Below, piece by piece: positions 1 to 64,000 of a DNA stretch of 64,000 bases. Origin of the DNA: a virus; the IMG/VR virus record IMGVR_UViG_3300032242_001655, positions 1 to 64,000 of that record; one strand, 5' to 3'. The position numbers and the translations under genes were made by a program. Within the stretch, counting starts at the first letter, position 1; each line of letters begins with the position of its first letter. The notes under the pieces were generated by a model. That model saw nothing but the letters and a program-made list of their open reading frames with translations, made no database searches and was not told the origin of the DNA.

Positions 1-1
1 C

Positions 2-1759
2 CAGAACAACTTTGGATCAGAGGGTTATTGGACAGATCCTGCTCGAGCAAACCAACAGCCCCAACCTTTAAACATACAATTTTTTAACCCCAGCCTACAA
101 CTTGGTCTGTTGAATGTTGCCAGACCTGTTGGTGAAAGTGGTACACTTGCTACATTTACTGATGCAGATCCATTAATCTTCAAGAGTACAAACTATCCGG
201 GTGGCACTGTATCAACTGTGGGAGCATACTACAACACCACTACCACTTTGATCATAGGTGACGAAACTCAGGGTATATCTATTGGTCGAGAAGGTAGTAT
301 TGTAATTACAGCAAGAGATGATACTGCTACACCTGTAATGATAATAGGTGCCACAGGACAGAGCACTGGTGTTGACGGTGGCGATGTATTGATCTTTGGT
401 GGCGGCACCTTGGATAGCAATCTCGGTGGTGTAGATATTCAAGGACAATACTTAGACATATTAACAATCGATGGAGTCCATATTGGTCCCCCACAAAATA
501 ATGGTTGGTTCTTTGACAACACAGATTTTGGATTAGTATTCCCAGATGAAACTACACAATACACAGCCTGGCAAGGTAGTACTATTATTAGCGACACCGC
601 ACCTAGCGATGACCTAGGTCGTATTTGGTTTAATTCAGTGGACGGTCGTGCTTACATCAAGTACAACGATCTATGGACAGATCTAAGTCCTGTTATACCA
701 ACTGATCCTTCTGTATACTTAGATGGTTTGACCATTGAAGATACTACAATTGCTCCAGTGGACTCAACTGGCACAGTCAGTATAGCAACTGGTGAAAACA
801 ACTCCTGGACATTTGATACCACAGGCGGTTTAGTATTCCCTGACAGTACTAGACAGCCTACAGCATTTACAGGAACAATAGACTATAGTAATGTTACAGG
901 TAATAAGACCACTTCAACATTGGTCAGAGGTAACGAATCTTTAGTATTAAACACTATCGAGTATGGTCCTAATGATATATTTGAGATATTTGGCCCTGGA
1001 AATACCACTACCAGTTTAATTGTAGGTAACCCAGAACAGGGCATACAGATAGGTGCTGACGGTAGTGTCACTGTACAGTCCGCAATTAACAGTGAAGCAC
1101 CGTTGATGTTGTATGGTGCTCCGGGATTAAGTGATGGTGTTGACGGTGGCGATGTATTGATCTTTGGTGGTATTGGTTATACCCGAGCAGGTAATGTTAA
1201 CATTCAAGGACAGTCCGCAAGTATTATCACTTATGACGGTCTTGCTGTTGGCGGTGAACTTGGCTGGACATTTGACAATAGTGACTATGGACTGGTATTC
1301 CCCGATGATACTACGCAGTACACAGCCTATCAAGGTGTTGCTATTGTCAGCGATACAGCACCTGATGGAGATTTAGGTCGTCTTTGGTTTAATTCAGTAG
1401 ATGGTCGTGCTTATATCAAATACAATGACAACTGGACTGATTTGAGTCCTATTGTTATACCCGATCCTGAAATATATCTAGAAGGATTGACCATCGAAGA
1501 CACTACAATTGGTGTACGAGATACTACTGCCACACAGACCGTTAATGTAGCGGGCAATATAGTACCCACAGATAACCTAGCATATAACTTAGGTAGTCCT
1601 ACACATCAGTGGAATGCTCTGTATGTCAGCAGTTCTACAATCTACATGAGTGGTAGAGCATTAAGTTTAACCCAAGAAGGCATAAAGATCGACGGTGCTC
1701 CCATAACTGTTAGTGTGGTAGACGGCGGCAACGCTTCAACTTGGCTAACAGCAATTTAA
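2..1759 (+). CDS. Tail-fibre-like repeat protein, 5'-truncated by window edge
   Basis: The reading frame is open from base 2, so the true start lies upstream; the first in-window start-like codon (TTG at 110) has no ribosome site. The protein is a beta-rich, Gly/Thr/Asp-rich virion protein with no catalytic motif. Two long internal repeats are visible, about 254 residues apart: each has a LI[IV]G..[ET]QGI.IG block, a GVDGGDVLIFGG block, a FD[NT].D[YF]GLVFPD block and a DLGR[IL]WFNSVDGRAYIKYND block. The C-terminus carries a NLG[ST]..HQWNALYVS motif common in phage fibre shafts. Fourteen bases separate it from the next fibre-associated gene. Assignment as a distal tail fibre is inference from composition and neighbours. 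Confidence 0.8.
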   Translation, partial: QNNFGSEGYWTDPARANQQPQPLNIQFFNPSLQLGLLNVARPVGESGTLATFTDADPLIFKSTNYPGGTVSTVGAYYNTTTTLIIGDETQGISIGREGSIVITARDDTATPVMIIGATGQSTGVDGGDVLIFGGGTLDSNLGGVDIQGQYLDILTIDGVHIGPPQNNGWFFDNTDFGLVFPDETTQYTAWQGSTIISDTAPSDDLGRIWFNSVDGRAYIKYNDLWTDLSPVIPTDPSVYLDGLTIEDTTIAPVDSTGTVSIATGENNSWTFDTTGGLVFPDSTRQPTAFTGTIDYSNVTGNKTTSTLVRGNESLVLNTIEYGPNDIFEIFGPGNTTTSLIVGNPEQGIQIGADGSVTVQSAINSEAPLMLYGAPGLSDGVDGGDVLIFGGIGYTRAGNVNIQGQSASIITYDGLAVGGELGWTFDNSDYGLVFPDDTTQYTAYQGVAIVSDTAPDGDLGRLWFNSVDGRAYIKYNDNWTDLSPIVIPDPEIYLEGLTIEDTTIGVRDTTATQTVNVAGNIVPTDNLAYNLGSPTHQWNALYVSSSTIYMSGRALSLTQEGIKIDGAPITVSVVDGGNASTWLTAI

Positions 1760-1772
1760 GGTAAATATTGAT

Positions 1773-1991
1773 ATGGCAAATTATCCAGGACAACAATACA
1801 CACTACAATTTCCCAGCGATCCTGCTGTGAATCAGGAATTTGTAGGTGATAACGGAGTAACCTATGTTTGGGCAGGGGACAGATGGAGTTCCGCACTGGG
1901 CATAGTACAAAAGAAAGCAAATTTTATCATTGATGGTCAACACGCTGACCAGTCAGTGGATAACACATTAGATGGAAACTACGGAGCATAA
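1773..1991 (+). CDS. Small fibre-associated virion protein
   Basis: A 72-aa protein, probably a fibre subunit or connector. It contains an FP.dP..n..f....gvtYvWaGdrW pattern that recurs at the N-terminus of the 393-aa fibre at 10778 (FPlNPqiGdtYtapnGYvYtWdGtkW). That motif is frequent in marine T4-like fibre proteins. A TAAATATT element just upstream (1762) resembles a late promoter. The short distance to both flanking fibre genes suggests co-transcription. Function is otherwise unknown. Confidence 0.7.
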   Translation: MANYPGQQYTLQFPSDPAVNQEFVGDNGVTYVWAGDRWSSALGIVQKKANFIIDGQHADQSVDNTLDGNYGA

Positions 1992-1996
1992 CCAAA

Positions 1997-4900
1997 ATGG
2001 CTACAAGAATTAAACTACGCAGAGATACTACACAAAATTGGATGACAGTAAATCCAATTCTAGCAAATGGTGAAATGGGCATTGAAGCAGACACACGCCG
2101 TGTTAAACTAGGTGATGGTGCTACTGCTTGGATGGACTTGAAGTATGCGATTACAGATCAATTACATGTTGATGGTAAAACAGTCAACAGTGAAATGGGC
2201 GTTAGCATTGCTAGCCAAGATCCAGAAACTTGGATCAGCACAGTTCGTACTAAAGGCAACTGGGCAGGTACAGAAGGTGTAGCCTATGACAGCATGGGTA
2301 ACCTATACCTAAGCGGATGGGAAGAATCCGGTTATAATGAAGTTGATCCAACAGGTGCTGGTAACGCATTCCTTACTAAGTACGACTCCAAAGGCAATGT
2401 CTTGTGGAGCAAATACACTCACTTAGACGGTTACAGCAACGGATTTGGTGTTGTTGTAGATAGTCAAGATAACGCTATTGTTATTACTTTAGATTGGGAG
2501 GACAATTTCTTTGCGGTCAGCAAGTTTGACATGGACGGCAATCTACTTTGGCAAAAGACTATTAAAGATAGTTACGACTACGCAACTGGTTTTTGTTTAG
2601 CAGTAGACGGTAATGATGATATTATTGTAGCAGGTCTACGAGGTGATAACACTCAAAGTGATCACGCATCTTTATTTGTTCTCAAGTTAACAAGTTTAAC
2701 AGGATCTATAGTATGGACCAAGAACTGGGGCACATCTTATAATACTTATGCTCCAAGTTTAGCCGTAGATGGTGGCAACAATATCATAGTTGCGGGCAAT
2801 AATGCCTATAGTAGCGGGGGGGGCTCAGGCAATGATAATCACATTATTCTTGCTAAATTTGATACAAATGGTGCTGTTGTTTGGGGCAAATCTATTTTCA
2901 ACCCAGAAAACCAATATGATGGTTGGAATTTAATAGGTGCCAGCATTGACGCAGACATGGACGGTAATCTTTATATTGTGGGCAGTTACGAAATTCCTAA
3001 TTTTGTACAAGATTTACACGGAGGTTATTACACAGGACAGGCCGCTTTAATTCTAAAAACAGATTCAATGGGTGTTGTAAAATGGAGTCGTTTAGTAGGA
3101 CCGGGAGACTGTTCCGATCTTGGTGCTCAGGTTGTTTATAATGACGGCAAAGTTTATGCCACATTCCAAACAGAAAAACCCTACTATAAAGATGCTCCGT
3201 CCAGTAATGTTATCGGTGATGGTTATACTACTCAGGAAATTGTTGTAGCATCGTATGATGCCGCTAATGGTAAGGTCCTATGGCAACGTAATTTTGGACC
3301 TGAAGTCCTGTGGGGTTGGGCCAACCCAACTGGCACCTCTAATAGTTATCAAGATGAGTATCCTGTAGGTGGTAGAATGTTGGCTGTTTATAAAGACTAT
3401 GTTGCTGTTGCTGGCCAAGCAGGCGAATACAGTCGCATTGACGGCAATGATACACGCAGTTATGGTTTTGTAGCACAACTGCCCGCAGATGGTACAGAAA
3501 TGGATCTTGCTGGGTGGACTTATACAGAAAGCAAGCACAAAGGACTATATGCCAAAGTAACAAGTGGTGACAACGCTGGTTATAGTTCAACAAATGTAAC
3601 CACTATCACAGTAACCGCTTCTAACGAATACACTCCAACAGATACAGCAGACAATGTTCGCATTGATATAATTGCTTCTGGTGCTAATCAGTGGGACTTC
3701 AAACCCAATGGTGATTTGGCTCTACCAGTAGGAGGCAACATTGAAATAACTCGCGCTACTTCGGGTGATATCCATACAGTTGGTTATTTTAACGAACACA
3801 ATGAGTATGGTGTTTACAATTACTACAACTCAGTGACCATAGATCCAGAAGGTAACAAATACTATGTAGGTTGCTGGAACAGCCATGGTGAAAACACTTA
3901 TAACGGTCGCAATCCTATGCCATTGATTGTCAAGGTCAAGCCTGCTGGTGAGATAGAATGGAAGACTCGTTTGAGCAACCGTAATCTACAAAACAGTGGC
4001 TATTCTCTTAATGGTGACGCACGAACAGTGGCCTATGATCCGTCAAGTGGACGTATTGTGGTTGTTGCTATAGACAGCAGTGAAGGATATGCTGATCAAA
4101 TGTTGATTGTGGACCTAGATCCATTAACTGGTGATGTTGTTGAACAGCATCGTTATAGTGCCGCAGATGACATAGGACCTAACGGAATGGTTATTAATGA
4201 AGCCGGTGAAAGATTCATTACAGGATCGATACAGGGCGATAACTACATCACATTTACAGTTACCAATGCCATGGTGGTTGCGGCTGATCACACATCATTA
4301 GAAATACCTGATACTGTGTTCGCTGGACATGCTAAACCAGAATGGAAGTTAGGTACAAATGGTTGGACAGTTTATGACGGCAGTAATAATAGTATCGGTA
4401 ACGTCAGTTATATTGACTATTATGATAACATTTCAGGAACAGTAAGACAGGGAAGTGGTGCTACATTTACTGTTGAATACAACAGTGGTAGTTATGCCGT
4501 ATCTGTAATCAGTGCTGGTATTCATTATCTTCCCGGACACGAGATATTGGTCACAGGCGACTTGTTAGGTGGAGCAACTCCTGCCAACGATTTAACAATC
4601 ACAGTTGCTACTGTTGACGGCGGCGGAGGTATTTTAACTGTTACACAGGGCGGAACTGCTAGCGATAGCGGGTCATTCCCATACACACCGATAGCAGGAA
4701 CCAACACCAATGTAGGTAGTGGATTTACAATTGGTGTACAAGTGGATGCCAGTACAGCCACTAACAACTTGATAGTTTATCACCTCAGCGGTGGTACACA
4801 CTATGTTGTAGATGATGTAATAACATTCCCAGGAACACAATTAGGTGGAACAAGCCCTGCTACAGATTTAGTGATCAAAGCACTACAGGTAGGTGATTCT

Positions 4901-6466
4901 GCTGGTGATGTACATGCTGTAGAAAACACAGGATATCAGGTAATAACACGTGGTGTTAGTCCATTGACCTACACAAGAGTAACTGTTGCTGGTAGTCCAA
5001 ACTTTAGCACAGGTGGGCCATGGTATCTAAAACACTATTCGGATGCTAACACATTCTTGACCAAAGTTGTATCAACAGCCACAACCAGTACTAACATGTT
5101 ATGGGCCAAGTGGATTGAAAAATCTGATTACGATACAGGAGTTGCTGTAGACTATGACAGCATGGGCAACATATACTGGGGCTCTTCAGTTTATGACAGT
5201 CGATATGTAGGGTCCGGTAGTACTTATTATCGTCCTTTGATTGTAAAATTAGACTCAACTGGTACACCGTTATGGTCTAAGACTTATTCACTTGATGGTA
5301 ATGAAGGTTACATGAATGGACTACAGGTGGACAGTGAAGACAATGTGGTCTTAGGACAGATAAAAATATGGGATGGCGGTCCAGCCCCGACGGGATGGTA
5401 CCCGATCGTTAGACGAATAAAGGGCGATGGCGATCTGTTGTACACAAGAGAGTATCTCATGTATGGCGGTGAAGGAGCAAATAATTCTGATTGGAATGGC
5501 GGAGGCTTAGCCTTAGATAATGATGACAATGTTTATATTAACATCAATCGTTATGATGGTGAGGACTTTGTACAATGGACCGCAAAATTAGATATTCAAC
5601 GCCTACGTACAATTTGGGCACAGGAAGTATCACATGAAGGCGTAGAGTATGGAGTCAAGCACGGTTGGAACTATTATAGTAATTCTATTGCTACAGATGG
5701 AAAAACTTACTCAATGGCTCTACAGACATTTGATCTAAATGCTAGCGAAGGAAATGCCTTTGGGGTTAACTTACCAGCAGATGGCTCTGCGGCTGATACA
5801 CATGTTGGTGAATTTGCTATCAATGATGCGTATCCTGCGATACAGGATGGTTCAGAAGGCGGGCATGGAACTACATACGGTGACGTTCCTGTAGCAAGAC
5901 CCTATCAGATCACAACTGCTACATCACAGTTTACACTGGTTACAGGCAGAAATCCAATTTTATCAATTATAGATACAAGTCCTGTAGATCAGTTCCCAGT
6001 CTATACTAACAGTGAGGCTGGTATTGTATTCGGTGATGGTACTAAACAGACATCAAGTGGTAATGGTATTCCACAGGTTAAACATGCTCGTTCTTACAAA
6101 CAATTTGAATTGAAAGCAAGTGATGCTGGTAAACATCTGTATATAACTAACACCGACCAGGTGGTCATTATTCCTCGATACGAAAAAGTACAGTTCCCAG
6201 TGGGCACAGTTATTACAATTGTTAACGTAAGTGGCGGTCTTGTAAATGTTGCTGGTCCAACACAGGACAATGGTAGAACAACCATCTACTGCCCAGCATT
6301 AGACGGAAGTGAAGGTTCAGGTGATCCAAACTATCTCAATGGTTATGGATTTACAGATAACGGTGGTGGTAATTTGATTACTCTGTTAAAAGTTGAAGAA
6401 AGTTATAGCAATGGTAGCCGTTGGATAATTTCTGGCAACAATGCCGCTAACTTTGTAAACTATTAA
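1997..6466 (+). CDS. Giant tail fibre with MtdN-like head and beta-propeller-like repeats
   Basis: A 1489-aa virion protein, probably a long tail fibre or adhesin. Residues 1-60 (MATRIKLRRDTTQNW, then GEMGIEADTRRVKLGDG) match the N-terminal attachment domain seen in the major tropism determinant family. Most of the rest consists of recurring W..(K,T).. and D..GN[VL]lW.K and vD.qDn.i/v units, as in SBBP/quinoprotein-type beta-propeller repeats, in two blocks (about residues 75-500 and 1030-1270). Between them lie two copies of a PG..[IL].G..LGG..PA.DL.I cassette that recurs in the gene at 35485. The C-terminus (GIVFGDGTKQTSS onward) is a typical fibre tip. No enzyme motif is seen. Confidence 0.85.
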   Translation: MATRIKLRRDTTQNWMTVNPILANGEMGIEADTRRVKLGDGATAWMDLKYAITDQLHVDGKTVNSEMGVSIASQDPETWISTVRTKGNWAGTEGVAYDSMGNLYLSGWEESGYNEVDPTGAGNAFLTKYDSKGNVLWSKYTHLDGYSNGFGVVVDSQDNAIVITLDWEDNFFAVSKFDMDGNLLWQKTIKDSYDYATGFCLAVDGNDDIIVAGLRGDNTQSDHASLFVLKLTSLTGSIVWTKNWGTSYNTYAPSLAVDGGNNIIVAGNNAYSSGGGSGNDNHIILAKFDTNGAVVWGKSIFNPENQYDGWNLIGASIDADMDGNLYIVGSYEIPNFVQDLHGGYYTGQAALILKTDSMGVVKWSRLVGPGDCSDLGAQVVYNDGKVYATFQTEKPYYKDAPSSNVIGDGYTTQEIVVASYDAANGKVLWQRNFGPEVLWGWANPTGTSNSYQDEYPVGGRMLAVYKDYVAVAGQAGEYSRIDGNDTRSYGFVAQLPADGTEMDLAGWTYTESKHKGLYAKVTSGDNAGYSSTNVTTITVTASNEYTPTDTADNVRIDIIASGANQWDFKPNGDLALPVGGNIEITRATSGDIHTVGYFNEHNEYGVYNYYNSVTIDPEGNKYYVGCWNSHGENTYNGRNPMPLIVKVKPAGEIEWKTRLSNRNLQNSGYSLNGDARTVAYDPSSGRIVVVAIDSSEGYADQMLIVDLDPLTGDVVEQHRYSAADDIGPNGMVINEAGERFITGSIQGDNYITFTVTNAMVVAADHTSLEIPDTVFAGHAKPEWKLGTNGWTVYDGSNNSIGNVSYIDYYDNISGTVRQGSGATFTVEYNSGSYAVSVISAGIHYLPGHEILVTGDLLGGATPANDLTITVATVDGGGGILTVTQGGTASDSGSFPYTPIAGTNTNVGSGFTIGVQVDASTATNNLIVYHLSGGTHYVVDDVITFPGTQLGGTSPATDLVIKALQVGDSAGDVHAVENTGYQVITRGVSPLTYTRVTVAGSPNFSTGGPWYLKHYSDANTFLTKVVSTATTSTNMLWAKWIEKSDYDTGVAVDYDSMGNIYWGSSVYDSRYVGSGSTYYRPLIVKLDSTGTPLWSKTYSLDGNEGYMNGLQVDSEDNVVLGQIKIWDGGPAPTGWYPIVRRIKGDGDLLYTREYLMYGGEGANNSDWNGGGLALDNDDNVYININRYDGEDFVQWTAKLDIQRLRTIWAQEVSHEGVEYGVKHGWNYYSNSIATDGKTYSMALQTFDLNASEGNAFGVNLPADGSAADTHVGEFAINDAYPAIQDGSEGGHGTTYGDVPVARPYQITTATSQFTLVTGRNPILSIIDTSPVDQFPVYTNSEAGIVFGDGTKQTSSGNGIPQVKHARSYKQFELKASDAGKHLYITNTDQVVIIPRYEKVQFPVGTVITIVNVSGGLVNVAGPTQDNGRTTIYCPALDGSEGSGDPNYLNGYGFTDNGGGNLITLLKVEESYSNGSRWIISGNNAANFVNY

Positions 6467-6478
6467 TAGGAGACAGTA

Positions 6479-6916
6479 GTGAGTATATCACAAGTAATGA
6501 TTGCGGGTTCCAATAACTTAACTGGCGGTGGTGGGGCGGCAAGTGGAGGGACAGGTACTCCTGGATCAGGATATCTTAATGGCTACAGTGGTCACATTGT
6601 TACACTCACTCCTACTACCAATGGATCTGGTAATCCACATACGGCTTACCCAGGTGACACTATTACTTGGACTATAACCAGTAATTCGTCGGCATTGAAT
6701 GGTGTAACGGTGTATTATTGGGTTGACAACGATGCTGTTCCTTATACAGATTGGACCTATCCACAGAATTACGGACAAATAGTTTTAGATTCTAATGGCA
6801 ACGGATCATTTAACAGAACTGTAGCAGCCAATCCTCCACAGCACGGTTTATTTAGAATGTATATCGGTACATCACTATATCAAGGCACAATAACACACGG
6901 CTACATCGGAGTTTAA
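6479..6916 (+). CDS. Ig-like virion surface protein
   Basis: A 145-aa protein starting at GTG, chosen because TAGGAGACAGTA precedes it at the right distance. After a Gly-rich linker, residues about 40-145 read as a single beta-sandwich: PGDTITWTITS, then GVTVYYWVDND, GSFNRTVA and GLFRMYIGTSLYQGTI, typical of phage Ig-like or fibre-decorating domains. It sits directly after the giant fibre and 3 nt before the peptidase gene, so it is most likely a fibre accessory. No homolog is named with certainty. Confidence 0.65.
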   Translation: MSISQVMIAGSNNLTGGGGAASGGTGTPGSGYLNGYSGHIVTLTPTTNGSGNPHTAYPGDTITWTITSNSSALNGVTVYYWVDNDAVPYTDWTYPQNYGQIVLDSNGNGSFNRTVAANPPQHGLFRMYIGTSLYQGTITHGYIGV

Positions 6917-6919
6917 CGA

Positions 6920-7744
6920 ATGATCTACGAACTATTAAAAGGCAAGAATCTACTAACAACCAATATGAAGAATCTGCTGAGCCCAGCAGGTATTCCTAAG
7001 TACCACTGGAAGCGTGACTTGCCTGATCATCGTGATCACTTGTTTACTGCCGCACCTCAAGTGGCACCTACTAGTGTTGACTTACGCACGTATGCTAGCC
7101 CTATAGATGATCAAGGACAGTTAGGATCTTGTACAGGTAATGCTATCGCAGGTGCTATTGACCTAATTGATCGTAAGGGCGGCAAACAACTACAGGTCAG
7201 CAGACTGTTTATCTACTACGAAGAACGAGTTTTAGAAGGTAGTGTAAACTACGATGCAGGTGCTTATATTCGTGATGGTATTAAAGTTACATATACTAAA
7301 GGTGCTCCATTAGAATCATTATGGCCCTACAGTATTCGCAAGTGGGCCACAAAACCTCCTACAACCGCGTACACTGACGCACTAAAACGCAAGGTCACCG
7401 GCTATCAACGCTGTGCTGACTTTACCGCAGTTAAAAACGCATTGGCATTAGGTAACCCTGTAGTTATTGGGTTTGACGTTTACGAAAGTTTTGAACAGGG
7501 TGTTTGGCAAAATGCCAACGGTAGCGGTCTAATGCCCTATCCGAATGTCAACACTGAACAACTACTAGGTGGACACGCTGTATGTCTAGTAGGCTATAAT
7601 GATTCAACACAACGTTTCATTGCTCGCAACAGTTGGGGTACTGCTTGGGCTGATCACGGCTACTTTTACATGCCCTATCAAGTTATCCAAAATACTTCAA
7701 TGAGCAATGACTTTTGGGTTATCTCCGCAGTAAAAAATCCTTAA
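6920..7744 (+). CDS. Papain-like (C1A) cysteine peptidase
   Basis: A 274-aa protein with a complete papain-family active site. The QGQLGSC motif holds the oxyanion-hole Gln and nucleophile Cys71, His219 lies in GGHAV, and Asn237 lies in RNSWG. The preceding PTSVDLR is the canonical mature N-terminus, so residues 1 to about 48 may be a propeptide. No signal peptide is seen. It lies between fibre genes and a methyltransferase. It could mature virion proteins, digest host surface protein, or act in the cell; the sequence does not decide. Peptidases of this class occur in some large phages but are not part of the T4 core. Confidence 0.85.
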   Translation: MIYELLKGKNLLTTNMKNLLSPAGIPKYHWKRDLPDHRDHLFTAAPQVAPTSVDLRTYASPIDDQGQLGSCTGNAIAGAIDLIDRKGGKQLQVSRLFIYYEERVLEGSVNYDAGAYIRDGIKVTYTKGAPLESLWPYSIRKWATKPPTTAYTDALKRKVTGYQRCADFTAVKNALALGNPVVIGFDVYESFEQGVWQNANGSGLMPYPNVNTEQLLGGHAVCLVGYNDSTQRFIARNSWGTAWADHGYFYMPYQVIQNTSMSNDFWVISAVKNP

Positions 7745-7771
7745 CCATTATCTTAGCAGTTAAATACTGCT

Positions 7772-8542
7772 ATGACAACAACACATTGGGCTGAAAGAAG
7801 CAAACACTGGGGGCGTAGCCAACCTCCATTGCGTCCTGATCCAGACGCTGTACGACTAATACAAGACCTAATAGGTAATACTAACAGCGATATCTTATTG
7901 CTAGGTGTTACCCGCGAACTGACCCTAGCATTTGAAAATGTCGTAGCAGTAGAACGCGAACCGGGCATGATTTCAAATGTTTGGCTAGGTGATACAGACA
8001 CTAAACGAGTTATACACAATGACTGGTTACAAGTACAGTTTCCTAATGAACGTTTTGGCGGTGCTGTGGGAGATGGCAGTATCAATCAAGTGGCATTTCC
8101 GCATGATCAACTTAGACTGTTAGATCGTATACTAGACTGGTTAGAACCCGGTGGCACATTTGCCTGCCGAATGTATACTCGTCCTGATACACCTATTACA
8201 CTAGATGATCTACGCAGAGAAGGACTAAATCCTACAGTCAACTGGTCTGCTTACAGACGTATGCTATCTATGTACTTGGCAGAACAAGAAGGACAAACTA
8301 TACACACTCGCAACATTACGGGAGTATTCAATGACCTATTTCCAGATCGTAGCCAACTACCTTGGACTGCGGATGAATTAGAAATGATTGACACGTATGC
8401 TACAAGTCAATTACAAAGTTGTTTGCCCACACGCCGAGAACTAGAACAGATTATTCCCACCGGAGCAAGAGAAGCACGATTTATTGACGTAGGCAACTAT
8501 GACTTGGCTTACTGTTGCCCAGTACTAACATTTAAGAAATAA
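7772..8542 (+). CDS. SAM-dependent methyltransferase-like protein
   Basis: A 256-aa protein with a class I methyltransferase-like layout. DILLLGVTREL forms the first strand and an atypical SAM loop lacking GxGxG, VVAVEREPGMI supplies the acidic residue after strand 2, FGGAVGDGSINQV is the strand-4 region, and LLDRILDWLEPGGTFACR is the classical post-motif helix and strand. The substrate is unknown. It ends 1 nt before the PaaK-like ligase gene at 8544, and that gene overlaps the Bug-type binding protein gene, so the three look like one transcription unit inserted between fibre genes. The weak motif I leaves some doubt about activity. Confidence 0.6.
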   Translation: MTTTHWAERSKHWGRSQPPLRPDPDAVRLIQDLIGNTNSDILLLGVTRELTLAFENVVAVEREPGMISNVWLGDTDTKRVIHNDWLQVQFPNERFGGAVGDGSINQVAFPHDQLRLLDRILDWLEPGGTFACRMYTRPDTPITLDDLRREGLNPTVNWSAYRRMLSMYLAEQEGQTIHTRNITGVFNDLFPDRSQLPWTADELEMIDTYATSQLQSCLPTRRELEQIIPTGAREARFIDVGNYDLAYCCPVLTFKK

Positions 8543-8543
8543 T

Positions 8544-9851
8544 ATGGCAGATATAGCAAAAGAAATCAAAGGTTGGGCGGAGTACTTGGACCGCACACAA
8601 TGGTACAGCCTAAAAGAATTACAAGAAATACAAGAGCAGGGACTAAAGCGTATTGTTCTACATCATGCTGTACAGAGTCCTTGGTTCAAACAATGGCTAG
8701 CAGATCAAAATCTACAGCCCAAAGACCTGTTTACTGTAGAAGGACTACAACGGTTAAAGCCCTTTAACAAACGTGATATACAGTCCGCGGGCAAAGACTT
8801 TTTTGCTCGCAATGTTCCAGATGCTCATAAACCCGCTCGTGAAATCAGTACCAGTGGATCAACAGGACAGCCTATCACTACACTAAAAACAGCCATGGAC
8901 AATATCATTTGGAATGCCATGACTCTGCGTGATCATTCGTGGTGGGGCCGCAATGCTGAAGGGCAACGACTAACTGCTATCAAAGCAGGTATCAAAATAC
9001 AAGTAGAACATCAAATGTGGGGTCCTCCTATGAGCATATTCCATACTACAGGACCAAGTCAGGCTCTACCAGTGTGGATGAAGACCGAAGAACAGTTGGC
9101 CGCAGTGGAACGTTTCCAACCAGATATCATGATTCTACACGCAGGTGTACTTCGTGGATTTGTTACTATTTGGGAACGTACTGGTTATACTTTAACCAAT
9201 CTTAAACACTGCCGCAATATCAGTGATACAGTGGATCAGGATTTGCGTGATCGTTTTAGAGCCCTAAGTGGACTTGAAATTGAAGACAACTACAGTTGTA
9301 GCGAAACTGGTACAATAGCAATACAATGTCCTGTCAGCAGTTTATATCACACCATGATGGAAACACAGATTGTGGAAGTTATAGACAAGGACGGCAATCC
9401 CTGTCAAGAAGGCGAAGTAGGTCGTGTGGTTATCACAGACCTGTACAATACAGCAACTCCTATCATACGCTATGATATAGGAGACTACGCAAGAGTGGGC
9501 GGTGAATGTGGCTGTGGTCGTGTACATAAGACATTTACAGAAGTGTTGGGCCGTGAGCGTAATCTACTTAAACTTCCCGATGGTACACAGTTTTGGCCCA
9601 GAGCAGGACGCTATGAGATGCAGAAGATAGCACCAGTTCGTCAGTGGCAGATTGTACAGCACAGTTATGAAGATGTAGAGTTTAAGATTGTTACAGATGA
9701 TCCTATCACTGAAGAACAAGAAACAGAGTTAAAAGAGATATTTGGTAAAGCAATCAATAACTTTGCTAGTGTGCGTATCACTCGTTATGAACAAGCAATA
9801 CCACCTAACAAGGGCGGCAAGTTTGAGGAGAGTGTATGCTTGGTAGAATAA
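8544..9851 (+). CDS. PaaK/CapK-like adenylate-forming ligase
   Basis: A 435-aa ANL-superfamily enzyme of the phenylacetate-CoA ligase/CapK branch, which activates a carboxylic acid with ATP. Visible motifs are STSGSTGQP (phosphate-binding loop, about residue 110), YSCSETG (aromatic/TE motif), TPIIRYDIGDYA (adenine and ribose binding) and a small C-terminal domain. A CxCxR motif near ECGCGRVH matches the PaaK type. The substrate cannot be read from sequence. It overlaps the following Bug-family gene by 16 nt and follows the methyltransferase by 1 nt. A metabolic ligase among tail fibre genes is unusual; it may modify virion surface or host envelope components. Confidence 0.8.
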   Translation: MADIAKEIKGWAEYLDRTQWYSLKELQEIQEQGLKRIVLHHAVQSPWFKQWLADQNLQPKDLFTVEGLQRLKPFNKRDIQSAGKDFFARNVPDAHKPAREISTSGSTGQPITTLKTAMDNIIWNAMTLRDHSWWGRNAEGQRLTAIKAGIKIQVEHQMWGPPMSIFHTTGPSQALPVWMKTEEQLAAVERFQPDIMILHAGVLRGFVTIWERTGYTLTNLKHCRNISDTVDQDLRDRFRALSGLEIEDNYSCSETGTIAIQCPVSSLYHTMMETQIVEVIDKDGNPCQEGEVGRVVITDLYNTATPIIRYDIGDYARVGGECGCGRVHKTFTEVLGRERNLLKLPDGTQFWPRAGRYEMQKIAPVRQWQIVQHSYEDVEFKIVTDDPITEEQETELKEIFGKAINNFASVRITRYEQAIPPNKGGKFEESVCLVE

Positions 9852-10726
9852 TTTTAGGATTATTATTTTGTACAAGTGTGTTAGCACAGCCCATTAAGAT
9901 AGTTGTGCCTTTTACGCCAGGCGGTCAGGTAGATATTATTGCCCGCGAAGCAGAAAAACTTATTACACAAGAATTAAAACGCCCTGTTGTAGTAGAGTAT
10001 AAGTTAGGAGCAGGTGGTGTTGTAGGTGTAGGCAGTGTTGCCCGTAATAAAACAAATGATGTTACACTAATGACCATTGACAGCAATGTATTAGCAAATA
10101 CCATGTTGTTAGATAATATCGCATTGTCGGATTTTAAATACCTACATCTGTTAGGTACAACCAGCACCGCATTGATAATGACCAAAAATAGTCCGATTGG
10201 CAATATTAAAAATTGGAAGAATATTAAGCGACCTATCACTATAGGAACCAATGGATTTGGCGGAGCCCATCACTACTATACCTATACGTTAGGTAAAAGT
10301 ATGGGAATTAATTTTGTCATTGTTCCTTACAAAGGTATAGGAAGTGCTATGAATGATCTAATAGGAGGAACTATAGACGCCATGTGGGGAGGAGTTGCTA
10401 CATTTACTCCTTACGAACAATCTGGTAAAATAGAAATCATTGCTACTTTAAGTAATCGTAGACTTCCTTATGCTCCGCATGTGCCCACGTTTACAGAACT
10501 AGGTTATAATGCCGGCCCTTCTACACATTGGATGGTTATTACTAATAGTACAGCAGACCCGGAAACTGTACGCCAAATAACAGAATTATTCCAAAAACTG
10601 CCTACAGACAGTGAATTTTATACAAAGACTAATCTTTTATTTGAAAAAGGATCAATGGAATCTATAATAAAATCACGTATACAAGAGCAACGTGAGTTTG
10701 CTGAGATAGTAAAAGCCAAACAATAA
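9836..10726 (+). CDS. Bug/TctC-family periplasmic solute-binding protein
   Basis: A 296-aa tripartite-tricarboxylate-transporter receptor (TctC/Bug family), which binds carboxylates in the periplasm. The N-terminal 17 residues (MLGRIILGLLFCTSVLA) form a signal peptide ending in an AXA-like site. Family motifs are present: IKIVVPFTPGGQVDIIAR, VVEYKLGAGGVVG, VPYKGIGSAMNDLIGG and LPYAPHVPTFTELGY. The start at ATG 9836 is supported by GAGGAG. No membrane partners (TctA/TctB) are nearby, so the host would supply them. This family is hugely expanded in betaproteobacteria, which supports that host range and recent acquisition. Confidence 0.88.
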   Translation: MLGRIILGLLFCTSVLAQPIKIVVPFTPGGQVDIIAREAEKLITQELKRPVVVEYKLGAGGVVGVGSVARNKTNDVTLMTIDSNVLANTMLLDNIALSDFKYLHLLGTTSTALIMTKNSPIGNIKNWKNIKRPITIGTNGFGGAHHYYTYTLGKSMGINFVIVPYKGIGSAMNDLIGGTIDAMWGGVATFTPYEQSGKIEIIATLSNRRLPYAPHVPTFTELGYNAGPSTHWMVITNSTADPETVRQITELFQKLPTDSEFYTKTNLLFEKGSMESIIKSRIQEQREFAEIVKAKQ

Positions 10727-10741
10727 TCCTGCTTTCTTTTC

Positions 10742-10749
10742 TATAAATA
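10742..10749 (+). promoter_or_regulatory. T4-type late promoter
   Basis: A perfect TATAAATA lies 28 nt upstream of the fibre gene at 10778, with no -35 box. This matches the T4 late promoter recognised by gp55-type sigma factors. Confidence 0.7.
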
Positions 10750-10777
10750 CACTATTACGTGAACATAGGATAGACAA

Positions 10778-11959
10778 ATGGCATTAACTTTCCCACTAAA
10801 CCCGCAGATAGGTGATACCTATACAGCACCTAACGGCTATGTATACACTTGGGACGGCACCAAATGGTACGTTACCAGTGGCGGCTCTGGTGGTGGTGGA
10901 GGCGGTAGCGGGGGAGGCAGTCTAACAATACAGCAAGGCGGTGTTAATGTTAACACCAGTGCTACTACCCTAAACTTCACAGGAACTACATTTACACTGA
11001 CCAGTAGAGCCAGTGTTGTTAACATTTATAGCAATCCTGCTACAACTGCTACATTGGGATCTGTTATTGTTGGCGATAATGTTATGGTTGATAGCAACGG
11101 TGTTATCAGTGTACACGCAGGATTAATTTACTGGGGTGAGCGTTATAACATTATTGATAACACACAGACAGCAGTTGTATCACTATTTGTTGAACCTCAG
11201 ACACAGGGTACTATCGATGCGGCCATTGTACCAAGCGGAGCAGGTGCTAACATAGCCAACGCAGGCGGAAATAAACGTGGTGAATATGCTACAGATTGGC
11301 AAAAACAGATCAATAACAACACGCAGGTAGCGTCAGGTAATTATTCAGTTATATCAGGCGGATCATTTAATCAAGCATCTGGTCAAACAAGTGCGATCAT
11401 AGGCGGTAATAATAATCTTGCCAACAGCGATTATAGTGTTGTGCTTGGTGGACACGGTGCTTCAACAAGAGGTATCACAGGTGCTGTGGTCACTCCAGGA
11501 TTTGCTACGGGCGGTCAATACACAACACAAGGTGCGATGCAGGCCGCTACTTATGTATTAGGTGCTGTGTCAAATGATGCCAGTCCGGTTTATCTAACTA
11601 CAGACGGCAGTGGCAGTAGAACATTAAGCAATCAAATCAGCGGCGGTGATCGCAGTACAATACATTTCAAAGGTACTGTTGTGGGTCGGTTGAATAGTAG
11701 TACTTCACAAAGTGCTTTCTGGACATTCGAAGGACTACTAAAACAGGATGTGGGATCAACTACAACTGATTTTGTTCCAAGTGGAACAGTTCCTGTGGTT
11801 ACTCTTGTAACTGCTACAACCACAGCCAGTGGATGGACAGTGGCATTAGAGATCAATAACCTACTGGGCTGTATGAGTATTCAAGCAATAGGTTCTGCGG
11901 GACAGAATGTTCGTTGGACTAGTAAAATTGAAACAATAGAAATCACGGATGTGGTCTAA
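10778..11959 (+). CDS. Tail fibre with YadA-head-like repeats
   Basis: A 393-aa virion fibre. Residues 1-33 carry the FP.NP..GdtY..pnGYvYtWdG.kW attachment motif shared with the 72-aa protein at 1773, followed by a Gly/Ser linker. Around residues 185-235, NYSVISGGSFNQASG then AIIGGNNNLANSDYSVVLGG are successive units of the left-handed beta-roll found in trimeric autotransporter heads. This suggests a trimeric receptor-binding fibre. A late promoter (10742) precedes it and another overlaps its stop (11957). Confidence 0.82.
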   Translation: MALTFPLNPQIGDTYTAPNGYVYTWDGTKWYVTSGGSGGGGGGSGGGSLTIQQGGVNVNTSATTLNFTGTTFTLTSRASVVNIYSNPATTATLGSVIVGDNVMVDSNGVISVHAGLIYWGERYNIIDNTQTAVVSLFVEPQTQGTIDAAIVPSGAGANIANAGGNKRGEYATDWQKQINNNTQVASGNYSVISGGSFNQASGQTSAIIGGNNNLANSDYSVVLGGHGASTRGITGAVVTPGFATGGQYTTQGAMQAATYVLGAVSNDASPVYLTTDGSGSRTLSNQISGGDRSTIHFKGTVVGRLNSSTSQSAFWTFEGLLKQDVGSTTTDFVPSGTVPVVTLVTATTTASGWTVALEINNLLGCMSIQAIGSAGQNVRWTSKIETIEITDVV

Positions 11960-11966
11960 TAAATAC
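11957..11966 (+). promoter_or_regulatory. Late promoter-like element
   Basis: TAATAAATAC overlaps the stop codon of the preceding fibre and lies about 42 nt before the start at 12008. It is one mismatch from the T4 late consensus. Confidence 0.5.
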
Positions 11967-12007
11967 AGAGTCTAAGAACAAAACAGGTCTTAGCAAAAGG
12001 AAAAATT

Positions 12008-12322
12008 ATGTTATCAAAACCAACAGGAAACACCGGGCTATACACCCTAACAACAACTACAGGTACTTGTAATGTAACCACGTTACTAACAGGCGACCGT
12101 TACGGAATTCCAAATCAAACGCTACAGGCAGTTAAGGTTCGAATTGCAGTTACACAACCAGCAGTTATAGCATTTGGTACTGACGTTGCTAATAACAACA
12201 GTGATATTCTAATGCCAGCAAACACTATTGAACATTTTGCTCTTAAAGCAACTAACACAGTATCATATGTACTACTAACTGGTGCCAGTGCTGGTTATAT
12301 TTCAATTACACCAGTAGCATAA
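12008..12322 (+). CDS. Small beta-rich virion protein
   Basis: A 104-aa protein beginning after AAAAGGAAAAATT. It is Thr/Val/Ala-rich with alternating beta pattern (TGTCNVTTLLTG, KVRIAVTQPAVIAFG, NTVSYVLLTGASAGYISITPV) and no charged catalytic cluster. The IAFGTD...ILMPANTIEHFAL part resembles small phage head or fibre decoration proteins. Its own late promoter-like element and position between two fibres favour a structural role. Not recognised beyond that. Confidence 0.6.
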   Translation: MLSKPTGNTGLYTLTTTTGTCNVTTLLTGDRYGIPNQTLQAVKVRIAVTQPAVIAFGTDVANNNSDILMPANTIEHFALKATNTVSYVLLTGASAGYISITPVA

Positions 12323-12331
12323 GGAACCAAC

Positions 12332-12640
12332 ATGAGAATAAGCGATTTATTAAGAAGTTTAGCAGATATGATTTCTCGTGCCGAAGCAGGTGATGCTCCA
12401 CAGCCTCAACCAATGAGCAGTGAACCAGTAAGAGACTTTACTCCACCAAATCAAGATCACGCTCAAGGTGGTGATGTGTTTGTTCCTCCACTACAGGCCA
12501 AATTAGAAATACTTAAAAAATCAGTGGGCATGGACAATGTCTATGACAGTGGAGATGAATTAGATCGCGTAAAGCAGATGGCTGGTTTGCCCATTGCTGT
12601 TCAACAAGAAGCCGCAGACGACGAACCATTTGACGGGTGA
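12332..12640 (+). CDS. Conserved small phage protein (MRISDLL)
   Basis: A 102-aa acidic, Pro/Gln-rich protein with an amphipathic N-terminal helix (MRISDLLRSLADMIS), a disordered centre and a second helix near LQAKLEILKKSVG and ELDRVKQMAGL. The N-terminus is loosely related to the MRAREFL-type starts elsewhere in this window but lacks the [LI]xE site. It follows the 104-aa gene by 9 nt and precedes the collagen-like fibre by 9 nt. Function unknown; possibly a virion internal or fibre assembly factor. Confidence 0.6.
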   Translation: MRISDLLRSLADMISRAEAGDAPQPQPMSSEPVRDFTPPNQDHAQGGDVFVPPLQAKLEILKKSVGMDNVYDSGDELDRVKQMAGLPIAVQQEAADDEPFDG

Positions 12641-12649
12641 GGGTAACCA

Positions 12650-15088
12650 ATGACCCGTAAAGTTACACAAAAGGTTTATTCCAGTAGAGCCAATAAAGTA
12701 GATCCTTCAGTTTATGTAGGTGAAGAAGGACGCCTGTTCTACGAAGAAACCACCGGAACTGGAGTTGCTCCAGTATTAAAATATTCAGACGGTGTTACAC
12801 CGGGTGGTGTTCCTATGATTGGTGGACAAGGTCCACAGGGCGTACAAGGACCACAAGGTGCGACTGGCGTTGGTGTACAAGGCGCAACAGGCTTAGGAGA
12901 AACAGGCTTAACAGGCGCCACTGGTCAAACTGGCCCTGCTGGTGCTACAGGTGATGGCGCTACAGGCTTAACAGGCGCTACAGGACAAAAGGGCGCCACT
13001 GGTGCTAACTCCACAGTACCAGGCGCTACTGGTGCTACCGGTCTCCAAGGACCAATTGGTCCAAACACACCAGCAACTAAAGTTGCGTTAGGCAGTGTAA
13101 TAGTTGGTAACAACATAGATGTTGATGTATTAGGTACTATCAGTATTCCACAGAATGTCAGCACAACTGCTACCATACGCTTTGGTGATCTAACTGTCAA
13201 CAATCTAAATGTTCTAAACACCATAACAAATCTTACGCCAGCGGTGGTAAATGGATATAGACTATACCTAGCCAGTTCTAGCACACAGGACAGTCAGATA
13301 AATGGTGGTGGTATCGTTCTAGGTACCAGCACTTGGCAAACAACACTACTGTATAATCTACCAGAGAATCAGTGGGAAACATCCGACGATACTGGATTTA
13401 AGATACACCATCTTAGCGCAGGTGTATCAACTGTGAGTAATTTAACTGTACTGAACGGAGCAGTATTTGGTTATGTAAATCAAGATCTGGTACTGGCCAA
13501 TGCCTACATACAGGTCAATGCCAACAGCAATAACTTCAGTCAAATAGCCATAGTCAATCACAATACTGGTACTAATGCTTCAGCAGACATTGTGGCCACT
13601 AACGACACAGGCAATGACTCAACTGGCTTTATTGACATGGGTATCAATTCCAGTGTTTATAATACCAGCAGTTGGATCATCAACGGTGCCAATGATGGTT
13701 ACCTATATGTAGCCGGCGGCAGTTTGGCCATTGGTACAGATCGTATCGGTGGCGAGATTAAAACTTTCTTGGGCACAACAGACAATCCTAAAATAATTTC
13801 AGTGGCCAATGCTTCAACCATTACCTATTCTGTGGACCTAATGCCTAGTGTTGATGCCGCTTATCTATTAGGCAAGCCAGGACTGCGTTGGAAGGGTGGA
13901 TACTTTGGTACAGGTTCAGTTTGGATCCAAGACATTTCTTTAGGTACGGACGCTGAACTTACAGTTGACAACGGTGTCTTGTACATCAACGGTGCTTACC
14001 AACTACAGGTAGGACAGTTAAAGTTCTTTCAAAACACCATAGAATCTACAACTGGTGCCGTTGATATCCAGATCGGTCTGACAACCTCAACTGCCAACAT
14101 AAAATTAAATCGCAATGTAGTCATAGCACAGGGCAAGACCTTAACATTTGGCACTAGGGGAACACAGACAGTACCTTGGAACTCAACAGCCACAGTACAG
14201 TGGGCGCAGATCACAGGTGCTCCTAATGTAACTGGCGCAACAGGACCACAAGGACCAGCGGGCAGTAACGGTTCAATTGGTGCCACTGGTGCTCAGGGCG
14301 TACAGGGTACGCAGGGTGTACAAGGCGCAACTGGATATACGGGCGCAACCGGTGCTCAAGGAGTTCAAGGCTCATCAGGTGCCACTGGTGTTGGCCTACA
14401 GGGCAATCAAGGCTCAACTGGTGCTCAAGGTAATCAAGGCTCAACTGGTGTAACAGGTGCTACTGGGGCAGGTGCTACTGGCGCAACAGGCACAGGTGGT
14501 CCTACAGGTGCTACAGGAGCACAAGGACCTACGGGACCAGCAGGTGCCACAGGTGCGGTGGGCGTTACTAGCATTACGGCAGGTACAGGCACAGCCATAT
14601 CAACATCAACCGGTGCTGTTACAGTTTGGAATACTGTTCCAGCATACACATTATCAACGGCTTCTACGTCAACACTAGGCGGAGTTAAAGTTGACGGCAC
14701 CAGCATCACAATCAACAGTGGTGTTATCAGTGCCTCACCTGCTACTATAGATTCATTTAGTTCAACTGTTACCACCATAGCCAACACACTGACCGTGGAT
14801 ATGACCATAGGCCCGAGCATGATATTTTGGCAACCCAGTGCTACAGGTAATAGAACTATCACACTCAGCAACTTCACAGCAGGACGCAGAGTACAAATCT
14901 TTATAACACCCAAAGCGGCTGGAAACACATTTACATTTACAGGTGTCACAGCCGGTCAGTGTAGTAACGGTGGCATTACCTATGTGCTAGGCGGAGGCGG
15001 TTCAGGACAGACCAGTATGATGATTGAAGTATTTTCAACTACCACTGCTATTGGCGGTGTTTGGATATTTGCCTACGGTGGCGTGTAA
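12650..15088 (+). CDS. Collagen-like tail fibre
   Basis: An 812-aa virion fibre with two collagen-like Gly-X-Y tracts, about residues 63-140 and 525-640, built mainly of G[PA][QT]G.[QT]G triplets. Between them lies a beta-rich domain with [22 protein letters not shown], a fibre-shaft motif. The C-terminal region (about 660-812) resembles a globular receptor-binding head ([18 protein letters not shown], then FYWQ-type strands). Collagen-like tracts trimerise phage fibres, so a trimer is expected. Repetitive coding makes spurious long antisense frames here. It is the last gene of the fibre block. Confidence 0.87.
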
Positions 15089-15121
15089 TAAATAATATAC
15101 CAACTTTATAAAGGTGATTAT

Positions 15122-15940
15122 ATGAAAAAACTACTATTTGTACTGCTACTCGCAGTTACAGGATTGGCCAATGCTTGGACACAACGAGCACCGTTTCCTC
15201 CAGCACAATGCCAAGCACACGCACCCTACGGTTTCCCGCAAACTGCCGGTGTACAACCACTTTGCCAACAAGCATATCTATCAGGATATGATGCGGCTGC
15301 TAAACTACCTAAGTATGTGACCTACACACTATTGCCACAAAACGCTCTCGGCTGTGTTGCTCGTACTAACGCATTTGTGGCCAACCAATTTGTACCTAAT
15401 GGTGCTGTTCCCGGTGACTATGCTGGCACAGGCTACGACAAAGGACACATGGCTCCGGATGGAGACTTATCATGGGATCCACAGGTAGAGTATGAATCAT
15501 TCCTAATGACTAATATGAGTCCACAAGCAGGCTCACTAAATCGTGGTATTTGGAAACTGCTTGAAACATCAGTGCGTGGTTGGGCGGTACAACGTAACCA
15601 ATCATACACAATCTATGTAGGCGGTGTATACGATGCTAACGATCCTAAGATTGGAGCAGGTGTTGTTGTACCACACGGTTTCTATAAAATTGTTATCAAT
15701 AATACTACTAAAGAAATTGCTGGCTGGGCATTCCCACACACAAAACCATATCCTAACCTAGGCAACGATCTAACCAAATTCCGTATGCCTATCGCACAGA
15801 TACAACAGACAGCAGGTGTACAATTTGCTTACCCACAGGGAGCAGTTGAACTACAGCCAGGCAAAGAATGGCCTGTTGATTTTGGAGCGTTGACCAATGC
15901 TAAGAGAGCAAAGTGTGGCGCTAATGCGTCAACTGATTGA
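15122..15940 (+). CDS. Secreted DNA/RNA non-specific endonuclease (NucA/EndA type)
   Basis: A 272-aa nuclease of the betabeta-alpha metal family. An N-terminal signal peptide (MKKLLFVLLLAVTGLANA, about 18 residues) predicts export. The catalytic region reads YDKGHMAPDGD, a variant of DRGH with His as general base. It is followed by TNMSPQ...LNRGIWKLLE, where Asn binds Mg. A GAATTC-free RBS (AAAGGTGATT) precedes ATG. It would degrade DNA or RNA in the periplasm or medium: host DNA scavenging, biofilm DNA clearance or attack on competing phage DNA are options. Asp in the usual DRGH is retained while Arg is replaced by Lys. Confidence 0.88.
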   Translation: MKKLLFVLLLAVTGLANAWTQRAPFPPAQCQAHAPYGFPQTAGVQPLCQQAYLSGYDAAAKLPKYVTYTLLPQNALGCVARTNAFVANQFVPNGAVPGDYAGTGYDKGHMAPDGDLSWDPQVEYESFLMTNMSPQAGSLNRGIWKLLETSVRGWAVQRNQSYTIYVGGVYDANDPKIGAGVVVPHGFYKIVINNTTKEIAGWAFPHTKPYPNLGNDLTKFRMPIAQIQQTAGVQFAYPQGAVELQPGKEWPVDFGALTNAKRAKCGANASTD

Positions 15941-16019
15941 TTGTATTATAGAGGGCTTGTCCCGCTATGGCTGCGGTATGATGGGAATAGCATACCCAGA
16001 TGATAAGAACCCACCTTAG

Positions 16020-16080
16020 GGCACGTTAGTCGTCACGGTTATAGGCGTCCGCGCAATTGAACTGCACCGCGTAGTGTGCT
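16020..16080. other. Non-coding spacer, possibly structured
   Basis: This short stretch between the nuclease gene and the terminator has higher GC than its surroundings and short self-complementary pieces (CGCG...CGCG; GCAC...GTGC). It may be the structured 3' leader of the nuclease transcript. I see no gene in it. Confidence 0.3.
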
Positions 16081-16109
16081 GGGGGATAAAGTAACCCCCT
16101 TATTTTTTT
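16081..16109 (+). terminator. Rho-independent terminator
   Basis: GGGGG at 16081-16085 pairs with CCCCC at 16095-16099 around a 9-nt loop and is followed by TTATTTTTTT. It closes the 1-16 kb forward operon and overlaps the stop of the reverse-strand homing endonuclease. Confidence 0.8.
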
Positions 16110-16651
16110 CTTGGGCCCATAACTCTACCACGCATGTACCCTTCTGGACATATTTCACAATATGTAGAAGTTTTAGTAATAGGATGATGCCACCAATGCC
16201 ATCCAGCACAGGTCTTGAAATTATTTCCACGTTTTTTATTTGCTTCTGATAATTTTTTCTTTGTTTCTTCAGAAACAATATGTTTAGAATTTGTTATTGA
16301 TATTTTACGTTTTGTTTCTTCAGACCTTGGTATTCCAGTTTTAGCAATTGACATTTTTCTTTTAGATTCTTCTGAAAGTTTTAGCCCACTACCACCATCT
16401 CCGCCGTCAGTTTTATTATATAAAATTCCTGTACCAAGATCTTTCCTCCCCCACCATTTTATCATTCGTCTTTCAAATGCCAAGGCTCCTAATTCGGTCA
16501 GATTGGTTTCTAATTTAATTATTCTATTTTTATCTTTAGGAGGTTTTGAAATACGGTCATTGTCATAGGCTCTACGGCCTTTGCCTTTTCCTATATAGTA
16601 GGGTGTGCCGTCCTTTCTTAGGTAGGCATAAACATAATAATGTAAATACAT
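16100..16651 (-). CDS. GIY-YIG homing endonuclease with NUMOD3 repeats
   Basis: A 183-aa free-standing homing endonuclease. The N-terminal GIY-YIG nuclease reads [22 protein letters not shown], with the Arg of the RA motif and later Glu in [11 protein letters not shown] as likely catalytic residues. About residues 95-145 hold NUMOD3-type units ([43 protein letters not shown]) that bind DNA. A Cys/His-rich tail (GWHWWHH, CEIC) may be a zinc element. It is antisense to all flanking genes and sits exactly between two transcription units, as expected for a mobile intergenic endonuclease. No intron core was recognised around it. Confidence 0.9.
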
Positions 16652-16742
16652 TGCTGATAAGGTCCTTTCTTGTTAGAGTAGTTGGATACGCCAATATCGC
16701 GAACTACATTCATATTTAGTATTTGAACACAGATTGAGATAT

Positions 16743-16752
16743 TAATAAATAC
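16743..16752 (+). promoter_or_regulatory. Late promoter-like element
   Basis: TAATAAATAC ends 4 nt before the ATG at 16757. Spacing to the start codon is very short, implying a nearly leaderless late transcript unless an upstream promoter is used. Confidence 0.5.
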
Positions 16753-16756
16753 TCCA

Positions 16757-17830
16757 ATGCGAGCACGAGAATTTCTATCTGAAGCAAAACAACCTGATCT
16801 AATCTCAATCTTTAGAGATTTTCTGCCCTACGCAATGAAAGAACTAAAACTCGATCATTTGCCCCCAATTAAATTAGAATTAAAAATCAATGATGAACAT
16901 CAGCCTACATTTGGTAAGTTTGTCAATGATGAAGGTGTTATATACCTTGCCATAGAAGATCGTCATCCACTGGACATCATTCGCACACTGGCACACGAAC
17001 TTGTTCACTACAAACAGGGCGTGGAACACAGACTAGGACCTCGGAGCGGCGAAACAGGTTCAGCAGAAGAGAATCAAGCACACGAGATAGCGGGTGTTAT
17101 TATGCGTCATTTTAACAAGGATTCACGTCAATACTTTGACGAACCGGCGGTGAATTTGCGTGAAAGCAGTGAAGAAATACACAATTATCCCAAGTTAGAT
17201 CGAATACTGGATAGACTTGCTAAGATGGTTAATAAAGGGCAACGTATAGATTCGGAAAAATACGGAATGGTTGCGGCCTGTGTACTAGATCCAGATAACC
17301 GTATGGTTGCAGGACTTAACATGCCCGGACCTAATGGCACACGCCGTCACGCAGAACGTGTGGCTATAGACAAGTATCAGGCACAGCATGGTGCTATTCC
17401 ACCAGGCAGTATTGTGCTTACCACTTGCTCACCTTGCTCAGAACATATGGATGAGCGTTATCAAGAATCCTGTACAGAACTATTAAACAAAGTAGGTATT
17501 AAGAAAGTCTACTGCGGTTTCCGTGATCCTACACAAGCAGAAGATGATCGTGAGTTTGACATAATGGAAACCAGTGATAAAGGCATCCGACAAGAATGCC
17601 GTTCGTTTGCTGAAACATTTATGGAATATGAACATGATCAACAAACAGAAAACTTTGCCGATGGTAAGAATCCAGGACGTAAAGGTTTAGCCAAACGTTC
17701 GGGTGTAAACACCAAAGCATCAATCAGCAGTCTACGCAACACAGCAAAACATTCGTCAGGTGAAAAGGCTCGTATGGCACATTGGCTTGCCAATATGAAA
17801 TCAGGTAGAAAGAAACATGCGAGCAAGTGA
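16757..17830 (+). CDS. HExxH metallopeptidase fused to a cytidine-deaminase-like domain
   Basis: A 357-aa multi-domain protein. Residues 1-10 (MRAREFLSEA) resemble the T4 capsid-targeting sequence with a gp21-type L-x-E cleavage site. Residues about 40-120 form a SprT/IrrE-like zinc peptidase (HELVHYKQG, His80 Glu81 His84, with a downstream Glu near AHEIAG). Residues about 150-260 look like a deaminase: HAE at 198-200 and CSPCSEH at 224-230, where the usual PCxxC is PCxxH. The C-terminus (about 305-357) is a Lys/Arg-rich region with GRKGLAKRSG and MAHWLANMKSGRKK that may bind nucleic acid. It overlaps the next gene by 14 nt. Injected-effector status is inference. Confidence 0.75.
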   Translation: MRAREFLSEAKQPDLISIFRDFLPYAMKELKLDHLPPIKLELKINDEHQPTFGKFVNDEGVIYLAIEDRHPLDIIRTLAHELVHYKQGVEHRLGPRSGETGSAEENQAHEIAGVIMRHFNKDSRQYFDEPAVNLRESSEEIHNYPKLDRILDRLAKMVNKGQRIDSEKYGMVAACVLDPDNRMVAGLNMPGPNGTRRHAERVAIDKYQAQHGAIPPGSIVLTTCSPCSEHMDERYQESCTELLNKVGIKKVYCGFRDPTQAEDDREFDIMETSDKGIRQECRSFAETFMEYEHDQQTENFADGKNPGRKGLAKRSGVNTKASISSLRNTAKHSSGEKARMAHWLANMKSGRKKHASK

Positions 17831-19055
17831 AATACAATCAAATAAACTTGTGATATTTGATATCGATGATACTCTAGTTCATACCCAAACTAAAGTCCAC
17901 GTTATCAAAGATGGCCATGTTGTCAAAAGTCTTAACAGTCACGACTTTACTCATTACAAACTTCAACCTGGTGAAGAATTTGACTTTGGTGATTTTAGAG
18001 ATGCTAAAGAATTCTTTGCCAATGCCAAACCAATTATTCCTATGCTTGACCAACTTAAACAAGACATTGCTACAGGCAATAAAGTTGTGATGGTTACAGC
18101 CAGAGCAGACTTCAATGATAAAGAATTGTTTTTAGATACCTTTCGCAAGTATGGTGTAGATATGAACAAGGTTCATGTTTACCGTGCTGGTAATATGACT
18201 GGAAAAATACAAACTGAAGAAAAGAAAAAGATCATCATACGTAATTTATTAGACAAAGGCAACTACACCAAGGCCATAATGTATGACGATGCTGTTCCAA
18301 ACTTACATAGTTTTATGGAACTTAAAGCAGAATATCCAAATACCAAGTTCTATGCCTGGCATGTGAGCCTGGAAGGCGAAGCCAGCGAGTATAGTAGAAC
18401 CAATGAAGACCTCGATCGTAGAGGATTCCTTAAAGGATTAGGTGGGGCCGCTGTAGCCGCCGCTGGGTTGAGTGCGCAGGATGCTACTGGTGCTGAATTA
18501 AAGAAAATCAAAGTAGTTGATAATCCTAAATCAAGACTATTATACGATACAGCCAAACCTTATATCAAAGGCACAGAACTAGCACAGTTCATGGCACAGT
18601 GCGCTCACGAAACTGCTAACTTTTCTACTCTAGTAGAATTTGGCGGTCCTGAACATTTTAAAAAATACGATCCACAGTTTAATCCTAAAAAAGCACAAGA
18701 ACTAGGCAACACACAGCCCGGTGATGGTGAAAAATATAAAGGACGTGGATTCCTACAGATCACGGGCCGTGACAATTATAAACGTATTGGTCAAAGTCTT
18801 AAACTGCCATTAGAGCAGAAACCAGAGATGGTAGAAAAACCAGAAGTAGCCGCTTGGACTAGTGTATGGTACTGGATTAAACAGGTCCGCGACAAGGTAA
18901 AAAACTTTGGTAATACAAAACAGGCAACTAAGCCTATCAACCCTGGACTAAAAGGTTTAAAGGATAGAGAGAAAAAGTTTGCCAACTATCAAGCGGCAAT
19001 GGCACCACCTAAAGATAAACATCATCCACATGACATCAAAGTGGCCTCAAGATGA
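17817..19055 (+). CDS. HAD phosphatase + internal Tat-like motif + GH19 endolysin fusion
   Basis: A 412-aa protein with an unusual order. Residues 11-180 form a HAD-family phosphatase like the T4 Pnkp 3'-phosphatase (FDIDDTL with Asp15 and Asp17, VMVTAR, then MYDDAVPN). Residues 200-225 read DRRGFLKGLGGAAVAAAGLSA, a textbook Tat signal (RRxFLK plus hydrophobic h-region) but internal. Residues about 245-375 form a GH19 chitinase/lysozyme (AHETANFS with Glu265, YKGRGFLQITGRDNY), the usual cell-wall hydrolase of such phages. A GTG at 18363 could start a Tat-led endolysin but lacks a clear ribosome site. The start at 17817 overlaps the preceding gene. Confidence 0.82.
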   Translation: MRASEIQSNKLVIFDIDDTLVHTQTKVHVIKDGHVVKSLNSHDFTHYKLQPGEEFDFGDFRDAKEFFANAKPIIPMLDQLKQDIATGNKVVMVTARADFNDKELFLDTFRKYGVDMNKVHVYRAGNMTGKIQTEEKKKIIIRNLLDKGNYTKAIMYDDAVPNLHSFMELKAEYPNTKFYAWHVSLEGEASEYSRTNEDLDRRGFLKGLGGAAVAAAGLSAQDATGAELKKIKVVDNPKSRLLYDTAKPYIKGTELAQFMAQCAHETANFSTLVEFGGPEHFKKYDPQFNPKKAQELGNTQPGDGEKYKGRGFLQITGRDNYKRIGQSLKLPLEQKPEMVEKPEVAAWTSVWYWIKQVRDKVKNFGNTKQATKPINPGLKGLKDREKKFANYQAAMAPPKDKHHPHDIKVASR

Positions 19056-19318
19056 AACAGTATAGAATAACTGGTTTCCCAGTTGAGACTTCGACTGATC
19101 CAGACTGTCATTTATCACCGGATGATCCTATACATCAATTAAAAGCCAGCAACTGGCTTGGTGAGTTAGGTGCAGAAGCAAGACTGGCTGAATACAACAA
19201 AACTAAATCAGTAACTTGGAATGATCAAGGATCACAAAACGCACGTATTATGCGTGAGCAGGGTATAAAGCCTGGAACACCTGCTTGGTTTGAACTGTGG
19301 TTTGGTAAGCGCAAATAA
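19052..19318 (+). CDS. Conserved hypothetical protein
   Basis: An 88-aa protein that overlaps the preceding gene by 4 nt (ATGA) and so is translationally coupled to it. It has no signal peptide, membrane segment or recognisable motif; the middle is helical and charged (WLGELGAEARLAEYNK) and the end is aromatic (TPAWFELWFGKRK). It is the last gene before a hairpin terminator. I do not recognise its function. Confidence 0.65.
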   Translation: MKQYRITGFPVETSTDPDCHLSPDDPIHQLKASNWLGELGAEARLAEYNKTKSVTWNDQGSQNARIMREQGIKPGTPAWFELWFGKRK

Positions 19319-19321
19319 CAA

Positions 19322-19341
19322 ACCCCGGAGTTACCCGGGGT
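19322..19341. terminator. Bidirectional hairpin between convergent genes
   Basis: ACCCCGG (19322-19328) pairs with CCGGGGT (19335-19341) around a 6-nt loop. It lies between a forward operon and a reverse gene; there is no long U-tract on the forward side. Confidence 0.6.
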
Positions 19342-19373
19342 CTGGACTAATGGTGGCTACGCCTTAATTATTA

Positions 19374-19646
19374 TTATTTTTTACTAGCGCCAGCATTAAC
19401 AAATGCGTACATTTTTTCTGCTGTTTCTAAAACTTTATCAAGTCCTGGAAATGATGGCATAGCAACTGTGCTAACAATTTGACCAGTCTTCTCATCGCGA
19501 GTAGCAGTCATTTCCCAACCTTGGAACTTAGCGTGAAATTCTTCGCTAACTAGGCCCTTAGCCATGTCTAAGATATCTGTACGGATTTCGTAGCCGTTTT
19601 TGTTAAATTTAACTTCTGGTAGTTTTGGTGTTTCGAATTGTGACAT
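19374..19646 (-). CDS. Conserved T4-like phage protein, YEIRTDILDMAK family
   Basis: A 90-aa protein with strong ribosome site AAGGAGATTT before ATG. The central block GYEIRTDILDMAKGLVSEEF then KFQGWEM resembles a small protein widely present in T4-like cyanophages and pelagiphages; its function is not known to me. The C-terminus is helical (LDKVLETAEKMYAFVNAG). It is the promoter-distal gene of a reverse-strand cluster with three microproteins, preceded by a TATACAATAAATAC element at about 19700. Confidence 0.7.
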   Translation of the reverse strand: MSQFETPKLPEVKFNKNGYEIRTDILDMAKGLVSEEFHAKFQGWEMTATRDEKTGQIVSTVAMPSFPGLDKVLETAEKMYAFVNAGASKK

Positions 19647-19753
19647 TGTAAATCTCCTTGTGTGTTAATGTCTGTATAAGCAGTAACCTTACTGCCTAAG
19701 TATTTATTGTATAGGGTATCGCACAATAAGTAAAGCGATGTGAACAAATTAGA

Positions 19754-19840
19754 TTATTTTCCGATGTGTGACAATCTTGCTTTGCGAGCACCTTCAAGTA
19801 CTTCATAAACAAAGTTCATAAATTCTTTAATAGTTTTCAT
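19754..19840 (-). CDS. 28-aa microprotein
   Basis: A short reverse-strand frame encoding MKTIKEFMNFVYEVLEGARK and eight more residues. Its ATG overlaps the stop of the upstream 37-aa frame in a TAATG arrangement and is preceded by AGGAAC, which supports real translation. One amphipathic helix; function unknown. Confidence 0.5.
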   Translation of the reverse strand: MKTIKEFMNFVYEVLEGARKARLSHIGK

Positions 19841-19953
19841 TATGTGTTCCTATATGTTTTATTAAAATTTAGTACATAGGCCTCTGCCTCTGCTTGTTTG
19901 ATTCTTACCATTTTGACAAACCAACGTTTGTATAGACGTTTTAGAGTTTTCAT
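19840..19953 (-). CDS. 37-aa basic microprotein
   Basis: A reverse-strand frame starting MKTLKRLYKRWFVKMVRI, rich in Lys and Arg, with AGGAG 7 nt before its ATG. It overlaps the upstream 50-aa frame (ATGA) and the downstream 28-aa frame (TAATG). The coupled overlaps and good ribosome site argue that it is expressed. Function unknown. Confidence 0.55.
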   Translation of the reverse strand: MKTLKRLYKRWFVKMVRIKQAEAEAYVLNFNKTYRNT

Positions 19954-20102
19954 ATAAAACTCCTATATCTTTGTTGTTGGTCATATTGACGTACCCAATA
20001 ATCTACTTCTGCTGGTGTACTAGGATTTTTGCTTGCAATATATGATTCCAATCCTGTTGGAATATAAAACAACTTTTTGAGTTGACTTAATAATTTTAAC
20101 AT
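19950..20102 (-). CDS. 50-aa microprotein, DUF3563-like pattern
   Basis: First frame of a reverse-strand microprotein cluster: MLKLLSQLKKLF, then LESYIASKNPSTPAEVDYW and RQYDQQQR. The L..Yi..s...aeVe.w.R.y layout resembles the small DUF3563/YbdD-like proteins of proteobacteria; this is a tentative family call. AAGGAAAAC precedes ATG, and a TATAAATA late promoter lies about 54 nt upstream on the same strand. Confidence 0.55.
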   Translation of the reverse strand: MLKLLSQLKKLFYIPTGLESYIASKNPSTPAEVDYWVRQYDQQQRYRSFI

Positions 20103-20155
20103 TTTGTGTTTTCCTTTGCTGTGTGTTAAATGTAGTACTTATGGTTTCTACTGAG

Positions 20156-20163
20156 TATTTATA
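20156..20163 (-). promoter_or_regulatory. Late promoter for the reverse microprotein cluster
   Basis: Reverse-strand TATAAATA, perfect match to the T4 late consensus, about 54 nt upstream of the 50-aa frame. A TTGTGCG element lies just upstream and is repeated before the TACAATAAATAC element near 19700. Confidence 0.6.
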
Positions 20164-20264
20164 CTAGTATATATGCGACCGCACAAAAAAGCAATTTGTG
20201 TTACGCCAAATCGTTTGCTATAATCGTGAAAGACTTTACAATAAATATTCAAAAGGAAAGTTAC

Positions 20265-20564
20265 GTGAAACGACAAACTCGATCCCTATTAGAAGAACTC
20301 AATGCTATAGCAGTTAAGAAAGATTCTGGGTCTATCATAGAAGCCCGAGCCGCACATGTTATAGACAGTGCTATCAACCTAATTGCTACTATTAGGGAAA
20401 ACTTTGATCAAGATGCCGCATTTGAACTAGAAAAACGACTATTAAACAGTATAAGAGCCGCAGATCCTGCTAAGTTTACACGTGGTATACGTAAACTACG
20501 TGATAGTAAAGAACCCGCTCGTGGACTTAAAGTAATTGAAGAAAACACAAAAGAAGACCAATAA
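20265..20564 (+). CDS. Helical conserved phage protein
   Basis: I place the start at GTG 20265 because AAGGAAAG lies 5 nt upstream and a late promoter-like ACAATAAATATT sits just before that; an upstream in-frame ATG at 20196 would translate through the promoter. The resulting 99-aa protein is almost entirely helical and charged (SLLEELNAIAVKK, ARAAHVIDSAINLIATIRENF, KFTRGIRKLRDSKE). No known domain. Its place just before a probable abundant virion protein suggests a capsid or assembly role. Confidence 0.6.
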   Translation: MKRQTRSLLEELNAIAVKKDSGSIIEARAAHVIDSAINLIATIRENFDQDAAFELEKRLLNSIRAADPAKFTRGIRKLRDSKEPARGLKVIEENTKEDQ

Positions 20565-20584
20565 CCCTATTTTTTTCCAATCGG

Positions 20585-20592
20585 CATAAATA
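20585..20592 (+). promoter_or_regulatory. Late promoter of the 146-aa virion protein
   Basis: CATAAATA, one base from the T4 late consensus, 48 nt upstream of the ATG at 20641. Confidence 0.6.
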
Positions 20593-20602
20593 TTTGCACG
20601 AT

Positions 20603-20619
20603 GATCGCAGAGAGCGATC
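20603..20619 (+). promoter_or_regulatory. 5'-leader hairpin
   Basis: GATCGC pairs perfectly with GCGATC around loop AGAGA, a few bases downstream of the predicted late transcription start and before AAGGAG. Such 5' hairpins protect abundant phage mRNAs; that role is inferred. Confidence 0.5.
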
Positions 20620-20640
20620 CGATTAACAAGGAGAAAAATC

Positions 20641-21081
20641 ATGGGTGGAATTACAAGAATTCACGGATCAAGTGTACCATACAGTGGACACAGCAATAAT
20701 TTCGAAGGCGTTGCCTTACAAGACTACTACATCACTTTTTGGAGTGGTGACGTACAAGCAGGTGGTTCAGCCGCTTTATCTAACGACGTTGGTACAGCCG
20801 CTGGCGCTTTAGACCAAATCTTCAAAACAGCAACTGGTAATATCGGTACTGTTGGACGTATTGGTACATTGAACACAACTACACGTCAATTGAACTTTAA
20901 CCTAGAGGCTCTAGGCGATAGTTCTTTAAGTGGTGCTGTTCTAGGTACAGGTCCTAACGATGCTGGTACAGGTGGCTATGGTGCTACAACTGCTCTAGCA
21001 TTACAGGCAGTTATCCAAGCATTAGGTACAGTTAACGGTGTTCACTTAACAAGTGCTACTGTTACAGCCTGGACATATTAA
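20641..21081 (+). CDS. Probable abundant virion protein (tube- or decoration-like)
   Basis: A 146-aa Gly/Ala/Thr-rich protein with many small residues and no catalytic motif: MGGITRIHGSSVPYSG, then YYITFWSGDV, TRQLNFNLEALGD and ALQAVIQALG. It is monocistronic, with its own late promoter, a 5' hairpin, a strong ribosome site (AAGGAGAAAAATC) and its own terminator, which is the layout of a very highly expressed structural gene. Identity as a head decoration or other surface subunit cannot be settled from sequence. Confidence 0.65.
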   Translation: MGGITRIHGSSVPYSGHSNNFEGVALQDYYITFWSGDVQAGGSAALSNDVGTAAGALDQIFKTATGNIGTVGRIGTLNTTTRQLNFNLEALGDSSLSGAVLGTGPNDAGTGGYGATTALALQAVIQALGTVNGVHLTSATVTAWTY

Positions 21082-21105
21082 TTTTTAAATTAGTAAGTTG
21101 GTAAC

Positions 21106-21130
21106 AAAGGGAGTTTTTAACTCCCTTTTC
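21106..21130 (+). terminator. Rho-independent terminator
   Basis: AAAGGGAGTT (21106-21115) pairs with AACTCCCTTT (21119-21128) around TTT and runs into TTCTTTT. It isolates the 146-aa virion gene. Confidence 0.85.
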
Positions 21131-21137
21131 TTTTGAC

Positions 21138-21146
21138 CATAAATAC
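21138..21146 (+). promoter_or_regulatory. Late promoter-like element
   Basis: CATAAATAC directly after the terminator and 17 nt before the ATG at 21163. Confidence 0.55.
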
Positions 21147-21162
21147 ATTATATAGGTATTTT

Positions 21163-21588
21163 ATGGAAACGATACAAATCAAGACTCTGGTTGATATTAC
21201 AAATTCTGGTGTTCGCAGACCTAACCAAGGTACTCCTAAAGAATTAGATCAACACAAAAATTGGACTACACTAAATCAGTGCATAGAAATTCGTAGTATT
21301 ATAGACTATGACGATAATCCTATATCAGAAATTACTGACATTAAGGATCTTGGATTTGGATCTAAATTTAAAGGCAAACAAAGAGTATGGACTTGGTTGT
21401 TTAGACCAGACCGTACAAACATATTTGAAGATGAAACAGGCAGGTTAGGTGGTTTATTCAGTAGTATAGACCAAGTCCCTGTAATAAAAAACCTAGACGA
21501 AACGGTAAATATAGAGACCGCAGTTTTCAACGTTAGTGATCCTGCGTGTAAAAATACAATAATACATCTCATTCAAGGCAACTCATAG
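21163..21588 (+). CDS. Conserved phage protein, function unknown
   Basis: Start chosen at ATG 21163 because TATAGG precedes it; an in-frame TTG 30 nt upstream would include the late promoter. The 141-aa product has METIQIKTLVDITNSGV, KNWTTLNQCIEIRS, RVWTWLFRPDR and LGGLFSSIDQVPVI, a pattern I associate with small conserved T4-like marine phage proteins paired with the 144-aa protein at 27606. Probably a virion or assembly protein. No catalytic residues identified. Confidence 0.6.
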   Translation: METIQIKTLVDITNSGVRRPNQGTPKELDQHKNWTTLNQCIEIRSIIDYDDNPISEITDIKDLGFGSKFKGKQRVWTWLFRPDRTNIFEDETGRLGGLFSSIDQVPVIKNLDETVNIETAVFNVSDPACKNTIIHLIQGNS

Positions 21589-21635
21589 GCAATTTAAGGC
21601 ACCGTTAGAGGTTATTAAACAACAGGAGAACTGGG

Positions 21636-21872
21636 ATGTCAAACCCCACAGCAATAGAAAAACAAAACTTAGAAGCACACGTTGAGTTATGCGCACAGCG
21701 TTATGATGCACTAGAAAAAAGAATGTCCAGTGTTGAAGGCAAATTAAGTACCCTTCAAGACACAGTGGAAAAAAGCAGTCTTAATACTATTAAGATTCTT
21801 ATCGGCACCGCCGGAACAATCATTGTGGCCATGATGTCATTGGTTGGACTTATCTTAACTAAAATGCCATAA
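21636..21872 (+). CDS. Holin-like membrane protein with coiled coil
   Basis: A 78-aa protein with an N-terminal coiled coil (EKRMSSVEGKLSTLQDTVEK) and one C-terminal transmembrane segment (about residues 50-75, ILIGTAGTIIVAMMSLVGLIL) ending KMP. This is the XhlA-type holin or membrane-anchor layout. ACAGGAG precedes ATG. Its stop overlaps the next ATG by one base. Role in lysis is inferred; the GH19 endolysin candidate lies 2.6 kb upstream. Confidence 0.6.
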   Translation: MSNPTAIEKQNLEAHVELCAQRYDALEKRMSSVEGKLSTLQDTVEKSSLNTIKILIGTAGTIIVAMMSLVGLILTKMP

Positions 21873-22600
21873 TGAGAGCAAGAGAGTTTATTCACGAATT
21901 TGCACCTCCCGGGCTTGCTGGAGCACTACAGCAAACTATAAACGCGGCCAAACAACCTGGTACGGCAGACTACAGCAAGCAGACATCCGGATATGGTCAA
22001 ACTACAATGAATGCTCCTCAAGGGATACCTGGACAGCAACAAACGCAACAGAATCCCAGCCCTAATCAAACTAAGACTCCGGCCGCACCACAAGGCGGTC
22101 AAGGTACTGCTAACGCACAACAGGCAACATCAGGCGGAACACAGACTCCTCAAAATGGAGTACCTAGCACAGGTACCCCTCCACAGCAAAAGCAACCAAT
22201 GGGTCAACAACCAGCACAGCAGTCTCAACAACCATCAGGTAACAAACCATTAGGTATAGGTGGAGCATTTCTAAGTGGACTTACTGGTGGAAAAGCAACA
22301 TCGTTAGGCAGTTTGGCTAAATTAGGAGCCGCTTCAGTAGCAAGGGCATCCAACATGAATAATGTTGCTGGACAAATAGACCAAAGTCGATATGACTCAG
22401 AATTAAAAACCGGAAATACATCCGGAGGTGCGCCAACTCCACAAGAATTACAGACTACTCTAAAGCAAGGGTCAACAATCAAGATACCCGGTCAGGATGA
22501 TTTTAAAGTAGGTAAAATTGACAACACAGGTGTTGAACTAACCGGTAACAAATTAGGCAAAGTTAAAGTTGATCTTAAATCATTAGCAGGACAGAAATGA
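21872..22600 (+). CDS. Gln/Pro-rich protein with capsid-targeting-like N-terminus
   Basis: A 242-aa protein. Residues 1-9 (MRAREFIHE) match MRA[RK]EF[LI]xE, resembling the T4 capsid-targeting sequence with an I-x-E protease site. Residues about 35-130 are low-complexity, rich in Gln, Pro, Thr and Gly, likely disordered. The C-terminal part (about 185-242) has QTTLKQGSTIKIPGQDDF and VGKIDNTGVELTG, a small beta domain. It overlaps both neighbours (1 nt and 4 nt). Probably an internal head protein; inference. Confidence 0.6.
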   Translation: MRAREFIHEFAPPGLAGALQQTINAAKQPGTADYSKQTSGYGQTTMNAPQGIPGQQQTQQNPSPNQTKTPAAPQGGQGTANAQQATSGGTQTPQNGVPSTGTPPQQKQPMGQQPAQQSQQPSGNKPLGIGGAFLSGLTGGKATSLGSLAKLGAASVARASNMNNVAGQIDQSRYDSELKTGNTSGGAPTPQELQTTLKQGSTIKIPGQDDFKVGKIDNTGVELTGNKLGKVKVDLKSLAGQK

Positions 22601-22797
22601 GAATCTATCAACTACTAGATATTCCTGTTATACTAAACAATGAGGAACAACAGTTCCTTGAAAGTCATTCTGAAAAATTTTCCATTGATGGGTTATTTGA
22701 GCGTGAATATGTTATTGCTCAGAACTTGGTTCGCAAAGGTGTTTACCAAATAAGTAAAGATAGTAAACATCTTATTAAAGCCAATGATAGATCTTGA
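22597..22797 (+). CDS. Small conserved phage protein (MRIYQLL)
   Basis: A 66-aa protein overlapping both neighbours (4 nt ATGA upstream, 14 nt downstream). It starts MRIYQLLDIPVILN and contains a short helix-turn-like region (LFEREYVIAQNLVRKGVYQIS) that could be a small winged helix, but evidence is thin. Co-translated with a block of putative virion or head proteins. Confidence 0.55.
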   Translation: MRIYQLLDIPVILNNEEQQFLESHSEKFSIDGLFEREYVIAQNLVRKGVYQISKDSKHLIKANDRS

Positions 22798-23248
22798 TCC
22801 CGAATTATTCATAAAAGTAGAGAACGTTGCTAAGACAGTAATAGATTCTCTTAAAAAGAAAGGCTATGTAGTACCCACTGCTCTGTCTAACAATCGTGTT
22901 AATTTTAACGGATATATCGTAGGACGAGATCAAGATGGATATTATTATATTCACAATCCTAGAACAGATACACTAATTGATAAAATCAATCTACCACAGA
23001 CAGCCGCAGTTATTGCAAATAATTTGGCTTTAGGGAAATATTCTATTGAAAATTTAATAAGCCATGATAAGCATTATGGGTATAGAGACTTTGATCAGGC
23101 CATATTCAAACGTGCTATGGAGCGTAGTAGAAAGAATATAGATCAATTTGCTTATTGGCAAACTCGCTATAATACAGCACGTCAACAGGCAAAATCCTAT
23201 AAGAATACCATCATACACTCCTTTGAGAAACTCCGTAGTCTCAGATAA
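22784..23248 (+). CDS. Conserved phage hypothetical protein
   Basis: A 154-aa protein. The N-terminal half has a small alpha/beta region (KTVIDSLKKKGYVVP, VNFNGYIVGRDQDGYYYIHN), and the C-terminal half is a long basic helix (AIFKRAMERSRKNIDQ, WQTRYNTARQQAKSYK). The SIENLISHDKHYG linker has no known motif. It overlaps the 66-aa gene by 14 nt, implying coupling. Function not recognised. Confidence 0.6.
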   Translation: MIDLDPELFIKVENVAKTVIDSLKKKGYVVPTALSNNRVNFNGYIVGRDQDGYYYIHNPRTDTLIDKINLPQTAAVIANNLALGKYSIENLISHDKHYGYRDFDQAIFKRAMERSRKNIDQFAYWQTRYNTARQQAKSYKNTIIHSFEKLRSLR

Positions 23249-23279
23249 ATAAACATAATAAACTTTTTTGGAAAAAGCC

Positions 23280-24752
23280 ATGAAGACTCTAGATTTAAAC
23301 AAACCTATTACTGCCAACCAATTGAATGAAAACATGTTCAAGAAGTTTGGCGTCAAAGTTAACTTTGACAAATATACAAGAGAAGAACTTGAAAACTATC
23401 GCAACCTGTTGAGAACTAAGATTTTCCAAGTTGAGCAGTCAAGAGGCTTCAACGCTAACCTAACAGATGATACATATCACAAAGACAAGGCTATGGTCAA
23501 TTTGTTAAACACAAAGATTAAAGAAATGCTAGGCGAAAGCAAAAAGGCCAAGCCAGACTTTTTAGACCTAGATAAAGATGGCAATAAAAAAGAACCAATG
23601 AAGAAAGCCGCTAAGAGTAAAAAAGTTAAAGAGGCTCTAAAAGGTAACCAGGATAAATTAGATATGGATCATGATGGCAAATTAGAAAAGAGTGATTTTA
23701 AGAAATTACGTGCCAAGAAAAAAGTTAAAGAAGGTATTGAGCATGTTGCTGAACTAGCACATCATCATGCCGCAGAATACGCAAAACATCATCGCATGGG
23801 TAACCTAGAACAATGCGGACATCACAAGAAAGCCTGTGAAGAATGCGGTGGAATGATCAGTCACGGTCCAATGGGTGAGTGCTATCACAAACATGCAGGT
23901 ATTATGGGCGGTATGCCATATGCTGTTAAAGAAGGCGGCATGGCAACTCCAATGGGAGCACCAATGGGCGGAGCACCTGCTCCAGCAGTAGGTGGTATGG
24001 AGAGTCGAGGAATGGGAACACCAGAACAAGGTGCGGCACATAACCCAGTGCTAGGCGGACAAACAGTTGGAGAAAACATGAAACAAGGCGATACAAAACG
24101 ATCATCAACAGGTGGTACCATTACAAAGACTGCTACAGGATTGAAACATACTAGTGGCAAGAATTATAGTGCTATGAATCCTCCACCAGAAGATAAAAAG
24201 TTAGAAAAGAAAAAATCTAAAGTAAAAGAGAATCAGCACAAAGTACAAATTGCTAGACTACAATATCTACGTGAAGACGAAGAAGAAAAAGCCAAGACAA
24301 TTACTGCTGGTTCTGATATGGTTAATGACTTCACAACATGGATGACTCGTGTTGGTCAATACCAAACTAAATCTATGATTGAATTAGCAGACCAAATTCG
24401 TCAAGAGTTTGGCCAAATGGAATCAGAAGCATTTAAACAAGCAGTTGCTCCTGCTCTAGAGCAAGCATTACAAGCACTTTCACAAACACGTGAAACAATC
24501 AGTTCAGCAGTTGCTACACTGGCGGGCGGTGGGGCACCAACTCCGATGGGTGGAGGAATGGAAGAGCCAGGAATGGATAGTGGTGCTATGCCTCCTCCAG
24601 AAGATATGGGCGGAGATGAGTTTGCTGCCGCTGATGCCGCCGCAGGTGGTTCAGAACTAGCAGGACGTGAGACACGCGAAGCACGTCAATTGTTTGCTCG
24701 TAAATTAAGCGAAGCACACTCATTGGTTAGATCATTATCTAGATCAAAATGA
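23280..24752 (+). CDS. Virion/core protein with two EF-hand-like loops
   Basis: I start at ATG 23280; an in-frame TTG at 23268 is weaker. The 490-aa protein begins with helical segments, then has two Ca-loop-like motifs, DLDKDGNKKEPM and DMDHDGKLEKSDF (about residues 95-145), matching DxDxDG EF-hand loops. A His/Cys-rich stretch follows (HHHAAEYAKHH, CGHHKKACEECGG, CYHKH), then Met/Gly/Pro-rich linkers and a C-terminal helix (TREARQLFARKLSEAHSLVR). KPDFLDLDKDG then KKEPMKKA recurs in marine T4-like virion proteins. A GATAAATA element at 23244 could drive it late. Confidence 0.6.
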   Translation: MKTLDLNKPITANQLNENMFKKFGVKVNFDKYTREELENYRNLLRTKIFQVEQSRGFNANLTDDTYHKDKAMVNLLNTKIKEMLGESKKAKPDFLDLDKDGNKKEPMKKAAKSKKVKEALKGNQDKLDMDHDGKLEKSDFKKLRAKKKVKEGIEHVAELAHHHAAEYAKHHRMGNLEQCGHHKKACEECGGMISHGPMGECYHKHAGIMGGMPYAVKEGGMATPMGAPMGGAPAPAVGGMESRGMGTPEQGAAHNPVLGGQTVGENMKQGDTKRSSTGGTITKTATGLKHTSGKNYSAMNPPPEDKKLEKKKSKVKENQHKVQIARLQYLREDEEEKAKTITAGSDMVNDFTTWMTRVGQYQTKSMIELADQIRQEFGQMESEAFKQAVAPALEQALQALSQTRETISSAVATLAGGGAPTPMGGGMEEPGMDSGAMPPPEDMGGDEFAAADAAAGGSELAGRETREARQLFARKLSEAHSLVRSLSRSK

Positions 24753-25093
24753 GATTATTCGAAGTAAGTGACCAATTTGCCAATGAGCTTGAATTGGTCC
24801 TTAGAAACCTTCTCGGTCGTTCCGACGAAAAACATGCTTCTATGAAATTATCATACGAAGCATTGAGTAACCTTATGAAGAATATGGGTTATGGAAAGAT
24901 TGACTATCAGGGTTTTGACAATATGTATCAAGGTAATCCCTCTTTGAAATCTGTGGTTAAAAACTATAACGAAGATGGAATTATTCTAAGTACCAAAGAA
25001 CAACCTGCTGGCGAAGAACCTACAGATGTACCAACAGGCCCTAGTGTAGATCAAATGGCTCATAACGCTGTCAATACTCCAGAACCTTTCTAA
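24749..25093 (+). CDS. Conserved virion-block protein (MRLFEVSD)
   Basis: A 114-aa acidic protein overlapping the preceding gene by 4 nt. Helical N-terminal domain (QFANELELVLRNLLGRSDE, SYEALSNLMKNMGY), then DYQGFDNMYQGNPSLKSVVKNYNEDGIIL, then a Pro-rich acidic tail. The layout recurs in marine T4-like phages downstream of core proteins. No enzyme motif. Confidence 0.6.
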   Translation: MRLFEVSDQFANELELVLRNLLGRSDEKHASMKLSYEALSNLMKNMGYGKIDYQGFDNMYQGNPSLKSVVKNYNEDGIILSTKEQPAGEEPTDVPTGPSVDQMAHNAVNTPEPF

Positions 25094-25096
25094 AAG

Positions 25097-25125
25097 TTGA
25101 CTTATTGATTTCAGTAATGTATAAT
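25097..25125 (+). promoter_or_regulatory. Sigma70 promoter (exonuclease), leaderless
   Basis: TTGACT (25097-25102), 17-nt spacer, TATAAT (25120-25125). The expected transcription start is at about 25132, next to the ATG at 25133, and no Shine-Dalgarno sequence exists, so the mRNA is predicted leaderless. Confidence 0.8.
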
Positions 25126-25132
25126 TACTGTT

Positions 25133-25828
25133 ATGAACTTTACTCCTCCCCCGTTCGTTGAACGATTCCAATATAAAAACTGTGTACAGATCAATGATCC
25201 TGTAACACGCAAACGTGTCTACCAAACTCCAGACGGAGAAAAACTTCCAAGCGTAACAACTATCCTTAGTGCTACTAAAGATATGACTCATTTAAATGAG
25301 TGGAAAAAACGTATTGGTGTTGAAAAGGCACAACAGATCACAACAGAAGCCGCAGGAGTAGGTACTGCGATGCATGCCAATCTTGAACGCTTTTTAATCG
25401 GTGAACAGAGACAGCCTGGTAATAATCCTGTTCATGTACAGGCTAATAAAATGGCAGATGTGATTATCGAAAATGGTCTAAGTAACATGAGCGAAATTTG
25501 GGCCATGGAACAGAGTTTATATTTTCCCGGGTTATATTCTGGAACTACAGATGGCATAGGTGTGTTTAATGGCGAGCCCTGTGTATTTGACCATAAGCAG
25601 ACTAATAAGCCTAAAAAAGCCGAATGGGTTGATGATTACTATATGCAATTATGTGCTTATATATTAGCACACAATGAAGTTTATGGTACTAACATTCGCA
25701 GAGGTGTTGTGTTTATGTGCAGTCGTGATCTACAATATCAACAGTTTGATCTACTACCTGAAAACTTTAATATGTGGCAGGATCGTTGGTTAAACAAGGT
25801 AGAAGAATACTACGCCGCAGTAAGATAA
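25133..25828 (+). CDS. PD-(D/E)XK exonuclease, MGME1/Cas4-like
   Basis: A 231-aa nuclease of the family annotated in T4-like marine phages as mitochondrial-genome-maintenance-exonuclease-like. The PD-(D/E)XK core is visible: Asp140 in GTTDGIG, then FDHKQT with Asp153 and Lys155, and Gln172 in DYYMQLCAY (QxxxY motif of RecB-type nucleases). LPSVTTILSAT near residue 38 and GTAMHANLERFL near 77 are also typical. It would process DNA ends in replication or recombination. Expressed from its own early promoter. Confidence 0.85.
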   Translation: MNFTPPPFVERFQYKNCVQINDPVTRKRVYQTPDGEKLPSVTTILSATKDMTHLNEWKKRIGVEKAQQITTEAAGVGTAMHANLERFLIGEQRQPGNNPVHVQANKMADVIIENGLSNMSEIWAMEQSLYFPGLYSGTTDGIGVFNGEPCVFDHKQTNKPKKAEWVDDYYMQLCAYILAHNEVYGTNIRRGVVFMCSRDLQYQQFDLLPENFNMWQDRWLNKVEEYYAAVR

Positions 25829-25831
25829 ATA
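25824..25831 (+). promoter_or_regulatory. Late promoter-like element
   Basis: GATAAATA overlapping the stop of the exonuclease gene, 22 nt upstream of the fibre ATG at 25854. Confidence 0.5.
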
Positions 25832-25853
25832 TCCTTATACTAGGGATATTTCT

Positions 25854-27605
25854 ATGGCTGTTATTCAGATTTCTAAAATTCAGGTGCGCAGAGGTTCTAT
25901 CGGCGATCAAGGCATGCCACAACTCGCAAGTGGTGAGATGGGGTGGGCAGTTGATACACAACAGTTGTTTATCGGTAATGGATCAGTTGCAGAGGGTGCT
26001 CCTGCGGTTGGCAATACAGAAATACTTACAGTAAGTTCAACAGCCAGCACAAACAACCTCTTCACACAGTTCTTAGGAAATGATATTTACAAATATCAAG
26101 GCAATAAAAAGGACGCAACTGCATTCCAGCCTTATGCTGTTGCCAGAACAGTTCAAGATAAATTAGATGAACGTGTAAGCATATTAGACTTTGGTGCTGA
26201 CCCAAACGGAATTAAAGAAAGTACACAAGCAATTCAAAGTGCCATTACTGCAACTTATCTTAATTCTCATGATAGCGGTGCAAATACTTCCTTTAAAAAA
26301 ATTTTGTTTTTCCCGGCAGGAACTTATCTGGTAACATCTACAATTTATCTTCCGCCTTATATTACTATATCTGGAGAAGGTGCAGATAACACAGTAATTG
26401 TTGCGGCTAACACTAGCGGGCGTACTACTATTTTTAGAACTAGAAGTGTTATAACAGGTACCAATGGTACTCTAGATTTCAAAAGACCGTTAAGTGATAT
26501 CAGCGATACTGTTCCTGGTGTTGCTATTAACGATATGACATTTAGATACGGTGATAACGTTCAGATTTATACAACAACAACAAGTACAAGTCCCTTAATA
26601 AATTTAGATATGACAACATATTCGCAGGTTAGTAATTGTAAATTTCAAGGCACATATACCAATTTATTTGGCGCTTTACCTAGTGCCGTGAACGTATTTG
26701 GTCAAATTCCTATTCGGTATGCAGGAATTTATGTTACCGGTCAGAATACCAAAAATCTCACAATTCAAGGTAACGAATTTACAGGCTTAGTTTTAGGAAC
26801 GGTTTGCTATCAAGATAATCAATATGTTTCTTATGTTAACAATATATACGATACATTATATTATGGCTTATATTCAGGTACAACTAGTACAAGTGTAGGA
26901 AATATAAATGGAACTCTTTATAGTCAAGCAATAAACAATCAATTTATTAATATTAATCGAGCAGGTATAAATGTTTCTGTGCCACAAGGTACCACTGCTA
27001 CAACTGGATTTACATCTAATGGTAATTTATTTTCTAATGTAGGAAATGGCGCTACTGGAAACGAAGGCGGGCAAATCTCTGAATGTATTATTTTTAATCA
27101 GGCTACAGGGTGTGTTTCAATAAATGATCGCTTCACAAGATTTGATTTAGCACAAACAACATATAAAACATCAGCATTTCGTCCTTTAGTTCGTGCTAAA
27201 ACAATAGTAATTGATAATCATATTGCCTACAAATATCCTATTGATTGGACAAGCACCGCTACACTGATTAGAATTCCATACCTTACAACAATGACTGGAG
27301 TTGTCATGGAATATCAGGTTGAAAAAAGTGCAAGCCTTGGTGGTCCAATAACAGGAGTTAGAAAAGGTACATTTATAGTAAATGCTTCTCCCTATAATGT
27401 AGGCACAGTAACATACTCTGACAACTACAATTACGCAGGAACTGAGCCGGGAATAGTGTTAACTGCTAAATTAATTAATAGTACTAATACAAATATTACC
27501 AAAGTATTTGATTGTATTGCTATTCAATATGAAAATGACCAATATTCAGCAATCAATAATACAGGCACAGGACTTATTTCTTTAACCGTAAAATATCAAA
27601 CATAA
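25854..27605 (+). CDS. Tail fibre/tailspike with pectate-lyase-like beta helix
   Basis: A 583-aa virion protein. Residues 1-45 (IQVRRGSIGDQGMPQLASGE, then GWAVDTQQLFIGNG) form the same MtdN-like attachment domain as the 1489-aa fibre. From about residue 120 the protein is a right-handed beta helix: SILDFGADPNG..ESTQAIQSAI, PAGTYLVTSTIYLPPYITISGEG, and later repeated N..f.... turns. That domain in tailspikes binds or cleaves surface polysaccharide; catalytic acids cannot be assigned here. The C-terminal jelly-roll-like region follows at about residue 450. Confidence 0.85.
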   Translation: MAVIQISKIQVRRGSIGDQGMPQLASGEMGWAVDTQQLFIGNGSVAEGAPAVGNTEILTVSSTASTNNLFTQFLGNDIYKYQGNKKDATAFQPYAVARTVQDKLDERVSILDFGADPNGIKESTQAIQSAITATYLNSHDSGANTSFKKILFFPAGTYLVTSTIYLPPYITISGEGADNTVIVAANTSGRTTIFRTRSVITGTNGTLDFKRPLSDISDTVPGVAINDMTFRYGDNVQIYTTTTSTSPLINLDMTTYSQVSNCKFQGTYTNLFGALPSAVNVFGQIPIRYAGIYVTGQNTKNLTIQGNEFTGLVLGTVCYQDNQYVSYVNNIYDTLYYGLYSGTTSTSVGNINGTLYSQAINNQFININRAGINVSVPQGTTATTGFTSNGNLFSNVGNGATGNEGGQISECIIFNQATGCVSINDRFTRFDLAQTTYKTSAFRPLVRAKTIVIDNHIAYKYPIDWTSTATLIRIPYLTTMTGVVMEYQVEKSASLGGPITGVRKGTFIVNASPYNVGTVTYSDNYNYAGTEPGIVLTAKLINSTNTNITKVFDCIAIQYENDQYSAINNTGTGLISLTVKYQT

Positions 27606-28040
27606 ATGTTCAACCTTTCAGCCGATGATAGAATTTCATCATGGGCACAACTGAGACAAAATTTAGAAACTTCACTAACTCCTTTCCAGGATGTTGCAGA
27701 ATTTTGGGCTGATGCTCCATTTGTGCCTTATAACAAAAACGTAGATCCATTCAACCAACGCTCATGGCCGACCCCCTGGGATATCATCGTAGAAAACAAA
27801 TACGATGATTTTACCAGAGCACTGATGATGGCCAACACATTCAAATTATCAAATAGATTTAAAAACTCTAGTATAATGATACAGACAAGAGTAGACTCTA
27901 GCCAAAATAGAAGTTATAATTTTGTAATCATAAACGAGGAAAAAATATTAAACTATATTGATAATGAAGTGGTAGACTTCGAAAATTTACCACCGTCATT
28001 TTTGCTTGAAAACCTTATTGAGTTGAGTAGTCCAAAATAA
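27606..28040 (+). CDS. Conserved phage protein, function unknown
   Basis: A 144-aa protein starting immediately after the tailspike stop (TAA then ATG). It contains SSWAQLRQNLETS, QDVAEFWADAPFVPYN, FNQRSWPTPWDIIVE and YDDFTRALMMANTFKLS, a Trp-rich conserved block of T4-like marine phages. Probably a partner of the 141-aa protein at 21163. No catalytic motif. Confidence 0.65.
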   Translation: MFNLSADDRISSWAQLRQNLETSLTPFQDVAEFWADAPFVPYNKNVDPFNQRSWPTPWDIIVENKYDDFTRALMMANTFKLSNRFKNSSIMIQTRVDSSQNRSYNFVIINEEKILNYIDNEVVDFENLPPSFLLENLIELSSPK

Positions 28041-28066
28041 ATATCACTCTAGACAGTAAAAATTCA

Positions 28067-28081
28067 GTGTCGCAATGACAC
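28067..28081 (+). promoter_or_regulatory. Leader hairpin upstream of nrdA
   Basis: GTGTC pairs with GACAC around GCAAT in the 73-nt gap before nrdA, downstream of an AAATAAATATC element at 28036. Role unknown. Confidence 0.35.
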
Positions 28082-28113
28082 GCAGGCAGACAATATAACA
28101 TAGGTGGAAAACA

Positions 28114-30465
28114 ATGATTACAGTAGTTAAACGTAGCGGTGAAAGGGTTCCATTAGATGTTTCAAAGATCCAAAGACAAGTGGCAAACGCATGTAGAGGT
28201 ATCGACGGCGTTAGCCAGTCGATGATTGAGATCAAAGCACAAATTGAACTCCATGACGGTATGACAACAGAGACAATAGATGAGTTATTACTCAAGGCTA
28301 TGGTCGATCTTATCGATGAAACAGAAAACCCAGAGATCAATAATGTAAATTATCAATATGTAGCAGGACGTCAAAAAGTCTCTATGCTACGCAAGGAGGT
28401 TTACGGAGAGTATGATCCACCAAAACTTTTTTCTATTGTACAACAAAATGTTAAACTTGGAATGTACACTCCAGAATTGCTCGAGTGGTACACGGAAGAT
28501 GAGTGGAACATTATTGATCTGTTCATCGATCATGCCAAGGATGAAGACTACACCTATGCGGCTGTAGCACAGTTGGCAGAAAAGTATTTGGTACAGAATC
28601 GTGCCACTGGAAAAATTTATGAAACCCCTCAGGTTCGATATGCTGTAGCGGCGGCCACAGCCTTTCATAATGAACCAACAGAAACAAGGTTAAAATATGT
28701 TAAAGAATATTACGAGTGTGCAAGTGATGGTCATTTTACTCTTGCTACTCCTGTTTTGGCCGGCCTTGGAACAACTACTAAGCAATTTAGTTCATGTGTG
28801 CTTATTAGCAGTGACGACACATTAGACTCAATTTTTGCCGCAGGTGAAATGATGGCCAAGTATGCTAGTAAACGTGCTGGCATAGGATTAGAGATTGGAC
28901 GTATTCGCCCTCTCGGCGCCCCTATTAGAAATGGAGAAATTAAACACACAGGTCTAATTCCATTTTTGAAGAAATGGTTTGCTGATCTACGTTCATGCTC
29001 ACAAGGTGGTATCCGTAACGCATCATGTACAGTTACTTTCCCTGTATGGCATTATCAGTTTGAAGATCTTATCGTACTTAAAAATAATCAAGGTACAGAA
29101 GAAACTCGAGTAAGACAGATGGATTACTCTGTTGTGGTCAATAAGATGTTCTGGAATCGTTATCGCAATGACGAGTTGATTACTCTTTTTGATCCTGCTG
29201 AAGTACCCGACTTATATGAAGCCTACTACAGAGATTCTGCAGAGTTTGAAAAATTGTATACACAATATGAACAAGATAAGACTATTAAGAAAAAGACATT
29301 ACCGGCAGTTGAGATATTCAAAAATGGAATCCTTAAAGAAAGGACTGATACGGGGCGCATATATCTTGTCAATATCGACAACGTCATCAATCAAGGTCCG
29401 TTTGATACAAAAACAGATCCAATATATCAATCCAATCTATGCCAAGAGATACTTTTACCCACCCGTCCTTTCCAGAGAATTGAAGATCCAGAGGGACGAA
29501 TTGCTCTTTGCACTCTTGGGTCAATCAACTGGGGAGCCTTCCGTAACCCTCAGGAGATGAGAAAGTGCTGTAGAGTCTTGGTTCGAAGTTTAAGTAATTT
29601 GCTAAACTATCAAGACTTCTTATCAGTACAAAGCAAACTTGCCAATAAAGAGTTTGAACCGTTAGGCGTTGGTGTTACTAACTTGGCCTACTGGCATGCT
29701 CGACGTTCATTCAAATACGGTGATGCAGATGCACTTGCTGAAGTTAAACGTTGGATGGAACATCAGGCCTACTACTTAACTGAGATGAGCGTTGAACTTG
29801 CCAAAGAGCGTGGTGCTTGTGAACGTAGCCAATTTACTTACTATGGACAAGGTGTCTTCCCCTGGGAAAGACGCAATACAGGAGTTAATGAATTAACAGA
29901 TTTTACTCCAAGTCTTGATTGGGAAACACTACGCTCTGACCTAAAACAATACGGCATTCGTAATGCTACACTAATGGCAGTTGCTCCAGTAGAATCAAGT
30001 TCTGTTGTTCTAAACAGTACTAATGGTATTGAAATGCCGATGGAAATGATCAGTGTTAAAGAATCTAAAGCAGGATCATTTGTACAGGTAGTACCAGAAT
30101 ACAAACGTCTAAAAAATCGTTATCAATTAATGTGGGATCAACAAGACTGCATTGGATACCTAAAAACAGCCTGTGTTTTAGCCGCGTATGTTGATCAAAG
30201 TTTATCAACCAACACATTTTATAATCCAGCACACTTTGAAGATGGCAAGGTTCCTGGAACTTTAATTGCCAAAAATCTAATGTTGGCTTACAAATGGGGT
30301 TTGAAGACTGTATATTATAGTTTAATCAATAAAGTTGGTGCCAAAGCCAGTGTGACTAATACTAACGTGGTTAATCATGTGAATGGAGTTGCCAAGGCAA
30401 TCAACGGTGCTGATAATGTTATATTATATGAAGATGACGCCGACTGCGAAGCCTGTAAGTTATGA
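28114..30465 (+). CDS. nrdA: Ribonucleoside-diphosphate reductase, large subunit (class Ia)
   Basis: A 783-aa R1 subunit that converts NDPs to dNDPs. Residues 1-95 are an ATP-cone (VKRSGERVPLDVSKIQRQV), so allosteric activity control is likely retained. Catalytic signatures are FSSCVLISSDDTLDSI (active-site Cys), the NLCQEILLPT loop (Asn, Cys, Glu), CTLGSINWGAF (second redox Cys) and a CEACKL tail that exchanges electrons with glutaredoxin. AGGTGG precedes ATG. Its stop overlaps a 58-aa gene, followed by nrdB and glutaredoxin, giving a full dNTP operon. No intron or intein interrupts it. Confidence 0.97.
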   Translation: MITVVKRSGERVPLDVSKIQRQVANACRGIDGVSQSMIEIKAQIELHDGMTTETIDELLLKAMVDLIDETENPEINNVNYQYVAGRQKVSMLRKEVYGEYDPPKLFSIVQQNVKLGMYTPELLEWYTEDEWNIIDLFIDHAKDEDYTYAAVAQLAEKYLVQNRATGKIYETPQVRYAVAAATAFHNEPTETRLKYVKEYYECASDGHFTLATPVLAGLGTTTKQFSSCVLISSDDTLDSIFAAGEMMAKYASKRAGIGLEIGRIRPLGAPIRNGEIKHTGLIPFLKKWFADLRSCSQGGIRNASCTVTFPVWHYQFEDLIVLKNNQGTEETRVRQMDYSVVVNKMFWNRYRNDELITLFDPAEVPDLYEAYYRDSAEFEKLYTQYEQDKTIKKKTLPAVEIFKNGILKERTDTGRIYLVNIDNVINQGPFDTKTDPIYQSNLCQEILLPTRPFQRIEDPEGRIALCTLGSINWGAFRNPQEMRKCCRVLVRSLSNLLNYQDFLSVQSKLANKEFEPLGVGVTNLAYWHARRSFKYGDADALAEVKRWMEHQAYYLTEMSVELAKERGACERSQFTYYGQGVFPWERRNTGVNELTDFTPSLDWETLRSDLKQYGIRNATLMAVAPVESSSVVLNSTNGIEMPMEMISVKESKAGSFVQVVPEYKRLKNRYQLMWDQQDCIGYLKTACVLAAYVDQSLSTNTFYNPAHFEDGKVPGTLIAKNLMLAYKWGLKTVYYSLINKVGAKASVTNTNVVNHVNGVAKAINGADNVILYEDDADCEACKL

Positions 30466-30638
30466 AGAGTGTATTTGCAAGAATACTAAGTGAAATATTA
30501 TATTACCTAGGGCATTGGATCAGTTTTCCAATGCACTGGTTTAATTGGGCCTGGCTGTACCCTGTATACAATCGATTGATGATTAGTAGCAGTAATATAC
30601 AAGACTGGGCTGGAAATGAATTACCTTGGAAAAAATAA
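30462..30638 (+). CDS. 58-aa Trp/Tyr-rich small protein between nrdA and nrdB
   Basis: The ATG overlaps the nrdA stop (ATGA) and its TAA directly abuts the nrdB ATG, so it is translationally embedded in the RNR operon. It encodes MKSVFARILSEILYYLGHW, then FPMHWFNWAWLYPVYNRL and a tail ending ELPWKK. The middle is aromatic and amphipathic, possibly a membrane-associated helix. Function unknown; a link to RNR is inferred only from position. Confidence 0.7.
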   Translation: MKSVFARILSEILYYLGHWISFPMHWFNWAWLYPVYNRLMISSSNIQDWAGNELPWKK

Positions 30639-31739
30639 ATGAGTAAAGCACAATACGATATATCAAAACAAACAAACTATCTAAAACGTAAAATGTTTTT
30701 AGACGAAGCAGGTCCTGTAACAGTACAACGCTTTGAAGAAGTCAAGTATCCTAAGATTGCCAAGTTTGAAGAACTGGCTCGTGGATTTTTCTGGGTTCCT
30801 GAAGAAATCAGTCTTACCAAAGACAAAATGGATCACAAGGAAGCCAGTGATGCGATCAAACACATTTTTACTTCTAACCTACTACGACAAACAGCACTAG
30901 ACAGTATTCAAGGTCGTGCTCCAAATCAAGTGTTTTCACCAGTGATTTCAATTCCCGAACTCGAAGCACTGGTAAGCAATTGGAGTTTCTTTGAAACAAA
31001 TATTCATTCAAAAAGTTATAGCCATATTATTCGTAATGTTTATGGTGTGCCAAAAGAAGAGTTTAACAAAATTCATGACACTAAAGAAATTGTAGACATG
31101 GCTTCTAATATCGGACGCTACTACGAAAATCTACATCAAATTAATTGTGCTAAAGAACTAGACGGATATATCGCAGAGGAAGATCATGTTAAGGCAATTT
31201 GGTTGGCCCTAAATGCCAGTTATGCTCTTGAAGCACTTCGATTCATGGTGTCATTTGCTACCAGTTTGGCAATGGTTGAAAATAAAATTTACATTGGCAA
31301 CGGCAACATTATCAGCCTTATCCTACAAGACGAAATCCTACATGCAGAATGGACTGGTTGGTTAATCAATCAGGTTGTCAAAGAAGATGAACGCTTTGCA
31401 AAAGCCAAAGAAGATTGTGAAGCAGAAGTTTATCAAATGTATATGGATGTTGTTCGTGAAGAAAAAGAATGGGCAGACTACTTGTTCAAATTAGGACCTG
31501 TAATTGGATTGAATGCTAACATTCTAAAAGATTTTGTAGACTATACAGCATTTACTAGATTGAAAGAAATTGGAATCAAGTACGAAGCAGAACATCCACG
31601 CCAGAGTCCCATCCCCTGGTTTAACAAGCATGTAAATATCAACAAGAAGCAAACAGCACTACAGGAAAACGAAAGTACCAATTATGTTATTGGTGTGATG
31701 AGTGACAATGTATCGCTAGAAGAATTACCAGAACTATAA
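30639..31739 (+). CDS. nrdB: Ribonucleoside-diphosphate reductase, small subunit (R2)
   Basis: A 366-aa R2 subunit that holds the diiron-tyrosyl cofactor. Ligand regions are visible: DHKEASDAIKHIF, WSFFETNIHSKSYSHIIRN (Glu/His ligands followed by the radical Tyr in SKSY), ALEALRFMVSFA and ILQDEILHAEWT (Glu and His). SIQGRAPN and SIPELE are family hallmarks. In the second motif the Glu-to-His spacing appears one residue longer than ETIH of E. coli. The C-terminal tail (ISLEELPEL-like acidic end) is the R1-binding peptide. Confidence 0.96.
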   Translation: MSKAQYDISKQTNYLKRKMFLDEAGPVTVQRFEEVKYPKIAKFEELARGFFWVPEEISLTKDKMDHKEASDAIKHIFTSNLLRQTALDSIQGRAPNQVFSPVISIPELEALVSNWSFFETNIHSKSYSHIIRNVYGVPKEEFNKIHDTKEIVDMASNIGRYYENLHQINCAKELDGYIAEEDHVKAIWLALNASYALEALRFMVSFATSLAMVENKIYIGNGNIISLILQDEILHAEWTGWLINQVVKEDERFAKAKEDCEAEVYQMYMDVVREEKEWADYLFKLGPVIGLNANILKDFVDYTAFTRLKEIGIKYEAEHPRQSPIPWFNKHVNINKKQTALQENESTNYVIGVMSDNVSLEELPEL

Positions 31740-31748
31740 AGGACAAAT

Positions 31749-31973
31749 ATGACAGCCATTGTATGGAGCAAAGATCACTGCCCCTATTGTGATCAAGCCA
31801 AGGCATTGTTAAAAATGAAGGGCATAGAGTTTGAAGAACGTAACATTAATAAAGATTATACTCGTGAGCAATTATTAGAAGCAGTACCCAATGCCCGAAC
31901 TGTTCCTCAGATATTTTTAGATGATCAGTTGATTGGGGGCTTTACAGAATTGAGGGCTCACCTAAATGGATAA
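31749..31973 (+). CDS. grx: Glutaredoxin
   Basis: A 74-aa glutaredoxin, slightly shorter than cellular Grx. CPYC at residues 12-15 is the active site, TVPQIFLDDQLIGG carries the cis-Pro and GSH-binding loop. It follows nrdB by 9 nt and would donate electrons to the C-terminal Cys pair of NrdA. It overlaps the next gene by 8 nt. Confidence 0.93.
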   Translation: MTAIVWSKDHCPYCDQAKALLKMKGIEFEERNINKDYTREQLLEAVPNARTVPQIFLDDQLIGGFTELRAHLNG

Positions 31974-32484
31974 ACTTCAAGAACTAAAAGCCGCACTATC
32001 GCAGGTTACTCCTGATGAAGTAAAGAAAAAAGAAAGTGACGAATCCTTTGGAGTTATAGCAGAAGAAGTTTCTAAGGCAATGGAAGGCATAACTATAAGT
32101 CCTTTGAGCTCGCTTGATTTAAGTGCTCTTAATAATTCTATTACTATTCCACCTAGTTCAAGTTATTCAATTAATACCGGGGCGGGGTTGAACGGTACAT
32201 GGCTTACAGCCGGTGGATTAAATGGATCGGGCCCAGCATACAGCACTATTACATCTTCTGCTACCCCTGGCCTGTCTCTTGATGTAAATGGTGATGCTAA
32301 TTTTGAAGGCGATATTAAATGGAAGGGTCGAAGTTTAACTAATATGATAGAAACTATTGAAAAGCGTTTGGCTATCCTGACACCAGATCCTAAAAAATTA
32401 GAAAAATACGAAGCACTACAAAAGGCCTACGATCACTATAAACTAATGGAAAAACTTTGTCATGACGACTCCACAGACAAGTGA
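31966..32484 (+). CDS. Conserved phage protein with C-terminal coiled coil
   Basis: A 172-aa protein. The acidic helical N-terminus (residues 1-45) is followed by a Ser/Thr/Gly linker, then NGDANFEGDIKWKGRSLTN and a coiled-coil end (METIEKRLAILTPDP, EKYEALQKAYDHYKLMEKL). The IKWKGRSL..MIE.IEKRL.IL.P motif is widespread in marine T4-like phages, commonly in small virion proteins. Overlaps glutaredoxin by 8 nt and the next frame by 23 nt. Confidence 0.65.
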   Translation: MDKLQELKAALSQVTPDEVKKKESDESFGVIAEEVSKAMEGITISPLSSLDLSALNNSITIPPSSSYSINTGAGLNGTWLTAGGLNGSGPAYSTITSSATPGLSLDVNGDANFEGDIKWKGRSLTNMIETIEKRLAILTPDPKKLEKYEALQKAYDHYKLMEKLCHDDSTDK

Positions 32485-32623
32485 TCCTAAAGTTGCTCAA
32501 TTAGAAAGATTAGTAGCACAACTAACACAACAGAACCTTGAACTGCACAAACGTGTAAGTTTATTAGAGCGTGAAAACAACAGACGTAAAAACGAAATTA
32601 ACCAAGTAGCAAGATCAAAATGA
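32462..32623 (+). CDS. 53-aa leucine-zipper-like protein
   Basis: Starts inside the preceding gene and ends with an ATGA overlap onto thyX. The product is a single coiled coil: VAQLERLVAQLTQQN, then LELHKRVSLLEREN with hydrophobic residues every 3-4 positions. RBS-like AAACTTTGTC is weak, so coupling by overlap is more likely. Function unknown. Confidence 0.6.
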   Translation: MTTPQTSDPKVAQLERLVAQLTQQNLELHKRVSLLERENNRRKNEINQVARSK

Positions 32624-33318
32624 AAGTTAAATTAATATCATCAAGTAAGCCAAGCCGCCAGTTGGCAACTGAAGGAATTTATGATGCCCAAGAACTCATT
32701 GCTTTCTGCGCCCGTGTCAGCAATCCCTCCAACCAATTTAATGTTGAGACTTCAGAAAAACTTATTAGATATCTCATCAAGCACCAACACTGGAGCCCAC
32801 TTGAAATGGTCTCTGCGTGCCTTGAGATCACAACTACAAGAGATATTGCCCGACAAATTCTCAGACACAGAAGTTTCTCATTCCAAGAGTTCAGCCAGCG
32901 TTACGCTGATCCAACTAAGGATCTCAAATTTGTACTTAGAGACGCCCGTAGACAAGACGACAAGAATAGACAGAACAGTATAGACTTAGATATACAGACT
33001 AACGATGCTGATCGATTCCTACAGTATCAATGGGAACGGATGCAGGAAAATGTTATTGAACAGGCTCGAAATGCTTATGAGTGGGCGATTAAATCAGGTA
33101 TTGCTAAAGAACAGGCTCGTGCTGTCCTACCTGAAGGACTTATTGAAAGCAGAATCTATATGAACGGAACACTACGCTCTTGGATACATTTTATTGAACT
33201 GCGTTCAGCAAATGGAACACAAAAAGAGCATCAATTGGTTGCCATAGAATGTGCCAAGGTTATTGCTGAAATATTTCCAATGGCAGAAGAATATGTCCAA
33301 TCAAGCCAAGGGGCGTAG
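32620..33318 (+). CDS. thyX: Flavin-dependent thymidylate synthase
   Basis: A 232-aa ThyX that methylates dUMP to dTMP with FAD and methylene-THF. The signature RHRSFSFQEFSQRY (ThyX RHRX7S motif) starts at residue 82; LPEGL near residue 172 and SWIHFIELRSANGTQKEHQ near 188 bind dUMP and FAD. It continues the dNTP gene block after RNR and glutaredoxin. Many T4-like marine phages use ThyX in place of T4 td. Confidence 0.96.
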   Translation: MKVKLISSSKPSRQLATEGIYDAQELIAFCARVSNPSNQFNVETSEKLIRYLIKHQHWSPLEMVSACLEITTTRDIARQILRHRSFSFQEFSQRYADPTKDLKFVLRDARRQDDKNRQNSIDLDIQTNDADRFLQYQWERMQENVIEQARNAYEWAIKSGIAKEQARAVLPEGLIESRIYMNGTLRSWIHFIELRSANGTQKEHQLVAIECAKVIAEIFPMAEEYVQSSQGA

Positions 33319-33769
33319 TAGTTACGACAGTACAGGTACTGGGATTGTTCATTTCTTTAATAGGAATGTAACATCCTATCCAACCGAAGCCGGTGGACCA
33401 AAGTTTGATCTAATTCCTGTTGCCAAACAAAAAGACATAATGATCAATCATGCTCGGCTATACGCCCAGCAAGAGTATGATCGTATAATGGAATTGGTCA
33501 GTGTATTACAAAAACAAGCAGATGAAATAAAACGGCGTCTTGATGTTACTGATATGGTCTATTCCGCTGAATACGAATTTCAAGTGGTCATGGGACAAAG
33601 TTATTGGTTGGTGTGGAGCAAGCGAAAAGAAAAGATGTTGCTAGTGGGCCTCGGACCCGATGATTGGAATACAGGTGCTCCGGTTGACTACGAATACATA
33701 ACGAATGTAAAATATATGGGTGACCATACATGGTTAGAAATAAACAAAAAGGATCAAAATGTTACTTAA
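33293..33769 (+). CDS. DUF2452-like protein
   Basis: Start placed at the internal ATG 33293 (MSNQAKGRSSYDSTG), overlapping thyX by 26 nt; the frame extends 14 codons further upstream to 33251. The 158-aa product carries LVSVLQKQADEIKRRLDV, SAEYEFQVVMGQSYWLVW and MLLVGLGPDDW, the arrangement of the DUF2452 family of small phage and bacterial proteins. Function unknown. Its stop overlaps the next start by 11 nt. Confidence 0.65.
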   Translation: MSNQAKGRSSYDSTGTGIVHFFNRNVTSYPTEAGGPKFDLIPVAKQKDIMINHARLYAQQEYDRIMELVSVLQKQADEIKRRLDVTDMVYSAEYEFQVVMGQSYWLVWSKRKEKMLLVGLGPDDWNTGAPVDYEYITNVKYMGDHTWLEINKKDQNVT

Positions 33770-34046
33770 AAAACCAATTACACAAGGTACTGTTGTAAGC
33801 ATTAAAATTATCAACGGTGACGAAATTATTGCTCGGTACGAAAGTGAAGACGCAGATACGGTTACAATCAATAAACCATTGGCATTGACCATGGGCCAAG
33901 GAGGACTTGGGATGATTCCTTGGGTATTCTTAGGTGATGCTGATACTATTACCCTACAAAAACAGCACGTATTCTTTGTTATTCAAAGCAAAAAAGATGC
34001 CGCTGATCAATATATGCAGGGTACTACAGGTATTGCTCTAGTGTAA
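33759..34046 (+). CDS. Sm-like-fold phage protein
   Basis: A 95-aa, all-beta protein: TQGTVVSIKIINGDEIIARYES, then DTVTINKPLALTM and QKQHVFFVIQSKK. The strand order V..kl.nGdEiia.y......v.i..P resembles the Sm/Lsm-like proteins common in T4-like cyanophages. RNA binding is possible but unproven. Overlaps the DUF2452-like gene. Confidence 0.6.
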   Translation: MLLKKPITQGTVVSIKIINGDEIIARYESEDADTVTINKPLALTMGQGGLGMIPWVFLGDADTITLQKQHVFFVIQSKKDAADQYMQGTTGIALV

Positions 34047-34067
34047 ATACTAGTTTAGGAGAACAGT

Positions 34068-35090
34068 ATGCCTGCTGTGTCTAGGATAGGAGATTCAGTA
34101 ACAACCAACCACGGGTGTGATGTGTCAACTACAATGGCTGAAGGATCGGGTAATGTATTTGCTAATGGCATAGGTGTTGTGCGTCAAGGCGATAATGATA
34201 CTGTTCATGCTTACGGTGGTCGTAATTGTTCTGCTAGACATCAGGTTCCGCTAAGTGCAGGTGCACCTACTGTGTTTGTAAATGGTAGAGCTCTAGGCAG
34301 AATAGGCGATGGTGGTGAGACTCTAGCCTCAGGTAGTCCAAACGTATTTGCTGGTAATGGTAGTGGCGGTGGCTCTCACGTAGCACCTATTTCTCCTATC
34401 CCTATGGTCAAATTTGGAGATCCAAACTTTGTTGCTAACACTCGACAATTAACTTCAAATTATGTAAGTAATCCTAATTCGTATTATAATCCTTCTGCGG
34501 CCGCAGACGGTGTAAAGGCTGATTATTCAGGAACTGCTGACGATGCTAGCACCGATCCCGGAATTGTAACCCCGGGACAATATAGCGATATTATTTCTTT
34601 CTTACAACAAAAATTAAGTGAAGCCGCACAGGGAAAATGGCGAGAAAGTGGACAAGGTGGACATGCAAGTAATCCTAATATTATAGGAATTTGGAGTGAT
34701 TTAGGATTTCCAGGAGCAAATTCTAGTCCGTGGAATACTGACCAAACAGCATGGTGTATGGGGTTTGTTAACTACGCATTAAAGGCATCTGGATACAAAT
34801 GGGTACCTACTGCTAGTGCGCAGGCTATTACACAAAATCCAGGACGTTGGAATGCTACACAAATACCTAAAGAACAAGCACAACCTGGGGATATTGCATT
34901 TTGGAGTTATAGACACGTAAACTTTGTCTATGAGAAAAAAGGTGCTGGTTTTACCTTTGTCGGGGGTAATCAAACTCCAAAAGGTGGAAGCAACAATCCA
35001 GATGACGGGGATATAACAATCAGTTATCCTGGCGGTACATCTTCTAGTAATGCAAATTGGGTAAGTTGTTGGCGGCCAAACAAAGGTTAA
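34068..35090 (+). CDS. PAAR tail-tip protein fused to CHAP-like cell-wall hydrolase
   Basis: A 340-aa protein. Residues 1-110 form a PAAR cone (MPAVSRIGDSVTTNHGC, VFANGIGVVRQGD, VFVNGRALGRIGDGG, SPNVFAG) that caps the gp5-type spike, like T4 gp5.4. After a linker, residues about 180-340 resemble the TIGR02594/CHAP peptidase: SPWNTDQTAWCMGFVNYALKASG with nucleophile Cys and later RHVNFVYEK with His, GDIAFWS before it. The tip would thus carry a peptidoglycan hydrolase into the periplasm at injection. A TAAATACTAG element precedes it. Confidence 0.82.
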   Translation: MPAVSRIGDSVTTNHGCDVSTTMAEGSGNVFANGIGVVRQGDNDTVHAYGGRNCSARHQVPLSAGAPTVFVNGRALGRIGDGGETLASGSPNVFAGNGSGGGSHVAPISPIPMVKFGDPNFVANTRQLTSNYVSNPNSYYNPSAAADGVKADYSGTADDASTDPGIVTPGQYSDIISFLQQKLSEAAQGKWRESGQGGHASNPNIIGIWSDLGFPGANSSPWNTDQTAWCMGFVNYALKASGYKWVPTASAQAITQNPGRWNATQIPKEQAQPGDIAFWSYRHVNFVYEKKGAGFTFVGGNQTPKGGSNNPDDGDITISYPGGTSSSNANWVSCWRPNKG

Positions 35091-35151
35091 ATAAATTGTC
35101 TGTTAAGCATCTTGGCATAGCCATGTTAGCAGTAATTGGGCGATGATTCTC

Positions 35152-35180
35152 TTGACAGATTCGTCAACGGTTAGTAAAAT
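35152..35180 (+). promoter_or_regulatory. Sigma70 promoter of the tmRNA
   Basis: TTGACA (35152-35157), 17-nt spacer, TAAAAT (35175-35180). Transcription would start near 35187. The -35 box is inside a short inverted repeat (TTGAC, 6 nt, GTCAA) that could bind a regulator. Confidence 0.85.
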
Positions 35181-35186
35181 GTAAGT

Positions 35187-35452
35187 TATTGCTGTATGAA
35201 GCAAAGAGAAAAGTGTTCTGGACGCGAGTTCGAATCTCGCCATCTCCACCTAAATGTATTAAGGTATATTTAGGTGGGGATGAAAATGGTTTCGACAGGG
35301 CAACAAGTAATGGCGTGGACAGCAGAGTAGGCGATGACTCTAAATCAAGCAAAAAACGTAAATGCAAACGACGAACAGTTCGCTTTAGCCGCCTAAACTC
35401 GGCTTAGGGTAGGAAATACCTCGTAACAGAAATAACCAGGGGCTACGGCCCC
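35187..35452 (+). ncRNA. ssrA: Circularly permuted (two-piece) tmRNA
   Basis: A transfer-messenger RNA with the acceptor piece encoded before the coding piece. Acceptor piece: T arm GCGAG-TTCGAAT-CTCGC at 35224-35240, then acceptor 3' strand CATCTCC and ACC ending at 35250. Coding piece: GGGGATG from 35276 starts the 5' strand, which pairs 7/7 with CATCTCC (one G-U), followed by the conserved tmRNA block ATGGTTTCGACAGGG. The 25-nt linker 35251-35275 closes a long hairpin (CCACCTAAAT with ATTTAGGTGG) that must be cleaved to free both ends. The tag frame follows at 35364. No encoded final A of CCA. The exact 5' and 3' ends are approximate. Confidence 0.93.
35364..35396 (+). other. tmRNA tag reading frame (ANDEQFALAA)
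   Basis: GCA AAC GAC GAA CAG TTC GCT TTA GCC GCC TAA encodes ANDEQFALAA and stop. It ends in the ALAA degron read by ClpXP and closely resembles betaproteobacterial tags such as ANDERFALAA. The preceding A-rich stretch (CAAAAAACGTAAAT) matches the usual context upstream of the resume codon. Confidence 0.93.
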
Positions 35453-35460
35453 TTTCTTAT
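35439..35460 (+). terminator. tmRNA terminator
   Basis: GGGGC (35439-35443) pairs with GCCCC (35448-35452) around TACG, followed by TTTCTTAT. It ends the tmRNA transcript before the 305-aa virion protein gene. Confidence 0.8.
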
Positions 35461-35484
35461 CAGTTTTAAAAAGGATGATTAAAA

Positions 35485-36402
35485 ATGGCAACAACAGTAA
35501 CAATTGGGCAGACCCCAATTAACGCAACATATTCCCTAGTAGGGGGTGCAACAAATGGTGCAGGCGCTCAGGCAAAATTCACTGTACAAAAAACAAATGG
35601 TGTATATGTAACCACCCTCGATTCAACTAATGGCGGTACAGGATATGCTCTTGGTGATACAGTTACCATTCCGGGCACAAGCCTTGGTGGAACAGCCCCA
35701 GCCAATAACGATGTTATTATCGTTACTGGACTTGGTACAAATGGCGCAATTAAAACATTCGCCACAGCAGGTGTAGGTGCAATTGGTAATGGAACTATTA
35801 ATACAGTTATTAATGTTACTCCAGATGTAGTTGCTCCAATTAACACATATGTTATGGGCGACAAAAGCGCCAACTTTACAGTAGTTAACGATACAGCAAA
35901 CAATGTTATCAGAGAAACCAGTGCTTTAAATTCTACTGTGAGTTTTAACCTAAATAACTACCAGCGTGTGGTATATACAGATAAAGCAACCGCTTTTGAT
36001 ATTTCTGGTAAAGCAGGCGATGTTTATTCATTGCTTAAAGCAAGTTTTGGCGGAACGGTTAATACTACATACGAAGGTATCGGTATTAAATTGGAAGATG
36101 CTGGCACAACCAGCGCACAAGTTGCTCAAGCAATTGTAACTAGTGCTCCATTCTTAACAGCAAATCCAGATATTCCTACTTTTGTGAACAATCTGTATAC
36201 CAATGTTATGGGAGTGGCTCCAACTCCAACTCAGGCAAGTCCGTATATTACTTCCTTAGTAACAGGTGGAACAACAATGGGGGCTTTACTAAATGCGGCC
36301 GCTCATCTTACCACATATCAACAAACAATTGGTTTGGTAGGTGTTGCTCCAGCAACAACAGGCGTATTAGCCGGTTCAGGAATTGACTACATTCCAGCCT
36401 AA
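35485..36402 (+). CDS. Virion surface protein with DUF4214-like C-terminus
   Basis: A 305-aa Ala/Thr/Gly-rich protein starting MATTVTIGQTPINATYS. Around residues 50-80 it carries GYALGDTVTIPGTSLGGTAPANND, the same cassette that occurs twice in the 1489-aa fibre. The C-terminal 90 residues (FVNNLYTNVMGVAPTPTQ, MGALLNAAAHLTTYQQ) match the DUF4214/S-layer-linked helical repeat. No catalytic motif. It ends in its own terminator and probably is a fibre or surface component. A strong ribosome site, AAAAGGATGATT, precedes it. Confidence 0.7.
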   Translation: MATTVTIGQTPINATYSLVGGATNGAGAQAKFTVQKTNGVYVTTLDSTNGGTGYALGDTVTIPGTSLGGTAPANNDVIIVTGLGTNGAIKTFATAGVGAIGNGTINTVINVTPDVVAPINTYVMGDKSANFTVVNDTANNVIRETSALNSTVSFNLNNYQRVVYTDKATAFDISGKAGDVYSLLKASFGGTVNTTYEGIGIKLEDAGTTSAQVAQAIVTSAPFLTANPDIPTFVNNLYTNVMGVAPTPTQASPYITSLVTGGTTMGALLNAAAHLTTYQQTIGLVGVAPATTGVLAGSGIDYIPA

Positions 36403-36424
36403 GTAAATTGGCTAAAATAGTGGT

Positions 36425-36452
36425 AAAACCGGCTTGACAGGCCGGTTTTTTT
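36425..36452 (+). terminator. Terminator whose loop is the next promoter's -35 box
   Basis: AAAACCGGC (36425-36433) pairs with GCCGGTTTT (36441-36449), then TTT. The loop TTGACAG contains a perfect -35 hexamer. Confidence 0.88.
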
Positions 36453-36462
36453 ATTGTATAAT
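36434..36462 (+). promoter_or_regulatory. Sigma70 promoter (SprT-like gene)
   Basis: TTGACA (36434-36439), 17-nt spacer, TATAAT (36457-36462), followed by ATATGTACAC. It overlaps the terminator above. A leader with TATAGGAG then precedes ATG 36498. Confidence 0.88.
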
Positions 36463-36497
36463 ATATGTACACACTAACTTTTATATAGGAGCCATAA

Positions 36498-36923
36498 ATG
36501 GATATCGCTTACAGCATTAGAAGCAAGGGTACACTAGCACTTGTTGAGTCAGTAATTTCGTTTTTTGAACAAGATCTAAAACTTACAAAATCAAAATGGA
36601 GTTTGGACGTTTATACAAGACGCGGTTTGGCAGATAGTGATGGATGTCGTGGTAGCGTTACACGGGTAGGTCCAAAACATCTTATTATGATGTTAGACAG
36701 CAAGTTAGATGTAGAGCGCCTGGTGCTAACAATAGCACACGAAATGGTACATGTTAAGCAATTTGCTCGCGGACAGATTAAAGATATTCCAGGACGCACA
36801 CAGGTTCGTTATTGGATGGGCAAAAAAGTTCGTAAATCCTATTATGAACAGCCCTGGGAATTAGAAGCGTTCTCCAAAGAGCGGATCTTAGCCAACAAGA
36901 TTTTTAAGATTATCAATGTTTAA
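36498..36923 (+). CDS. SprT-like zinc metallopeptidase
   Basis: A 141-aa protein with one HExxH site, TIAHEMVHVKQ (about residues 78-88), and a downstream Glu in PWELEAF as the third zinc ligand. Related in layout to the peptidase half of the gene at 16757 and to SprT-like proteins that remove DNA-protein crosslinks; here no zinc-ribbon is present. It is the first gene of an early transcript from a strong sigma70 promoter with ribosome site TAGGAG. Confidence 0.75.
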   Translation: MDIAYSIRSKGTLALVESVISFFEQDLKLTKSKWSLDVYTRRGLADSDGCRGSVTRVGPKHLIMMLDSKLDVERLVLTIAHEMVHVKQFARGQIKDIPGRTQVRYWMGKKVRKSYYEQPWELEAFSKERILANKIFKIINV

Positions 36924-36936
36924 TCGGAGTTGAAGA

Positions 36937-37053
36937 ATGAACGAATTTAGTTGGGGACCAATCATTAGCACAGCCCTTGCTATTGCGGGTATGTTGTTTG
37001 CATTAGTGATGGGTTATCTGATTGGCTATAATGATGCTAAGGAGGGCAAATGA
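36937..37053 (+). CDS. 38-aa single-pass membrane protein
   Basis: Encodes MNEFSWGPIISTALAIAGML and a GYLIGYNDAKEGK tail: one transmembrane helix with a short basic end. Preceded by GGAGTTGAAGA and overlapping the next ATG (ATGA). Function unknown. Confidence 0.6.
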   Translation: MNEFSWGPIISTALAIAGMLFALVMGYLIGYNDAKEGK

Positions 37054-37274
37054 ACGAACGAATTAGAGAACTTGCTGAACAGGCTGGATCTACACACAAA
37101 CAGAATCTTGGCGTATATCAATTCTACACAGAAGAATTGGAAAAGTTCGCCGAGTTGATTGTTCGGGAATGTTGTAACATTGTCGTGAATTGCGGTATTC
37201 CTGGAAGCAACACAGAAAGAGATTTTGTTGTTGCCTCTAGAGAAATTCGACATTATTTTGGAGTTGAAGAATGA
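37050..37274 (+). CDS. Small conserved phage protein
   Basis: A 74-aa protein, MNERIRELAEQAGSTHKQN, then LEKFAELIVRECCNIV, ending IRHYFGVEE. This helical MNERI.ELAEQA type is very common in phage early regions; function unknown. It is coupled to the 38-aa membrane protein by a 4-nt overlap and closed by a terminator. Confidence 0.7.
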   Translation: MNERIRELAEQAGSTHKQNLGVYQFYTEELEKFAELIVRECCNIVVNCGIPGSNTERDFVVASREIRHYFGVEE

Positions 37275-37298
37275 AAGAGCCTTAGGGCTCTTTTTTTG
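37274..37298 (+). terminator. Rho-independent terminator
   Basis: AAAGAGCC (37274-37281) pairs with GGCTCTTT (37286-37293) and continues into TTTT. Confidence 0.85.
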
Positions 37299-37299
37299 T

Positions 37300-37352
37300 G
37301 GTGTTGATTTTCCAACACCAAGACCGTCGATTTTCCAACAGGTGTTGGAAAA
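37300..37352. repeat. Double palindrome with repeated GATTTTCCAACA
   Basis: Two structured units share the motif GATTTTCCAACA: GGTGTTG-6-CAACACC at 37300-37319, and the perfect 10-bp inverted repeat TTTTCCAACA-GG-TGTTGGAAAA at 37331-37352. They sit right after a terminator and upstream of the 45-aa gene; a protein-binding site or stable RNA end is possible. Confidence 0.6.
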
Positions 37353-37426
37353 ATAACACTATAGTTTTATTTTTTGATTTTATCATGTAAATACTTAGGC
37401 AAGAAACTATTCTAAGGAGCGACCGG

Positions 37427-37564
37427 ATGATTAAAAAAATTATTGAAAAAATAATATCAACGATGCTACCTCTATCCAGTTTATTACAGATGATAGAAGA
37501 AATTAAATTAGAATTAGCACAGTTAAAAAAAGATATTCATGCAACAAAATCTAAAAAGAATTGA
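37427..37564 (+). CDS. 45-aa helical small protein
   Basis: Strong ribosome site TAAGGAG precedes ATG. The product MIKKIIEKIISTMLPLSSLL followed by MIEEIKLELAQLKKDIHATK is amphipathic and coiled-coil-like, perhaps membrane-associated at the N-terminus. A TGTAAATACTT element (37386) may promote it. Function unknown. Confidence 0.6.
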   Translation: MIKKIIEKIISTMLPLSSLLQMIEEIKLELAQLKKDIHATKSKKN

Positions 37565-37633
37565 TGGCTTTACAAAAAGAAACAATTTAACAGTTCTGTA
37601 ATCTTTGCGTCCATATGCTAAAATAAATATGGT

Positions 37634-38431
37634 ATGAAACCAAAAACTTACCGCTCTATTTTTGTGAGTGATGTACATCTGGGTACAAAGGACTGTAAGG
37701 CAGAGGCTCTTAACAATTTCCTTAAACACAATAGTTGCGAAACGCTGTATCTTGTAGGGGATATAATAGATGCGTGGAAAATTCAACAAAATAAACTTAG
37801 GTGGAAGCAGAGCCACACTAATGTGGTTAGGCGGGTTCTTGGTCATGCTAAACGTGGTACTAGGGTTGTTTACGTGGCTGGCAATCACGATGAATTCCTG
37901 CGTCCGATGATACCGTATGGTGTGTCATTCGGACAAGTTGAAATCTGTAATCAAATAGAACACATAGGTGCTGACGGCAAGCACTATCTTGTAACACACG
38001 GAGATTTATTTGACGGTATCACTCGATTGGCTCCGTGGCTAAGTTTTTTAGGAGACAAAGCATATGATTTTATCCTTGGAGTCAATAGTAGGTTTAATTG
38101 GATCCGTCATCGTCTTGGTTTTGGCTACTGGAGCCTTAGCAAGTATCTTAAACACAGAGTCAAAAAAGCAATAGATTTCATGTTCAAGTTTGAAAGAACT
38201 ATAACAGACTATTGTAAGAAACGAGGATTCGACGGAGTAATCTGCGGACACATCCACCACGCTGAGATTAAATATATAGATAATATTGTGTATATGAATG
38301 ACGGCGATTGGGTTGAGTCTATGACGGCTCTTGTAGAGCATCACGACGGTCGCTGGGAAATAGTAACATGGACTCAAGAAAGTGACCAAAACAATTCTGA
38401 TAATAACGGACAACCTGCCGGAGCAAATTAA
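37634..38431 (+). CDS. LpxH-like UDP-2,3-diacylglucosamine pyrophosphatase family phosphoesterase
   Basis: A 265-aa calcineurin-type metallophosphoesterase of the LpxH/YbbF-like branch. Metal-binding motifs in order: FVSDVHLGT, LVGDIIDAWK, VAGNHDEFL, VTHGDLFDG and ICGHIHHAE. WLSFLGDKAYDFIL and FGYWSLSKYLKHRVKKA are typical of the family branch found next to glycosyltransferases in bacterial envelope loci. It overlaps the following glycosyltransferase by 50 nt. Likely substrate is a lipid-linked sugar nucleotide or phospholipid of the host envelope; inference. No Shine-Dalgarno; AAAATAAATATGGT lies directly before ATG. Confidence 0.82.
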   Translation: MKPKTYRSIFVSDVHLGTKDCKAEALNNFLKHNSCETLYLVGDIIDAWKIQQNKLRWKQSHTNVVRRVLGHAKRGTRVVYVAGNHDEFLRPMIPYGVSFGQVEICNQIEHIGADGKHYLVTHGDLFDGITRLAPWLSFLGDKAYDFILGVNSRFNWIRHRLGFGYWSLSKYLKHRVKKAIDFMFKFERTITDYCKKRGFDGVICGHIHHAEIKYIDNIVYMNDGDWVESMTALVEHHDGRWEIVTWTQESDQNNSDNNGQPAGAN

Positions 38432-39380
38432 TGGCGTTGTCACAACTTACAAAAACATTGAGAAATGTGCGCTTCTGGACGATTATAATGTTGTGGTGCT
38501 TCATCCCGGGTGGTTCCGCTACATTAATTGTCCTGGCTACAACGAAGTCAAGATTGCCTATCCCAGGAACTTGGGCAAGAAGATTAAGGAGATCAATCCG
38601 GATTATATCCACATCGCCACAGAAGGTCCTCTTGGTCTGTGGGCTCGAAAATATCTTTCATTGGCTGGTATTAGGCACAATACCGCTTATCACACTAAGT
38701 TTCCTGAAGGGCTGAAAAAACTATTTGGCATACCAGAATCATGGACTTGGCGCTTTGTTCGTTGGTTCCATAAACACTCAGGTAAAGTTTTAACTACAAC
38801 AGACTCAATGGTACGAGAATTACAAGCACACGGATTTGACGGAGAAGTTATTCCTTGGACACGAGGTGTTGACCGTGAGATATTTTCTCCCGATTTAAGG
38901 CAAGATGTTCCTGCCAAATACCTTCTGTGTGTAAGCCGTGTTAGTAAAGAAAAGAATTTAGAAAAGTTTCTTGAAATGGACTACCCCGGATATCTTAAAA
39001 TAATGGTAGGTGATGGTCCTATGTTAGAAAAGTATAAAAAACAATATCCGGATGTATACTTTGCTGGATTTAAAACTGGGCTATCATTGGCTCGATACTA
39101 TGCTAACGCAGAAGTATTTGTATTTCCATCACAATGGGAAACATTTGGCATTGTGATGGCAGAAGCCATGGCCTGCGGCACTCCAGTTGCCGCATACCCT
39201 GTACAAGGACCGGAGGATGTTATTGATGAATGCAAGACAGGTTGTATGCGTGATAACTTAAAGGACGCTGTAGATGCTTGCCTAAAATTAGATAGAACTG
39301 AAGTTGAACGGTACAGCCATCGATGGTCGTGGGAACAAGCATGGGAAATTTTTAGGGACAACTTAGTGAGCGCAAAATGA
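38382..39380 (+). CDS. GT4-family glycosyltransferase
   Basis: A 332-aa retaining glycosyltransferase with two Rossmann domains, starting at GTG inside the preceding gene. Signatures: DNLPEQINGVVTTYKNI (N-terminal sugar loop, shortened), HIATEGPLGLWAR, then YLLCVSRVSKEKNLEKFL, MVGDGPMLEKY and the EX7E-like EVFVFPSQWETFGIVMAEAMACGTPVAA. This matches the SqdX/MgtA-type alpha-mannosyl or sulfoquinovosyl transferases. Adjacent LpxH-like gene suggests glycolipid remodelling of the host envelope. Confidence 0.88.
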   Translation: MTKTILIITDNLPEQINGVVTTYKNIEKCALLDDYNVVVLHPGWFRYINCPGYNEVKIAYPRNLGKKIKEINPDYIHIATEGPLGLWARKYLSLAGIRHNTAYHTKFPEGLKKLFGIPESWTWRFVRWFHKHSGKVLTTTDSMVRELQAHGFDGEVIPWTRGVDREIFSPDLRQDVPAKYLLCVSRVSKEKNLEKFLEMDYPGYLKIMVGDGPMLEKYKKQYPDVYFAGFKTGLSLARYYANAEVFVFPSQWETFGIVMAEAMACGTPVAAYPVQGPEDVIDECKTGCMRDNLKDAVDACLKLDRTEVERYSHRWSWEQAWEIFRDNLVSAK

Positions 39381-40270
39381 ATAAGAAGATATGGATATTA
39401 CATCATGCCACAAATATAAATGGCTATGAAAACACACACCTAAAACAAACACTACTCGATTCGGGATTTGATGTTCAAGTCCTTGAACCTAAATACTTTG
39501 ATATTATTGTGAGTCGTAGTAATACACGAAGCATTAGATATAAAGGCGAGCGTATTGACATGCCTAACCTTGTTTTAAGTAGAACAGGATCGGGCACTAA
39601 CTACTTTACACTCGCTCTAATGCGTCAAATTGAAAAGTTTAACATACCTGTGATCAATGACGCAGACAGCATATCAATTGTTAGTGATAAGTTGATGACC
39701 AGTCAGGTACTGACCCGAGAAGGTTTACCTATCCCCAAGACTATATTGGTCAACGGAGATGTTGATACAGATTTAGTCGAACGTGAAATAGGATTTCCCT
39801 GTGTTGTAAAAGCCACATCGGGTAGTAAAGGTAAGACTGTACACTTATGTAAAAGTAAAAAAGAATTTCAGACACTAATGGATCTGCTGACTTCTATTGC
39901 TCTTAAGAAAGTTTTAATCATACAAGAGTTTATTGATGCGGCGCCGGGCACAGATCTACGTGTGTGGGTCATAGGTGGCAAAACTGTAGCCGCAATGAAA
40001 CGTACAGGGCCAGATGGAGACTTCCGTGCTAATATTAGTCAAGGTGGAACAGCGACACAGTTTGAAATTACTGAAGAAGTAGATTACGTTGCTCGTGAAA
40101 CTGCTCGTGCTCTTGGCCTACAGATTGCGGGTATAGATTTACTATTTGGCAAAGATGGAGTATTAGTCTGCGAAGCCAATTCCAGTCCAGGATTTGAAGG
40201 AATGGATAAATTCTGTGGTGCTGATATGAGCCAAAAGATAGCAGAGTATATCAAATTCAAATTAGGGTAA
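39377..40270 (+). CDS. RimK-like ATP-grasp peptide ligase
   Basis: A 297-aa ATP-grasp ligase resembling RimK, which adds glutamate to the C-terminus of ribosomal protein S6. Motifs: an N-terminal PreATP domain with VSRSNTRSIRYKG, NDADSISIVSDKLMTSQVL, GFPCVVKATSGSKGKTVHL (Lys and Gly-rich loop), IIQEFIDAAPGTDLRVWVIGG, NISQGGTA and CEANSSPGFEGMD (Mg-binding Glu/Asn). It overlaps the glycosyltransferase by 4 nt. Directly downstream is an 18-aa peptide ending in Glu-Glu, a possible substrate, and then an amidotransferase-like protein. Confidence 0.9.
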   Translation: MNKKIWILHHATNINGYENTHLKQTLLDSGFDVQVLEPKYFDIIVSRSNTRSIRYKGERIDMPNLVLSRTGSGTNYFTLALMRQIEKFNIPVINDADSISIVSDKLMTSQVLTREGLPIPKTILVNGDVDTDLVEREIGFPCVVKATSGSKGKTVHLCKSKKEFQTLMDLLTSIALKKVLIIQEFIDAAPGTDLRVWVIGGKTVAAMKRTGPDGDFRANISQGGTATQFEITEEVDYVARETARALGLQIAGIDLLFGKDGVLVCEANSSPGFEGMDKFCGADMSQKIAEYIKFKLG

Positions 40271-40291
40271 TCTACCTGTAATCTACAAAAA

Positions 40292-40299
40292 TATAAATA
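40292..40299 (+). promoter_or_regulatory. Late promoter for the 18-aa peptide
   Basis: Perfect TATAAATA, 27 nt before the peptide ATG, indicating separate late expression. Confidence 0.6.
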
Positions 40300-40326
40300 A
40301 ATGTACCAACTTAATAGGAGTTTCAT

Positions 40327-40383
40327 ATGAACTTATTAGCAGTATACGGACCCGGAGACGACTCCGAGGACGACGAAGAGTAA
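40327..40383 (+). CDS. 18-aa acidic peptide resembling the ribosomal S6 tail
   Basis: ATG preceded by AATAGGAGTTTCAT (strong ribosome site) encodes MNLLAVYGPGDDSEDDEE. The acidic C-terminus ending in Glu-Glu resembles the DSEE end of E. coli S6, the RimK substrate. Upstream is a late promoter and downstream a terminator at 40429, so this tiny gene has its own transcription unit beside the RimK-like gene. It could be a RimK substrate, decoy or poly-glutamate carrier; inference. Confidence 0.7.
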   Translation: MNLLAVYGPGDDSEDDEE

Positions 40384-40428
40384 ACCGGCCACACCGATAG
40401 AGTGGATGCTGGAACTCGTAACCAGCAG

Positions 40429-40449
40429 TAGGGCTTAGGCCCTATTTTT
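40429..40449 (+). terminator. Terminator after the acidic peptide
   Basis: TAGGGC pairs with GCCCTA around TTAG, then TTTTT. The 45 nt between the peptide and this hairpin also contain a CTGG...CCAG stem. Confidence 0.85.
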
Positions 40450-40478
40450 ACGACTAAATATTATAAAGTAGGTACATA

Positions 40479-41123
40479 ATGAAAAAGACCAAAATTGCCA
40501 TTTTCCTCAATCATCCAGAATGTTCCGCACACTGCGCTGTTGGTATGTATGAAGCACTTCATCCAGATTACCATGTAAAATTTTTCAGTAAAGATCAATT
40601 CAAATCCAAAATATTTAGAGAAGCAGATGTTGTTGCCTTTCCAGGCGGCATAGGTGATAGTGATACATTTGACAAACTGGTAAGACCTAATATGGGATAT
40701 GTAATAGATCATGTCGATCGTGGTGGAAGATATTTAGGAATCTGTATGGGCGCATATTGGGCAGGGCATCACTACTTTGATATACTTGATGGCATTAGAG
40801 CAGAGCAGTATATCAAACGCCCAGGAGCAGATGTTAGACGTAGTTTTGGAACTGTGTCTAATATAACTTGGAACGGTCAACAAGAAAACATGTACTTCTA
40901 CGATGGCTGTAGTCTATTGGGCAACACAAGAAACAGCGAAGTAGTTGCTACCTATCCAAACGGAGATGCTATGGCTGTAATACAGAATCGTATAGGTGTA
41001 ATAGGATGTCATCCAGAAGCCCTACCTAGTTGGTATGATAAGAAGCATCTAAAACCTCACTGGCACGAGGCTCGTCATCATAAATTACTACACAACTTTG
41101 TTGATCAACTCATGCTACAATAA
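40479..41123 (+). CDS. Class I glutamine-amidotransferase-like protein (BPL_N type)
   Basis: A 214-aa protein like the N-terminal domain of eukaryotic biotin-protein ligase (BPL_N), a DJ-1/GATase-fold family. AFPGGIGDSD (about residues 53-61) and LGICMGAYWAG with nucleophile-elbow Cys89 are present; a downstream IGCHPEALPSWYD supplies His and Glu. Real glutaminase activity or a peptidase-like hydrolysis is possible. It follows the RimK-like gene and its peptide, so it may add or remove groups from the same substrate; inference. Confidence 0.75.
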   Translation: MKKTKIAIFLNHPECSAHCAVGMYEALHPDYHVKFFSKDQFKSKIFREADVVAFPGGIGDSDTFDKLVRPNMGYVIDHVDRGGRYLGICMGAYWAGHHYFDILDGIRAEQYIKRPGADVRRSFGTVSNITWNGQQENMYFYDGCSLLGNTRNSEVVATYPNGDAMAVIQNRIGVIGCHPEALPSWYDKKHLKPHWHEARHHKLLHNFVDQLMLQ

Positions 41124-41167
41124 ATTTTTCCTATTGTAGTCATAAAAATAATTATTGTAAAAACCTA

Positions 41168-41197
41168 TTGATTTTGAGTTTTAATAGGATATATAAT
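41168..41197 (+). promoter_or_regulatory. Sigma70 promoter (rubrerythrin)
   Basis: TTGATT (41168-41173), 18-nt spacer, TATAAT (41192-41197), then ATATGTACAC, the same downstream string as at 36457. Confidence 0.75.
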
Positions 41198-41221
41198 ATA
41201 TGTACACAGAAAGGAGACATC

Positions 41222-41686
41222 ATGTCCATAACATTAAAAAACTTAGAGGCCGCATTGGCCGGTGAGAGTCAGGCTCACATTAAATATCGCTACTTCGCAC
41301 GTATTGCTCGTGAAGAAGGTTTTGAAGAAGTTGCCCGTCACTTCGAACATACTGCTGACCAGGAACTTAAACACGCCTGGGGTCATTTGGAACTACTCAT
41401 TGGTACTCCAACTACTAAAGAATGTTTACAAAAAGCCATTGAAGGTGAAACTTATGAGTTCACTACAATGTACCCACAGTTTGAAGCAATTGCTATGAAG
41501 GAAGGCGAAGTAAAAGCCGCTGAAGAAGCAAGAGCACAGATCGCAGAATCAAAAGAACATGCCGCTGAATTTGCCGCTGTTCTTAAGAAAGCAGAAAAGC
41601 GTTTTGCCGCTTTGAGTAAGATCGAGCGCCGTCATGCTGAATCGTACCAGGCTAAACTGGATGCGGTGACATTTCCAGTAATTTAA
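41222..41686 (+). CDS. rbr: Rubrerythrin (diiron peroxidase domain)
   Basis: A 154-aa protein starting at ATG 41222, chosen over an upstream TTG because GAAAGGAG precedes it. The four-helix diiron site shows as NLEAALAGESQAHIKYRYFA, HFEHTADQELKHAWGH, EGETYEFTTMYPQF and ESKEHAAEF. The C-terminal rubredoxin domain of classical rubrerythrin is absent but encoded by the next gene. Likely reduces hydrogen peroxide with electrons from that rubredoxin. Confidence 0.95.
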   Translation: MSITLKNLEAALAGESQAHIKYRYFARIAREEGFEEVARHFEHTADQELKHAWGHLELLIGTPTTKECLQKAIEGETYEFTTMYPQFEAIAMKEGEVKAAEEARAQIAESKEHAAEFAAVLKKAEKRFAALSKIERRHAESYQAKLDAVTFPVI

Positions 41687-41696
41687 GGAGACTATT

Positions 41697-41825
41697 ATGG
41701 AATACGTATGTGTAGTTTGTGGACATGTCCACGATGAAGAAACAGAAGGCAAATGGGATGATCTACCAGAAGATTTCCTTTGCCCAGAATGTGGTTGCGG
41801 TAAAGAAGAATACGAAGCAATGTAA
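41697..41825 (+). CDS. Rubredoxin
   Basis: A 42-aa rubredoxin with CVVC (residues 5-8) and CPECGCGK (29-36), giving the Cys4 iron site; shorter than typical 52-54 aa. AAGGAGACTATT precedes ATG, 10 nt after the rubrerythrin stop. It is the expected electron donor for the diiron protein and together they reconstitute a two-gene rubrerythrin system. Confidence 0.93.
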   Translation: MEYVCVVCGHVHDEETEGKWDDLPEDFLCPECGCGKEEYEAM

Positions 41826-41832
41826 AATACGG

Positions 41833-41869
41833 CCCAGCCCTCTATCACTTAGTGATACGGCTGGGTTTT
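41833..41869 (+). terminator. Terminator with nested hairpin
   Basis: CCCAGCC (41833-41839) pairs with GGCTGGG (41859-41865), then TTTT; inside it TATCAC pairs with GTGATA. The next promoter begins 4 nt later. Confidence 0.88.
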
Positions 41870-41872
41870 CTC

Positions 41873-41901
41873 TTGACTAATTAGTAATAAGTGTATATAC
41901 T
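41873..41901 (+). promoter_or_regulatory. Sigma70 promoter (second AMP ligase), leaderless
   Basis: TTGACT (41873-41878), 17-nt spacer, TATACT (41896-41901). The ATG at 41908 coincides with the expected transcription start; no ribosome site is seen. Confidence 0.8.
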
Positions 41902-41907
41902 AAAAAG

Positions 41908-43044
41908 ATGAATAAAGAAGAATTTATAGATAGATTATTTCACTCTCGTGCTGTGTTTGTAGATTGGGACGACACTGAATATGTTGTCAGCGACCTAATG
42001 AGTCGAGCATGGAAAGAAAGACATGACACAGTCCAGTTAACTGAAACAGTTAACCATGTAGAATACTTTGTTGAATTGATGCGAGCAGTATTAGGTGGAG
42101 GATATTTGATTCGAGGTACTAAATTGCCTGATTCAAAACCTACAGGTACATATTCATCTTGTACCAGTGGTAGTACAGGTCGTCCTAAACTAATTTCACA
42201 CAACTTAGAAAACTTTATTGCTCCTAGTCTAGCAATGAGTTCTACAGAAGCAATGGACGAATCGAGTACATTTTTAGCATATCTGCCTACCTCTACTAAT
42301 GCTGTGTTCAGCGTAGGTATGTTGCCTGCGGCAATAACTGATGGCAGGTGTGTGTTTAAAAAGTTTAACCCATTTCAAACAGTAAATGAAATACACAAAT
42401 ATCGCCCAACGCATACTACCTTACCTCCCGGAGTATATACTCCAACAAGCAAAACTAAAGAATGGAAGACAGCGGATCTTAGCAGTTTAAAATATGTATT
42501 AACGGGCAGTAATTTTACTGCTCGTGGCTTCTTTGAAGATATTAAAAGTAAAGGTGGTTGCCCATTTCATGGATACGGTACAACAGAAATGCCTGCTATT
42601 ATGAACGCTTACCGAGGCAGTGAGCAACACCTTGGACATATTTGGTATCCAGGAGCAGAATGGAAAGAAGTAGATGGAGAACTTTGGTGCCGTTGGAATC
42701 ATATGCCTTGGTGGCAAAGTGGAGACATGATAGAAGTAGATCCTATTCATGGTCCGAGAATCACAGGACGTAAAGATAATCAATTTAAATATAGAGATCA
42801 TAAAATAGTTCCCGAGAGTTATGAACTAACTGCTCGACAACATGAACTAGTAGTTGATGCTATGCTTAAACTAGAAAAGCATCTAGTGTTATATTATGAA
42901 GGAACAGCAAGTCCTGCGGAAGTAGAAGATCTGCTGTTACAACATAATTCTAAAGAAACAATGCCTAAGCAGTTTATTAAAGTAAATGCCCTACCTCGGT
43001 CTAATTTAGGAAAATTAGATCGTAAGGCTAAAATAGAAAGGTAA
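41908..43044 (+). CDS. Compact AMP-forming (ANL) acyl ligase
   Basis: A 378-aa adenylate-forming enzyme, shorter than the usual 500+ because the N-terminal subdomain is reduced. Motifs: YSSCTSGSTGRPKLISH (A3), YVLTGSNFTARGFF, HGYGTTEMPA (A5), WWQSGDMIEVDP (A7), ITGRKDNQFKYRDHKI (A8) and LPRSNLGKLDRK (A10 Lys). All key residues are intact, so it probably activates a carboxylate; the acceptor is unknown, and a CoA or carrier step may be done by a partner. It is followed 2 nt later by a CDGSH-like protein and a radical SAM enzyme. Confidence 0.88.
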   Translation: MNKEEFIDRLFHSRAVFVDWDDTEYVVSDLMSRAWKERHDTVQLTETVNHVEYFVELMRAVLGGGYLIRGTKLPDSKPTGTYSSCTSGSTGRPKLISHNLENFIAPSLAMSSTEAMDESSTFLAYLPTSTNAVFSVGMLPAAITDGRCVFKKFNPFQTVNEIHKYRPTHTTLPPGVYTPTSKTKEWKTADLSSLKYVLTGSNFTARGFFEDIKSKGGCPFHGYGTTEMPAIMNAYRGSEQHLGHIWYPGAEWKEVDGELWCRWNHMPWWQSGDMIEVDPIHGPRITGRKDNQFKYRDHKIVPESYELTARQHELVVDAMLKLEKHLVLYYEGTASPAEVEDLLLQHNSKETMPKQFIKVNALPRSNLGKLDRKAKIER

Positions 43045-43046
43045 TT

Positions 43047-43304
43047 ATGGGAAAAGGATCAAGACCAAGACCGTATAGTGTTAGCCAAGCACAATTTGGT
43101 AATAACTATGACACAATTTTTAGAAAGGAAAAAGAAATGCAAGTAAGAGTACCCGAACCAGGAAAGAAAATTGGAACCTGCGGCTGTGGCCGTAGCCCAA
43201 CAGGCGACTGCTGTGGTTGGCATGGCTTGACTGAGGACCAATATAAAGCGACCCTTGAAAAATACATGACCAACGAGCAAGACACCAAAGGCAAATCGGT
43301 TTAA
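43047..43304 (+). CDS. Small protein with CDGSH-like metal-binding motif
   Basis: An 85-aa protein. The N-terminal GKGSRPRPYSVSQAQFGNNY is a phage-conserved block. The C-terminal half has CGCGRSPTG followed by CCGWH (about residues 49-63), reading like a degenerate CDGSH site (C-x-C-x2-S-...-C-x-G-x-H) of 2Fe-2S proteins; its spacing is one residue short and Asp/Ser are replaced. Located between an AMP ligase and a radical SAM gene; overlaps the latter by 1 nt. Function unknown. Confidence 0.6.
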   Translation: MGKGSRPRPYSVSQAQFGNNYDTIFRKEKEMQVRVPEPGKKIGTCGCGRSPTGDCCGWHGLTEDQYKATLEKYMTNEQDTKGKSV

Positions 43305-44275
43305 TGAAACCAATTAAGGAAATCAAGTATTACGGTCCCGTACAAATAACTTGGATCCTTAATCAAGCATGTCCTAGTCATTGCTGGTATTGTCCTGATC
43401 ACATACATCGTGGTCGCAATAACAGTTTTGATTGGGACATCTGTTCTAAGTTTTTAGATTTTCTTATAGCCAAATATCCACATGCAAACATATCGCTCAG
43501 TGGTGGTGAGCCCACAACTTGGCCTTACTTTGAACAGTTAATGGACAAAGTATTGGCAGAAGGTCGACGCATTACTGTATGTGTAAATTCGAATCTAATT
43601 AGAACGAGAGATTGGTGGGGCCGGATGGCTCCTAAGTTGTCAGGTGTGAGTGCCAGTTATCATCCTGATGTTGTAAAGACAGATGAAGAACGACAAGACT
43701 GGTTTGACAAATTAGACTTTGTTGCCTCACAGGCAGGAACTAATTTACGTATCATGATGGATCCTAAACATTGGGACCATTGTGTAGAAGTTATAGAACG
43801 TTTAAGAAACAGAACAGATTTACTCTACGGAGTTGAACCTGTTAGATTATTAAACTACTTTGAAGGCTTTCATGTTGTTAACTATGATATCGACTATACA
43901 CCTGAGCAGGATCGTAATTTAGGAAACATGAATTTTTTACCTGCTAAGATTAATCCTCCTGCCGCACAAAAGAAACAGTTTCAAGAACTTGTGGGCATTG
44001 TACATGAAGATGGTAGTAGGGCTCGATTAGAACATGTAGGTCCTCTTGTTCTAAACAAGATGAACAAGTTCAAAGGTTGGAAGTGTAATATAGGAATTGA
44101 AAGTCTGTACATTAGTCCAGATGGGCAGATTAAAAGAGGTAATTGTTTTGAAGGTGCTATAATTGGCAATGTGTTAGAACCAGAGAAAATCATTTGGGCT
44201 AACGAAGCACTTGAATGTTCGTATGATATGTGCCACTGTTTAACTGATATTCGGATATCCAAATGGAGACCTTAA
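43304..44275 (+). CDS. Radical SAM enzyme with SPASM/twitch-like C-terminus
   Basis: A 323-aa radical SAM protein. CPSHCWYC (Cys23, Cys27, Cys30) binds the 4Fe-4S cluster and SAM, SGGEPT (66-71) is the SAM motif, and VCVNSNL plus SASYHPD match later barrel strands. The C-terminal Cys set (KCNIGIESLYISPDGQ, RGNCFEG, CSYDMCHC) fits an auxiliary Fe-S SPASM/twitch region typical of peptide-modifying maturases. No obvious precursor peptide is adjacent apart from the 85-aa protein. Overlaps that gene by 1 nt; rest of the module is upstream. Confidence 0.88.
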   Translation: MKPIKEIKYYGPVQITWILNQACPSHCWYCPDHIHRGRNNSFDWDICSKFLDFLIAKYPHANISLSGGEPTTWPYFEQLMDKVLAEGRRITVCVNSNLIRTRDWWGRMAPKLSGVSASYHPDVVKTDEERQDWFDKLDFVASQAGTNLRIMMDPKHWDHCVEVIERLRNRTDLLYGVEPVRLLNYFEGFHVVNYDIDYTPEQDRNLGNMNFLPAKINPPAAQKKQFQELVGIVHEDGSRARLEHVGPLVLNKMNKFKGWKCNIGIESLYISPDGQIKRGNCFEGAIIGNVLEPEKIIWANEALECSYDMCHCLTDIRISKWRP

Positions 44276-44291
44276 TTGGTAAAAAATTCTC

Positions 44292-44320
44292 TTGCGGTTT
44301 TACTGATTTTACCATACAAT
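44292..44320 (+). promoter_or_regulatory. Sigma70-like promoter (107-aa gene)
   Basis: TTGCGG (44292-44297), 17-nt spacer, TACAAT (44315-44320), followed by a leader with TATAGGAG before ATG 44340. Confidence 0.6.
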
Positions 44321-44339
44321 TAAGTATAGGAGATTTTTT

Positions 44340-44663
44340 ATGAGTTCAGAGCACACAGTCACAGTAATAAAAGAGTATTGTAGCCGAGATTCCGGCGACT
44401 CGCAAATTTGGAAGAACAAGGATACACAGTATCATTGGAACATTGGACGTTCTACTGCCAATGGTACAATCAATGGTGTTGTTCGTAAACTAGCAGGTAT
44501 TGATGCCAGCGGTTATCAAATTTGGGTAGTAGCAGGAAGTCTTAAGATCAATCCAGACGGCAGTATTGCTCGATGGACAGGACTTCCACGTGAAACACAA
44601 AAGATGGCAGAACGAATGGGCCAACTAAAGATAGAGGCTAAAGAGAAAGTAGAAACAGAATGA
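44340..44663 (+). CDS. Hypothetical protein
   Basis: A 107-aa protein with a strong ribosome site (TATAGGAGATT). Alternating beta strands (TVTVIKEYCSRD, QYHWNIGRSTANGTING, YQIWVVAGSLKINPDGSI) and a C-terminal Lys/Glu helix. No known motif. First gene of the early transcript that continues through a small membrane protein and on to ClpX. Confidence 0.65.
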   Translation: MSSEHTVTVIKEYCSRDSGDSQIWKNKDTQYHWNIGRSTANGTINGVVRKLAGIDASGYQIWVVAGSLKINPDGSIARWTGLPRETQKMAERMGQLKIEAKEKVETE

Positions 44664-44749
44664 AGTGGTTCTTCGTTCTACTACTAATATTTCTTGGCCA
44701 TTGCGGTTGGGCGTTTTTGTTATGTTTTATTTTTATGTTATCGGAGTGA
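44660..44749 (+). CDS. 29-aa membrane microprotein
   Basis: Overlaps the previous stop (ATGA). Encodes a single hydrophobic segment, MKWFFVLLLIFLGHCGWAF, ending in FIFMLSE. Could be a small inner-membrane peptide; low support beyond frame and overlap. Confidence 0.5.
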   Translation: MKWFFVLLLIFLGHCGWAFLLCFIFMLSE

Positions 44750-44752
44750 ACT

Positions 44753-45148
44753 ATGAGTATGCATCTTGAAGGACCTTGGCTTAGTACCACTGGTAAATAC
44801 AAAGGTAAACGCAAATTCCGTAATGCTGAAGAAGCACGTAAGAGTCGCGAGTTAGACGAGTCGTGGCAGAAAATACTTAAATCTCAAGGCATTGAAGCAG
44901 AAGAGCGTAAACGCAAAAGAGCAATGTCGGCTGAGACATTGACTTATAAATTGTCAGCACCTGAAGGCCGTGGCAATACCGCTCATATTAAAAGCCGAGG
45001 TGATTACACAGGCAATGCTACAATGCCCGCTCCTAAGGTATATACAGGTACAAAGGTAAAAGGTATTGCTACGATGCACAAATCAAATGCTGTTCCTGTT
45101 TTTTCTGACGAAGAAGCAGTTGATATTTCAAGAATGCGTCGAGGTTAA
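44753..45148 (+). CDS. Conserved T4-like marine phage protein
   Basis: A 131-aa basic protein: MSMHLEGPWLSTTGKYKGKRK, RNAEEARKSRELDESWQKIL, then a disordered basic stretch and MHKSNAVPVFSDEEAVDIS. The MSMHLEGPWLsTtGK opening is conserved in T4-like cyanophages and pelagiphages. Unknown function; the lysine-rich sequence suggests nucleic acid or virion core binding. ATCGGAGTGAACT precedes ATG. Confidence 0.65.
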   Translation: MSMHLEGPWLSTTGKYKGKRKFRNAEEARKSRELDESWQKILKSQGIEAEERKRKRAMSAETLTYKLSAPEGRGNTAHIKSRGDYTGNATMPAPKVYTGTKVKGIATMHKSNAVPVFSDEEAVDISRMRRG

Positions 45149-45149
45149 T

Positions 45150-45662
45150 ATGCCTAAAAAAATGTCTACATCAGAGCGATATAACGAACCGTGGTATTCT
45201 AAACGTGTTAAAAACAATCGTATCATTGTAAATTTTTTAATTGAAAAAATTTTTGAACATCGCGAAAAAGATTTTCCGTGGACTCGAGAAGACCTACGGT
45301 ATCTTAAGTATGAAGACTTACTTGAAATCGCTGTTGCCGCCGCAAATAAAAAAACACATATTTTGCTAGGAGCAAATAGAGATTTTAGCAATAATGCAGA
45401 TAGTAAGTTCTCTATAGTAAGAATTAACGGCAAAGAAAACAAATCATATTCTGCTTTGATAACTGGATGTGAGAAAAAAGAACATATTTTAGCCTGTGTT
45501 TTTGAAGAACATCTTGAAAAGTTTTATTTCTTTTCTTTCCCAGCCCGCCTTAAACAACATACAATACCATTTGATCCTAACACATATGAACCTAAAACAG
45601 ATAATTATATGTGGGAATACGAACGCACTACATTCGAATCCATGGCAAGATCTGTCCAATAA
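45150..45662 (+). CDS. Hypothetical protein
   Basis: Start at ATG 45150 (1 nt after the previous stop, GAGG upstream) rather than an upstream in-frame start inside the preceding gene. The 170-aa product has NEPWYSKRVKNNRIIVNFLI, DLRYLKYEDLLEIA, ITGCEKKEHILACVF and YFFSFPARLKQH. A mixed alpha/beta fold is likely; no recognisable catalytic motif. Function unknown. Confidence 0.6.
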   Translation: MPKKMSTSERYNEPWYSKRVKNNRIIVNFLIEKIFEHREKDFPWTREDLRYLKYEDLLEIAVAAANKKTHILLGANRDFSNNADSKFSIVRINGKENKSYSALITGCEKKEHILACVFEEHLEKFYFFSFPARLKQHTIPFDPNTYEPKTDNYMWEYERTTFESMARSVQ

Positions 45663-45671
45663 ACAACCTCT

Positions 45672-47054
45672 ATGAAACCTACACTAAATGAAAAATTTAT
45701 AGCCTACCTGGCTTTACTAAGTGGCTTATCAATATCAGCAGTAGCAGTCTACTATTCAGTAGCAGGACTTACTGCTATTTTCTCTGCGGCAGTTATTCCC
45801 ATTATTATTATGGGCACTGTTTTAGAATTGAGTAAATTGGTTGCCACAGTTTGGTTAAAACAAAATTGGTCGATAGCACCCTTGACAATTAAAGTATATA
45901 TGACTGTTGCGGTTATTGTACTGATGATGATTACTTCAATGGGTATCTTTGGCTATCTATCAAAAGCACACAATGATCAAAATCTTGTAAGCGGGGATGT
46001 CGCCGCAAAGATAGCAGTATATGATGAAAAGATAAAAACTGAAAAGGACAATATAGATGCTAATCGTAAGATACTCAAACAACTTGATGAAGGCGTGGAC
46101 CAAGTTATGGCACGCTCACAAGATGAAAAAGGTGCGGACAAAGCAGTTGCTATTCGAAAGGCCCAACAGAAAGATCGTAGTCGAATTAGCCAAGAGATTA
46201 TTCAATCCCAAAAAACCATTGCTACTCTTAACGATGAGAGAGCGCCTATTGCGGCAGAGGTACGTAAGGTCGAAGCAGAGGTAGGACCTGTCAAATATAT
46301 AGCGGCTTTTATATATGGAGCCAATCCAGACTCGTCGATCCTTGAAAGAGCAGTTACTTGGATTATTATTCTTATTGTGATTGTATTTGATCCATTAGCA
46401 GTTATATTATTGTTAGCAAGTCAAATCAGTTTCCAAAGTTTCAGAGAAAAGAGAGATTGGATTGACGATCAAGCAGAAGAACTAACAGAAGCATTCAACG
46501 CTCCAGACCCTTATGTTGCAGAAGTCGGCGAAAAACCCACAGCAGATGAAATCGAGTCTGTAGAGTTAGAATGGAAAGAAGCAGGACCAGAACCCGCATA
46601 TGAACAAGATGACGGCCCATTAACTGAACAGCAGATTGAACAACTGGAAGAATCAGTTAAATTGGCAGATCCAGGTGAGCATCCTAAAGATAATTTACAA
46701 TACGAATTCCTGGATGAAGAACACGACCCTGAATTTGTAGATGAAGGTCCAAATTTTGAAGGTGTAAAAGTTGATGGAGAGTGGATTCAGACCGGCCCTA
46801 CATTTGAAGAGATTACTCCTCCGGAGCCTCCTCAAACTGTAGAACATCCAAGCGGAGAATATGTAACCATTAACGGAGAGCGTTTCCATAAACGTGCTGT
46901 ACCAAGAGGCTACGTTCAAAATGAAGAACAACAAGAAGGTGGCAAATGGAAAGAGATAACTAAGGCTACACAAATAACAGAACAAGAATATATTGAAAAG
47001 GCCAAAGAACAGCGTGAAAAAAATAACCCTAATAACACCACCGGACTTTTATGA
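45672..47054 (+). CDS. Membrane protein with coiled coil and long acidic tail
   Basis: A 460-aa protein with about four predicted membrane spans: YLALLSGLSISAVAVYYS, AAVIPIIIMGTVLELSKLVA, YMTVAVIVLMMITSMGIFGY and WIIILIVIVFDPLAVILLLA. Between spans 3 and 4 is a long coiled coil (about residues 110-205, with Lys/Glu heptads). The C-terminal 170 residues are acidic and disordered (EEL, EEPQ, PEP-rich). This type is common in T4-like marine phages; function unknown, possibly a membrane-tethered scaffold. The next gene begins inside it. Confidence 0.7.
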   Translation: MKPTLNEKFIAYLALLSGLSISAVAVYYSVAGLTAIFSAAVIPIIIMGTVLELSKLVATVWLKQNWSIAPLTIKVYMTVAVIVLMMITSMGIFGYLSKAHNDQNLVSGDVAAKIAVYDEKIKTEKDNIDANRKILKQLDEGVDQVMARSQDEKGADKAVAIRKAQQKDRSRISQEIIQSQKTIATLNDERAPIAAEVRKVEAEVGPVKYIAAFIYGANPDSSILERAVTWIIILIVIVFDPLAVILLLASQISFQSFREKRDWIDDQAEELTEAFNAPDPYVAEVGEKPTADEIESVELEWKEAGPEPAYEQDDGPLTEQQIEQLEESVKLADPGEHPKDNLQYEFLDEEHDPEFVDEGPNFEGVKVDGEWIQTGPTFEEITPPEPPQTVEHPSGEYVTINGERFHKRAVPRGYVQNEEQQEGGKWKEITKATQITEQEYIEKAKEQREKNNPNNTTGLL

Positions 47055-47406
47055 GAATGACACCTATAGTATTTTATTAATAGGTATCACTGAGTTAGAG
47101 CAAGACCAAATAAGTCATCAATTAGGTCAATTAGAATCAGACATACCGCTTAACATTTATTATTTTCAAGGCGAAAATAATATGGAGTGGTTGTTGTTTG
47201 CATTAAATAGATGTGACGCTGTATATATAAATGCTGACGCTGGCACAGACTTAGTCAAGTGGTTAGCCAGTTACATGTTAGGAAAATCAAATGTCTGGTA
47301 CTCTACTTCTGATAAAGAGTTGAAAGCATTGTTTTCATACATTAATCAGAAGTGGGTACCTGATATTAAAAAGTTTATAGAGGTTCAATTTGACAACAAG
47401 AAATAA
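47014..47406 (+). CDS. Rossmann-like hypothetical protein
   Basis: I prefer GTG 47014 ([15 protein letters not shown]); the frame also extends upstream to a TTG at 46993. The 130-aa product has [56 protein letters not shown], alternating strands and helices as in a Rossmann fold. No catalytic motif identified. It overlaps the preceding gene by 41 nt and ClpX by 17 nt, indicating coupled translation. Confidence 0.6.
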
Positions 47407-48631
47407 AGATCCACATTGCTCGTTTTGTGGTAAAGAAAAGAACACAGTTGAAAAACTTATTGTAGGTGCTGAAGATATAGGTATTTGTAATGACTGTGTT
47501 GACTTGTGCGTGGATATTCTAAAAGATGAGAAAGTTAAAAAGTTTCCACTTGAAGAAAAGAAACATTACAATCCTGTTAAGATCAAAGACTATCTTGATC
47601 AATACATTATTGGACAAGACGAAGCAAAGATAAGTTTGAGTGTAGCAGTTTGCCAACACTTCAAACGTATCAATCACCCTGACAAAGACATTGAATTAGA
47701 AAAGACCAATGTGCTTGTATTAGGTCCAACTGGTTGTGGTAAAACAATGTTGGCTAAGAAGATCGCAGAATATCTGGATATTCCTTTTGCCATCTGTGAT
47801 GCCACTGGACTAACCGAAGCAGGTTATGTAGGTGATGATGTAGAAAGTGTTCTTACTCGTCTAATCAATATAGCCGATGGAGATGTTGAGAAAGCACAGC
47901 GTGGTATTATCTATATCGACGAAATTGACAAACTTGCTCGAAAAGGCGAAAGCATGAGCATTACACGAGATGTTTCAGGTGAAGGTGTACAACAGGCTTT
48001 GCTTAAAATGGTTGAAGGGTCTGTGTGTAGGGTTCCTGCTGGAGACAAGCGCAAGCACCCAAAGGGTGATATGCTTGAAATTGATACCAGCAAGATCTTA
48101 TTCATCTGCGGCGGCGCTTTTGTCGGTATTGATAAAATCATTCAACGCAGACGAGGTTCAAAAGGCGTAGGCTTTGGTGCTACAATTAAAACCAAAGAAG
48201 AAGAAAACGTAGATGTATTCAAACACCATACTACTAAGGATCTTATCAGTTATGGAATGATTCCGGAATTTGTGGGACGTTTTGGTATCACAGTTAGTGT
48301 TGAAAAATTAACAGAAGAACAGTTAGTTCAAATTCTAAAAGAACCAAAGAACAGTCTTATCAAACAGTATCAATACATCTTTGAATTAGATGGACTTGGA
48401 CTTACATTTGAAGACTCTGCTCTTAAAGAAATTGCTCATAAGGCTACAGAATTAGATACTAATGCTCGTGGATTAAAAAGTATATTGGAAAAAATCTTAT
48501 TGCCTTACCAATTTGATGCTGTAGATTTACGTCAAAACGGTTTAACCAATATAAATATCACATTAGATGCTGTAAATGAACAACCAGCAGAATTAACATT
48601 TGAAACCGAACACAATGAGAAAATCAAATAG
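47390..48631 (+). CDS. clpX: ClpX unfoldase (AAA+ ATPase)
   Basis: A full-length 413-aa ClpX. N-terminal zinc finger Cys10, Cys13, Cys33, Cys36; Walker A GPTGCGKT (112-119); pore loop GYVG (145-148); Walker B IIYIDEID (173-180); sensor and arginine finger regions in the usual order; VGF (260-262) replaces the IGF loop that docks ClpP. Start is TTG 47390 with AGAGG before it, overlapping the previous gene by 17 nt. It needs host ClpP; substrates would include ssrA-tagged proteins made by the tmRNA at 35187. bS21 overlaps its end. Confidence 0.97.
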
Positions 48632-48845
48632 TCGTGGCCCAACCGTGGAGGTTAGAGATGCCAATATTAATGTTGCCCTGAGGAAACTCAAAAAGAAAGT
48701 TGAAGAGGGCGGAGTTCTACTTGAAGTTTTAGCCAATCAACATTTTGAAAAGCCCACCACAGAGCGTAAGCGTAAAAAGGGTGCGGCCCGTGCCCGTTGG
48801 CTTAAAAAACTACGCGATAACGAATTACCTAAAAAATTGTATTGA
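48615..48845 (+). CDS. rpsU: Ribosomal protein bS21
   Basis: A 76-aa bS21 paralogue: [54 protein letters not shown]. The [10 protein letters not shown] signature is the bS21 hallmark. ATG 48615 lies inside the clpX end (17-nt overlap); an upstream TTG is less likely. bS21 sits by the anti-Shine-Dalgarno and affects initiation, so a phage copy may bias ribosomes to phage mRNA. Phage-encoded bS21 is known (pelagiphages and large freshwater phages). Confidence 0.95.
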
Positions 48846-48870
48846 CTTTGGTATAAAAATGTAGTATAAT
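48842..48870 (+). promoter_or_regulatory. Sigma70 promoter (194-aa gene)
   Basis: TTGACT (48842-48847), 17-nt spacer, TATAAT (48865-48870), overlapping the end of the bS21 gene. Confidence 0.85.
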
Positions 48871-48892
48871 AGTTTTTTAACGAAAGAAACTA

Positions 48893-49477
48893 ATGAAACA
48901 AACCAAAATTGATCAAATTGTAGCAGATATTAAAACATTCGATTGGCAAAAAGTTATCGACTATGCTAACAGTTTGGGTTCACAATTTAATGATGCCCAG
49001 TGGCGATTCCTTAAAGGACTTATCTTAGAAAGGGCCGCCGAAATTCATTCTAATGATTCTACATTCAAATATGTTGGAGAAACACACTGCGATTTCCGAT
49101 GGGGGAAATACAAGATTACAGTAGAGCAAAAGAGTAAGACAGCAGGTAAGTTTTATACCAAAAAGAATAAACTCAAAAAAACAATTAGTTTTATTCTTAC
49201 TAATAGTTATGGAACCAACAACACAGATAAAATTTCTAGCACTTCTGTTTCGGATGTTCTTATTGGAATTGCAAGTGATGGAGTAGTGTTTGCATCAAAA
49301 GATACTGTACTCAAATATCTAAAAGAAAATGGTGATGGATTTGTTGTTAATATTCCAGCAACCGAAATTGTTGAAATAACCGGCCATACTACTCAAAAAG
49401 TAAAATACGAAAGCAAATTGGCTGAAAAGATTATTGAAGCAATTGACGAAGAAATTATTCGCTTGACAAAACAATAA
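48893..49477 (+). CDS. Possible PD-(D/E)XK-like protein
   Basis: A 194-aa protein from its own early promoter. The centre reads THCDFRWGKYKITVEQKSKT, a spaced Asp and Glu-x-Lys that resembles a restriction-endonuclease active site, but surrounding strands are not diagnostic. The N-terminus is helical (TFDWQKVIDYANSLGSQF) and the end is a helix (KYESKLAEKIIEAIDEEI). If a nuclease, host DNA would be the likely target. Alternative: an unknown conserved early protein. Confidence 0.5.
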   Translation: MKQTKIDQIVADIKTFDWQKVIDYANSLGSQFNDAQWRFLKGLILERAAEIHSNDSTFKYVGETHCDFRWGKYKITVEQKSKTAGKFYTKKNKLKKTISFILTNSYGTNNTDKISSTSVSDVLIGIASDGVVFASKDTVLKYLKENGDGFVVNIPATEIVEITGHTTQKVKYESKLAEKIIEAIDEEIIRLTKQ

Positions 49478-49491
49478 TTCTATGTTATAAT
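49463..49491 (+). promoter_or_regulatory. Sigma70 promoter overlapped by an inverted repeat
   Basis: TTGACA (49463-49468), 17-nt spacer, TATAAT (49486-49491). TGTTATAA (49483-49490) and TTATAACA (49498-49505) form an 8-bp inverted repeat over the -10 box and start, a plausible operator. Confidence 0.85.
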
Positions 49492-49517
49492 AGTGTTTTA
49501 TAACACAGAAAGATAAT

Positions 49518-50048
49518 ATGGCTAAGCACATGATGATTGACTTAGAGACTATGGCAGTCTCTCCAAATGCAGTAGTTCTAACATTAGGTGCAGTACATTT
49601 TAATCCCTACGGCAATGGGTATAGTGACAAACTATATCTACGTTTTGATCTCGATGATCAAGATAAGTTAGGACGTGAAATTGATCCAAATACACTTGAG
49701 TGGTGGGCTAAACAAGATCCTAAAGTTATGGAAGAAGCATTTAGTCCAGATGATCGTGTACCATTAGTAGATGCTATGGATCAGTTCCATAAGTTTGCAT
49801 GGGGCTGTACAGCCTTTTGGGCTCATGGTAGTTTGTTCGACATTGCTATCTTAGAAAATATATATCGTCAATTGGTACGTACTCCACCTTGGCAATATTG
49901 GCAGATCCGCGATACACGTACAATCTTTGATTTAGGGTATGATCCAGATATGCCTAAAGCCAGTAAGCACGATGCTCTACAGGATGCTATTCGTCAGTCA
50001 GTAGGTGTTCAAAATGTATACTCAAAATTGAAGATAAAAGAGCGGTAA
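49518..50048 (+). CDS. dexA: DexA-like 3'-5' exonuclease (DEDDh)
   Basis: A 176-aa DEDDh exonuclease like T4 DexA. MMIDLETM gives Asp8 and Glu10, AFWAHGSLFDIAIL the second Asp, and KHDALQDAIRQ the His and final Asp. It hydrolyses single-stranded DNA 3' to 5'. Start after AGAAAGATAAT. It follows an early promoter with an operator-like repeat. Confidence 0.88.
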   Translation: MAKHMMIDLETMAVSPNAVVLTLGAVHFNPYGNGYSDKLYLRFDLDDQDKLGREIDPNTLEWWAKQDPKVMEEAFSPDDRVPLVDAMDQFHKFAWGCTAFWAHGSLFDIAILENIYRQLVRTPPWQYWQIRDTRTIFDLGYDPDMPKASKHDALQDAIRQSVGVQNVYSKLKIKER

Positions 50049-50114
50049 ATTATCCAAAGATGTAAACTAAATATTAATCTAAAGCGTTATAGTATTATAA
50101 CCGAGGAGAAAATT

Positions 50115-50420
50115 ATGAAGAAACTCTTATTGGCATTATCAATGTTATGTGTTGTAGGTACAGCCGGTGCACAATGGCATCATGGTTATCATGGCTGTTG
50201 CTATAGAGGTGGTTACGGCGGTGGATGGGTTGCTCCTGCTCTTATTGGCGGAGTAATTGGATATGAACTAAGCAGACCTCAAACAGTTTATGTTGAACCC
50301 CAACCAGTGATTGTACAACCTCCTGTGAGCGTAGTGCAACAACCTCCAATTGGATACCATTGGCAAGAAATGATTGATCCTGCAACAAACACAAAGAAAA
50401 TTGTATTAGTACCAAATTAA
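50115..50420 (+). CDS. Secreted Gly/Tyr/His-rich small protein
   Basis: A 101-aa protein with a classical signal peptide, MKKLLLALSMLCVVGTAGA, then QWHHGYHGCCYRGGYGGGW, a glycine-zipper-like helix (ALIGGVIGYELS) and a Pro/Val/Gln-rich end. Likely periplasmic or outer-membrane associated; function unknown. GAGGAGAAAATT precedes ATG. A GTTATA-GTAT-TATAAC palindrome lies upstream at about 50085. Confidence 0.65.
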   Translation: MKKLLLALSMLCVVGTAGAQWHHGYHGCCYRGGYGGGWVAPALIGGVIGYELSRPQTVYVEPQPVIVQPPVSVVQQPPIGYHWQEMIDPATNTKKIVLVPN

Positions 50421-50421
50421 T

Positions 50422-50553
50422 ATGAAACTAAGAAAACTTCGCAAAAAATTATATCAGGCTATTTTTGAACACAAAGTAGAAAAAGAGAAAAAAGTTTGGT
50501 TCAAGATTCTTAAAAAATCCGTTAAACATAAACATACAGAAGATATAAGGTAA
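50422..50553 (+). CDS. 43-aa highly basic protein
   Basis: Begins 1 nt after the previous stop. MKLRKLRKKLYQAIFEHK then VEKEKKVWFKILKKS, with about 16 Lys/Arg; probably nucleic-acid-binding or disordered. Its TAA abuts the next ATG. Confidence 0.55.
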   Translation: MKLRKLRKKLYQAIFEHKVEKEKKVWFKILKKSVKHKHTEDIR

Positions 50554-50838
50554 ATGGCTTTAAAATTTGAACCCGGTGAGTCTTACGATAGTTGGGCAGG
50601 CCGGGTTGAAAAGTTTGAATTAGAACAAGCCCGCAAACGCATTGCCAAAGGTGATGATCCCAAATTGGTCTTAGAAGCCATGTCTAAATCAATGACACAA
50701 AAATTGATGCACCCTATATTACGAATAATTCGAGATAGTGCCGGTGGAGGATTTGATCCTGAAGCAAACAGAAAATCCTATAACGAATCCATGAAGGGTA
50801 GAGGTGTTGTAGCAGATCATGTAGAAAGGGATACATGA
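50554..50838 (+). CDS. Phage protein resembling the GluTR dimerisation region
   Basis: A 94-aa helical protein. KRIAKGDDPKLVLEAMSKSMTQKLMHPILRIIR resembles the C-terminal helical domain of glutamyl-tRNA reductase (L..G.dp..vLe.ls..ltnKlmH.p). Similar stand-alone proteins occur in T4-like cyanophages. There is no catalytic domain, so it cannot be a reductase; perhaps a decoy or an unrelated fold. Overlaps the next gene by 4 nt. Confidence 0.6.
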   Translation: MALKFEPGESYDSWAGRVEKFELEQARKRIAKGDDPKLVLEAMSKSMTQKLMHPILRIIRDSAGGGFDPEANRKSYNESMKGRGVVADHVERDT

Positions 50839-51083
50839 AATTAGATCGTAGATATACGGGTTATAGTGATTTCAAATATGCTGTGACCTTTAGATACAAA
50901 GAAGGTCAAATATTCTGCGAGCGTAGAGAATGGATGTGGGATCAATTTGGCCCAAGTTGTGAGTACGAACATTGGCGAGACGGCAAGCAGGCCTGTTGGT
51001 GTTGGATAAACGACAACTATAGAACTCGTATATTATTTGAAAGCGAAAAAGAATATAATTGGTACAGGTTAAAATGGGGTTGA
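50835..51083 (+). CDS. Conserved phage hypothetical, aromatic-rich
   Basis: An 82-aa Trp/Tyr-rich protein (FKYAVTFRYKEGQIF, REWMWDQFGPSCEY, CWCWINDNYRTRI). Beta-strand alternation suggests a small domain; the family is common in marine T4-like phages without known role. Overlaps its upstream gene by 4 nt. Confidence 0.6.
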   Translation: MKLDRRYTGYSDFKYAVTFRYKEGQIFCERREWMWDQFGPSCEYEHWRDGKQACWCWINDNYRTRILFESEKEYNWYRLKWG

Positions 51084-51108
51084 CTTTTTACCAGTTTCAT
51101 AGTATAAT
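51080..51108 (+). promoter_or_regulatory. Sigma70 promoter (metallophosphoesterase), leaderless
   Basis: TTGACT (51080-51085), 17-nt spacer, TATAAT (51103-51108), then ATATGT and ATG at 51115. No ribosome site; predicted leaderless. Confidence 0.85.
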
Positions 51109-51114
51109 ATATGT

Positions 51115-51936
51115 ATGAAAATCCACTATGTTTCCGACCTGCATCTTGAATGCGAATACCAAGAACTTCCCGGCGGAGAAGTACTGATCCTTGCTGGCGA
51201 TATTGCCGAAGTTGTAGGAATCAGTAAACAGCATCACAGCACCAAACTCGTTCAGGACACTCCTGATCACGTCTACCGTTTGAGTGAATTCTTCAAATGG
51301 GAATGTGCCAAATACGATAAGGTATTTTATGTGTTAGGAAATCATGAACACTATCACGGACGTTTGGATAAGTCTTATCACATTCTAAAATCAATCATGC
51401 CTAACAATGTCAGTATGTTAGAGAACGAAGTTGTCGAATACAAGGGTGTTATGTTCATGGGTGCCACCATGTGGACCGATATGAACAAGAATGATCCTAT
51501 TACTCTTTATGCTGTTAAAAATGGTATGAACGATTACAGGGCTATTACTAATCTCTACGAGAACAAAAACGTTTACTATAAACTAACTCCAGAACATACT
51601 GTTGGCATTTTTAGGAAAACTGTAGAATGTTTTAAACAGATATTAGAAAGTGATGAAAACAAAACTAAACCATTTGTTGTAATCACACATCACAGTCCAA
51701 GTTATCAAAGTATCAACAAAAAGTATAAATCTGAGTATCACATGAATGGTGCTTACTGTAGTGATCTAAGTGATTTTATATTAGATCATCCTCAGATCAA
51801 ATACTGGATACACGGACATCTACATGATCCTGTAGACTACATGATTGGTGATACTCGTATCATTAGCAACCCGCGTGGATATATAGGATTTGAAGATACT
51901 GATCAATTTGATCCTAACAAGAGTTTTGAAATTTGA
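51115..51936 (+). CDS. Calcineurin-type metallophosphoesterase
   Basis: A 273-aa phosphoesterase: HYVSDLHLE (Asp/His), ILAGDIAEV, YVLGNHEHY, TMWTDM insertion, VITHHSPSY and WIHGHLHDP. The family dephosphorylates nucleotides or small phosphoesters; substrate unknown. It overlaps the next gene by 4 nt. Confidence 0.88.
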   Translation: MKIHYVSDLHLECEYQELPGGEVLILAGDIAEVVGISKQHHSTKLVQDTPDHVYRLSEFFKWECAKYDKVFYVLGNHEHYHGRLDKSYHILKSIMPNNVSMLENEVVEYKGVMFMGATMWTDMNKNDPITLYAVKNGMNDYRAITNLYENKNVYYKLTPEHTVGIFRKTVECFKQILESDENKTKPFVVITHHSPSYQSINKKYKSEYHMNGAYCSDLSDFILDHPQIKYWIHGHLHDPVDYMIGDTRIISNPRGYIGFEDTDQFDPNKSFEI

Positions 51937-52145
51937 TTAAAGTTAGAATCAAATGGAGTAGAGACTTATCTACAGAAGAAGCGTGGGATAAAGTCTGTAT
52001 ATGGGCCCTCGAGCATTTTGGACTGCCCGGGGGCCGATATTCTACAGAACTTAATATTGACTATATGGATTTTATCTTTGAAAGCAAACATGATGCGCTC
52101 ATGTTTGCCCTAGCCCAGAATGGGCAATTACTTGAACCAGCCTAA
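51933..52145 (+). CDS. Small conserved phage protein
   Basis: A 70-aa protein: MIKVRIKWSRDLSTEEAWDK, then ALEHFGLPGGRYSTELNIDYMDF and ESKHDALMFALA. The short alpha/beta pattern is phage-conserved; function unknown. Its 3' end overlaps the 3' end of the reverse-strand YbaN-like gene by 18 nt. Confidence 0.65.
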   Translation: MIKVRIKWSRDLSTEEAWDKVCIWALEHFGLPGGRYSTELNIDYMDFIFESKHDALMFALAQNGQLLEPA

Positions 52146-52562
52146 CTTTTCGCCGGCTTCTTTGCGTCTTTCTGCTTCTTCTTTACTACCAGGTAGTCTA
52201 TATGCCCAGAATAAAATTAGCATAAAGAAGATGCTCATCCACATGCAGGCTTTCCAATTACCTGTAGCAAACCATAGTATAATCAAACTGGCATCCATAC
52301 TAGCAAACATAGCCCACTTAGCCATTGTAGGAAATACACGACCGTTTTTCCAGTTAGCAATAAATGGTCCAAACAGTTTATGATTTATCATGTAGTTATG
52401 AAAACGCTCTGAACTACGAGCAAAGCAGTAGGTAGCAATTAGACTGGGTGTTGACCAAGGAATTCCTGGTACAATAACACCAATGTAGGCAATACCTAAA
52501 AACATTATACCTGCGGCAAACCACAATCCTTTTTTAATCTTTTTAATCAATTCCATTGACAC
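52128..52562 (-). CDS. DUF454/YbaN-family inner-membrane protein
   Basis: A 144-aa membrane protein on the reverse strand: hydrophobic LWFAAGIMFLGIAYIGVIVPG, then IPWSTPSLIATYCFARSSERFH, NHKLFGPFIANWKNG (the YbaN signature), and two later spans (FASMDASLIILWFA, ACMWMSIFFMLILFWAY). Family role unknown. Only reverse gene in the 20-57 kb block; ribosome site is a GAGAGTGTC-like sequence. May be acquired host gene. Confidence 0.85.
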   Translation of the reverse strand: MSMELIKKIKKGLWFAAGIMFLGIAYIGVIVPGIPWSTPSLIATYCFARSSERFHNYMINHKLFGPFIANWKNGRVFPTMAKWAMFASMDASLIILWFATGNWKACMWMSIFFMLILFWAYRLPGSKEEAERRKEAGEKLGWFK

Positions 52563-52578
52563 TCTCCATTCTTTCGTG

Positions 52579-52586
52579 TATAAATA
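52579..52586 (+). promoter_or_regulatory. Late promoter of the small heat-shock gene
   Basis: Perfect TATAAATA, 84 nt upstream of the ATG at 52671, giving a long structured leader. Confidence 0.7.
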
Positions 52587-52624
52587 TAGTTATACAGAAA
52601 TGCCTATTAGGGTTCTGTATATTG

Positions 52625-52664
52625 GGCATGGTGCCCACAAAAACGTTCTTGCTTATTAAAGGAG
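52625..52664 (+). promoter_or_regulatory. Structured leader, possible ROSE-like RNA thermometer
   Basis: A hairpin GGGCA-TGG-TGCCC (52625-52638 region) is followed by TTGCT (52649-52653) facing AGGAG (52660-52664) across a 6-nt loop. ROSE thermometers of small heat-shock genes use U(U/C)GCU to mask AGGA with a G-G pair; this fits but is short. Confidence 0.35.
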
Positions 52665-52670
52665 AAAACT

Positions 52671-53108
52671 ATGAACGCAATTACTCGCCTTGACACAAAC
52701 GCTCTAAGTCAATTAAACAGAGCACTCGTTGGATTTGATCGTATGTTTGACACATTCGAGCACAGATTTGCAAACCAAATCCAAAACAACTACCCCCCAC
52801 ATAACGTACTCAAAGTAGATGAAAACAACTACGCAATTGAAATTGCGGTTGCTGGATTCCAGAAGAGTGAAGTCACTGTGAAGGTAGATCAAGACGAATT
52901 AGTAATTACAGGTCAACGCACCGAATCACCCGAAGTAGAGTATCTACATCGTGGATTGAGCAGTCGCGACTTTACCAAATCATTTACTCTTGCTGAGTAT
53001 ATGGTTGTTAAAGGTGCTGTAATTAAAGATGGTATTTTGAGAATTGATCTCGAACGCCAACTTCCCGAGGCTTTACAACCCCGTCTTATTGACATTGTAG
53101 AGGCTTGA
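52671..53108 (+). CDS. Small heat-shock protein (HSP20/IbpA-like)
   Basis: A 145-aa alpha-crystallin-type chaperone. After MNAITRLDTNALSQLNRALVG, the core reads YPPHNVLKVDENNYAIEIAVAGF, DELVITGQ, YLHRGLSSRDFTKSFTLAEY and GILRIDLERQLPE. It holds unfolded proteins; in T4-like phages HSP20 may protect virion assembly. Strong ribosome site AAAGGAG. No typical C-terminal IxI anchor is obvious. Confidence 0.93.
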   Translation: MNAITRLDTNALSQLNRALVGFDRMFDTFEHRFANQIQNNYPPHNVLKVDENNYAIEIAVAGFQKSEVTVKVDQDELVITGQRTESPEVEYLHRGLSSRDFTKSFTLAEYMVVKGAVIKDGILRIDLERQLPEALQPRLIDIVEA

Positions 53109-53118
53109 TGCTATAATT

Positions 53119-53146
53119 AAAGCAGGGGGAATTAACTCCCTGCTTT
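53119..53146 (+). terminator. Terminator after the heat-shock gene
   Basis: AAAGCAGGG (53119-53127) pairs with CCCTGCTTT (53138-53146). Confidence 0.8.
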
Positions 53147-53153
53147 ATAAATA
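53146..53153 (+). promoter_or_regulatory. Late promoter of clpS
   Basis: TATAAATA begins in the last base of the terminator stem, 18 nt before the clpS ATG. Confidence 0.65.
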
Positions 53154-53171
53154 ATACACTCGGGGAACTTA

Positions 53172-53474
53172 ATGGAACAAGTTGACGTCAAAGAAATAGA
53201 AGAAATAGATATTGAGATTTTGAATCCAGGAAAATATAAAGTTGTGGTTCAAAACGATGATGTCACACCGATGGAGTTTGTTATTGCCATGCTGATACAG
53301 GTATTCAATCACTCCGAAGAACGTGCTAAAGATATAACACTACAAATTCACAACGATGGAGCAGGAGTCGCAGGCATATTCAGTTATGAAGTAGCCGAGC
53401 AAAAGGGCATTGAGGGTACACTATTAGCCCGCCAACATGGTTGGCCCTTAGCAATTAAAATCGAGGAAGAATGA
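53172..53474 (+). CDS. clpS: ClpS-like N-degron adaptor
   Basis: A 100-aa ClpS homologue: YKVVVQNDDVTPMEFVIAML (the NDD-x-TPMEFV signature, which binds N-degrons), HSEERAKDITLQIHNDGAGVAG, then EVAEQKGIEGTLLARQHGWPL. It lacks a long N-terminal tail. ClpS delivers N-end-rule substrates to ClpAP. With phage ClpX, bS21 and tmRNA it suggests directed proteolysis control. Overlaps FabF by 4 nt. Confidence 0.93.
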   Translation: MEQVDVKEIEEIDIEILNPGKYKVVVQNDDVTPMEFVIAMLIQVFNHSEERAKDITLQIHNDGAGVAGIFSYEVAEQKGIEGTLLARQHGWPLAIKIEEE

Positions 53475-54703
53475 AATTTGCAATTACCGGAATAGGAATC
53501 CTTAACGGATTAGGCTCCACGCTGGAAGAAAATTGGAGCAATCTATTAGCAGGTAAGTCTGCTATACAGGATATTGAGTGGCCCGAAGATAATCCTGACG
53601 TTCTTCCTTCTACCTGTAAAGGTATACAGATTAAAACTGGATTCCCTAGTCCCACTCCAGAATTTACACGAGACGAGTACGATAATGAACACCGTCATTG
53701 GTCACGTTCTACCAAAATGACTATATATACTGGCACCCAAGCCTATAAGGATAGTGGCCTTACTTCTAAAAACGTGGGAGTATTTTTTACAACTACTGTT
53801 GGGCAAATGGAAGCCAACAACAAAATTATGAAGGCTATTGACAAAGGCCGTGAAAAATACAGCCCTAAACAAATATTGAATGGTAGTAATGCGTACGGTA
53901 GTGAACAGGTACAGAAATATTTAAAACTAGAAGGTCCTAGTGGATCAATACACACTGCCTGTGCCACAGGAATCTACCTACTTGATTACGGAATAAAGAC
54001 ACTGATGACAGATCCGGATCTAGATGCTGTAATGATCGGATGCAGTGACAGTTGCTTTCAACCATTTGTCTTTTATTATTTTCAAAATCTTAATGCGCTG
54101 AGTCGCCAACCTGCGGAAGAGGCATGTAAACCATTTGATGTTAATAGATCCGGATTTGTGTTAGGTGAAGGATCTTGTGCTTACATTATAGAACCTCTAG
54201 AAAAAGCAGTTGCCCGAGGTGCATATATCTACGGACTAGTATTAGGTACAGGTATTTCTGGCTCAGGAGTATTTGACACAGAACCCGATCCCACTGGTCA
54301 TACACAAAGATTAGCAGTGAATAAGGCACTCCGTAATGCCCGTGTAGATCCAGAAGATATCGATTATATTAATGCTCATGCTACAGGCACACCAGTTGGT
54401 GATGAGTTAGAATACAATCTCATGAATGAAATGTTCCATGGTAAAGTCATGGTAAGTAATAAAGGACAAATAGGACATACATTAGGAGTTTGTTCTGTGA
54501 TAGAGTTAATCTATACTATAATGGCTCTTAAAGAGCAACGCACACCGCCTAATGTAAATTTAACAACACCAGTAGGTGCCGGAATGCAGTTGCCCACGAC
54601 TGAAACCAAGATATACGCAAAGTATGCTCTAAAGAATAGTTTTGCGTTTGGAGGACGTTCAGCCTGTGCTGTATTAGCAAAATATGATGGAGAAACAAAA
54701 TGA
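53471..54703 (+). CDS. fabF: 3-oxoacyl-ACP synthase (FabF-like, KAS II)
   Basis: A 410-aa beta-ketoacyl synthase. The catalytic Cys164 lies in SIHTACATG, His303 in NAHATGTPVGD, and Lys331 plus His336 in KGQIGHTLG. Sequence length and order match FabF that condenses malonyl-ACP with acyl-ACP. It may alter host lipid elongation, or act in a special biosynthesis with the ligases and desaturase. Overlaps ClpS and the heme oxygenase gene by 4 nt each. Confidence 0.95.
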   Translation: MKFAITGIGILNGLGSTLEENWSNLLAGKSAIQDIEWPEDNPDVLPSTCKGIQIKTGFPSPTPEFTRDEYDNEHRHWSRSTKMTIYTGTQAYKDSGLTSKNVGVFFTTTVGQMEANNKIMKAIDKGREKYSPKQILNGSNAYGSEQVQKYLKLEGPSGSIHTACATGIYLLDYGIKTLMTDPDLDAVMIGCSDSCFQPFVFYYFQNLNALSRQPAEEACKPFDVNRSGFVLGEGSCAYIIEPLEKAVARGAYIYGLVLGTGISGSGVFDTEPDPTGHTQRLAVNKALRNARVDPEDIDYINAHATGTPVGDELEYNLMNEMFHGKVMVSNKGQIGHTLGVCSVIELIYTIMALKEQRTPPNVNLTTPVGAGMQLPTTETKIYAKYALKNSFAFGGRSACAVLAKYDGETK

Positions 54704-55236
54704 GTTTAAAAGAGTTAACCTGGGATAATCACCAACGAGCAGAAGCCACAGCATTTATGAAGGCTGTGTTTGATAAGTCTATGCTACAATCAGCATGGGC
54801 AGACTTTACATATCAAAAGTCAGTTATTTACGGATCAATTGAAAATGTTGCCCGTGATGCTAAACTTACATTAGACATTCTTGAAATTGAACGTGCTCTA
54901 AAATTATACTTAGATGCTCAAGATATGTGTGGAGGTGAGTTTCCACGTATTCGTAAAGAAACTGTTGAGTATAGCAGATACATCATGAACTTGGTAGGAC
55001 AACCAGAGCGCATTATGGCACATCTTTATACTTGGCACATGGGTGACCTGTTTGGTGGGCAGATGATCAAGAAGATGATGCCCGGACCTCATCGTAACTT
55101 AGAGTTTGATGATGTAGATAATCTCAAAGCCAAAGTACGTGCTAAGTTAAAAGATAGTATGGGAGACGAAGCAAATGTGGCTTTTGAATGGGCAATCAAA
55201 CTAATGGAGACTTATAATAATGAGCTCAGTGTTTGA
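54700..55236 (+). CDS. hemO: Heme oxygenase (biliverdin-producing)
   Basis: A 178-aa heme oxygenase: LTWDNHQRAEA (proximal His11), FMKAVFDKSM, YLYTWHMGDLFGGQMIKKMMPG (distal Gly helix). It opens heme to biliverdin with iron and CO release. In the next gene, a bilin reductase could use this biliverdin. Found in cyanophages and pelagiphages. Overlaps FabF by 4 nt and the reductase by 17 nt. Confidence 0.93.
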   Translation: MSLKELTWDNHQRAEATAFMKAVFDKSMLQSAWADFTYQKSVIYGSIENVARDAKLTLDILEIERALKLYLDAQDMCGGEFPRIRKETVEYSRYIMNLVGQPERIMAHLYTWHMGDLFGGQMIKKMMPGPHRNLEFDDVDNLKAKVRAKLKDSMGDEANVAFEWAIKLMETYNNELSV

Positions 55237-55888
55237 AAAAAGCATTGCCTGTGCTAAAGAGTTTGAAAGACGTTTTAGAGAAACAGGAACATTAGAAGTT
55301 TCAAATATAGACGAAAGTGTAGGTTTATATGACCTTTCATTTTCATCTATGCGTTATCGGAGGGCACATCTTAGCATAGTTGATGCTCGAGAAACTAAAA
55401 ATGTATGGATGCTACATGTAACAGTATTCCCTCACACAAATGACAGTGCTCCTATCTACGGGTTTGATATTGTAGCAGGTCCTAATAAAGTTAGCGGTGC
55501 GTTTCACGATTTCAGTAAAGCAGGTGATGCTGACCATTATATGATGAAGTGGTTTGCTAATTGGACTGACGAGTTAGACTGGAATAAACGTAGAGAATTA
55601 CCTGAGTGGGCAAAAAACATCTTTAGTGATAGCATAGTTGCTATAGGTGCAGTTGATGCAGAAGAACTGGGTTATTTTACAGATTTAGGATTGTCTACAC
55701 TTAATTACTATTTAGATAGGGTAGGAAACACTCAAGAAAGCGGATTTGATTATCATATGGCACAGAATCGCTACTGTTATTATCAAAAGCAAAACCCACA
55801 TACTCCCAAGGTATTGGTTAATTTAGGGTTCACAGAATCAAAGGCCAAAGAATTTATTGCTAACAATTTGTTTCCAGAATTAGCATAA
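55220..55888 (+). CDS. pcyX: Ferredoxin-dependent bilin reductase, PcyX/PcyA-like
   Basis: A 222-aa FDBR: APIYGFDIVAGPNKVSGAFHDFS is the family signature, SIVDARETKNVWMLHVTVFP precedes it, and HMMKW-type helices follow. In cyanophages and some marine phages, biliverdin is reduced to phycoerythrobilin or phycocyanobilin; the phage-borne PcyX subtype reduces it to phycoerythrobilin. Close coupling to the heme oxygenase (17-nt overlap) implies sequential action. Sub-type call is inference; exact product unknown. Electron donor ferredoxin not in window. Confidence 0.9.
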   Translation: MSSVFEKSIACAKEFERRFRETGTLEVSNIDESVGLYDLSFSSMRYRRAHLSIVDARETKNVWMLHVTVFPHTNDSAPIYGFDIVAGPNKVSGAFHDFSKAGDADHYMMKWFANWTDELDWNKRRELPEWAKNIFSDSIVAIGAVDAEELGYFTDLGLSTLNYYLDRVGNTQESGFDYHMAQNRYCYYQKQNPHTPKVLVNLGFTESKAKEFIANNLFPELA

Positions 55889-55896
55889 ATATCGCT

Positions 55897-56949
55897 ATGA
55901 GAGCAAAAGAATTTTTGTTAGAAAAAAAGTTATCTCCTGCAGATATATTAAAATATCCAAATTCTCCCAAGGATCGTTTACCTACCTTCCTTGAAAAAAT
56001 CATAATGAAATCACCATTTACTCTATCAACTGGTGAAAAAGTTGTTATCGATCCCAATGAATTTGAACGTGTGGCATCCTGGTTTGACGGTCCAAGAACC
56101 ACAAATCTCAAAATGAATACTGTTGATGGTCGATCAATTTCTTTTTCAGCATTAGAAAAGACCAAGGAGTTTGGTGGAGAACAAGCCGGCAAACGCGAAA
56201 CTGTTGAACAAGGACAAATTGAAGGTATTGCTCAAGAATTAGAAGATGCCAAAGCCGGACGTCCATCAGTTCCGCTTGCGGTAGGCAATACCACAGTGAA
56301 TGCCGCTACAGTTAGAAAAACTCCCGAACTGATTAATGGCCGTCAACCCAAAAGCGACATGACTGTGTATGACGAGAATGATAATCCTGTAGCATGGGTA
56401 AGTCTCAAAGATGTAAAATTTAGATGGGGCGGGTGGAATCATATGATGCATCGTCCTGAAATAGCCGCATGGCTTGCTCGTATCAAAGCAATCGACGGCG
56501 GTGTTTTACAAAGCAAAGAATCATATGGATTACATGCCAGTGATGATATAAAGAATCTAATTGTATTTGGAAAAGATTTTGATTCTGGAAAATTTGGTAT
56601 CAGCAATGTAAATGCTGTATTGATAGGGTGGACGCATATCAAGAAATCTGGAAAGAAATATATGTTGGCCGCAGACCACATTTATCCAAATGGTGTAACA
56701 CCTACTGGCGCACACGAACCTTACTTAGTTGTACGATACATGCTAGGTCGTTCAGATGTTGGACTCAAAAATGCTCGTGCTGAAACAAACACCAAAAGCG
56801 AGACTAGAAATGTCAAATGGCTTGACACTGATAAAGAAGTAAAATCTGTTGCCGAACCTAAAGTTAACCCAATAAAACAGTCGGGACTCACACCCACGCC
56901 TGCTCAACAACAATTAGGCAAGCCGATGGGTGCCCCACCCGGACAATGA
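55897..56949 (+). CDS. Capsid-targeting-like N-terminus plus possible nuclease domain
   Basis: A 350-aa protein starting MRAKEFLLEKKL, matching the MRA[RK]EF[LI]xE set (L-x-E cleavage site at 7-9). The middle, about residues 148-170, reads KSDMTVYDEN then NPVAWVSLKDV: Asp followed by S-x-K, as in some PD-(D/E)XK restriction-like folds. C-terminal tail is Pro/Gln-rich. Probably packaged and injected, maybe a nuclease acting on host DNA or early in infection; inference. A GCATAAATATC late-like element precedes ATG. Confidence 0.6.
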   Translation: MRAKEFLLEKKLSPADILKYPNSPKDRLPTFLEKIIMKSPFTLSTGEKVVIDPNEFERVASWFDGPRTTNLKMNTVDGRSISFSALEKTKEFGGEQAGKRETVEQGQIEGIAQELEDAKAGRPSVPLAVGNTTVNAATVRKTPELINGRQPKSDMTVYDENDNPVAWVSLKDVKFRWGGWNHMMHRPEIAAWLARIKAIDGGVLQSKESYGLHASDDIKNLIVFGKDFDSGKFGISNVNAVLIGWTHIKKSGKKYMLAADHIYPNGVTPTGAHEPYLVVRYMLGRSDVGLKNARAETNTKSETRNVKWLDTDKEVKSVAEPKVNPIKQSGLTPTPAQQQLGKPMGAPPGQ

Positions 56950-56950
56950 C

Positions 56951-57094
56951 ATGACTCCTGACCAAATGTGGAATTCTCTTGGATTCCAAGCCTGGCTAAA
57001 AAATCCCTGTATAGGTGATTGGTTAGACTATCAAGTTTGGTTAATGCTTAAGATTTATTTCTTACCCTATGAGATTATGGGTAGTCAAGCGTAA
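56951..57094 (+). CDS. 47-aa small protein
   Basis: Starts 1 nt after the preceding stop and overlaps the convergent reverse gene by 10 nt. It encodes MTPDQMWNSLGFQAWLKNP, then GDWLDYQVWLMLKIYFLPYE. Trp- and hydrophobic-rich; function unknown. Confidence 0.5.
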   Translation: MTPDQMWNSLGFQAWLKNPCIGDWLDYQVWLMLKIYFLPYEIMGSQA

Positions 57095-57339
57095 GACTCT
57101 GGATAGTCGTATGAGGAGGGATTATCATACGACTCGTCTGGATTGTCGTAGACAACAGGTTCAGGAGCAGGTGGCGGAGCATAACTATGGTGAACTAACT
57201 CACCACTTTCATGATATACTTTTGAATCTCCTAATTTTGCTGAAAAACTAATAGCATCTTCAATATCTTGAAATTCTAGTTCTTCAACGTGTAAAAGTCC
57301 TTTGATCCATTTGAAAGATTTGACTTTGTGCTTACCCAT
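57085..57339 (-). CDS. Small protein with Tyr/Pro-rich tail
   Basis: An 84-aa reverse-strand protein. The N-terminal part (HKVKSFKWIKGLLHVEELE, IEDAISFSAK) is alpha/beta, and the C-terminus is a Pro/Tyr/Asp-rich repeat (PEPVVYDNPDESYDNPSSYDY). It resembles small phage proteins of unknown role. Last gene of the reverse sugar cassette. Confidence 0.55.
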   Translation of the reverse strand: MGKHKVKSFKWIKGLLHVEELEFQDIEDAISFSAKLGDSKVYHESGELVHHSYAPPPAPEPVVYDNPDESYDNPSSYDYPESYA

Positions 57340-57341
57340 TG

Positions 57342-58403
57342 TTATTCCTCAGTGAAATATTTAGTCCAAATCTTAGCGGTTTTATTTGTATATTTTTTTA
57401 ACGAACCTTGATGTAGTTTGACATTCATCCAAGACCAATTGTAGGCTGTCTTAAGTTTATTAGCAATTGTATCACTGTCAACAGGTACAGCAGAATAAGC
57501 AGGTATAGCCCATGGTATTTCTTTTTCAGTCCCCACCAATGGTACACCCTGACTGATTAGATCAGCACCTACAATATTAAATGTCTCACTAAAACTGACC
57601 TGAAGTCCTATGTCCATTGTGGCACAGAGTTCTAGAAATTCTTCTCTGGGTCGCCATTGATGGTTAACAAGTTCGTGCCCAGTGCTATGTAATTGTTGGA
57701 ATAGGCCTTTAAGATTGTTAATCACTGGACTACCATTCATTTCAATACGTCCTGCATTTACGTGAAAGCGTAATTTTTTTCCTATACTGTCAGCAAATTC
57801 TATTGCGGCAAACGCTTGTAGCAAATGATTCTTTAACGGACGGATAGCACCGAAGCAGGCAATATCAATAGTATCTTTCTTTTTATCTATCTTTTTAGGT
57901 GATTTATAATCTTGTGGATAGTAGTTAGGCAAATAGATTACTTTTTTAGCAGTTGTGTCTGTATCCCACTTGTTGCGTATCTTAAAATACATACTGATCT
58001 CGTCAAACATTCTTGGAGCATTTATGCCCAAAACAATGTTTTTAAAATCGCTGTAGTCTCCGATCCAGTCCATAGCATTACCTTCTCCTGCCATAAATGG
58101 CATTTCTGAGTGTATGCGAATGATCCACGTAATATTAGGATGCAGTTTCTGTAAGATATAAAATTTATCTGGAACTACCCAAAGAGCTTCTATAATAACG
58201 TGTGTAGGACAATGTGTTGTAACGAGCCTATCAATACAGTTATTGTCAATAGCAATTTCTAGATTGCTTTCAATACCTGCTTCAACAAGCATGTCGTTCA
58301 TAAATTTAGCACTATTATATAGGCCGGTACTCAATCCAATATGAGAGTGAACTGCGGCGCTGTAGTCTTCGCGACGTTTGAGGATGAATAAAACTTTTTT
58401 CAT
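57342..58403 (-). CDS. Glycosyltransferase, GT4-like
   Basis: I place the start at the internal ATG 58403 (MKKVLFILKRRED), though the frame extends with GTG to 58466 overlapping the desaturase. The 353-aa product has a Rossmann-like architecture: VLFILKRREDY, HVIIEALWVV, TWIIRIHSEMPF, DIACFGAIRPLKNHLLQAFAA and LQVSFSETFNIVGADLISQGVPLVGT, the classic donor-binding region. Expected to transfer sugar in host surface or phage glycan making. No Shine-Dalgarno is obvious before either start. Confidence 0.75.
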   Translation of the reverse strand: MKKVLFILKRREDYSAAVHSHIGLSTGLYNSAKFMNDMLVEAGIESNLEIAIDNNCIDRLVTTHCPTHVIIEALWVVPDKFYILQKLHPNITWIIRIHSEMPFMAGEGNAMDWIGDYSDFKNIVLGINAPRMFDEISMYFKIRNKWDTDTTAKKVIYLPNYYPQDYKSPKKIDKKKDTIDIACFGAIRPLKNHLLQAFAAIEFADSIGKKLRFHVNAGRIEMNGSPVINNLKGLFQQLHSTGHELVNHQWRPREEFLELCATMDIGLQVSFSETFNIVGADLISQGVPLVGTEKEIPWAIPAYSAVPVDSDTIANKLKTAYNWSWMNVKLHQGSLKKYTNKTAKIWTKYFTEE

Positions 58404-58458
58404 AGGTGGTGGGGGAGTTGGTATGTCAATATTTAACAGCAACGAGATTACAGGACTA

Positions 58459-59169
58459 TTAATCACGACGAATTATTTTTGCCAATCTTAAAAATTCAAA
58501 TAATTTTAACCACATCCAACCAATATCAATTTCAAACCATTTACGACTAAGTTTAGGACTAGCAGGAGATAGGTGATGATTATTGTGCAGTTCTTCCCCG
58601 CCAATAATGATACCCCAGGGACTTATATTACGACTTTGATCTTTTGTTTCACCGTTGCGATACCCCCACCAGTGTCCTATGCCATTGATTACACCGGCCG
58701 CCCAAAATGGAATCCATATCATCTGTATAGCCCAGACCGCAATACCGATTGGACCAAATAACAATAAATCTATAATTAACATTAAACTCACACCTAAAAA
58801 ATTGTATTTGGAATAGATATTTCTTTCTACCCAATCGTTAGGAGTTCCTACCCCGTATTGATTAATCATTTCTGTATCTTTAGAGGCTCTACTATAAAGT
58901 AAAGCACCCTGTGTTAAAAGAGTCCAGATTCCAAATACATGAGGGCTATGTGGGTCTCCTTCTTGATCGCTGAACCTATGATGTTTGCGATGTATGGCTA
59001 CCCATTGTTGTGTAACCATACCAGTTGTTAGCCATAACCAAAAACGCATAAAGTGTTGAAGTACAGGATTAAATGTGATACCTCGATGTGCCTGTCCTCT
59101 ATGCAAAAATAAAGTCACACATACTATGGTAATATGCGTGACTATTAGTGTGTACAAAATGATATTCAT
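58459..59169 (-). CDS. Acyl-lipid/acyl-CoA fatty acid desaturase
   Basis: A 236-aa membrane diiron desaturase. Three His boxes: HRGQAH (23-28), HRKHH (60-64) and EELHNNHH (about 195-202). Membrane spans include YTLIVTHITIVCVTLFL and LMLIIDLLLFGPIGIAVWAI. It would introduce cis double bonds into host lipids. Similar genes occur in marine T4-like phages. It is shorter than cellular homologues, keeping all His ligands. Confidence 0.93.
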   Translation of the reverse strand: MNIILYTLIVTHITIVCVTLFLHRGQAHRGITFNPVLQHFMRFWLWLTTGMVTQQWVAIHRKHHRFSDQEGDPHSPHVFGIWTLLTQGALLYSRASKDTEMINQYGVGTPNDWVERNIYSKYNFLGVSLMLIIDLLLFGPIGIAVWAIQMIWIPFWAAGVINGIGHWWGYRNGETKDQSRNISPWGIIIGGEELHNNHHLSPASPKLSRKWFEIDIGWMWLKLFEFLRLAKIIRRD

Positions 59170-59185
59170 CTTGTACTTATCTAAA

Positions 59186-60133
59186 TTACCAAATGAAGTT
59201 TTTGGTATAGTACTTAACGATTGATTTTAGTTCTTGATCAAACTTTGCTTCAGCAGTCCAGCCTAAATCTTGTAATTTTGTATCATCTATAGCATAACGA
59301 ACATCTTGTCCTGCCCGTGTTACACCAAGGTCAAAGTATTGATTTGGGTCACCCTTGAAGCCCATTAATTTTACAATCTTAGTAGCAACCACAATATTTG
59401 CTTCTTCATAATTGCCTGAGATGTTATAAATCTCATTTACAATACCCATATCAATAATACGAATGACTGCGGCGGCTGTGTCGCTGGCATGTAGCCATGT
59501 ACGTCTTGGTGTGCCTGCATTGTGTAAAGGAGCAGGTTTACCTAAACTCAGATACTTAATTGTGTGTGGAATAAACTTTTCTGTGTACTGCCCAATACCA
59601 TAGTTATTGGTAGGACGAACAATAACATACGGAATGTTATAGGTTCTGGCAAATGCTGTGACCAACATATCAGCCGCGGCCTTTGTAGCAGAGTAAGGAT
59701 TACTGGGTTTTAGGAGATCTTGTTCTGTATGAAATCCTTCTACAATATCACCGTAAACTTCATCAGTGGAGAAATGTAAGAGTGTGGGCATTTTAAACTT
59801 ATAGTTGTCTTTAATCAACTTTAGCAAATGATGAACACCATCTATATTACTTTTTACAAACACATCGCTTGATGCTATAGAATTGTCTACATGAGTTTCT
59901 GCGGCTGTATTAATAATGTAATCACATTCGTAGAGAATGTCTAAGTCATTAATGTCTTTTTTCTCAAAAACAAATTTATCATATTGTAATAATTCTGGCA
60001 AAAGATTTTCATTTGCGGCATAGGTACATTTATCAATACCACGCACATACCAGCCCTGTTCTAAACAGGCTTTGGTTACGTGATATCCGATAAATCCTAA
60101 ACAACCTGTAACATAAACAACTTTTGTACTCAT
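59186..60133 (-). CDS. dTDP-glucose 4,6-dehydratase-like SDR
   Basis: A 315-aa extended SDR. NAD motif TGCLGFIG (9-16), HFSTDEVYGD and YSATK (Tyr-x-x-x-Lys catalytic pair about 147-151), RPTNNYGIGQYTEKFIP and RTWLHASDTAAAV resemble RfbB. It makes 4-keto-6-deoxy sugar nucleotides for glycans. It overlaps the transketolase C-half by 4 nt. Confidence 0.88.
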   Translation of the reverse strand: MSTKVVYVTGCLGFIGYHVTKACLEQGWYVRGIDKCTYAANENLLPELLQYDKFVFEKKDINDLDILYECDYIINTAAETHVDNSIASSDVFVKSNIDGVHHLLKLIKDNYKFKMPTLLHFSTDEVYGDIVEGFHTEQDLLKPSNPYSATKAAADMLVTAFARTYNIPYVIVRPTNNYGIGQYTEKFIPHTIKYLSLGKPAPLHNAGTPRRTWLHASDTAAAVIRIIDMGIVNEIYNISGNYEEANIVVATKIVKLMGFKGDPNQYFDLGVTRAGQDVRYAIDDTKLQDLGWTAEAKFDQELKSIVKYYTKNFIW

Positions 60134-60612
60134 AATGCTCTCTTTAAATTTAGATAAGCAGGCTTATTGCTATTAATCCATTTTTTAAACTCTACTGTTA
60201 GATCTTCTAGGCCTGCAGGACGATGCTGTGAGATATTTGGCAGTGATTGTAATACCGTTCTATCATCATGTGCCCAATGGCTCATCCCATCATGACTATA
60301 ATCATAATCACGTCCTGATCCTAAAAGTTTGACAGGAATATTTTCGTGGTTTACATAATTACGCAAGAACTCAAAAGGACGATACAATAAGAAACTACTC
60401 ATTGAGTAGCAAACTGGAATCAAGCCTTCTTCTGCCATACCAATAGCAACACCGACCATAAGTTGTTCAGCGGCACCTACATTGTAAAAACGATCTGGAT
60501 ATGCGTTACGAATGTGGTCTAAAATACCAAATCCTAAATCAGCAGTGACAACACGAACGCGATCATTGACTGACATTTCTTCTAATAATAATTGAGCGCA
60601 CTCTTTTCTCAT
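60130..60612 (-). CDS. Transketolase, C-terminal (Pyr) half
   Basis: A 160-aa protein starting at ATG with GAGGAG upstream. VVTADLGFGI, FYNVGAAEQLMVGVAIGMAEEG and CYSMSSFLLYRPFEFLRN are from the pyrimidine-binding half of transketolases. With the separate TPP-binding half overlapping by 4 nt, this makes a split two-gene enzyme. It lacks the third transketolase C domain. Probably transfers two-carbon units onto a sugar in the glycan pathway; inference. Confidence 0.88.
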   Translation of the reverse strand: MRKECAQLLLEEMSVNDRVRVVTADLGFGILDHIRNAYPDRFYNVGAAEQLMVGVAIGMAEEGLIPVCYSMSSFLLYRPFEFLRNYVNHENIPVKLLGSGRDYDYSHDGMSHWAHDDRTVLQSLPNISQHRPAGLEDLTVEFKKWINSNKPAYLNLKRAL

Positions 60613-61223
60613 TTTGTTAACTCCTCGTAGTCTGCTGGTTTCAACACATAGTAGTGTGTTAGCAGGTCTTTGGCAAATGACCATTTGTATGGGTCACTGG
60701 TTCGAATATTGATTCTGGGTAAGAATGCTCGTAGTCTATTGATTAGGTATTCTGTATCAACAGGATCATATGCACTCAATCCATTGATGTTAACATACAC
60801 TTCAAGATTGTCTACAGGATGTTCTTGAATAAAACGTAGGCTTTCCCAAATGCTCCCTTCTGCGGCTTCTCCGTCACTAATCATGCAGTAGACTTTCTTG
60901 TCCGGAGTTGCTAAGGCATGTCCTACCGCAATAGGAAGCCCACTGCCTAAACTGCCTGTTGAACAGTACAAGTGATTGGGTAAATCTTTGCCTGGGTGGA
61001 TACCGTGTTTGTGTAGAAGTTCTACAGGATCAACTCCGTAGTATTTTTCTAATACAACATACAGAGCGAGCCCTGCATGTCCATTGCTGAGAATAAACAC
61101 TTCATCGTCTTTGCGTTGAGCATAAATTTCTTCAATGATAGGAAGTGCACTCAGTGTACTACTAAGGTGGCTTAATTTTTCTTGATATGTAATATCAATG
61201 AGTCTTTGTTCTAATGTAGTCAT
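60609..61223 (-). CDS. Transketolase, N-terminal (TPP) half
   Basis: A 204-aa protein: VFILSNGHAGLALYVVLEK, HLYCSTGSLGSGLPIAVGHALA, and the ThDP motif ISDGEAAEGSIWESLRFIQ then NING. This is the diphosphate-binding half. It overlaps the Pyr half by 4 nt, so the two are co-translated. Two nt upstream is the methyltransferase gene. Confidence 0.9.
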   Translation of the reverse strand: MTTLEQRLIDITYQEKLSHLSSTLSALPIIEEIYAQRKDDEVFILSNGHAGLALYVVLEKYYGVDPVELLHKHGIHPGKDLPNHLYCSTGSLGSGLPIAVGHALATPDKKVYCMISDGEAAEGSIWESLRFIQEHPVDNLEVYVNINGLSAYDPVDTEYLINRLRAFLPRINIRTSDPYKWSFAKDLLTHYYVLKPADYEELTK

Positions 61224-61224
61224 A

Positions 61225-61782
61225 TTAATTTTTAAAAATTACCAGCAGGCCTCTTTTACATTGCTCATCGGGTAATGAACTCTTATTAAACAGCATATGT
61301 GATTTTTTCTGTTCTTTACATTTATCAAGTATCTCAAGAAGATTTTTAAATGCGTTAGCATCAAATACATTTACATCATGATAGACTAATATACCACCGT
61401 CATTTAACAAGTTGTCATAAACATGTTCAAACCATTCTTGTGTATGATAGTGATCAGCATCGCTCATAATAAAATCAAATTTTTTGTCGCAGTTAAGAAC
61501 ATAGTCTTTTTCTTCGCTTTTTACAATTTTAATTTTATCGCCATAGCGTTCGGGAAGTTCATGAGGAATCTCATATTGGAAATCTAAAAAGTTATCGACT
61601 AAGGTGTAGTCATACGGTTGTTGATTATATTCAAGACCTTCTAAGATACCATCTAAACTTCTTCCACCGCCTACTCCCATTTCTAAAATAGTTGTAGGTT
61701 TTTGTGCTTTAACAAGTCCAGTTAATAACATAGCATGGCACTTGTCTATTTTTATGTTTTCATCTTGCCCAAATGGTATCAT
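61225..61782 (-). CDS. Class I SAM methyltransferase
   Basis: A 185-aa methyltransferase of the Methyltransf_24-like type. ILEMGVGGGRSLDGI is SAM motif I, YTLVDNFLDF motif II, FDFIMSDADHYHTQEW the catalytic-loop and metal-like region, and GGILVYHDV the post-motif. Likely O-methylates a sugar in the cassette. Overlaps the SDR gene by one nt at its 5' end. Confidence 0.85.
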   Translation of the reverse strand: MIPFGQDENIKIDKCHAMLLTGLVKAQKPTTILEMGVGGGRSLDGILEGLEYNQQPYDYTLVDNFLDFQYEIPHELPERYGDKIKIVKSEEKDYVLNCDKKFDFIMSDADHYHTQEWFEHVYDNLLNDGGILVYHDVNVFDANAFKNLLEILDKCKEQKKSHMLFNKSSLPDEQCKRGLLVIFKN

Positions 61783-62612
61783 TATGCAGTCCTTTCATAT
61801 GTTGCGGTATTGAAAAATTCTTTGATTCCTGATTCTATATCATATTGAGTTTCAAACCCGTATTGCTCTTTGGCATAAGTTGTATCACAAACCCACACTT
61901 CACTTTCAAATGATTTGGCCATACCTGATACAAGTTCTACAGGTGCTGTCTTGTCTAATATTTTTTCAATCATAGCATGGATAGCCCAATTGGTCCAAGA
62001 CTTACCAGATCCAAAGTTTACAATGTCACCTAACGGCTTATCATTTTTCTGAACCAATAAATCAATACCTCTAACAAAATCATCTATGTATATAAAATCG
62101 TGAACACCATGAAACAGTTTCATTGGTTCATTTAAGTTAAATGCTCGCCACAGTCTTGGAAATAGTCTGTGTGGCTTTTCATACTTGCCATATACACTAT
62201 ATGGTCTTGCTACTGAAATGTCAAGATTGTATGTTCTTGCGTAGCCTTGGCATAAGAGTGTAGCGGCACCTTTAGTTGCTTGATACATATCAACAGGATT
62301 AATGCGATCTGTTTCTTTACTTGCTCTGGGCATAGGACCGTACTCAGCACTACTGCCTATCTGTACCATTTTGGTGTTGGGAAATTCTTTTGTGTATTCA
62401 AGGCAATCCTGTGTCCACAACACATTAGGAATCCACATGTCTTCTGCCTTGTATATCTCAGCCGCACAGTTAATAACTACATCTGGTTTGAAATACTCTA
62501 GTTTAGCACGAACATCCATGTAGCGTTTGTGTTCAAACACTTCGTGTTCTTCGTAGTATTCCACAAGATTACGGCCCACAAAACCCGAGGATCCTGTTAT
62601 AAAAATTTTCAT
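61782..62612 (-). CDS. NAD-dependent epimerase/dehydratase (SDR)
   Basis: A 276-aa SDR like sugar-nucleotide epimerases. ITGSSGFVG (NAD loop), QIGSSAEYGP, MYQATK (Tyr-x-x-x-Lys) and RPYSVYGKYEKP are present. It acts on a NDP-sugar together with the upstream dehydratase and methyltransferase. Overlaps the glycosyltransferase by 4 nt. Confidence 0.87.
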   Translation of the reverse strand: MKIFITGSSGFVGRNLVEYYEEHEVFEHKRYMDVRAKLEYFKPDVVINCAAEIYKAEDMWIPNVLWTQDCLEYTKEFPNTKMVQIGSSAEYGPMPRASKETDRINPVDMYQATKGAATLLCQGYARTYNLDISVARPYSVYGKYEKPHRLFPRLWRAFNLNEPMKLFHGVHDFIYIDDFVRGIDLLVQKNDKPLGDIVNFGSGKSWTNWAIHAMIEKILDKTAPVELVSGMAKSFESEVWVCDTTYAKEQYGFETQYDIESGIKEFFNTATYERTA

Positions 62613-63259
62613 TTAACTACTCTTTCCAAATAAATTTTGGCAAGTTCTAAACGTTTTTCAAGTGAAGTACCGGGCCAATGAATAAGCCAATCACCATGTT
62701 GCCATGTGCCGTCTGTACCTAAACAGTCAAACTTGCTTTGATGTGGATATAGACTGTTTTGGTAAGCGTTCAAATATCGCTGTGGAACAATTTTAATCTT
62801 ACCCGCATTTTCTTCTAAGAATACAGAGTCGATCATAGCCTGTTGCTCATAAAAGTAATGATTAGCATATTGATCAACAACTTCTGTAATGCTTTTCATG
62901 TAAGCACGACCCCATTCGGAATTTTTAATTAAGAAACTGTCGTTGTTGATTTCATTACAGTCTGTGGCCAAGATCAAATCATATTCTGGAATGATCTTGT
63001 CTTCAATTTTAATGGTATGATTTGTAATCATAGCATCTGTACCAGTCCACCAAAACCATTCAATGTCTTGACGTTCTGTCATTAGATCTAGCATCCAGAA
63101 GATTTTTTCAAATCCAATCGGAATGCCACCTTTGAGTTTGTCTGTTTTTAGGATACCTTCGTATCCGTGTCGGTCACAATAAATCTGTTTGTTCTGTGTC
63201 CAAGTCATATCTGCTAGGGGTTGATACTTTGCATCGTTTAGGCTAATAACTGCGTACAT
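62609..63259 (-). CDS. GT34-like galactosyltransferase
   Basis: A 216-aa protein resembling GMA12/MNN10-type galactosyltransferases: GIPIGFEKIFWMLDLMTE, WFWWTGTDAMITN (DxD-like), ILATDCNEINNDSFLIKNSEWGR and QHGDWLIHWPG. It is the first gene of the reverse cassette after AAGAGGAAC. Typical for phage-borne sugar cassettes. Confidence 0.8.
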   Translation of the reverse strand: MYAVISLNDAKYQPLADMTWTQNKQIYCDRHGYEGILKTDKLKGGIPIGFEKIFWMLDLMTERQDIEWFWWTGTDAMITNHTIKIEDKIIPEYDLILATDCNEINNDSFLIKNSEWGRAYMKSITEVVDQYANHYFYEQQAMIDSVFLEENAGKIKIVPQRYLNAYQNSLYPHQSKFDCLGTDGTWQHGDWLIHWPGTSLEKRLELAKIYLERVVK

Positions 63260-63316
63260 GAGTTCCTCTTTAATTTGTTTTATTTACTACGTATATAATG
63301 GGTACTAAATATTTTT

Positions 63317-63805
63317 ATGTTCTATAAACTTAATTGTAAGATCGATCCAGAAAAATTCCTATTGTATGAAGAGGAACATCGTAAAAATTGGTTCCTTGAC
63401 TTTGGGTTCGATACTATGCTAATGCCTCAGAAGATTTTAGAAGATCATACTTTAATGGATGTTATCAAAAAATTTCGAGGACAGGTTGTGATGTTGCGAA
63501 TGCCCGAATGGCATTTTTACAATTTCCATGTTGATACAAAAAGACGTTGTGCTATAAATTCACTAGTAACAGGATACGATAGCAATTCCTATTTTGGTAG
63601 TGATGTATACAAAAACGAAAAGTTGATACACGAGTTAGAAAAAATAGAACCGTTAAATTATACCTTAGGCTCTTGTTATGTATTCAACACTAAGCATAGA
63701 CATGGTGTTGTAAATCGAGCAAATATTAGGTTGACACTTAGCATAGGTTTCTATAATAATAGTTACGAAGAGGTGTTAGCCTACTGTCAACAAAGAGATT
63801 TATAA
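63317..63805 (+). CDS. 2-oxoglutarate/Fe(II) oxygenase-like protein
   Basis: A 162-aa protein with an HxD...H facial triad: YNFHVDTKRRCAINSL (His, Asp) and TKHRHGVVNRANIRLTLSIGF (His, Arg for 2-oxoglutarate). Common in T4-like cyanophages. Substrate unknown (protein, sugar or nucleic acid). A TATATAATGG element at about 63290 between the divergent genes looks like a promoter. Confidence 0.72.
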   Translation: MFYKLNCKIDPEKFLLYEEEHRKNWFLDFGFDTMLMPQKILEDHTLMDVIKKFRGQVVMLRMPEWHFYNFHVDTKRRCAINSLVTGYDSNSYFGSDVYKNEKLIHELEKIEPLNYTLGSCYVFNTKHRHGVVNRANIRLTLSIGFYNNSYEEVLAYCQQRDL

Positions 63806-63823
63806 TGTGGCAAAAAAGCCACA
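63806..63823 (+). terminator. Hairpin after the oxygenase gene
   Basis: TGTGGC pairs with GCCACA around AAAAAA; no U tract follows, so termination is uncertain. Confidence 0.45.
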
Positions 63824-63830
63824 GATCAGG

Positions 63831-63859
63831 TTGACAACGAGACTAAATAAACGTACAAT
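63831..63859 (+). promoter_or_regulatory. Sigma70 promoter (window-end gene)
   Basis: TTGACA (63831-63836), 17-nt spacer, TACAAT (63854-63859), 26 nt before ATG 63885 with TAAGGAAAG ribosome site. Confidence 0.8.
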
Positions 63860-63884
63860 AATACTTTAAGGAAAGTAAACGCAA

Positions 63885-64000
63885 ATGAAAAACTGTTCGA
63901 TACATTATTATACAAAGGCCAAACAGGCAGGCTTTATGCCCTCTGTATGGTTTGCGTCAAGTAATGATCGTACACAAGAGATTTGCCAGGGGTCCAAGGA
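63885..64000 (+). CDS. Partial early gene, 3'-truncated by window edge
   Basis: The first 38 codons of a gene, reading MKNCSIHYYTKAKQAGFMP then SVWFASSNDRTQEICQGSK. Ribosome site and promoter are strong. The fragment is too short to assign. Confidence 0.6.
   Translation, partial: MKNCSIHYYTKAKQAGFMPSVWFASSNDRTQEICQGSK

Follow-up and report, generated by a model that had tools for sequence, protein, structure and literature searches.

Two-piece tmRNAs are already known from phages, 53 having been recorded among 133 distinct phage tmRNAs, with 50 from marine or aquatic samples (PMC9004378), and the novelty implied for the present gene in its preliminary description was not borne out, such molecules being both published (PMC9004378) and common in IMG/VR. 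The tmRNAs of methylophage Melnitz and of other aquatic phages (PMC9004378) are, like that of the window (the whole 64,000-nucleotide stretch of DNA analysed), phage-encoded and circularly permuted with a full tag frame. However, the Melnitz ssrA is of the alphaproteobacterial type and is tied to a glutamine riboswitch (PMC9004378), whereas the tmRNA of the window is of the betaproteobacterial type, has a sigma70-like promoter and is situated upstream of clpX. Its intervening sequence is also shorter than in most phage relatives. A betaproteobacterial lineage of permuted ssrA was reportedly recognised by Sharkady and Williams in 2004. With the betaproteobacterial family (RF01850) the window gene has in common a full-length match that includes the promoter and terminator regions, the tag and the acceptor stem; it differs in residing in a virus record without smpB, and in scoring 161 bits as against 251.5 bits for the best bacterial copy.

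The wider neighbourhood can likewise be compared with described phages, tmRNA and SmpB having been published from huge phages (PMC7162821), and ClpX and ClpS being known to occur in jumbo phages (PMC7824862). As in the window, a tmRNA accompanies ClpX and translation genes in huge phages (PMC7162821), in Bacillus phage G (PMC4131195), and in the Sinorhizobium phages AP-J-162 (PMC11242549) and Phosso. Phosso, however, carries its ClpX and permuted tmRNA genes ~31 kb apart on opposite strands, unlike the same-strand arrangement of the window, while the tmRNA of Bacillus phage G gave no match to the permuted model, and in that phage its own ClpP adjoins ClpX. In Pseudomonas phage PA5oct (MK797984, 169742-172904) the order clpX, bS21, heat-shock protein, clpS is identical to that at 47390-53474 of the window, this proteostasis block being common to the two distant phages, although PA5oct, unlike the window phage, yielded no permuted tmRNA match. 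No description of a linked tmRNA-clpX-bS21-hsp20-clpS block was found in the literature searched, subscription journals lying mostly outside its coverage. While the phage two-piece tmRNA is not in itself new, the linked neighbourhood may be, and this block is the part worth following: the fixed slot upstream of clpX and clpS makes the use of two-piece tmRNAs to phages a testable question, and the further question is raised as to whether a phage can take over the rescue of ribosomes and the breakdown of tagged products with host SmpB as its sole need.

The constituent features of the tmRNA gene are as follows.

35138..35459, plus strand: permuted tmRNA gene of betaproteobacterial type, promoter through terminator (RF01850, RF04321, ARAGORN tmRNA*)
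35152..35180, plus strand: sigma70-type promoter TTGACA-17-TAAAAT (11/12 consensus positions, inside the RF01850 match)
35224..35250, plus strand: acceptor piece, encoded first, consisting of T arm, acceptor 3' strand, discriminator A and CC (sequence, pairing)
35224-35228 / 35236-35240, plus strand: T stem (pairing)
35241-35247, plus strand: acceptor 3' strand CATCTCC, followed by A-C-C (sequence, pairing)
35251..35275, plus strand: intervening sequence of 25 nt, predicted to be removed on processing (precursor fold)
35276..35282, plus strand: acceptor 5' strand GGGGATG, at which the coding piece starts (7/7 pairing with 35241-35247)
35364..35396, plus strand: tag reading frame ANDEQFALAA, from the GCA resume codon to the TAA stop (ARAGORN; coding part at gene positions 206-238)
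35438..35453 (stem), plus strand: intrinsic terminator hairpin with T-rich tail (sequence, RF01850 alignment)

Comparison with the Rfam permuted models upheld the initial identification of a circularly permuted tmRNA: RF01850 (beta_tmRNA) scored 161.4 bits against a cut-off of 84, with model positions 1-331 of 331 matched, and RF04321 (tmRNA_permuted) gave a full-length match of 142.1 bits against a cut-off of 47 at 35190-35396, the respective E-values of 6.4e-50 and 6.3e-28 excluding a chance match. ARAGORN called the permuted form and returned the tag ANDEQFALAA that had been read previously. The permuted order reported at that stage was equally evident, the stretch 35224-35250 preceding GGGGATG at 35276 with a 25-nt linker between them, as was the complete acceptor stem, in which all seven pairs form between GGGGATG and CATCTCC, the third being a G-U (G3-U70). 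G3-U70 is the alanine identity pair. The CCA end is only partly encoded (ACC-U, i.e. CC alone), so that the final A has to be supplied once the RNA has been processed, and by analogy with the described permuted form (PMC11915505) an RNase P cut is predicted immediately before 35276.

The 25-nt intervening sequence compares with a median of 73 nt over 169 permuted tmRNAs. In the minimum-energy fold of the precursor the acceptor helix runs on through this sequence as a single stem of ~19 bp; the hairpin earlier proposed to join the two pieces is thus present, but the 13 bp then assigned to it were too few. The fold of the gene was more stable than those of shuffled sequences (z-score -3.45). The sigma70 promoter claimed earlier is likewise present, agreeing with the consensus at 11 of 12 positions; by itself such a promoter-like match was not above chance (one found against 1.4 expected in shuffles), but the site lies inside the RF01850 match starting at 35138, where the model consensus reads cUUGA...UAuAAU. 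The terminator at 35438-35453, also claimed, was present with its T-rich tail.

Covariation was assessed over the window tmRNA together with 20 others taken from viral records found via clpX and not via a tmRNA motif, circularity thereby being avoided; pairing was scored directly, at least 6/7 acceptor pairs and at least 4/5 T-stem pairs were demanded, and one locus (L342) was left out of the comparison. The split acceptor and T stem were recovered in 20 of these 21 tmRNAs. Acceptor pairs 4-6 and the T stem show compensatory changes, and every one of the 20 has G3-U70. Of the 169 permuted tmRNAs recovered altogether, motif-selected and bacterial examples among them, 168 have the third-pair G-U. 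The compensatory changes and G3-U70 would appear to be the trace of selection for a working, chargeable RNA, and the window tmRNA and its relatives keep an unbroken tag frame with its resume codon and stop.

The window covers the opening 64 kb of an IMG/VR record of 96,078 bp (38.8% G+C). That record encodes tail-fibre proteins, ribonucleotide reductase and the thymidylate synthase Thy1 as well as tRNAs (22 within 64-74 kb and a further one at ~86 kb), a complement which identifies it as a phage fragment; the phage origin ascribed to the tmRNA was thus confirmed, and the same contig encodes its own ClpX at 47390-48631. The betaproteobacterial type likewise proposed from the tag accords with the 161 bits to RF01850, the same model giving no more than 73 bits in all but one of the 83 matching genomes of a phylum sample, the exception scoring 251.5. 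A DNA search of 369 genomes for a permuted ssrA of the host gave short, weak matches only, and a T-arm pattern search of the genome collection mostly found apparently standard tmRNAs and pointed out no host. Across the class, phylum and order samples there was one close bacterial permuted ssrA (in G843), which was absent from its sampled order-mates. Beta-like permuted tmRNAs were observed in five further genomes, all of one order (G167, G574, G536, G539 and G532; loci L358-L362); of the 85 order-mates sampled, most were without a match of this kind. A TctC-type solute-binding protein (PF03401) is encoded at 9836-10726 of the window. Such proteins are expanded in Burkholderiales, and the gene offers a weak hint of a host in that direction.

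Downstream of the tmRNA are clpX and the following genes.

47390..48631, plus strand: phage ClpX, full length (zinc finger, Walker A/B, GYVG, RKH, VGF loop, arginine finger, sensor 2)
48600..48845, plus strand: ribosomal protein bS21, overlapping the 3' end of clpX (PF01165, E=1.8e-14; phrog_21469)
49518..50048, plus strand: Rv2179c-like 3'-5' exoribonuclease (PF16473, E=5.3e-36)
52671..53108, plus strand: Hsp20 small heat-shock protein (PF00011, E=4e-19)
53172..53474, plus strand: ClpS adaptor (PF02617, E=1.3e-24)

All of the ClpX motifs sought were found (zinc finger, Walker A/B, pore loops and ClpP-binding loop), the ClpP-binding loop reading VGF where IGF is usual, and the NDD and H of the ClpS N-degron pocket were present as judged by eye.

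The association of the two genes was then followed through viral records, relatives of the ClpX being confirmed in 192 stretches, the best 80 of which were kept. When 49 ClpX-bearing records from this set were searched over their whole length, a permuted tmRNA above cut-off was detected in 32, as against 4 of 32 randomly drawn viral records of at least 20 kb (32:17 versus 4/32; Fisher p ~3e-6, related records not being independent). In all 33 records with both genes, the window's included, the tmRNA preceded clpX by 2.6-16.5 kb on a common strand, and among records of at least 60 kb it was located within 20 kb upstream in 15 out of 15, 1.1 being expected by random placement. The genes between the tmRNA and clpX vary among records, but the block retains NrdB, glutaredoxin, a PAAR protein and a protein of 460 aa whose function is unknown. 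Since the first three of these are also conserved upstream, the linkage is at least partly a matter of shared descent, and it could be explained by conserved synteny alone. The reverse count gave a ClpX relative in only 8 of 50 tmRNA-bearing viral records, which means that a phage tmRNA is usually not accompanied by a phage ClpX.

The slot upstream of clpX was occupied by 13 beta-type, 4 clearly alpha-type and 8 weakly alpha tmRNAs. According to Sharkady and Williams (2004), the alpha and beta permutations are said to have arisen independently, and if so at least one replacement of the tmRNA has taken place at this site. The fixed site of the tmRNA upstream of viral clpX and clpS hints at a tag-and-destroy module that is the lineage's own. 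One ClpX match, in the Acinetobacter 'phage' MD-2021a, was set aside as having a tig-clpP-clpX order and the appearance of host DNA. For seven permuted viral tmRNAs (L026, L051, L060, L062, L037, L076 and L082) ARAGORN returned long tags of ~28-33 residues, some of which end in AFA or VLA and not in LAA.

SmpB (PF01668) was not found in any of 50 records (the window's, itself a fragment, plus 49 relatives) by a search that was positive in 10 of 14 control genomes. Of 12 relatives no shorter than 140 kb, 11 encode ClpP, which was not found in the 96-kb fragment to which the window belongs. The tmRNA system would thus depend on the host for SmpB and perhaps for ClpP as well. Neither the missing SmpB nor the bS21, Hsp20 and ClpS genes nearby figured in the preliminary description.

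That the tmRNA is functional at all seems highly probable from the features described. The best explanation overall, for which the chances appear about even, would be that a large tailed phage carries a permuted tmRNA of host type which is functional and acts with Clp proteins of both phage and host. The gene would be transcribed by host RNA polymerase from its own sigma70-type promoter, and host tRNA-processing enzymes would excise the 25-nt intervening sequence, leaving two pieces, an acceptor part up to ~35250 and a coding part starting at 35276, joined through the acceptor stem and adjacent helices. Following CCA completion and alanine charging by host enzymes, the molecule, with host SmpB, would rescue ribosomes stalled on mRNAs cut during infection, the stalled proteins receiving the ANDEQFALAA tag and passing to a ClpXP containing phage ClpX together with either host ClpP or a phage ClpP from the missing part of the genome. 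Transcription, processing, charging, tagging and the use of phage ClpX are all predictions from sequence. Delivery of tagged proteins to the phage's own ClpX, as put forward in the preliminary description, is plausible, with the linkage and the intact ClpX motifs in its favour; we further infer that phage ClpX may replace host ClpX and that phage ClpS may divert host ClpA, although host ClpX alone could be doing the work.

The main rival to an explanation involving phage ClpX is that the tmRNA works merely as an extra copy of the host gene, adding to host trans-translation through the SmpB and ClpXP of the host, its proximity to clpX being inherited order without functional meaning. This has an appreciable if limited probability, for other genes of the block also show vertical synteny, most tmRNA-bearing viral records have no ClpX relative, and both tag and promoter are host-like; the occurrence of beta- and alpha-type tmRNAs in one slot, together with the enrichment alongside ClpX, nevertheless suggests a combination that has been favoured. 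A more ambitious proposal, which we consider unlikely, is that the phage lineage keeps a phage-controlled tag-and-degrade module of permuted tmRNA, ClpX, ClpS, bS21 and Hsp20, with ClpP in larger genomes, supplying all but SmpB and swapping beta- for alpha-type tmRNA at one slot to match the host, so that rescue and proteolysis would pass to phage control.

It is improbable that the RNA acts instead as a decoy or competitor, titrating host SmpB and slowing host trans-translation in the manner suggested for the tRNA-like-only tmRNA of mycobacteriophage DS6A: no phage SmpB was found and the tRNA-like domain of tmRNA alone is reported to inhibit host tmRNA (PMC4131195, PMC11915505), but a decoy would not need the tag frame, resume codon and stop, all of which the window tmRNA and its relatives keep intact. 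Host ssrA genes often serve as integration sites (PMC9004378), from which imprecise excision might leave a functionless relic; however, the gene is complete from promoter to terminator, compensatory changes and an invariant G3-U70 extend across phages, and the position is conserved in many genomes, all of which render this origin exceedingly improbable. Both a chance match and a relic were accordingly rejected on model scores and covariation, and the earlier view of an intact gene stands on the promoter-to-terminator model match and the compensatory changes.

Several minor observations were made on the same DNA and its relatives. The clpX reading frames of two viral records (L104 and L080, in G094 and G085) each contain one in-frame TAG, possibly a case of stop-codon reassignment. 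At 54700-55888 of the window, a heme oxygenase (PF01126) is followed by a ferredoxin-dependent bilin reductase (PF05996), constituting a bilin-making pair in a phage. Finally, unrelated open reading frames starting at 16757, 17817, 21872 and 55897 have the similar leaders MRAREFLSE, MRASEIQSN, MRAREFIHE and MRAKEFLLE, which we take to recall T4-like capsid-targeting sequences.
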